Virus record (IMG/VR): IMGVR_UViG_3300025132_000249
Coordinates: 1-26,197 of that record
Strand: one strand, 5' to 3'
DNA: 26,197 nucleotides
Origin: a virus
A model generated the notes under the pieces. It did no database searches, was not told the origin of the DNA, and saw only the letters and a list, made by a program, of their open reading frames with translations. Shown piece by piece: positions 1 through 26,197 of this stretch (its first letter is position 1; every line of letters begins with the position of its first letter). Made by a program: the position numbers and the translations under genes.

Positions 1-1
1 T

Positions 2-508
2 AATGTAAATCTAAAACTAGAAGCAGTACAAGATTCTATAATGAGAATTGATACGGAACTGTTAGATTTAGAAATTGGAAATGAAGAACAAAGAGAACTA
101 GGACCACTTAAATATTTAGCAGAAACGACTGGTAAAGAAATGGGTACTGTAGTTAATTGGTTCTTATTATTAATAGTATTTGTTTTTGATCCGTTAGCAA
201 TTGCATTGGTAGTTGCTGCTAATTTTGCATTTGCTCAAATAAAACCAAAAGAACCAAAAGTAAAAATGTCTGTACCAAAGGGAATGGAATTTAATAAACC
301 ATATCCAATTGAAGAAATGATAAAAAAGAATGAAGAAATTCTAGCAACACCGACAACCAAAATTGAAAAAGAAAAAGTAATACAGGTAGATAAGACAGGA
401 GGACATAAAGTACTTGAAATAGAAAAAGAAGATATTTATCAAGAACAAAAACCTCAAGGAGCGACAATTGCAGGAGGAAGGATACCTAAACAACCTAAAA
501 ATTTATAA
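2..508 (+). CDS. Coiled-coil/membrane protein of unknown function (5' partial)
   Basis: The reading frame is open to the left edge of the window, so the true start is probably upstream; the first internal ATG is at 41. The visible part begins with a charged helical stretch that looks like the end of a coiled coil. A strongly hydrophobic segment follows (about 158-232: WFLLLIVFVFDPLAIALVVA) with a central Asp-Pro, which could be one transmembrane helix or a helical hairpin. The C-terminal 85 residues are Lys/Glu-rich and probably soluble. I recognise the hydrophobic FDPLAIAL type of segment from large phage coiled-coil proteins but cannot name a function. It lies just upstream of a small basic protein and could be virion-associated or membrane-associated. 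Only the membrane and coiled-coil character is supported. Confidence 0.7.
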   Translation, partial: NVNLKLEAVQDSIMRIDTELLDLEIGNEEQRELGPLKYLAETTGKEMGTVVNWFLLLIVFVFDPLAIALVVAANFAFAQIKPKEPKVKMSVPKGMEFNKPYPIEEMIKKNEEILATPTTKIEKEKVIQVDKTGGHKVLEIEKEDIYQEQKPQGATIAGGRIPKQPKNL

Positions 509-509
509 T

Positions 510-1034
510 ATGGCAAAGAAAAAACAAGTTACAAAATTTAAATCAAAAACTCGTCAAGGAAGACGTTACATGATCTGTAGAAACAGTATTGAAGATAAAT
601 CATATTGGGGATGGAAAATATTATCAAAACATCCAAGATGTAATGAATGGTCAGAAGTAGGAGCTGATGCAAATGCAGTATTATGTTACAAATGTGTTAA
701 CAAAACTGTAGGACCTCCAGAAATTAGAGGAGGTTATAAATCATCTGGTAGATTGCGTGGATGGCAATTTATGAAAGAATTTGTTGATAAAGAAGGTAAT
801 GTATTTCATAAAGGTGTTGAACAACCTAAACTAAAAGGAACGCTAAAACCAACAGAACCAAAACCAGAAAAGAAAAAACTTACTAAACGAGAAAAAGAAT
901 CATTACGTACAAAAGTACTTGAACAAATGAATATGGTAAGAGGTAATCTTAAAACAGCTAAATATAAAAAAGATATTCGAGCTGGAAATGTTAAAATGAG
1001 AAAGTTAGAACGTCAGTTAAAAAAGCTTTATTAA
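510..1034 (+). CDS. Small basic protein with four cysteines, possible zinc binding
   Basis: This is a 174-aa protein starting at ATG 510, one base after the previous stop. An in-frame TTG at 468 would add 14 residues but overlaps the upstream gene; I prefer ATG 510, whose product starts MAKKKQ. Neither start has a well-placed Shine-Dalgarno sequence, since AGGAGG at 472-477 lies too far upstream of 510. Cysteines fall at residues 23, 44, 59 and 62 (the last two as CYKC), a spacing compatible with one irregular zinc site. The protein is very Lys/Arg-rich. The C-terminal 70 residues are a predicted charged helix. The family is not recognised. Basic charge plus possible zinc binding suggests nucleic-acid or nucleoprotein contact, but this is inference. 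Confidence 0.75.
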   Translation: MAKKKQVTKFKSKTRQGRRYMICRNSIEDKSYWGWKILSKHPRCNEWSEVGADANAVLCYKCVNKTVGPPEIRGGYKSSGRLRGWQFMKEFVDKEGNVFHKGVEQPKLKGTLKPTEPKPEKKKLTKREKESLRTKVLEQMNMVRGNLKTAKYKKDIRAGNVKMRKLERQLKKLY

Positions 1035-1036
1035 AT

Positions 1037-1065
1037 TTGTTTTTACGAAAATAATTTATTATATT
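1037..1065 (+). promoter_or_regulatory. Sigma70-like promoter upstream of the ClpP-like gene
   Basis: TTGTTT at 1037-1042 and TATATT at 1060-1065 are separated by 17 bases, a standard -35/-10 arrangement. A GAAAA block sits between them at 1047-1051. The -10 ends only 8 bases before the ATG at 1074, so a start about 7 bases downstream would leave almost no 5' leader. No Shine-Dalgarno sequence is visible. The same arrangement at the same internal spacing recurs before the primase gene (24894-24922). It probably serves as an early or middle promoter for the 1074-3580 operon. Confidence 0.5.
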
Positions 1066-1073
1066 AAAGTATT

Positions 1074-1715
1074 ATGAGTGATTTATATAACGAGCGACCA
1101 AATAGACCAAAACAACAAGAAGAATTAATTCAGACAACTCAAGAGGTATCACCATACCAAGAACTGAATGATATATTAGCTAATCAAATCGAATTAGATG
1201 ATTCTGTTATTTATCTCAACGATGAAATAGAAAGTCATTCATTGTTTGATTTAATGATACGTGTTAGGCGTATATTAAAATATAGACAAACGGCTGCATA
1301 TAAAGGAGATACAAATGCTCCAGTTAATTTAATGATTAATAGTCCAGGTGGTGATATTCATGAAATGATGGGAATTATTGATTACTTAAAATCATTAGAT
1401 GTAAAAGTAAATACTATATGTAGAGGAAAAGCATTTTCTGCAGCATCTGTTATATTAACATGTGGTACGGGTTTAAGAATGGTTAGTAAAAATTCAACCA
1501 TAATGTTTCACCAAGCTTCATCAATGATATCAGGTAAGTTAACAGACGTAACAGCAACCGTAGATTTTGTAAAACAAGTTGAACAAGATATATACGATTT
1601 ATTAGCAGATAAAACAAAAAAAGATGCGTCATGGTGGAAAGACCAGATGCGAACAGATATGTATTTAACATCAGGCCAAGCATTAGACTTAGGCGTAGTA
1701 GACCAAATAATTTAA
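1074..1715 (+). CDS. clpP: ClpP-like serine peptidase
   Basis: This 213-aa protein belongs to the ClpP/crotonase-fold serine peptidases. The conserved INSPGG is at residues 88-93. The nucleophile-bearing segment GKAFSAAS places the catalytic Ser at 122, MFHQ gives His146, and DMYLTSGQALDLGVVD gives Asp195, so the Ser-His-Asp triad is complete. The length is close to bacterial ClpP, with a roughly 35-residue polar N-terminal extension. Phages use such enzymes as prohead proteases. Here the gene sits with an HD-domain protein and the late sigma factor, not beside portal or capsid genes, so a ClpP-type role on host or regulatory proteins is equally possible. No partner ATPase (ClpX/ClpA type) is encoded in the window. 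The start at ATG 1074 lies just behind a sigma70-like promoter. Confidence 0.9.
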   Translation: MSDLYNERPNRPKQQEELIQTTQEVSPYQELNDILANQIELDDSVIYLNDEIESHSLFDLMIRVRRILKYRQTAAYKGDTNAPVNLMINSPGGDIHEMMGIIDYLKSLDVKVNTICRGKAFSAASVILTCGTGLRMVSKNSTIMFHQASSMISGKLTDVTATVDFVKQVEQDIYDLLADKTKKDASWWKDQMRTDMYLTSGQALDLGVVDQII

Positions 1716-1719
1716 AAAT

Positions 1720-2511
1720 ATGATAACAGCAGAACAAATAGTACAAAATTGGGCAGACCTATTAGAGATTATTAATAAAAACTTTAAAGGCGAAAGAAAA
1801 GAAAAACTTCTAGCAATGTATACAGACCTAGAAGAAAGAATGTGTATGCAACCAGCATCTAGTATTGACCATTACCATAATGCCTTTGAAGGTGGATATG
1901 TAGATCATGTGTTACGAGTAATTAAATGTGCTCATGAGGTACATGCTTTATGGACTAAGATGGGAGCAGATATGTCTGGTTATACATATGAAGAATTAAT
2001 CTTTACTGCATTAAATCATGATATTGGTAAAATGGGATTTCCTGGAAAAGGAAATGAAACATATATTCCTAATGATTCTGAGTGGCATAGAAAAAATATG
2101 GGAAGGATGTATAAGGTCAATCCTAACAACCAATTTACCCTTGTAAATGACCTATCTATTTGGTTATTACAACATTATGGTATAGAGATCACTTGGAATG
2201 AAATGTTAGGTATTAAGTTAACAGATGGATTATATGATGAACATAATAAACCTTATTTCATGTCAAGGACAGCTGATTCAAAACTAAAAACTAATTTAGG
2301 TTTTGTAATGCACCAAGCAGATTGTATGGCAGCAAGGATAGAATATGAAAAATGGGCAGCAGGAAAGTCAAAAGTAAAACCTGTATCATCAGTTAAAAAA
2401 ACACCATATACTAAAAAAGCAAATTTTAAACAATTAGGAAGTATTGCAGCAAAAGGAGAAGCAGGTGCGGCAATGAAAATGTTTGATGATTTATTTGGAG
2501 ATAACAAATGA
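1720..2511 (+). CDS. HD-domain phosphohydrolase-like protein
   Basis: This 263-aa protein has the HD metal-binding signature. GGYVDH gives His63, NHDIGK gives His100-Asp101, LLQHYG gives His152 and HQADCMA gives Asp201, in the order usual for HD hydrolases acting on nucleotides or cyclic nucleotides. The substrate cannot be read from sequence. The last 12 residues (MKMFDDLFGDNK), after a flexible Lys/Ala/Gly linker, resemble the hydrophobic-Asp-hydrophobic-Leu-Phe tails that bind phage or bacterial sliding clamps. The gene starts 4 bases after the ClpP stop and overlaps the next gene by 4 bases (ATGA), so translational coupling is likely. No strong Shine-Dalgarno sequence precedes the ATG. 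Confidence 0.85.
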   Translation: MITAEQIVQNWADLLEIINKNFKGERKEKLLAMYTDLEERMCMQPASSIDHYHNAFEGGYVDHVLRVIKCAHEVHALWTKMGADMSGYTYEELIFTALNHDIGKMGFPGKGNETYIPNDSEWHRKNMGRMYKVNPNNQFTLVNDLSIWLLQHYGIEITWNEMLGIKLTDGLYDEHNKPYFMSRTADSKLKTNLGFVMHQADCMAARIEYEKWAAGKSKVKPVSSVKKTPYTKKANFKQLGSIAAKGEAGAAMKMFDDLFGDNK

Positions 2512-2795
2512 TAACAACAATAATAATATTAGCGGTAGCATTAACAATATCAGTATTTGTTAATATAAACCAATTAAGAAAACAAGAAGATCAATCAGAT
2601 TATATTGAAGATTTAGAAACATCGAATCTAAATTATTACAATTATTTTGATGGATTGAAAACAAAAATTAATCAAGCCAACTCTGAAATAAGAAACGCAG
2701 ATAGACAAGGAGCATTTGAAGCATCAGACGAAGTAGGCACATCTTTTAAACTTATCAAAGAAGTTATGGATGACCTAAATCGTGGAGTTAACTAA
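2508..2795 (+). CDS. Small membrane-anchored protein, conserved-looking C-terminus
   Basis: This is a 95-aa protein. Residues 1-20 (MITTIIILAVALTISVFVNI) form a single N-terminal transmembrane segment or uncleaved signal anchor. A charged, tyrosine-containing helix follows, and the C-terminus reads DRQGAFEASDEVGTSFKLIK, a type of ending I associate with small proteins next to sigma genes in T4-like marine phages. No function is known to me. The gene overlaps the HD-domain gene by 4 bases and the sigma gene by 1 base (TAATG), so the three are almost certainly co-translated. It could tether a partner to the membrane. A gp33-like co-activator role is possible by position but not supported by sequence. 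Confidence 0.75.
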   Translation: MITTIIILAVALTISVFVNINQLRKQEDQSDYIEDLETSNLNYYNYFDGLKTKINQANSEIRNADRQGAFEASDEVGTSFKLIKEVMDDLNRGVN

Positions 2796-3580
2796 TGAGC
2801 GCAGTAGACAATTTTTATAAATGGTTAGAGGCAGATAAGATTCGAATAGAAGAAGAATCTAAACTTCCAAAGAAAAAGAAACGAGGAAGAAAGCCTACCA
2901 AAAAACAATATTTTACATATATAACAGATGAGGCAATAGTTGCATATAACAATGAAGGTGACGAACTAAAACGTAATAAAGTTTACAGAGAACATATTCA
3001 TTATGCGTTTGATAAGCTAGCTGAAAATATTATTCATACATTTAAATTTTATTATTTTGATGTACCTTATATAGATGTTAAATGCGAAACAGTTGCATTC
3101 TTAAATGAAAAAATTCATAAATATCAAAAAGGTAAAGGTAAAGCATTTTCATATTTTAGTATTGTAGCAAAAAATTATCTTATTATTGCAAATAATGCAA
3201 ATTATGCAAAAATGAAAGCAAGAACAGATTTAACTGTAATAGATGATAGTAGAGATTTAAATGCAGAATCATCTTATTCTGATTACCAAGAAGGCCTTAA
3301 AGATTTTACAAATCAGTTTGTAGATTATTATACAACAAATTTAAGTAATATTTTTTCAAATAAACGAGATATAATTGTAGCTGATACATTATTAGAATTA
3401 TTTCGAATTAGAGATAATATAGAAAACTTTAATAAAAAAGCTCTTTACATTCTTATACGAGAAAGAACAGGTCTTAAAACACAAAATATCACCAAAGTAG
3501 TTAATATAATGAAAAAACATTATGCTTCTATGTATGAAAATTATTCACATAGAGGGTATATTGGCACCCATAAATCATAG
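2795..3580 (+). CDS. gp55: Late-transcription sigma factor, gp55-like
   Basis: This 261-aa protein matches the T4 gp55 type of late sigma factor. The diagnostic stretch is at residues 100-130, with KCETVAFLNEKIHKY followed by GKAFSYFSIVAKNYLI, equivalent to sigma region 2 (core RNA polymerase binding and -10 recognition). It would redirect host RNA polymerase to late promoters for the structural genes downstream. It is longer than T4 gp55 (185 aa). The extra sequence includes a basic N-terminal patch with an AT-hook-like RGRKP (residues 30-34) and a C-terminal helical region (205-245) that might form a helix-turn-helix. No obvious sliding-clamp-binding tail is seen at its C-terminus (HRGYIGTHKS). 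Translation starts at TAATG, with GGAG at 2784-2787, 7 bases upstream. Confidence 0.88.
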   Translation: MSAVDNFYKWLEADKIRIEEESKLPKKKKRGRKPTKKQYFTYITDEAIVAYNNEGDELKRNKVYREHIHYAFDKLAENIIHTFKFYYFDVPYIDVKCETVAFLNEKIHKYQKGKGKAFSYFSIVAKNYLIIANNANYAKMKARTDLTVIDDSRDLNAESSYSDYQEGLKDFTNQFVDYYTTNLSNIFSNKRDIIVADTLLELFRIRDNIENFNKKALYILIRERTGLKTQNITKVVNIMKKHYASMYENYSHRGYIGTHKS

Positions 3581-3586
3581 TTGTAC

Positions 3587-3600
3587 ATATTTATTTTAAA
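3587..3600 (+). promoter_or_regulatory. Candidate late promoter motif
   Basis: ATATTTATTTTAAA lies in the 31-base gap before the hub genes, directly followed by GGGAATAAACT and the ATG at 3612. It differs by one base from an identical 14-mer found at 7533-7546 and 23774-23787. Position at the head of a late structural block, just after the late sigma gene, suggests a gp55-dependent promoter. The motif is A/T-only and such strings also occur inside genes, so confidence is limited. Confidence 0.4.
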
Positions 3601-3611
3601 GGGAATAAACT

Positions 3612-3989
3612 ATGCATGACGAGTTTGAGTTATTCAAAGGAACTACATTTTCAGATTTAATGAAAGATATCTATCATAATTCTAAAAAGAAAGATAGACA
3701 AATAAATACATTAATTCAAGAACTACAGCCATTAATTAAAAATATTAGTGATGCAACAATAATAGTTCCATTAATTAAAGAATATCTAGATGTATCAGTT
3801 AAAAACGATGAAGCATTAGTTAAATTAGCAGCTGTTGTACAAAGACTAGTAGGATCTGCAACTGCAGCCGGCGGAGATGAATTTGGAATGTCAGATGAAG
3901 AAAAACAAAGACTATTACAAACAGCTCAAGAAGAACTAGATGCAATTCATAAACAATCAGAAGAAATTGATTTAGGAGAATCTAAATGA
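3612..3989 (+). CDS. Small helical protein of unknown function upstream of the hub gene
   Basis: This 125-aa, soluble, predicted all-helical protein has an acidic C-terminus and no cysteine. It begins MHDEFELFKGTTFSDLM. The middle (residues 40-80) alternates leucine, isoleucine and valine in a pattern fit for helical packing, then comes a Gly/Ala-rich break (VGSATAAGGDEFG) and a charged C-terminal helix. I do not recognise the family. AAAGGG at 3598-3603 is a well-spaced ribosome-binding site. The gene overlaps the hub gene by 4 bases (ATGA), so the two products are probably made together. A baseplate-hub assembly or chaperone role is a reasonable guess from context only. Confidence 0.75.
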   Translation: MHDEFELFKGTTFSDLMKDIYHNSKKKDRQINTLIQELQPLIKNISDATIIVPLIKEYLDVSVKNDEALVKLAAVVQRLVGSATAAGGDEFGMSDEEKQRLLQTAQEELDAIHKQSEEIDLGESK

Positions 3990-6229
3990 GTCAAGCAGGC
4001 TTAACATGGGCATATGGAGAAGTTGTTGATATACAACATGCTTTTAAGAATACAACTGCATCTGAAGGAAAAAAGAAACAAGGTGGAGCTGGTGATGAAG
4101 CTATGGACAATGTCCGTGGTGAAGTAACAATACAATTACAAGGCAACCAGGCCGGTGCAGGTTCAGGACCAGGTAAACAAGTAACAGCATATCCAGCCGA
4201 CATAAATACTACTCGTATACCGTTAGTCGGAGAGCATGTTGTATGTTTCCAAGGACCAGGTCCTGAAATGGGCGCAGCATCGCCTGATGCAAGTACTGGT
4301 AAGAAAGCGTCTGGAATGCAATATGATTTAGATTGGTATTATTTAGCACCAGTATCGTTAGGAGGAAGTATTCATACAAATTTGAATCCTGCGTCAAATT
4401 CAAAAAGCGTAAAAAGTCCAACCAGAGTATTACAAGATGGTAATAAGACTAATAAGGTAGATGCTTATGCAAATGCTGAAGCAGGTAATCCTACTACTTC
4501 AAATAAAAAGCAAGACGCAAAAGAAGGAGTTCCAGCTGAAGAACCACCTACTACAGATCAATTATCAAGTAAGATGATTGCAAAATTCCAAAAATTAGAA
4601 GAAGCTGTTATTCAATATAAACAAGCTATGGATGCTGGAGATACACGAAAAACAGAAGAAGGATTAAAAGATAGAGAAAATAAAATTGAAGAGTATAAAG
4701 AAAGATTAGTAAGGGAAGGATTTACTGGAGAGTTTAGGGAATCAGAAGAAAAATTTGGATATAATACTATAACAGGATATTTAGAATTATCAACATTAGC
4801 AGCTGATAATTATGATTTTAATAATCTACCAGTTGGAAAAGGAGGAACATATCAATCAGTTTTAGAACTACATGAATATGATAGAGGATATGAAAACAAT
4901 AGTTTTTATACAAAAGAAGAATCAACTAAATTTGTAGAACAATTCAAAGAACCTACAGACAGGAAACCAGAGGTTGATCAAAACTATTCGCCTAATCCTA
5001 AAGATTCAAATCCTGCATCAGGACCTAATCCTAATACGTCAGATAATAAAACTAATCCTCCTCCAGGTAATGATTTTGTAGAACAAACAGAATTAAATAA
5101 TTTACAACCATATGAAGGAGATATTTTAATTCAAGGTCGATTTGGAAATTCTATAAGATTTGGATCTACAGTTAATCCAAAAGAACCAGAAAGATATATT
5201 AAAATGCCATCATGGTCAGAAGGTCAAGCAGGTCCAGGAGCACCAATTAATATATTAAGAGCTGGACAAGCGCCATCTCAAAAAAATTCTAGAAATGAAT
5301 ATATCATTGAAGATATTAACGGAGATAAAGCATCAATCTATATGTGTTCAGGACAAAAAATTGCAGTTTCATTAGCACATAATCAATTTGATGCAATAGA
5401 ACAACCATTTAGTAATTCATCAGATGAAGCTCATTATAGTTCAAATGGATATGCAATTCCTTCTAAAGATTGTAATGGTATTAGTGCACCAATATTTCCT
5501 GCAGAACCATTAGAACCAATTCCAGATGATGTAGAAGATTTAGAATTATTAGATGGTGAATATGAATATTTTGATACTGAAAGAGGATCACCGACTAGAG
5601 GAAGAGTTGTTGGTACAGATAGAATACGATTAATACAAGGACAGCCTGTATTAGAAAAAATGTGCGGCAAAGTGCTTACATTATTTAAAGCAGCCAAAGC
5701 AGATGGAGTAGAAATAAAATTAAATAGTAGCTTCAGAGGTCTTTGGCAAATCAATCATCCAAGAACAGGACAGAAATTAGCTTCAGGTCAAGTAAATTGT
5801 AGATATGCAAATGCAATCAATAAAAGTTGGAAAACAGAAGCTAATAAAAAAGATAGATCAAGTCCGTTATGGACAGCAAGTTCAACTAAATTTTCATGTT
5901 ATGTAGCAATACCAGGTTATAGTAGACACCAAAGTGGTACTGCAATTGATTTAGATTATAAACGATATCTGGTAAATAAAGATGGTAGTCGATCAAAAAC
6001 TAGTACTACTAATACAAAAGGAGTTTATGCATGGTTGGTAGCTAATTCATACAAATATGGATTTGTAAGAACAGTAACAACAGAAGAATGGCATTTTGAA
6101 TACAATACTGCGCTTGCAAGTAAAGGACCGTTTTCAAAATTAAGAGCAGGTAAATCAAGTAACTCATGGCACGGATTAGATGCAGCATTTGAACAAGGAA
6201 GATTAGGACCTTGGCCAGGACAAAGTTAA
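3986..6229 (+). CDS. gp5: Baseplate hub/cell-puncturing protein, gp5-like, with C-terminal M15 peptidase domain
   Basis: This is a 747-aa protein. Residues 1-125 resemble the gp5-type OB-fold that caps the tail tube (GLTWAYGEVVDIQ, RIPLVGEHVVCF, WYYLAPVS). Residues 130-370 are low-complexity and helical linkers. Residues 373-465 form a second beta-rich segment (YEGDILIQGRFGNSIRFGS). Residues 540-710 are a D-Ala-D-Ala carboxypeptidase/L-Ala-D-Glu endopeptidase (M15, LAS) domain: SRHQSGTAIDLD supplies zinc ligands His648 and Asp655, and EEWH supplies the third ligand His703 with Glu700 as likely catalytic base. T4 gp5 carries a lysozyme instead, so this phage probably breaches peptidoglycan by cutting the peptide rather than the glycan. 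AGGAG at 3973-3977 is 8 bases before the ATG. An endolysin role is less likely given the fusion to baseplate domains. Confidence 0.85.
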   Translation: MSQAGLTWAYGEVVDIQHAFKNTTASEGKKKQGGAGDEAMDNVRGEVTIQLQGNQAGAGSGPGKQVTAYPADINTTRIPLVGEHVVCFQGPGPEMGAASPDASTGKKASGMQYDLDWYYLAPVSLGGSIHTNLNPASNSKSVKSPTRVLQDGNKTNKVDAYANAEAGNPTTSNKKQDAKEGVPAEEPPTTDQLSSKMIAKFQKLEEAVIQYKQAMDAGDTRKTEEGLKDRENKIEEYKERLVREGFTGEFRESEEKFGYNTITGYLELSTLAADNYDFNNLPVGKGGTYQSVLELHEYDRGYENNSFYTKEESTKFVEQFKEPTDRKPEVDQNYSPNPKDSNPASGPNPNTSDNKTNPPPGNDFVEQTELNNLQPYEGDILIQGRFGNSIRFGSTVNPKEPERYIKMPSWSEGQAGPGAPINILRAGQAPSQKNSRNEYIIEDINGDKASIYMCSGQKIAVSLAHNQFDAIEQPFSNSSDEAHYSSNGYAIPSKDCNGISAPIFPAEPLEPIPDDVEDLELLDGEYEYFDTERGSPTRGRVVGTDRIRLIQGQPVLEKMCGKVLTLFKAAKADGVEIKLNSSFRGLWQINHPRTGQKLASGQVNCRYANAINKSWKTEANKKDRSSPLWTASSTKFSCYVAIPGYSRHQSGTAIDLDYKRYLVNKDGSRSKTSTTNTKGVYAWLVANSYKYGFVRTVTTEEWHFEYNTALASKGPFSKLRAGKSSNSWHGLDAAFEQGRLGPWPGQS

Positions 6230-6244
6230 ATGGAAAAATAAATT

Positions 6245-7507
6245 ATGGCAGAAAGTAAATCAAATAGTGGACATGTAGTAGATAGAACCGAAACTATATA
6301 CGAAGGTGAAATATGGGGAATGGAAAATGTATACATTTTTCCAGGAGACATGAAACGAGATGTACGTGGAATATTATGGGTAATACCACCTACATCAACT
6401 GCGGCAATAGAATACGCAGATGATCCTGGATTTGTAGGACAACATTATGCATACGACTTGATCAAGCAGTCTATTCAAGAAGGACATATACCACAAGATG
6501 AATGGGTTATAGTTGTAGCAGCAAATCATAGATGGAGTTTAGAACAATGTTCATCTAATGCAAAAGATGTATTTAGAGAGCAGGGATTGAGTTATGCTAA
6601 ACATATTGATTTATGTGGATGTTGTACAACACCAGATGGAAAACAATATTTAAATGCTGTATATGCCATTGGAGAAGGAGCTAATGCAATAGACTTTGGA
6701 GATCCGGAACTTACTAATGTAATAATGTCAGATCCAATATTATATCCTCCAATGAAAATTCCAGAAGATATAGCATCAAATATTACGTTGGCTATGAATC
6801 CAAATAATTATGATCCAACAACTCCTTCTGGAGAAGCAACCTTAAATGCATTTGAAGAACTTAAAGAAATATTACCTCCAGATAATATTGTAGAATCTAA
6901 TCAAGATGCATTTAATACCGCTGCAATTGCTGCAGGTATATTAGCGTTAGTAAATTTTGCAGCCGATTTAATAGATATGTTTGGACCTCAAGGAGGAGAT
7001 TTAGAAGATACGCCTGGACCATTAGATGAAGATTTAGAAGAAATAGGAGTAATGGATGACCCGGCCGGAACACCAGAATCAAAACAAAAAGATCAAGGTA
7101 CACCGACGCCTTCTCCTGTAGCTGCTTGTGCAGATTATCAAAGCCCTCAAGTTATTATAACATCAGATAGATTAGTATTTAATGCACGACAAGATGCAAT
7201 ACTAATGTCTGCAGGAACATATATAGGAATATCAGCAACAGAAGCTGTAGGAATAGATGTTGGAGGTTCAGGTCATTTTACAGTAAATGCACCAGAAATT
7301 CATTTAGGTCTTGATTCTGTAGAACCGTTAATTCTTGGTCAACAAATGCATGATTGGTGTGTAGAATTAATTGATAAAATTCAAATGTTAACATATACAA
7401 ATTCTGGAGGTCCTACAGGTCCTGCAATTAATGCCGCAATATTGGATACATTAAAGACAGATTTCGTTTGGGATTATATAAAAAGCGATCAGAATTATAC
7501 TTTATAA
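6245..7507 (+). CDS. Hub/spike companion protein with gp5-like beta-helix C-terminus and alpha/beta-like N-domain
   Basis: This 420-aa protein directly follows the hub gene. Residues 301-352 (ITSDRLVFNARQDAILMS, then IGISATEAVGIDVGGSGHFTVNAPEIHLG) have the short repeating beta-strand pattern of gp5/VgrG-type spike beta-helices, followed by a helical C-terminus (QQMHDWCVELIDKIQ). Residues 28-165 look like an alternating alpha/beta domain: strands GILWVIP, WVIVVAANH, HIDLCGCC and AVYAIGEG separated by helices. This vaguely recalls an alpha/beta hydrolase, but no intact GxSxG nucleophile elbow is present (LCGCC sits near where one might be expected). An acidic Pro-rich linker (residues 245-290) joins the parts. 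It probably belongs to the central spike or hub. The ribosome-binding site is weak (GGA at 6232-6234). Confidence 0.75.
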   Translation: MAESKSNSGHVVDRTETIYEGEIWGMENVYIFPGDMKRDVRGILWVIPPTSTAAIEYADDPGFVGQHYAYDLIKQSIQEGHIPQDEWVIVVAANHRWSLEQCSSNAKDVFREQGLSYAKHIDLCGCCTTPDGKQYLNAVYAIGEGANAIDFGDPELTNVIMSDPILYPPMKIPEDIASNITLAMNPNNYDPTTPSGEATLNAFEELKEILPPDNIVESNQDAFNTAAIAAGILALVNFAADLIDMFGPQGGDLEDTPGPLDEDLEEIGVMDDPAGTPESKQKDQGTPTPSPVAACADYQSPQVIITSDRLVFNARQDAILMSAGTYIGISATEAVGIDVGGSGHFTVNAPEIHLGLDSVEPLILGQQMHDWCVELIDKIQMLTYTNSGGPTGPAINAAILDTLKTDFVWDYIKSDQNYTL

Positions 7508-7532
7508 CAACCACCATAATTCTAGTATCTTC

Positions 7533-7546
7533 ATATTTATATTAAA
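7533..7546 (+). promoter_or_regulatory. Candidate late promoter motif
   Basis: ATATTTATATTAAA lies in the 56-base gap between the spike companion gene and the gp25 cluster, ending 17 bases before ATG 7564. It is identical over 14 bases to the site at 23774-23787. Its reverse complement contains the T4 late element TATAAATA, but there is no minus-strand gene for it to serve. Confidence 0.42.
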
Positions 7547-7553
7547 ATAAATT

Positions 7554-7557
7554 GGAG
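7554..7557 (+). promoter_or_regulatory. Ribosome-binding site that decides the start at 7564
   Basis: GGAG lies 6 bases before ATG 7564. An in-frame TTG at 7552 overlaps this GGAG and has no ribosome-binding site of its own, so the ATG is the likely start. Confidence 0.6.
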
Positions 7558-7563
7558 AAAACT

Positions 7564-8037
7564 ATGGATACAAAAAGTTTTGTAAAAATTTTACGAAAAG
7601 TTATTAGAGAAGAAGTTGGTAAAGCTGTTAAACAAGCTATCAACGAACAAAAGATTAACACTAATCAAGTTATTGAACACGGTATGAATCTGTCAGAAAT
7701 TACAGAAAATCCTATGCCAAGGAGACCTATCGCAAGAAAAAAGAAATTTGCAAAAAATTCAATGTTAAATGATTTATTAAATGAAACAGCACAAACAGGA
7801 GATTTTGCTTCAATGATGCAAGGACCACCAGTTAGTATGATGGAAGATTATCCACAAATGGGTCCTACAAGAACATCATCAATGGTAAGGCCTAATCAGG
7901 TAATGACAGGTATTGATGGCGAAACTGTTCAAGCAAAAACACCAGAACTTCAAGCTGTTCAAAATGCATTAATGAAAGATTACAGTGGTGTCATTAAAGC
8001 AATAGATAAGAAAAATGGTAAAATGGGAACTAGATAG
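7564..8037 (+). CDS. Small unknown protein upstream of gp25
   Basis: This 157-aa protein has a basic amphipathic N-terminal helix (residues 4-28: SFVKILRKVIREEVGKAVKQ). A polar, Met/Pro-rich middle (50-115) looks disordered, with a short helix KFAKNSMLNDLLNET, and the C-terminal helix is ALMKDYSGVIKAIDKKNGK. There is no catalytic motif and I do not recognise a named family. Its stop overlaps the GTG start of gp25 by one base, so it is probably translated with the baseplate wedge genes. It could be a small baseplate or tail-assembly protein such as a scaffold or chaperone, but that rests on position alone. The start is ATG 7564, chosen over the in-frame TTG at 7552. Confidence 0.75.
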   Translation: MDTKSFVKILRKVIREEVGKAVKQAINEQKINTNQVIEHGMNLSEITENPMPRRPIARKKKFAKNSMLNDLLNETAQTGDFASMMQGPPVSMMEDYPQMGPTRTSSMVRPNQVMTGIDGETVQAKTPELQAVQNALMKDYSGVIKAIDKKNGKMGTR

Positions 8038-8639
8038 TGGCAGATAAATACTTCAAAAGCAAAAAAGAATCAGCTTACTTAAAAGGTGGCGGACGTCCAA
8101 TATATCGTTATAATGTTAATGATATAGAAGATGATAAAGCTATTGGAGTAATGCTTCCTTTCAACGGTGCATCTGCTGGTGTAACATCAAAGCCAAATTT
8201 AGCATACGGAGAAGTATCAGGCTCGGATGCATCAAATGAATTAGCTGAAAAATTAGCTGGTAAGTTTCCATTATCATTTACAACAGAACAACAAGCGTTG
8301 ACAAATCTTAAAAACCTATTATTAACATATCCAGGTGAAAGATATATGCAACCAAAGTTTGGAGTAAGAATAAAAGATAGAGTATTTGAACCAAATACGC
8401 CAGAACTAGTAATTTCATTAAATAAAGAAATACAAGATGCGATAAAATTTTGGTTGCCTTATATTATCATTAAAAATATTAATATAGATAATCGAGATGC
8501 AGATGATAATTTTACAAATTATTTATTTATTAAACTTACGTTTAGAGTAACTGAGCAAGGAGCAAATCAAGAAATAACATTAGTTAGTAATGGAGAAAGT
8601 ACTACAACAGTTGAACCAGGAGCAATGGCATCATATTAA
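8037..8639 (+). CDS. gp25: Baseplate wedge protein, gp25-like
   Basis: This 200-aa protein contains the gp25/lysozyme-like wedge signature at residues 87-109: ALTNLKNLLLTYPGERYMQ followed by PKFG. The ERYMQPKFG element is the conserved core of phage and T6SS TssE/gp25 proteins. It binds gp6 and the sheath at the baseplate periphery of the tail tube. It is longer than T4 gp25 (132 aa) because of an N-terminal extension of about 60 residues (KGGGRPIYRYNVNDI onward). Translation begins at GTG 8037, whose G is the last base of the preceding TAG stop. gp6 follows after 11 bases, the same order as in T4. Confident by motif and synteny. Confidence 0.9.
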   Translation: MADKYFKSKKESAYLKGGGRPIYRYNVNDIEDDKAIGVMLPFNGASAGVTSKPNLAYGEVSGSDASNELAEKLAGKFPLSFTTEQQALTNLKNLLLTYPGERYMQPKFGVRIKDRVFEPNTPELVISLNKEIQDAIKFWLPYIIIKNINIDNRDADDNFTNYLFIKLTFRVTEQGANQEITLVSNGESTTTVEPGAMASY

Positions 8640-8650
8640 GGGAATAATTT

Positions 8651-10531
8651 ATGGCAGATTTAGTTAAAAAGGATATAAAATATTTAAGTAGAGACTTTGG
8701 TGAGTTTAGACAAAATTTAGTTAATTTTGCAAAAAACTATTTTCCAAATACCTATAATGATTTTAATGAATCATCACCTGGAATGATGTTTATGGAAATG
8801 TCAGCATATATTGGTGATGTATTATCATATTATTCAGATAGTAATCTTAAAGAATCATTATTAGGATATGCAGAAGAAAGAGCAAATATAAATTCTATTG
8901 CAGCTGCATTAGGATATAAAACAAAAAATATGGTAGCATCATTAGTAGAATTAGATGTATATCAAACAGTACCAGCAACCGGAACAGGAGTTAATGCAAA
9001 ACCAGATTGGAGATATGCATTAAATATAAATGCAGGAATGATAGCAAAGTCAAATACAGGGGTTGAATTTAGATCAGTAGATCCAGTAGATTTTGGAGCA
9101 ACAGGTTCTGCAACCAATCCTAGAACAGTTACTGTATATCAAATTGATGAAGCAACTGGTACACCAACATACTTTTTGATTAAGAAAAAAGTTGCAGCTG
9201 TATCTGGTGCTGTAACACAAGAAGAATTTAGATTCCAAGAACCTAAAATATATGATAAAATAGTTCTTAAAGATACAGATATAATTGAAGTAATTGATAT
9301 TATGGATGAACAAGGCAATAAATGGTACGAAGTTCCATATTTAGCACAAGATACTATACAAGAAGGTATAAGAAATACTCCAAATATAGATCCTGAATTA
9401 TCAAGTTATAATTCAAGCGTACCTTATATCTTAAAATTAAGACGTACAGCTAAACGATTTGTATCAAGATTTAGAGCAAACAAACAATTAGAGATTCAAT
9501 TTGGAGCAGGTATATCTGAGGAACATGATAGAGATCTAATACCTAATCCAGAAAACGTAGGTTTAGGGATTAAAGGATTAAATAGAGAAGTTGATATATC
9601 AATAGATCCTGCAAACTTTTTATATTCAAGTACATATGGACAAGCACCTTCGCAGACCACCTTAACCGTTCGTTATGCAAGAGGTAAAGGATTACAGGAT
9701 AATGTACCAGCAAATTCAATACAAGAAGTTTCATTTGCATCATATGCAAACTCAATACAAAATTTAGATACAGCAATTCTGAATCAAGCAAAAGGATCTG
9801 TAGCTGTTAATAATCCATTACCTTCTAGAGGAGGAGCATCTGCAGAGTCAGTTGAAACGGTAAGGCAAAAAGCTTTAAGTGTTTTTGCTGCACAAAATAG
9901 AGCAGTTACAAAAGAAGATTATATTTTAAGATGTTATACAATGCCACCTAAATTTGGTCATGTAGCTAAAGCATATATTATCCAAGATGAACAAGTAGAT
10001 TCAACAGATCCAGAAGCTAAAATTCCAAATCCATTGGCAATGAATATTTATGCAATGGGATATAATTCAACAAGACAGATAGTACCATTGAATCCTGCTA
10101 TTAAACAAAATCTAAAAACATATATATCACAATTTAGATTGATGACAGATGCAATTAATATTAAAAACTGTTTTATAGTTAATTTAGGAGTTGAGTTTGA
10201 AATTATACCAAAACCAACATATAACGGGTCAGAAGTTGTATTAAGGTGTGTTGAAAAACTTAAAGAGTTGTTACATATTGATAATATGCAGATTAATTCA
10301 CCAATTGTGATTTCTGATATTTATACAAAATTAGATAATGTAGATGGAGTTCAAACTGTATCCGATGTAGAAATAAAAAATCTATATGATATAAACTCTG
10401 GATATTCAGGAAATGTATATGATGTCAAAGCTGCAACATTAAATAACATAATTTATCCATCATTAGATCCATGTATATTTGAAATTAGATATCCTAATTC
10501 AGATATTAAAGGTAGAATTGTAGGAATATAA
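8651..10531 (+). CDS. gp6: Baseplate wedge protein, gp6-like (baseplate J family)
   Basis: This 626-aa protein is close in length to T4 gp6 (660 aa). The N-terminus (DIKYLSRDFGEFRQNLVNFA, then SSPGMMFMEMSAYIGDVLSYYSD) is characteristic of the gp6/baseplate-J wedge family. Residues 395-430 (GGASAESVETVRQKALSVFAAQNRAVTKEDY) match the family's second landmark, the segment before the C-terminal domains. gp6 dimers form the ring that joins the wedges around the tail tube and undergoes the star transition. AAGGG at 8638-8642, partly formed by the gp25 stop codon, is 8 bases before the ATG. The gene ends in TAAGGG, which likewise builds the ribosome-binding site of the next gene. Confidence 0.92.
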   Translation: MADLVKKDIKYLSRDFGEFRQNLVNFAKNYFPNTYNDFNESSPGMMFMEMSAYIGDVLSYYSDSNLKESLLGYAEERANINSIAAALGYKTKNMVASLVELDVYQTVPATGTGVNAKPDWRYALNINAGMIAKSNTGVEFRSVDPVDFGATGSATNPRTVTVYQIDEATGTPTYFLIKKKVAAVSGAVTQEEFRFQEPKIYDKIVLKDTDIIEVIDIMDEQGNKWYEVPYLAQDTIQEGIRNTPNIDPELSSYNSSVPYILKLRRTAKRFVSRFRANKQLEIQFGAGISEEHDRDLIPNPENVGLGIKGLNREVDISIDPANFLYSSTYGQAPSQTTLTVRYARGKGLQDNVPANSIQEVSFASYANSIQNLDTAILNQAKGSVAVNNPLPSRGGASAESVETVRQKALSVFAAQNRAVTKEDYILRCYTMPPKFGHVAKAYIIQDEQVDSTDPEAKIPNPLAMNIYAMGYNSTRQIVPLNPAIKQNLKTYISQFRLMTDAINIKNCFIVNLGVEFEIIPKPTYNGSEVVLRCVEKLKELLHIDNMQINSPIVISDIYTKLDNVDGVQTVSDVEIKNLYDINSGYSGNVYDVKAATLNNIIYPSLDPCIFEIRYPNSDIKGRIVGI

Positions 10532-10542
10532 GGGACTAGAAT

Positions 10543-11679
10543 ATGCAATATCAAATATATGCCAATAGAGATACAACATTATATGAAAAATTTCCAAGTA
10601 AAAATACTGGAATTGATCAGATACTTGAACTAGTAAAAACAACTTCAGGATCTCGATTAGATAATTTATTTCAAATAGGAACATATAATAGTCGTATATT
10701 AATAGATTTTTCAGGTCCAGAGTTTACTGCATTATCTCAATCTATAGTTGATGGAAATATAGGAAGTACGCTTCGTAAATTTTATTTAAACATGAAAAGT
10801 ATTTACGCAACTGATATGCCAATAGATTTTACATTGTATGCATATCCAGTTTCTGAATCATGGAATAATGGTAATGGAAATTATGCAGATATACCTGAAA
10901 CACGTAACGGAGCTTCATGGTATTATTCTGATGATTATGATTCTGCGACAAGGTGGAATACAGGTTCTGCTGCTAGTGCTCATCAATTAGGAATACAAGA
11001 ACCATTAGGAGGAGGTACTTGGATAACAGGTTCTGGATATGAAGGATCTCAGTCATTTGCATATGAAGCCGCAGATGTTAGAATGGATATTACTACCATT
11101 GTTGATAAATGGTTAGATGGAACTATATCAAATTATGGATTAATATTAAAACAATCATATCCAGCCGAATCAAGTAATAGCGATTCGATTAATATTAAAT
11201 ATTTTTCAAAAGATACTCATACAATATATGCACCAAAATTAGAAGTAGTTTGGAGAGATCATACTATAACAGATGCTACTTTAACTGAAGTTCATCAAAC
11301 TAATAACGGAGGACCAGTAGTATTCTTTAAAAATATAGAAGAAAAATATTCTGAAGGAAGCAGAGTAACATTTCGAGTAGGAGCTAGACCAAAATATCCA
11401 ACTAAAACATATACAACATCATCATTCTACTTAAATGAAACGCAAAGATTAAGTTATACAAGTTCTTATGCAGTATGTGACGCAAATACAGATGAGATCA
11501 TATTAGATTATGATGATACATATACAAAATTAAGTGTTGATTCAAACGGAAGTTATTTTACTTATTGGATGAATTCATTAGCACCTGAAAGATATTATAA
11601 ATTTAAAATCAGATCAAAATATGCAGACGGAACAATTAAATATTTTGATAATGGTTATTACTTTAAAGTGGTAAGATAA
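10543..11679 (+). CDS. Structural protein with DNRLRE/CBM-like beta domain
   Basis: This is a 378-aa protein. Residues 5-240 have the features of DNRLRE (carbohydrate-binding-like) domains: an opening ANRDTTLYEKFPSKNTGID, a SRILIDF strand, an aromatic-rich SWNNGNGNYADIPETRNGAS loop, and the closing NYGLILKQSYPAESSNS with YAPKLEVVWRDH. The remaining 130 residues are beta-rich, fibronectin-like in feel, and end in a YFDNGYYFKVV strand. It sits where T4 has gp7/gp8 but shows no similarity I can see to either. Likely a baseplate-peripheral or fibre-attachment protein, possibly glycan-binding. Translation uses AAGGG at 10530-10534. Its stop is one base before the next ATG, so translational coupling is likely. 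Confidence 0.75.
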   Translation: MQYQIYANRDTTLYEKFPSKNTGIDQILELVKTTSGSRLDNLFQIGTYNSRILIDFSGPEFTALSQSIVDGNIGSTLRKFYLNMKSIYATDMPIDFTLYAYPVSESWNNGNGNYADIPETRNGASWYYSDDYDSATRWNTGSAASAHQLGIQEPLGGGTWITGSGYEGSQSFAYEAADVRMDITTIVDKWLDGTISNYGLILKQSYPAESSNSDSINIKYFSKDTHTIYAPKLEVVWRDHTITDATLTEVHQTNNGGPVVFFKNIEEKYSEGSRVTFRVGARPKYPTKTYTTSSFYLNETQRLSYTSSYAVCDANTDEIILDYDDTYTKLSVDSNGSYFTYWMNSLAPERYYKFKIRSKYADGTIKYFDNGYYFKVVR

Positions 11680-11680
11680 A

Positions 11681-13558
11681 ATGGAAGATTATCAAGCACA
11701 TAGTGTTGGAGCAAAATCTGCAGTAGATGTTCAGCAAGCTACCGACGATCATATATTAAAACGATTAAATAAAAAAGTTAATGGTTTAGATAGATTAATT
11801 GGACAAACTCCTACTATTCAAAATCAAGGAGATCTTATAAAACCAGATGGTACAATTGCTAGAGATAATGATGATATTAGATTAGTAGAACAACGACCGT
11901 TACGTACTCCTAGAGGTGTAATTGAATACAAAGAAGCTACTCCTAATGAAAATTTTCCAATCAAAATTCCATTACAATCTGTTAAATATGATATAGAATC
12001 ATTTATGGAAGCTGTAGATACAAGTTTTAATAGTTATCTTAAAGGGTTTGAACAAATGGAATTACCTGAAGAAGTTGCAATAAACGTATTGGATAATCCA
12101 TCTAAACCAGAAATCGAAGTTGAGACACATTTTGTTGATTCTAGAGACAATGAAGATCCAGATCAAGACAAAGCTGATCCACCGACTGCAACTGAGGAAT
12201 TTGGTGATAAGTGGGAATTGAAAACAGAATTTAATTCTGCAGGAGATTTAACCGGCGTTGCTGGTACAATATTTGTTTTATGGAAAGGAATTAGATATAG
12301 ATTTAATAACGGTCTTCCTCAAGGAGATTCTAATCAGATAGGCGGATCACCTGTACATCATTTTGACGGATCTGTCAATCCTCCACCTGTTAAAGGATTA
12401 ACAAATACATTAGAAGGCAGAAATTTAGAAGTATTCATGAAAGATAGAGACATGACATATGGAGATATTGACATTGTACCAAAAGCTGAAATTACAGAAG
12501 CACCAGTTATTAATAGATTTATTATAAATGGCGAGTTAGATGATGTTGAATGGGGACCAGTTGAAAAAGATGGATGTCAATATAATAATGAAGAAATTGA
12601 ACTTAATTTAGGAGATGGAAGAATACGTTATGAGAAAGGTGATTTAATCAGACCGGCCGGTTATGATGATGACAATGTAGACGAATATGATAAAGTATTT
12701 TTACCAGACTTATCACCTAGGTGGACAGAATATCATCCTGATGAAACAGAAAAGCCTGCAAAACGATCTCAAGTATATACTCCTACTGGAAACGAAGTTA
12801 CAACTAAACAATGGGAAGGTGAGCTTATTCGTGGATATACTGGAGGTATAAAAGCTGGTTACTTTATGGTATGTCGAGGAGAAGTAAAAAAATATACTGG
12901 AGGTTTAGATTATTATGCAACAGCTAAAAAATTACCTGGAAGTACAAATCCAACCAATGCGGAAAATAATTACGATGAATATCATAATAGAACATATACT
13001 GCAATGGATTGGAATCAGATAAAATATCTAGGATATCCTGCAAATGCAAAAGTAACCAAAGTAAAATATTCACCAGATGCGAGAGTAAGAATAGGCCAGC
13101 ATAGGGATCTTACTGGATGGACAGCTGAGCTTGAAGTTAATAAAAAATATCATGCAAATGCAAAAAGAAGTCATTCTCATGGTAGCTATAATTATCATGC
13201 TCATTATGCATCAGCACCTGGACATATTAAAGTATCACAATGGCTAGAAAATTCTTTAACGTCTATTTTTATTCCAAAAGGAATGAAAGTTAGGCTTAGA
13301 ACAGGAATTGATGATCCTCCATTCTTTTCTGCTGGTAGAGAAAAATGGTATATAGGAGATGATTATACAATTAATTTTTCGAGTGGGGACAATGATGTCT
13401 TTGATACCATTGAAGTGTATGAACATAATGACGGTGTAAGAAGCTTAGATGCCGGAGGTGGAAAATTAAATCGAACCGATTATAAAGAATATATAGCTGA
13501 AGATGATTTTTATAGAAAACCACATTTGGCACCATATAATAAATTATTTGAAGGGTAA
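11681..13558 (+). CDS. Large structural protein, probable outer baseplate component
   Basis: This 625-aa protein does not belong to a family I can name. The N-terminal 130 residues are helical and charged (KRLNKKVNGLDRLIG; IESFMEAVDTSFNSYLKGFE), suitable for assembly contacts. Residues 170-480 are beta-rich with many Asp/Asn/Gly turns. Residues 488-515 are histidine-rich (His491, 498, 500, 506, 508 and 515), with HSH and HAH pairs that could bind metal. The C-terminus (FIPKGMKVRLRTGIDDPPFF, then DVFDTIEVYEHNDGV) is beta-rich. It is wedged between the DNRLRE-like protein and the giant LamG protein, with gaps of 1 and 2 bases, so it is part of one late operon. Its own end supplies AAGGG (13551-13555) for the next gene. 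Confidence 0.7.
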   Translation: MEDYQAHSVGAKSAVDVQQATDDHILKRLNKKVNGLDRLIGQTPTIQNQGDLIKPDGTIARDNDDIRLVEQRPLRTPRGVIEYKEATPNENFPIKIPLQSVKYDIESFMEAVDTSFNSYLKGFEQMELPEEVAINVLDNPSKPEIEVETHFVDSRDNEDPDQDKADPPTATEEFGDKWELKTEFNSAGDLTGVAGTIFVLWKGIRYRFNNGLPQGDSNQIGGSPVHHFDGSVNPPPVKGLTNTLEGRNLEVFMKDRDMTYGDIDIVPKAEITEAPVINRFIINGELDDVEWGPVEKDGCQYNNEEIELNLGDGRIRYEKGDLIRPAGYDDDNVDEYDKVFLPDLSPRWTEYHPDETEKPAKRSQVYTPTGNEVTTKQWEGELIRGYTGGIKAGYFMVCRGEVKKYTGGLDYYATAKKLPGSTNPTNAENNYDEYHNRTYTAMDWNQIKYLGYPANAKVTKVKYSPDARVRIGQHRDLTGWTAELEVNKKYHANAKRSHSHGSYNYHAHYASAPGHIKVSQWLENSLTSIFIPKGMKVRLRTGIDDPPFFSAGREKWYIGDDYTINFSSGDNDVFDTIEVYEHNDGVRSLDAGGGKLNRTDYKEYIAEDDFYRKPHLAPYNKLFEG

Positions 13559-13560
13559 AA

Positions 13561-16500
13561 ATGGCAATTGAGCAATATCTAAATAGTGAAAATATAAAAG
13601 CATCAAATAAACCAATTGATGCATTACAACTCACAGCTGATGATCAAGAAGTAATTGCAAGTGAAGTAGTTGAGATACGTAAATTTGATGATCCTGCGTT
13701 AGATGAAACAATAGAGTTACATGTTTATGATATGATGAGTAATTATATCACCAGTGAACATACAGCTGATCATTGGAAAGCATTTAATACTGAAGATAGT
13801 TTAGTTCAGTTTGATTTATATAAAAACTTTGATGAACTAGGAATCAAGCAAGGAACATATAAATTTGTCTTAAACTTTTTTAGACCTATTGTCGGTGATG
13901 ATGCAAATCCATCATTATACATAAAAGAAATATCTGCAGATCGTACTGAATTAAAAGTATATATTGGCGATGAGAATATAAAACAAAAGAAAAAATCTAT
14001 TAAAACATTGGATATATCTGATCTAACAACATCAGAACAATTATCTATGTTCCATACAAGAAGAAATGAGTTATGTGGTGATAATGGGTTTATGAACTTA
14101 TTATTCTTGAATTTTGGTAGAAATAGATTAGCACAATTTGTAAATTATAGATGGTTAAGCGATTCTAGAGAATTATACATTAAATTGTATCAACCATTAC
14201 AAGAAAATTACAAAGAAAAACAACGACTATGGATAGTTCAGCAAGTAAGACAACCATATACAGATAATGTAGTACTTTACAGAAAACCAGTCGAATCACC
14301 AACCAATGCAATGCGAGGTCCAAACTTTGAAATTGATGTTAAGTGGTCAAAAATTAATGAAACAAATTTTCAAAACTGGAACGAATTATTAGGTTCTGCA
14401 ACAGCAACATCTCAACAAATAATTGATAAAATGTTTTCAGGTTCCTTGCAAGGAGTTGAATTAGGAATTGATTATTCCGGATTTCAAAATTTTGTACATT
14501 ATTCGTCTGCAAAAGAAAGAGTTGCAAACTTTAAATATAAAATAGAATTACTTGAATATTATGATGCACAAATTAAAACATTAAATTCAGTATCAGAGTC
14601 TAATGAAGTAAATGCAAATAAAACTTTATATGAAAAATACAAAGACAATATTGTTGGAGGATTTGATGGATTTGAAAAATATCTTTATCAGTATAATACA
14701 GGAAGTATATATACAAATGCAACCTCAGGTTCAAATATTGGATTCGAAACATTTGTAGTTGAACCTTGGCCAAAAGAAGGATATGGTGTAACAACATCAG
14801 ATAAACCATTTACGGCTAATCAATGGACATTATGCCATTCAACCTCATCTCAAGCTGAGGTATGGTATAACGCGTTAGAATCTTCTGCATCGTTATGGGA
14901 TTTTCATAACGATCATGCATTAGTAAAAACAGTTCCAGAACATATTAGAGAAGATAATAATAATTCTGAATTTGAAACATTTGTACATATGATAGGACAT
15001 CATTATGATATTATGTATTCATATGTTAAACATCAAACAGATATCTATAATAGAGATGAACATCATAGACATGGTATATCAAAAGATTTATTATATGAAA
15101 CTGCAAAATCATTTGGATGGCATTTAGAAAATGGAAATCAACATGAACGTTTATTTGAATACTTATTAGGTACAAATGAGCTAGGATCATTTGGAAATAT
15201 TAACGATAGAAGAATTGATGATAACTTAATATTATATGTTCCGTTTGATGAAGGTAGACCTGATTTTGCAAGACAAAATTTTATAGATTATGGTATAGTA
15301 AAAGGTCAAGCATTAGAAGCATATGACAAACCAATATTTGAAGAAGGCGCGCATGGATGGGGTGGAAAATTTAATGGAACTACAAATTATTTAAAATATA
15401 ATAAAGCATATGATTTTAATAATGATGATTATGCAATTTCATTCTGGATTAAAGATGCAGACTTAACAAATGGCGATGGTGGTATAATAAATTATAATTC
15501 AGGTTCAGATGGCGCTGGATGGCAGATATTAGCTAATGCACCAGAAGGAACTATACAATGGAAACAATTTTATACTGGGTCTCATGGTACTCATTCATTT
15601 TCTATTCCTAGTTCTATAACAAAACAATTTTCATCATCTTATCTTGATCCAACATCATTAGAAGGAACATCGACAGGAGGTGTATCAAATGGATGGCATC
15701 ACATAGTATTTAATGTTGATAGAACATTAAGTGGATCTGCATATGTTAATGGTACATTTATAGGAGGAACAGATATTGCAGTTAGTGCATCTCATGATAT
15801 AGGTTCTGAGCAAACAGGAGATTATCCTAAACCAATTATAGGTGCAATAGATACTGATAATACTGGAACTCCTTATAGTAACTTTACTGGATCATTAGAT
15901 GAAATAAGAGTTTATAACAGACTATTATCAGCCGAAGAAATAACAGATTTATATACAAATTATTCTCAATATATTACTCAATCATCTGCAGTATCATTTG
16001 CAACGCCAAAAGAAGATTTAACAAAACAAGTATGGAGAAGAGTAGTTAATAATTTACCTCACCTACTAAAAACAAAAGGAACATCTAGATCAGTAAAAGC
16101 TTTATTATCATGTTATGGTATTCCAGAATCTTTATTATCTATTAGAGAATATGGTGGACCTAAAATGCCAAAATCTCAACCAGCTGGAATATATGATCAA
16201 TTCACATATGCATTACAAATACAATCTGGTTCATATGTAGAATTTACTCATGATCATTATAAAACAGATTTATATGATTGGGGATTCCAAAGAGAGTATT
16301 TATCTGCAGGAGATACAATACCTGATCAGACAAGAGAATGGAGATTCAAACCAGCAATAACAGCAAGTATGATAGTTTATACTGCAGGTCTTGTAGGTGC
16401 CACACCAGTGCCTATATCACATATTGCAATTGAATATACAGGTTCATATTCAGGTAGTGCAGATTATGGTAGAGTACATTATGTGCATGGACAAGCGGCT

Positions 16501-19359
16501 GGATCGACAACTCCAATGACAGCATCATCAGATTGGGTTCCATTATATGATGGTAATTTTTGGAACTTGAGATATTATTGGGAAGCGACCGGTTCTGACT
16601 CAGGAATATACAATATAGCTGCTAGTACTAATGTCACTTACCATGTACAAGTACAGCAAGCGTCAGATTATATTAAAGGAAAATTAATCCATTCAGCAAG
16701 TTTATCTATTACTCCAACATATAATGCACATAACAATGCATGGAGTACAGCAACAGGAGCAATAGCTGGATATCTAGGAGGCCAAACTGGGTCAACTGGT
16801 GGAAATACCTTCAAAGTAAATCAATACTTAAATCATGCAATTGGAAATGGATCAACATCAGGTGGTACACATGATCCTGCAGGATTAGGAACATTTACAG
16901 GTTCATTCCAAGAATATCGCGAATGGTTAGAAAATATAGGCCAAGATGCGTTTGATAAACATACATTGAATCCAAAATCATATGTATCATCAATTAGCGC
17001 AACATCATCATTTGATACATTGGTAAGACATTATACTTTTGGAACAAACCAAAAAGGATACGATCATTCAGCGACAATTTATATTTCATCATCACATCCA
17101 AATCAAGCTATTCAAGACTTTTCTGATCCAGTAAATGACGGAACAACTTCATGGGCAACTGCTAGTAATTTTCAAACACCATGGGATACTGTTAATAATG
17201 ATCATTATGAACGAGTAGAAGAGACATATTATATTCATGGACCAAGTATTGGAGGAAAAAATTTAAAATCAGAAAAAATAAGAATTGAAGATAATAAATT
17301 AATTCATCCATTAGATAGAGAAACTAGAGGAGAAATAAGTCAATATGATACTGTATCAAATGATTCTGCTAAACTAGGAATATATTTCTCTCCTCAAGAT
17401 ATGATGAACAAAGACATCTTTAATCAAATAGGTAATGTTGCTCTAGATGATTTCTTTGGTTCTGCAGAAGATCAATACAAAGAATTATATCCAAAATTAA
17501 AAACATTTGCTCATAGATATTGGAGAAAATATGAAAATGATAATGATATAAATGCATATATAAGAGTATTTGCATTATTTGATTTTTCATTCTTTTCACA
17601 ACTGAAACAATTAATTCCAGTTAGAACAAATGCAGATTTAGGGCTGATAGTTGAGCCAAGTGTGCTTGAAAGATCTAAAGTAATGGTAGAGGCAGAACCT
17701 TCAAGAGAAGAACTGCATTATGAGGATTTCATACCAGATCCATTCCCTGATCCAATTATGGACATATTACCATTAACAGCATCTGTAGATGCATTAGAAC
17801 CTATGGAAGCTGAGCCAATGCATTATACTGCATCTATTCAAGATGTACCATCAATGGAAGGTGAGCCAATGCATTATACAGGTTCATTGAATTTTGATGT
17901 TCATGTAAGATCTGACTTGTCTGGTTCATTAACAAGATCTTTACTTGCAGTTACAACCGATGTTATTAATGGAACTAATTTAGGTGTATATAAAATAGCA
18001 ACCGGATCAAATGATGGAGATGATTATACAGATCCAGGAATAGATTTATTTAGAATTGGATCAGGACATCCAGGAGCAACATATAGATATATAGGTGTAA
18101 AATATGATACATTGAATGGTGGTTGGATAACGCAATCAAGACATGAGTTAGAATGGTCGCCTACCGGATCTGTTATAATGGAACAACGTAAATCTCCAAT
18201 GTATAGTAAAAAAGTATTTTATTATGGACCTGTAAATGCTGCATCACATCACTATAGATTAGATAGCTTTAATGGTTCAAGAATGTTAGATTCTAGAACA
18301 AGTTATAATCATACATCAGGTTCTGGATTTGAATCAGTAAATACTTCAGGAGTTGCATCTCAGCAAGCAGCATCAACTGCTAGATTTGAAGAAATAACTC
18401 ATAATAACTGGACAGGCCAGGCTATGTTATTTGATTGTCAAGGACCGCAGCTATCTGCAACACATAATAGAGGAGGTACTAGAATCCGATTACAAGATGA
18501 TATAATGCTTCCAAAATCTGATAACACAGGAAAGTTTAGTATATCAGTAGTATTGAAACCAGCTTCTGGATCAGGTACTGGAGATATTGCATTTCTTGGT
18601 AGAGGAGATGCAACAAATCCTGGATTCTGGATCAATGACCAAGGCGTTCTAGTTGCAAGATCTGAAGATGCAACTTATTGGAATACTTTAGGTACTTCTA
18701 CTGCAGAATGGAACTCAAGAGCAAAAGATGGACAAGCTTGGCCAGTAACAAATGATGCCGCAAGAGATACAAATCACTTAGCATATACATATGATGGTAC
18801 AGATCCAGAAAATGCAGTTATGAAGTTTTACTTAAACGGAAGACTGCAAAACACAGTTACCAAAGATGTAACTGGTGATGTAGGTTTAGGAAGATGGAGA
18901 ATTAGACATATTGGTATGGGATATAAATCATCAGCAAATACATATGCATATTCAGGATCAATGGCACAGCTACAGATATTTGATGATTATTGTTTATCAT
19001 CTCAAGAGGTTAAAACATTAAACAAATATCCAGATATGCAAGCAAATAGAGATTGGGGTGATGAAATAGGCAGAAAAGGTAGAGAGTTTATGACTAGAGC
19101 AAGACGAAGTAATGGATATGGTACATTTACTGATTTAGGTGAATTTGCAACTAGTCATTCATTACAACCTGCAGATTATAGAGATGATCCATTAGATTCA
19201 TCATATTATGAAGGATCAAAAATAACAGCACCTGGAATAAATGAACCATCTCCAGACGATGTAAAAGGCGAAGAAGTAGTAAAAATAACATTAAGAAACA
19301 GATATAGTTTAGTATACAAAAAAGATTTACCAGCTGGAGGTAATTTAGATGTTAGATAA
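13561..19359 (+). CDS. Giant tail/baseplate protein with LamG-like domains
   Basis: This 1932-aa protein is the largest in the window. Residues 1-550 appear to be an assembly region without a recognised domain. Residues 553-800 form a LamG/concanavalin-like jelly roll (LILYVPFDEG, AISFWIKDAD, GWHHIVFNVD, GSLDEIRVYNRLLSAEEI). Residues 875-1050 look like another beta sandwich. Residues 1255-1372 contain a conserved-looking helical segment (FDFSFFSQLKQLIPVRTNAD, then LGLIVEPSVLERSK), followed by a 17-residue tandem repeat (1415-1448). Residues 1618-1822 are a second LamG-like domain (FSISVVLKP, NHLAYTYDG, MAQLQIFDDYCLSSQEV). LamG domains usually bind glycans. The protein probably spans from the baseplate to the cell surface. 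Many TGS/SGS turns are typical of such marine phage adhesins. AAGGG lies 5 bases before the ATG. The exact T4 counterpart, if any, is unclear. Confidence 0.8.
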   Translation: MAIEQYLNSENIKASNKPIDALQLTADDQEVIASEVVEIRKFDDPALDETIELHVYDMMSNYITSEHTADHWKAFNTEDSLVQFDLYKNFDELGIKQGTYKFVLNFFRPIVGDDANPSLYIKEISADRTELKVYIGDENIKQKKKSIKTLDISDLTTSEQLSMFHTRRNELCGDNGFMNLLFLNFGRNRLAQFVNYRWLSDSRELYIKLYQPLQENYKEKQRLWIVQQVRQPYTDNVVLYRKPVESPTNAMRGPNFEIDVKWSKINETNFQNWNELLGSATATSQQIIDKMFSGSLQGVELGIDYSGFQNFVHYSSAKERVANFKYKIELLEYYDAQIKTLNSVSESNEVNANKTLYEKYKDNIVGGFDGFEKYLYQYNTGSIYTNATSGSNIGFETFVVEPWPKEGYGVTTSDKPFTANQWTLCHSTSSQAEVWYNALESSASLWDFHNDHALVKTVPEHIREDNNNSEFETFVHMIGHHYDIMYSYVKHQTDIYNRDEHHRHGISKDLLYETAKSFGWHLENGNQHERLFEYLLGTNELGSFGNINDRRIDDNLILYVPFDEGRPDFARQNFIDYGIVKGQALEAYDKPIFEEGAHGWGGKFNGTTNYLKYNKAYDFNNDDYAISFWIKDADLTNGDGGIINYNSGSDGAGWQILANAPEGTIQWKQFYTGSHGTHSFSIPSSITKQFSSSYLDPTSLEGTSTGGVSNGWHHIVFNVDRTLSGSAYVNGTFIGGTDIAVSASHDIGSEQTGDYPKPIIGAIDTDNTGTPYSNFTGSLDEIRVYNRLLSAEEITDLYTNYSQYITQSSAVSFATPKEDLTKQVWRRVVNNLPHLLKTKGTSRSVKALLSCYGIPESLLSIREYGGPKMPKSQPAGIYDQFTYALQIQSGSYVEFTHDHYKTDLYDWGFQREYLSAGDTIPDQTREWRFKPAITASMIVYTAGLVGATPVPISHIAIEYTGSYSGSADYGRVHYVHGQAAGSTTPMTASSDWVPLYDGNFWNLRYYWEATGSDSGIYNIAASTNVTYHVQVQQASDYIKGKLIHSASLSITPTYNAHNNAWSTATGAIAGYLGGQTGSTGGNTFKVNQYLNHAIGNGSTSGGTHDPAGLGTFTGSFQEYREWLENIGQDAFDKHTLNPKSYVSSISATSSFDTLVRHYTFGTNQKGYDHSATIYISSSHPNQAIQDFSDPVNDGTTSWATASNFQTPWDTVNNDHYERVEETYYIHGPSIGGKNLKSEKIRIEDNKLIHPLDRETRGEISQYDTVSNDSAKLGIYFSPQDMMNKDIFNQIGNVALDDFFGSAEDQYKELYPKLKTFAHRYWRKYENDNDINAYIRVFALFDFSFFSQLKQLIPVRTNADLGLIVEPSVLERSKVMVEAEPSREELHYEDFIPDPFPDPIMDILPLTASVDALEPMEAEPMHYTASIQDVPSMEGEPMHYTGSLNFDVHVRSDLSGSLTRSLLAVTTDVINGTNLGVYKIATGSNDGDDYTDPGIDLFRIGSGHPGATYRYIGVKYDTLNGGWITQSRHELEWSPTGSVIMEQRKSPMYSKKVFYYGPVNAASHHYRLDSFNGSRMLDSRTSYNHTSGSGFESVNTSGVASQQAASTARFEEITHNNWTGQAMLFDCQGPQLSATHNRGGTRIRLQDDIMLPKSDNTGKFSISVVLKPASGSGTGDIAFLGRGDATNPGFWINDQGVLVARSEDATYWNTLGTSTAEWNSRAKDGQAWPVTNDAARDTNHLAYTYDGTDPENAVMKFYLNGRLQNTVTKDVTGDVGLGRWRIRHIGMGYKSSANTYAYSGSMAQLQIFDDYCLSSQEVKTLNKYPDMQANRDWGDEIGRKGREFMTRARRSNGYGTFTDLGEFATSHSLQPADYRDDPLDSSYYEGSKITAPGINEPSPDDVKGEEVVKITLRNRYSLVYKKDLPAGGNLDVR
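17803..17904 (+). repeat. Two-copy 51-base tandem repeat inside the giant tail protein
   Basis: Two 17-residue units begin at 17803 (MEAEPMHYTASIQDVPS) and 17854 (MEGEPMHYTGSLNFDVH). An 18-base core, TGAGCCAATGCATTATAC, is identical in the two copies (17811-17828 and 17862-17879). Near-identity at DNA level points to a recent duplication. It lies in a Pro/Glu-rich hinge between the helical segment and the second LamG-like domain. Confidence 0.85.
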
Positions 19360-19383
19360 ATGGTATACTTTTTAATGATAAAC

Positions 19384-19397
19384 ATATTTATTTAAAA
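19384..19397 (+). promoter_or_regulatory. Candidate late promoter motif
   Basis: ATATTTATTTAAAA lies in the 55-base gap after the giant tail gene, 17 bases before ATG 19415. It matches the motifs at 3587, 7533 and 23774 apart from one missing T before the A-run. AAGGG (19403-19407) then provides the ribosome-binding site. Confidence 0.38.
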
Positions 19398-19414
19398 ATA
19401 AAAAGGGAAACACT

Positions 19415-20089
19415 ATGGGATATTTAGATAATAGTTCAATCACAGTAGATGCTATCCTGACCAAGAAGGGAAGACAATTATTGGCAAGGGGTAGAGATGA
19501 ATTCAAAATAACACAATACGCTTTAGCAGATGATGAAGTAGATTACGATTTATGGAATAATGATCATCCATTAGGAACTTCATTTTATGGAGTAGTAATT
19601 GAAAACATGCCGGTAATTGAAGCATTACCAGATGAAACTCAAATGATGAAATATAAACTTGTAACACTTCCATCTAGGTCAACTAGAATTCCAGTGATTT
19701 CCGTACAAAACAAGAATATTACATTATCAAGTGGTGGAACAGCTTCAATTAGACCATATACAAGAAACTTCAATAGAGGTAACCAAACATTTGGTTATAC
19801 TGCAGTATTATCTGATTCAGATGCAGCTTATTTAAGAGTAACAAGAGGAACAGGTAGAGCAGGTAGAGGAGCTACAGTTCCTGCATTTATTGGTGATAAT
19901 GAAGCAGCACAAACAGTAACTGTACAAGGATTGTCATTTGAAGTTATTGCAAAAGCTCAACCAGTAGAAGATAAGACAGCAACTATTACAGTTGTAGGTA
20001 ATGAAACAGGTGGTAGCGTAACAATTAACTTAACAGTTGAAAAACAAGAATTAGAAACGACACCAGGAGTAGCTTTACAAGCTATGTAA
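19415..20089 (+). CDS. Virion structural protein, conserved N-domain plus Ig-like C-domain
   Basis: This is a 224-aa protein. The N-terminal 85 residues (MGYLDNSSITVDAILTKKGR, then FKITQYALADDEVDYDLWN) match a small structural-protein family common in marine T4-like phages; I know it only as a virion protein. Residues 95-215 are beta-rich and Ig-like, with two alternating-strand blocks (VISVQNKNITLSSGGTASI; TATITVVGNETGGSVTINL). Such a layout suits a fibre- or tail-attached decoration, with the N-domain docking to the particle and the Ig-like part exposed. The gene is the first after a candidate late promoter and has AAGGG 7 bases before the ATG. No enzymatic motif is present. Confidence 0.8.
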   Translation: MGYLDNSSITVDAILTKKGRQLLARGRDEFKITQYALADDEVDYDLWNNDHPLGTSFYGVVIENMPVIEALPDETQMMKYKLVTLPSRSTRIPVISVQNKNITLSSGGTASIRPYTRNFNRGNQTFGYTAVLSDSDAAYLRVTRGTGRAGRGATVPAFIGDNEAAQTVTVQGLSFEVIAKAQPVEDKTATITVVGNETGGSVTINLTVEKQELETTPGVALQAM

Positions 20090-20092
20090 GAT

Positions 20093-20100
20093 TATAAATA
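20093..20100 (+). promoter_or_regulatory. T4-type late promoter element TATAAATA
   Basis: A perfect TATAAATA, the T4 gp55-recognised late -10 element, sits in the 25-base gap before the gene at 20115. It is 14 bases ahead of the ATG and overlaps the start of AAGGG (20100-20104). A late start site about 7 bases downstream would fall just inside the gap and partly remove the ribosome-binding site, which weakens the case. Confidence 0.4.
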
Positions 20101-20114
20101 AGGGATAAAATAAT

Positions 20115-21521
20115 ATGGCATCAATAAAAAGAAATAAGTCAGGATATAATGGTTCATCCATGGCTGCGTCAAGAGGAAGATTTGCAGGTAGGTTTAGATC
20201 GAGAGGTCCATTGCGTAACATGGCAAGACCAAGACCTAGACCAAGACCGGAATCACCAGTTCTCCAACAAGATACTGTTAGAGATATTGCGAACCAGGCT
20301 CGTATAAGAAATATTGAAATTGAAAGAAGAGCAAGACAAATTGCAAACCAATTAATTGCACAAAGAGAGCGTGCAAGATTAGCAGCAAGGAATGGAAGAA
20401 TATTTACAGAGTTCGATCTTGATACTGATGTTATCCCTAATCAGCAAGAGGTTGTAACAAGAGGATTATTTCCACCTAACGTTGGTAATCAATTAGATTT
20501 CCATACATCTTCTTTATTATCTGCAACTCAAAAAAGATATTATTATGAAATTTGGAATGGAGATAATAGAACTGCAAATTCATCATATGATGCAACAGGT
20601 TCTGCATTGTTTAGTATTGCATATGGACATAGATTAGGTTCTGGTTCTGCAGATGAAGGTGGTCAGGTAAATGATACACCATCGAGAGCAATTTATTCTC
20701 AATACAGATTATTATGTTTAGAACCAGATGATACTAAATTTTCATTTAACGGAGTTGATTCAGATTCTATATATGTAGTAAACTTTAACCGTGCATTGAT
20801 GAGAGAAAGATTAGATGAAGGTAATATAGAATTAAATTTATCTGCATTATCAGGATCAGTTTATGGAGCAACCGGAAATAACAATACACATACAGGTTCA
20901 AATGTAAAAGTATTAGAAGGTGGTGAAAATAATCCTGTAATGAGAATCATCGATGATTCTAAAATAACTTCTGCAATTTCAGTTAGAAGAGGTCATTTTG
21001 GAAGAAGATATAATATGGTTTCCGGTTCTATCGAGCAAGGAGTTTATAATTCAGTAACACCTTATCACTTTGGTTTATTATATCCAGATTTAGGAATTAT
21101 AGTACTTAATGCAGATGTGTTAAATGTATCAGGAGGATTTAATACTGTAACAGGTTCAGAAATTGCAGGTGATAATGCATATAAATTATTTACATCAATA
21201 TCGCATTCAGGAGCATATTTATCTGATGCATCTGGTGATAAATTAGGAATCCAATGTAGATCATCTGAAAAAGTAACATCAACTCATTATTTTGTTAGAG
21301 CAACAAATGCAGAATATAATTTTACAAATAATCCAACATTTGTTACTGGATCAAATGGTAGATTTGCTCAATCATCATTTATTGGTGATCCAAAAGTTTA
21401 TATTACTACAGTAGGTATGTATAATGACAGAAGAGAATTATTAGCGGTTGCTAAATTAAGTAAGCCTTTATTGAAATCATTTACAAGAGAGGCATTAATT
21501 AAAGTAAAATTAGACTTCTAA
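20115..21521 (+). CDS. Structural/fibre protein with Arg-rich N-terminus and shared C-terminal module
   Basis: This is a 468-aa protein. Residues 1-95 are unusually arginine-rich, with a PRPRPRP run at 39-45 and then a charged helix (RNIEIERRARQIANQLIAQR), and look like an anchoring or nucleic-acid-like basic tail. Residues 95-425 are beta-rich with repeated TGS/SGS turns, typical of fibre or surface proteins. The last 42 residues (YITTVGMYNDRRELLAVAKL, then SKPL) are clearly related to the C-terminus of the next protein (YITTIGLYDDNAQLLAVAKL, then ARPV), a shared module that probably docks both on the same partner. AAGGG is 10 bases upstream of the ATG. A transcription terminator follows the gene. 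Exact location in the virion is unknown. Confidence 0.75.
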   Translation: MASIKRNKSGYNGSSMAASRGRFAGRFRSRGPLRNMARPRPRPRPESPVLQQDTVRDIANQARIRNIEIERRARQIANQLIAQRERARLAARNGRIFTEFDLDTDVIPNQQEVVTRGLFPPNVGNQLDFHTSSLLSATQKRYYYEIWNGDNRTANSSYDATGSALFSIAYGHRLGSGSADEGGQVNDTPSRAIYSQYRLLCLEPDDTKFSFNGVDSDSIYVVNFNRALMRERLDEGNIELNLSALSGSVYGATGNNNTHTGSNVKVLEGGENNPVMRIIDDSKITSAISVRRGHFGRRYNMVSGSIEQGVYNSVTPYHFGLLYPDLGIIVLNADVLNVSGGFNTVTGSEIAGDNAYKLFTSISHSGAYLSDASGDKLGIQCRSSEKVTSTHYFVRATNAEYNFTNNPTFVTGSNGRFAQSSFIGDPKVYITTVGMYNDRRELLAVAKLSKPLLKSFTREALIKVKLDF

Positions 21522-21556
21522 TAGATTCTAATCGTTATAATTCATCATATTTAAAG

Positions 21557-21589
21557 CTCTCTTATATTTATAAGTATAAGAGAGTTTTT
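21557..21589 (+). terminator. Rho-independent terminator
   Basis: A perfect 10-bp inverted repeat, CTCTCTTATA (21557-21566) and TATAAGAGAG (21575-21584), encloses an 8-base loop and is followed immediately by TTTTT (21585-21589). It lies 36 bases after the stop of the 468-aa gene and ahead of the 721-aa gene, ending the upstream transcript. It is the only convincing hairpin terminator in the window. Confidence 0.85.
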
Positions 21590-21607
21590 ACTATAAAGGG
21601 AATATAA

Positions 21608-23773
21608 ATGGCTTCAAGAGCAGTAGTCTTCAGACCAATTAATAAAGATGATGTATCAATTACACCGTTTGAAGCAAATACAGTATTTAGAACAGATGAA
21701 ACATCATATCTAACCGATGGATATGTAGTTCGACATGGAATACATAACGTACAGACTACTCCAATTAGTGCATCAAATCTAGATGCTGATAATGCAAGAA
21801 ATCCAGACGGAACATATCAAACTCCTACTTGGAAAGCAATAGATCATTTATTTTATAGACCAGAAACAAAGAACGTTCCTGCACATACCATGGAACATTA
21901 TAATCCAAGATATACAGAAAAGAATTTATTTTATTCATGTAGTGTAGTAGCAATACCGTATGTTAAACATGGAGAAAATATTAAAAAAACATCTGTGCAT
22001 GTATCTTTTACTGGATCTGATAGTTATCAAAAAGTAGATTTATACGATGATAAATACGGAAATTTGCGTGACCATACAATAAATACTGGTAGTTTTATAT
22101 CTCAATCAAAGTCTATTGCTTATTGGGGATTCAATGATGAGTTTCGTCATTTTGAATTAAACTTTGGTCGATTAGGTGTTGATACAAGAGGTAAAACATA
22201 TAAACATATTCAGAATACCAATCGTATCAATAAGGATATTGTATCAACAGCACATTTAGTAAGATATGAACCAGGAATTGCGACATCTGGACAACGTCAA
22301 GCCAAAAACGAAGAAATTGTAACAAACGGAGATTTTGCAACAGCTGGGTCTCTTACTAATTCTAGTTATGCATTAGGATTTCATTCATCTGATTCTGGAC
22401 TTTCAATTTCTTCTGGAGTTCTAAATTTAGTTAATGCATCTGGAGGAGGTTTTGACGGAAGAGCTTATTTTTCAAATGGTTCTGATGGAACATTATTGTT
22501 AGATAATGGAAAGACTTATAGGCTTACATATACTATAACAGAAAATGCATCAGGTGCAAGTTTCCATGTTTATGATGGAGATAGTTATAACTCAGTAGAT
22601 AATAGTGTTGGTACTCATACATATAATTTTGTAGCAGATGATACAGATCCTATTGTTTTACGAAATGGTACTGATAACACTACTATTAAACTAGATAATG
22701 TGTCACTTAAAGAAACCTTTAATCCAGCATCAGGAATCGCAGCTGCATTTGATTCAGGTTCAAAAGCATATATAATTACTCCAAATAATAATAAGTTTAA
22801 TTTTAGACAAGACCAAGACTTTGCAATATCATTTTGGTGTAAATTACCGCCAACCCAGGCAGATACAGGATCAACTGCATATCGTACATCTGGTTCAAAT
22901 TGTATAATTACAAAACGAGGTGTTGAGCAAGAATTGGTAAGAGTAAATAGAAAATCTAATAGAAGAACATTTTATAAAAATACAAATATACATCGTACTA
23001 GATTTCCATATGATATAAGTGTTACAAATAAAAATCATCCAAAATATCCAGCCGGAAAAATATTGTTTAGTAGAAGTAATGGAATTGATACATTAGAAGT
23101 AACTTCAAGTACATGTGTTACATCATCTAATGATACTTGGTATCATGTAATGTGTAGTAAATCAGGATCAGATCTTGCAATGTTTGTTAACGGCGTATGG
23201 GAAAGTGGAGTTACAGATAAATTCCATACAGAAGATAATAATTTAATGAATCCATCACATTTGATATTTGGAGCATTAGATGAAGATTGTAATGGAGCAT
23301 TATCAGGAAGTATTGATGAAATTCGAATTTTCAATACATATTTACATTCCGCATCTGCATTATCTTTAGCAAATAATCATTGGATGAGTAGTAGTGCATA
23401 TCAAACAAATGTAGCAGGTAATGTATTTTATAGATCAGGACAAATAGTAGTATCATCACCATTACCAAAATATCATTATGCATTACAAGAAGGTTTTGAT
23501 ATAGAACATAAATCGTCTAGAACTATTTATGAAAATGAAGTACTATGTAAAGTTCCAATGGGAGAATGTAATGTTAGTATGAATCCAACATTACGTAAAC
23601 CAAAAAGCGAATTGATACAAAATCAATTCACTAGTAGTGCCTGGAAACCATATATAACAACTATCGGATTGTATGATGACAATGCGCAGTTATTAGCTGT
23701 AGCAAAGTTAGCTAGACCAGTACAAAAACGAGATGATGTTGATATGAATTTCCTAATTAAATGGGACTACTAA
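21608..23773 (+). CDS. LamG- and CBM-like adhesin/fibre protein
   Basis: This is a 721-aa protein. Residues 1-230 are a beta-rich N-part for assembly (HVSFTGSDSYQKVDLYDDKY; FELNFGRLGVDTRGK). Residues 234-370 look like a carbohydrate-binding jelly roll (EEIVTNGDFATAG to IKLDNVSLKE), a mobile module type. Residues 375-592 are a LamG-like domain (FAISFWCKLPP, TWYHVMCSKSGSDLAMFVNG, GSIDEIRIFNTYLHSASALS). Residues 680-721 carry the C-terminal module shared with the preceding protein. Together this suggests a glycan-binding receptor or fibre protein. It is transcribed separately from its upstream neighbour because a terminator intervenes. AAGGG at 21596-21600 is 7 bases before the ATG. Confidence 0.8.
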   Translation: MASRAVVFRPINKDDVSITPFEANTVFRTDETSYLTDGYVVRHGIHNVQTTPISASNLDADNARNPDGTYQTPTWKAIDHLFYRPETKNVPAHTMEHYNPRYTEKNLFYSCSVVAIPYVKHGENIKKTSVHVSFTGSDSYQKVDLYDDKYGNLRDHTINTGSFISQSKSIAYWGFNDEFRHFELNFGRLGVDTRGKTYKHIQNTNRINKDIVSTAHLVRYEPGIATSGQRQAKNEEIVTNGDFATAGSLTNSSYALGFHSSDSGLSISSGVLNLVNASGGGFDGRAYFSNGSDGTLLLDNGKTYRLTYTITENASGASFHVYDGDSYNSVDNSVGTHTYNFVADDTDPIVLRNGTDNTTIKLDNVSLKETFNPASGIAAAFDSGSKAYIITPNNNKFNFRQDQDFAISFWCKLPPTQADTGSTAYRTSGSNCIITKRGVEQELVRVNRKSNRRTFYKNTNIHRTRFPYDISVTNKNHPKYPAGKILFSRSNGIDTLEVTSSTCVTSSNDTWYHVMCSKSGSDLAMFVNGVWESGVTDKFHTEDNNLMNPSHLIFGALDEDCNGALSGSIDEIRIFNTYLHSASALSLANNHWMSSSAYQTNVAGNVFYRSGQIVVSSPLPKYHYALQEGFDIEHKSSRTIYENEVLCKVPMGECNVSMNPTLRKPKSELIQNQFTSSAWKPYITTIGLYDDNAQLLAVAKLARPVQKRDDVDMNFLIKWDY

Positions 23774-23787
23774 ATATTTATATTAAA
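23774..23787 (+). promoter_or_regulatory. Candidate promoter motif upstream of phoH
   Basis: ATATTTATATTAAA begins at the first base after the stop codon of the 721-aa gene and is identical to 7533-7546. It ends 25 bases before ATG 23813. Its presence ahead of a non-structural gene means either that phoH is expressed late or that the motif is not purely late. Confidence 0.4.
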
Positions 23788-23812
23788 TAGGTTAACATAA
23801 AGGAGTCACGCG

Positions 23813-24481
23813 ATGGCAGTAAAAGATAATATGGTAAAAAGTCCGCCAAAAGGTAACGTTAGATTTTCAATTTCACTTTCTCCAGAACAAAAGAAAGCAA
23901 AGACTCAAATTCTAAAACATCCTTATAATTTTATAGTAGGAAAAGCAGGTAGTGGTAAAACATTATTAGCAGTACAAGTAGCATTAGATCAGTTTTTCAA
24001 AAAACAATTTAATAAAATAATTATTACAAGACCAACTATTTCTACAGAAGATAACGGATTCTTACCAGGATCAGAAAAAGAAAAAATGGAACCATGGTTG
24101 GTTCCTATTAGGTCTAATATGAGAAAGGTTTATAATAAACCACCTATATTAGAAAAAATGGAAAAATCAGAACAAATTGAATTAGTATCATTAGCTCACT
24201 TTAGAGGTAGAACATTTGATAATTCAGTTGTTATTGTAGATGAATTCCAAAATTTAACAAGATCACAATTGGCGATGGCAATTGGAAGATTAGGTAAAGA
24301 TTCAAAAATGTTGTTTTGTGGAGATTCTTACCAAATTGATCTAAAAGATAAAAATTATTCAGCTTACCACGATATGGCAAAGCTAACAAATTCAGAATAT
24401 GTATTTAAATGTGTATTAGAAGATTCTCATAGACATAGTGCAATAGATGATTTGTTAGAATTATTAAACGGTTATCATTAA
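23813..24481 (+). CDS. phoH: PhoH-like ATPase
   Basis: This is a 222-aa P-loop NTPase of the PhoH family. Walker A GKAGSGKT is at residues 43-50, Walker B IVDE at 141-144, and FCGDSYQID at 168-176 is the helicase-like motif typical of PhoH. DSHRH (204-208) supplies a likely arginine finger. PhoH is widespread in marine phages. An RNA-directed ATPase/helicase role is proposed for the family, but its job in infection is not settled. AAGGAG at 23800-23805, 7 bases before the ATG, is the strongest ribosome-binding site in the window. The next gene follows after one base. Confidence 0.92.
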   Translation: MAVKDNMVKSPPKGNVRFSISLSPEQKKAKTQILKHPYNFIVGKAGSGKTLLAVQVALDQFFKKQFNKIIITRPTISTEDNGFLPGSEKEKMEPWLVPIRSNMRKVYNKPPILEKMEKSEQIELVSLAHFRGRTFDNSVVIVDEFQNLTRSQLAMAIGRLGKDSKMLFCGDSYQIDLKDKNYSAYHDMAKLTNSEYVFKCVLEDSHRHSAIDDLLELLNGYH

Positions 24482-24482
24482 T

Positions 24483-24890
24483 ATGGCTTGGAGAAGTAAA
24501 AGTAAATTGCGTAGAAATGCAATTAAACATGGTTATAGATCTGGATTTGAACATAAAGTTTCAGATCAACTAAAAGAAAACAAAATTAAATTTGAATATG
24601 AAACAACAGTAATACCATATATCAAACCTGAAACTAAACATACTTATACAATTGATTTCACATTACCAAATGGAATATTGGTTGAAACAAAAGGTAGGTG
24701 GGTTGCAGAAGATAGAAAGAAACATTTGCTTATTAAAAAACAACATCCAGAATTAGATATAAGAATAGTATTTATGTCTGGAAAAACAAAAATAAGAAAA
24801 GGATCAAAAACTACATATGGTGATTGGTGTGATAAACATGGTATTCCATGGGCAGAAAAACAAATTCCATCTGAATGGTTTTCTGAATAA
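24483..24890 (+). CDS. T7 endonuclease I-like Holliday-junction resolvase
   Basis: This is a 135-aa protein strongly similar to T7 gp3 endonuclease I: GFEHKVSDQLKENKIKFEYE, HTYTIDFTLPNGILVETKG, RKKHLLIKKQHPELDIRIVF and KHGIPWAEKQIPSEW match the family along its length. The catalytic PD-(D/E)xK residues are Glu23, Asp58, Glu68 and Lys70, each offset by +3 from the T7 enzyme (Glu20, Asp55, Glu65, Lys67). It would resolve branched DNA and possibly debranch replication intermediates. T4 uses the unrelated endonuclease VII (gp49) for this, so this may be a functional replacement. It lies between phoH and primase, one base after the phoH stop, with no good Shine-Dalgarno sequence and probably coupled to phoH. 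Confidence 0.93.
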   Translation: MAWRSKSKLRRNAIKHGYRSGFEHKVSDQLKENKIKFEYETTVIPYIKPETKHTYTIDFTLPNGILVETKGRWVAEDRKKHLLIKKQHPELDIRIVFMSGKTKIRKGSKTTYGDWCDKHGIPWAEKQIPSEWFSE

Positions 24891-24893
24891 AAT

Positions 24894-24922
24894 TTGGTTA
24901 TTTGAAAAGTTTTCTATATATT
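24894..24922 (+). promoter_or_regulatory. Sigma70-like promoter upstream of primase
   Basis: TTGGTT (24894-24899) and TATATT (24917-24922) are 17 bases apart, with GAAAA between (24904-24908). The layout matches the promoter at 1037-1065 position for position: AAATTTG, GAAAA and TATATTA share the same spacing and both follow directly after a stop codon. The -10 ends 7 bases before ATG 24930, again implying a leaderless or near-leaderless message. Confidence 0.5.
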
Positions 24923-24929
24923 AGTATAC

Positions 24930-25853
24930 ATGACGAATTTTAAATTACTAACATTAATAGAATCTGTACTTGGTAAAGGTAGATCTACTAATAAAGGCAA
25001 TGTAGCTTTTCACTGTCCTTTTTGTCATCATAACAAAAAGAAGTTAGAAGTTAATATGATTTCTCAACATTGGCATTGTTGGGTTTGTAACGCTGCAGGT
25101 CGTAAAATAATTACATTGTTTAAAAAGTTAAATGTAGAAAGATTTAAAATATCTAAGTTATTTGAATATATTGAAGAAACAGAATATAGGCCTAAAATAA
25201 CCACTACAAATACAAAAGCAGTAGAACTACCAGCCGAATTTAAGCCATTATGGAAAATAAATACATTATCTCCAGAATATAGAAATGCAGTTTATTATCT
25301 TAAAAAACGAGGAATAACAATTCATGATATTCTTAAATATAGAATAGGATATTGTGAATCAGGACCATATTCAGGAAAAGTTATTATTCCCAGTTATGAT
25401 GCAAATGGTGTATTAAATTATTTTGTTGGTAGAGCTTATTATGAAGATGATAATTTTAAACATAAGAATCCACAAGTATCAAAAGATATTGTAGGATTTG
25501 AATTACATATTAATTGGAATTATCCGGTATGTTTAGTTGAAGGAGCATTTGATGCGATTGCAATAAGAAGAAATGCAATACCGTTATTTGGAAAAACAAT
25601 ACCTGATCAACTTAAACATAGAATTATTGAAAATAATGTAAAAGTAATTTATATATGTCTTGATCAAGATGCAAGAAAACAAGCTATTGAAACAGCCGAA
25701 TATTTTATGGCAAACGGTGTAGATGTATATTTTGTAGACTTAAAAGAAAAAGATCCAAGTGAAGTAGGTTTTGGAAAAATTAATAATATACTAGCAAAAA
25801 CAGAAAAACTTACTTCTGAATGGCTAATTGAACAAAGGATACTAGGAATATGA
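24930..25853 (+). CDS. gp61: DNA primase, gp61-like
   Basis: This 307-aa protein has the two hallmark parts of a phage DnaG-type primase. The N-terminal zinc ribbon is CPFC (Cys29, Cys32) with CWVC (Cys50, Cys53). The TOPRIM domain has VEGAFDAI (Glu204) and LDQDA (Asp245, Asp247), with KDPSEVG (about 274-280) as the third acidic region. It would make RNA primers for lagging-strand synthesis with a gp41-type helicase, which is not in this window. It is slightly shorter than T4 gp61 (342 aa). It starts just downstream of a sigma70-like promoter without a Shine-Dalgarno sequence. Its stop overlaps the gp47-like start by four bases (ATGA), so the two are coupled. Confidence 0.9.
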   Translation: MTNFKLLTLIESVLGKGRSTNKGNVAFHCPFCHHNKKKLEVNMISQHWHCWVCNAAGRKIITLFKKLNVERFKISKLFEYIEETEYRPKITTTNTKAVELPAEFKPLWKINTLSPEYRNAVYYLKKRGITIHDILKYRIGYCESGPYSGKVIIPSYDANGVLNYFVGRAYYEDDNFKHKNPQVSKDIVGFELHINWNYPVCLVEGAFDAIAIRRNAIPLFGKTIPDQLKHRIIENNVKVIYICLDQDARKQAIETAEYFMANGVDVYFVDLKEKDPSEVGFGKINNILAKTEKLTSEWLIEQRILGI

Positions 25854-26197
25854 TAAATAAGATATATCACATAGCAGATGTACATATTAGAAATGTTAAA
25901 CGACATAAAGAATATAGACAAGTATTTAAACGTTTATATTCATATATAAAAAAGACAAAACAAGAAAATGATATTATATATGTAGCTGGAGACATTGTAC
26001 ATGCAAAAACAGATATGTCACCAGAATTAATTGATTTAACATCTGAATTCTTTTCTAATTTATCAGATTTATTACCTACTATAGTAATTTTAGGAAATCA
26101 TGATTGTAACCTAAATAATAATTATAGACTTGACGCCTTAAGTCCTATTGTTAAAGCCATCAATCATAAGAACTTACACTATCTTAAAGACAACGGT
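25850..26197 (+). CDS. gp47: Recombination endonuclease subunit, gp47/SbcD-like (3' partial)
   Basis: The first 116 residues are visible; the gene runs off the right edge. It is a calcineurin-like metallophosphoesterase of the Mre11/SbcD/gp47 type: ADVHIR (Asp10, His12), GDIVHAK (Asp48) and GNHD (Asn-His-Asp about 83-85) are phosphoesterase motifs I-III. With gp46 (expected just downstream) it would resect DNA ends for recombination-dependent replication. ATG 25850 overlaps the primase TGA, so translation is coupled. The completed family length is about 340 residues, so roughly two thirds is missing. Confidence 0.88.
   Translation, partial: MINKIYHIADVHIRNVKRHKEYRQVFKRLYSYIKKTKQENDIIYVAGDIVHAKTDMSPELIDLTSEFFSNLSDLLPTIVILGNHDCNLNNNYRLDALSPIVKAINHKNLHYLKDNG

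Follow-up and report, generated by a model that had tools for sequence, protein, structure and literature searches.

The central spike of T4 and of other contractile tails

Textbooks present gp5 of phage T4 as the tail-associated entry enzyme; cleavage of this protein is, to our knowledge, known mainly from T4. The available portions of two papers place the cleavage site in the linker between the lysozyme and the needle (PMC3004832; also PMC7650644). The needle remains in the virion, and the lysozyme activity with the needle attached is 10%, according to the accessible text of the first of these (PMC3004832).

The window analysed here, a stretch of 26,197 nt in all, comes from a marine phage. 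As the original prediction had it, two genes adjoin on the + strand. ORF A of 747 aa (nt 3986–6229) carries a first spike half and an M15 peptidase (ORF list, Pfam and profile alignment), and ORF B of 420 aa (nt 6245–7507) carries an alpha/beta-hydrolase-fold domain and a spike tip (ORF list, AlphaFold, Foldseek and profile alignment). On the same strand lie a gp25-like baseplate wedge gene (nt 8037–8639; Pfam PF04965, E 3.1e-14) and a gp6-like one (nt 8651–10531; PHROG baseplate wedge subunit, E 4.8e-18), the latter serving for the tree described below. The order A then B was found in 32 window-type loci, a number that includes overlapping fetches and falls into 7 clusters.

The presence of gp25- and gp6-like genes nearby is shared with T4. 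As far as the T4 papers are available, A and B together also resemble gp5 in having a predicted OB-like N-terminus, a probable wall enzyme and a putative terminal needle, with the division lying between enzyme and needle (PMC3004832, PMC7650644, PMC4576200). Gp5, however, is one cleaved chain, whereas the window has two genes with two in-frame stops between them. The enzyme of gp5 is a lysozyme, whereas that of the window is a peptidase and those of its relatives include an amidase or DUF2272. The T4 needle comes after the enzyme, whereas A has a spike segment before it, and the alpha/beta-hydrolase-fold domain on the window's tip gene has no counterpart in gp5.

Flavobacterium phage immuto and Microcystis phage Mel-JY01 possess the same chain of first spike segment and tip, the same gp25 and gp6 neighbours and detectable sequence homology. 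Their spikes are nevertheless undivided, being single chains of 378 and 503 aa that are annotated as hypothetical and contain none of the enzymes searched for. The OB-fold protein of the Rak2-like phage CBB bears a lysozyme and a possible M23 peptidase; it is of the gp5 type, but enzyme class and position are unlike T4, and no divided needle gene is described in the part of the paper at hand (PMC5259590). The baseplate of cyanophage A-1(L) has a separate OB-fold central spike and an assayed peptidase activity, yet the available text puts the enzymes on the hub protein and not at a spike cut (PMC10966104). T6SS VgrG is a spike bearing enzyme (effector) domains, with no chain division described in the accessible portion of the source (PMC11925235).

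Synechococcus phage S-CREM2 has the adjoining genes gp210 (baseplate central spike) and gp211 (central spike), whose products are both in virions, and gp215 as a third gene named central spike, according to the available text (PMC10665884). Gp211 contains Gp5_OB and no enzyme family, and our spike and enzyme HMMs found no match in gp210, gp211 or gp213. As far as tested among these three, the S-CREM2 arrangement differs from that of A and B. Tblastn with two free tips and one first half returned only the undivided Mel-JY01, immuto and an uncultured phage, and no named phage with a divided spike. The literature covered, partly in excerpt and with few subscription journals, yielded no two-gene spike with an enzyme at the cut. 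New here is the spike cut as a slot for enzymes.

An alpha/beta-hydrolase-fold domain on the tip gene

Residues 8–240 of B (nt 6266–6964, + strand) form a domain, termed Bn, that was delimited by AlphaFold, Foldseek and an alignment of eight sequences. Two features had been missed in the original prediction, this domain (8–240) and a spike segment on A (370–475) ahead of the M15 domain. The AlphaFold model of Bn has pLDDT values of 39–85 in ten-residue blocks beginning at residue 11, and its best Foldseek match has an E of 2.7e-5 with prob 1.00. Comparison with VIA gave Z 13.3 over 192 residues at 3.2 A. Z was at least 8 for 895 of the 1000 chains ranked highest by Foldseek, which assigns Bn to the alpha/beta hydrolase fold. 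Phmmer of B against the PDB found no match.

Carbohydrate esterases and cutinases are among the closest folds of Bn, and C124, C126 and C127 are invariant in the eight sequences as C124-G-C126-C127. On these grounds Bn might be catalytically active, for instance as a cysteine-nucleophile esterase that strips the surface of the host ahead of the peptidase. We regard this as unlikely, though worth keeping in mind. The alignment has no invariant serine, and its sole invariant histidine, H67, lies outside the late position that is usual for the catalytic histidine of alpha/beta hydrolases. A profile comparison with two S-formylglutathione hydrolases (E. coli FrmB/YeiG) left the sites unaligned (probability 0.1), so that the nucleophile of Bn could not be located. 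In other phages, moreover, the stand-alone tips occur without this domain. Bn probably serves for docking or for binding to the envelope, and not for serine catalysis of the classical kind.

A spike chain probably divided over two genes

The first spike segment of A, here called Amid, comprises residues 370–475 (nt 5093–5410), and the tip segment of B, Btip, comprises residues 292–420 (nt 7118–7504), both on the + strand and both placed by hhalign to undivided spikes, Btip to their C-terminal third. In the alignments, residues 358–471 of A match residues 160–266 of an undivided ORF of 407 aa, L041 (prob 99.9, E 2e-33), and residues 292–420 of B match residues 270–407 of the same ORF (prob 99.5, E 2.7e-22). 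The two matches on L041 are adjacent and do not overlap, with three residues between them; in 68 undivided ORFs the gap between the two spike segments is 3–13 residues. When HMMs of both segments were run on undivided spike ORFs, 40 of 40 were matched, against none of 2000 shuffled copies. Since A and B align to neighbouring parts of one relative's chain, one spike chain appears to be divided between them, in agreement with the proposal of a gp5-like puncturing device spread over two genes. Tips of 150–164 aa also exist as stand-alone genes in other phages, where they come after enzyme-bearing first halves or after a separate enzyme gene.

It is improbable, in our estimate, that A and B are different tail proteins sharing spike-like segments, A being a hub with a peptidase and B a cap or fibre. 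The large unrelated N-terminal domain on B and the failure to predict its tip as a beta-helix would fit two such proteins, but the two segments match neighbouring, non-overlapping stretches of a single chain that lie three residues apart, and the stand-alone tips found elsewhere behind a first half with its enzyme, or behind an enzyme gene of its own, likewise argue for a divided chain.

For the divided spike, an OB-like domain had been proposed on A and a beta-helix-like segment at the C-terminus of B. The N-terminal region of A, residues 1–140 (nt 3986–4405, + strand), is called OB-like from HMM matches, the OB fold itself coming from the L041 model only, in which OB-fold proteins were matched over about residues 19–124 with a Z of about 6. 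The HMM of the A N-terminus matches 11 of the 68 undivided ORFs and, counted by cluster, 5 of 40, and also one of 2000 shuffles. With the E limit set at 1, Gp5_OB (PF06714) found nothing in A, although the same model finds gp211 of the T4-like cyanophage S-CREM2 at E 2.1e-8. The OB-like domain of A is supported indirectly, through the model of L041.

As to the tip, its alignment to undivided spikes bears out the spike segment, but the AlphaFold monomer of B shows no beta-helix (pLDDT about 25 over residues 240–360 and 34–54 beyond), which, taken literally, speaks against the two-gene device as originally proposed. We do not take the missing helix as decisive, since a single subunit of an intertwined trimer is not expected to model correctly on its own. 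DUF2345 matches B only at E 0.13 (Pfam). For the undivided-spike model, the best PDB match is a phage P1 baseplate chain (E 4.2e-3), followed by a contractile injection system baseplate (E 0.058), and T4 gp27-gp5 was reached at E 3.2 only. Among the 11 best BFVD rows, three bear the name of Gp5/Vgr OB-fold proteins (E 2.5e-4, 0.045 and 0.045). The matches of the undivided relative's model are modest (Z 7.1, 6.5 A, 174 residues), at a level common for models without a clear match. The OB fold and beta-helix of A and B are to be read as predictions that rest on a relative's model.

A further full gp5 homologue was sought on a 103-kb relative with a 95%-identical A, a contig that is possibly incomplete. 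The spike HMMs match only A and B there, B being counted as two pieces as it was cut by a stretch boundary. The original observation as a whole largely holds and is partly confirmed, and its interpretation is partly supported.

Probable wall enzymes at the cut

VanY (PF02557) matches residues 560–707 of A (nt 5663–6106, + strand) with an E of 2.8e-12 and 47 bits against a curated cut-off of 25, and is the sole Pfam family above cut-off in A. The domain also matches PDB sequences of the D-alanyl-D-alanine carboxypeptidases 5hnm, 6a6a and 5zhf (E 6.7e-5 to 8.8e-5). The motif H-x6-D ... E-x-W-H is intact in A (H648, D655, E701, H703) and is present in 18 of 18 VanY-type clusters; its residues are presumably zinc-binding, and we take them as the metal-ligand and catalytic motif. 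With the profile above cut-off and the motif intact, the predicted M15 peptidase on the 747-aa protein is borne out, and membership in the VanY M15 family suggests cutting of peptide and not of glycan. PHROGs over the M15 domains gave tape-measure and endolysin rows only, besides weak unknowns, and no spike family for the spikes scanned. Pfam found no lysozyme domain in A between the OB-like region and the needle.

Relatives were surveyed at 177 loci with readable architecture, which include overlapping fetches of the same contigs and form 81 clusters at 95% identity, the fairer unit; 16 of 193 loci, in which a part was missing and the architecture unreadable, were dropped before the counts. 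The proportions are biased, since the loci were found via spike motifs and two scans took 80 of 130 and 80 of 260 relatives. All 107 divided loci (41 clusters) have a searched enzyme at the cut, which is either joined to the first half or encoded by a gene of its own, and in 89 of 89 fused cases the enzyme is placed after the first spike segment. The five enzyme HMMs found no match in the 70 undivided loci (40 clusters), be it in the spike ORF or in the rest of the fetched stretch.

The enzyme HMMs were built from part of the same loci, and Pfam provides an independent check that yields counts per family only. Among 45 proteins of 40 of the 41 divided clusters (cluster L156, with no complete gene, was left out), it found VanY in 18, Peptidase_M15_3 in 13, Amidase_2 in 6 and DUF2272 in 2. 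We read the six unmatched proteins as five first halves without a fused enzyme plus the second gene of L178. DUF2272 is a Pfam family that is uncharacterised and that we take to be a wall peptidase. Of the undivided spikes, 37 were scanned, and not one of them showed a Pfam family at an E of 0.01 or lower; the absence of enzymes from undivided spikes refers to the classes searched. Judged from sequence, the spike cut appears to be an enzyme slot with four Pfam families in it, wider than M15.

The peptidase had been thought to stand in place of a lysozyme. The searched enzyme classes are absent from the spike ORFs of all 70 undivided relatives, and no Pfam family occurs in the 37 scanned, so that there is no sign of a replaced lysozyme, and the replacement is rejected. 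The next gene after the undivided spike of Mel-JY01 is annotated as a putative chitinase, itself with no Pfam match, and in undivided phages an entry enzyme may thus be encoded by an adjoining gene.

M15 enzymes are also found as endolysins. The M15 domain could then serve host lysis or virion protein processing and be merely carried on the hub, and the 103-kb relative does have a holin family and no separate endolysin family among the 25 of 33 Pfam and 25 of 89 PHROG families listed. That contig, however, may be incomplete, and the endolysin look-up covered uncut ORFs of at least 120 aa. An amidase, DUF2272 or another M15 class takes the same position in relatives, as expected of an entry enzyme, and we consider a role outside entry quite improbable.

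Endopeptidase entry lysins occur almost exclusively in phages of Gram-positive bacteria, according to the available part of a 2018 review (PMC6116005). Given an entry role of the M15 domain, T4-like phages with Gram-negative hosts may also use enzymes that cut peptide for entry.

Two loci read differently from their labels or neighbours. L178, labelled as having a separate amidase, consists of two first-half genes in tandem, the amidase call coming from our own HMM only, with no Pfam match. In cluster L137 the enzyme of one row, L138, reads as a separate ORF, and its near-copies are fused.

Separately made parts and a proposed mechanism

The A/B junction (nt 6227–6244, + strand) contains the TAA stop of A at 6227–6229 and a second in-frame TAA at 6239–6241, and B starts at 6245. 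That stop-codon readthrough or a frameshift makes A and B partly one chain, the split being only apparent, is hardly credible: the two share a reading frame in the window, but the reading is rejected on the two in-frame stops, and the distance from the stop of A to B, counted to the first possible start codon, varies (15 bases in the window, 13 in L004, 12 in L006, 4 in L008, 15 in L009 and 11 in L011), with the A and B ORFs of L112 overlapping by 17.

We keep to A and B as separate products, and it is likely that these two separately made parts form the central spike in a contractile tail of the T4 type. A, with its N-terminal OB-like region, first spike segment and M15 domain, would act like T4 gp5*, the matured N-terminal fragment, and the tip of B like gp5C, the needle fragment. 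Each would form a trimer and the two trimers would join at their ends, the tip staying below the spike segment of A without a covalent bond and the enzyme lying next to it. The contracting sheath would drive the tip across the outer membrane, the tip would be shed, and the peptidase would cut stem peptides to let the tube reach the inner membrane. The cut could serve as an exchange site, at which different wall enzymes are attachable with the needle fold undisturbed. A T4-type cleavage may be unnecessary, as had been suggested, because the parts are made separately and the gene boundary lies between enzyme and needle, by analogy with the T4 site as given in the available T4 texts.

On a more tentative note, division at the needle base might be a repeated route to enzyme-bearing spikes in contractile-tail phages, having arisen at least twice. 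It would offer a socket for exchanging unrelated wall enzymes and replace the T4 maturation cleavage, with the tip as a plug that keeps the enzyme inactive until the outer membrane is pierced; we find this wider scheme possible but somewhat doubtful. A division comparable to the gp5 cleavage seems to have been made genetically, in many phages and with four enzyme families at one place. Whether an enzyme-bearing spike requires a separate needle becomes testable, and the divided spikes offer a set of naturally occurring parts with which to study the restraint of an enzyme by its needle.

Origin of the division

In the gp6 tree, one common origin of all divided spikes had a log-likelihood 39 lower (AU test, p 0.009), the group being named after the tree was seen and the tree being a quick one with long branches at L002, L111, L001, L080 and the stem of the window clade. 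The tree omits 12 of the 81 clusters, which have no gp6 ORF over 450 aa. Two origins of the divided spikes are likely. Because the tree is unrooted, the direction of change, gain or loss of the division, cannot be told from it. By gp6, the nearest named phages have Microcystis and Flavobacterium as hosts, the gp6 of the window being 48% identical to that of Mel-JY01 and 42% to that of immuto.

Probable division of one spike chain over two genes

The original prediction placed a 747-residue protein with an M15 peptidase, followed by a 420-residue protein, at nt 3986–7507. Both plus-strand ORFs are present as predicted, A at nt 3986–6229 and B at nt 6245–7507, and Pfam assigns VanY/M15 to A residues 560–707 (E 2.8e-12). 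A Pfam scan of B gave no certain family.

Searched with tblastn against named phages, A and B hit neighbouring parts of a single ORF of the Microcystis phage Mel-JY01. HMMs taken out of the family alignments were applied to the ORFs of 105 loci. Wherever both genes are available, window-type loci have A (OB-like domain, first spike segment Amid at residues 370–475, M15) followed by B (N-terminal domain Bn at residues 8–240, tip at 292–420). In other loci, 68 ORFs carry Amid and tip in a single chain, separated by 3–13 residues, and neither M15 nor Bn matched in them. Profile-profile alignment puts A 358–471 on residues 160–266, and B 292–420 on residues 270–407, of the undivided 407-residue spike of relative L041, which bears out the proposal that one spike is split over two genes. 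The Amid and tip HMMs each found 40 of 40 real undivided spikes versus 0 of 2000 shuffled sequences. The N-terminal HMM of the window clade gave a weaker result (5/40 versus 1/2000); that of the L036-type clade found 34/40 versus 0/2000.

Enzymes at the cut

More divided spikes were gathered by scans with the first halves of L036 and L118 and with free tips. In these the tip is a stand-alone gene (150–164 residues where complete), and the enzyme is a domain at the end of the first half or a gene of its own between both. Of 193 loci fetched, 177 were readable in architecture. The scans started from spike motifs and two took only 80 of 130 and 80 of 260 relatives, so the counts describe the fetched loci, not natural frequencies: one of five enzyme HMMs matched at the cut in each of the 107 divided loci (41 clusters at 95% identity; 89 fused, 18 labelled separate), and none of the five matched in the 70 undivided loci (40 clusters). 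Pfam named VanY (18), Peptidase_M15_3 (13), Amidase_2 (6) and DUF2272 (2) among 45 proteins of 40 divided clusters, and no family in 37 undivided spikes.

Directly after the undivided Mel-JY01 spike lies a gene annotated as putative chitinase (L001:13124–14155), in which Pfam found no family. Undivided phages may therefore hold their entry enzyme in another place, which counts against a simple slot reading.

One locus has tandem first-half genes of 620 and 678 residues (L178:2068–3930 and 3944–5980) before a single tip gene. Their OB-Amid parts are very similar and their C-terminal parts different; they possibly form a mixed trimer with two enzymes. In five relatives a gene of highly variable length (267–866 residues) lies between the spike and the ~115-residue gene preceding gp25 (L038:8255–10147, L041:3864–5699, L059:8732–9688, L091:8747–11347, L036:2373–3176). 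The four scanned (L038, L059, L091, L036) gave only weak family matches. A counterpart at this position is missing from the window.

On an unrooted gp6 tree of 69 clusters (35 undivided, 34 divided), it takes two changes to explain the divided/undivided state, and the starred branches likewise make two necessary. A single divided clade was rejected (AU test, p 0.009, for a group named after the tree was seen, on a quick tree with long branches). Relatives within the larger of the divided lineages differ in their enzyme class, with VanY and DUF2272 in a 12-row set and M15_3 and Amidase_2 in a 16-row set. This variation supports exchange of enzymes at the slot, wherever the root lies.

Predicted structures

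AlphaFold gave B an ordered domain at about residues 10–240; the tip was unmodelled, and no beta-helix is seen in B's own model. The fold of Bn is that of an alpha/beta hydrolase (Foldseek E 2.7e-5; VIA Z 13.3, 192 residues, 3.2 Å). The alignment of eight sequences contains no invariant serine in Bn, and C124, C126 and C127 are invariant. The invariant C-G-C-C (residues 124–127, nt 6614–6625), with the likewise invariant H67, may bind a metal, form a disulfide or supply a cysteine nucleophile.

The L041 model (37 sequences) has an overall pLDDT of 65.5, with 80–89 in most ten-residue blocks from 281 and 63–65 at 361–380. Among PDB entries it comes closest to a baseplate chain of phage P1, followed by the baseplate of a contractile injection system; structural comparison gave Z 7.1 at 6.5 Å. 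Residues ~19–124 match OB-fold proteins, and the BFVD rows include Gp5/Vgr OB-fold proteins. These model-based matches modestly fit a spike identity.

Comparison with T4 gp5 and other phages

In T4, cleavage at Ser351-Ala352 separates the lysozyme of gp5 from its needle; the needle remains bound, trimerisation depends on it, lysozyme activity is 10% in its presence, and it is thought to come off upon contact with peptidoglycan (parts of PMC3004832 and PMC7650644). A and B sit either side of a comparable division. By this analogy, we infer that they would join as the matured fragment gp5* and the needle fragment gp5C do. The B tip would cover the peptidase until entry, and with two separate genes cleavage would not be required. 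Unlike T4 gp5, A has a spike segment ahead of its enzyme, an order that would leave the enzyme hanging alongside the joint, not between OB and needle.

No report of a divided spike with an enzyme slot was found in the literature searched, which included few subscription journals, and when two free tips and one first half were searched by tblastn, no divided spike of this family turned up in a named phage. An OB-fold spike with changed enzymes is reported for a Rak2-like phage (in part of PMC5259590), and peptidase activity was assayed for the cyanophage A-1(L) hub (in part of PMC10966104). Adjacent S-CREM2 genes are named as spike in part of PMC10665884; gp211 differs in having Gp5_OB but no enzyme family, and gp210, gp211 and gp213 did not match the spike or enzyme HMMs built here. 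A third short S-CREM2 gene, gp215 (OR473000, nt 169280–169624), is annotated central spike.

Neighbourhood and relatives

The window is a virus record of 26 kb. Gp25-like and gp6-like genes lie downstream of A and B, and the neighbourhood is therefore a T4-like baseplate cluster. The gp25-like protein (nt 8037–8639) has 200 residues, with the gp25 domain only at 89–173; it is ~135 residues in distant relatives, and the window copy has an extra N-terminal stretch. Upstream of the spike genes is a 261-residue gene (nt 2795–3580), whose product may be similar to late sigma factors of the T4 gp55 type.

A 103-kb contig (L105–L110) with a 95% identical copy of A carries Gp23 capsid, sheath and prohead protease families. 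No phage lysozyme family is among the 25 listed out of its 33 Pfam families. Its families also include UvdE, Hsp20, PhoH and RecA, and Laminin_G_3 in three proteins. Another window-type first-half gene (L120:4203–5711) lies at the end of a contig assigned to a Nitrosopelagicus MAG; this contig is probably from a phage and mis-binned.
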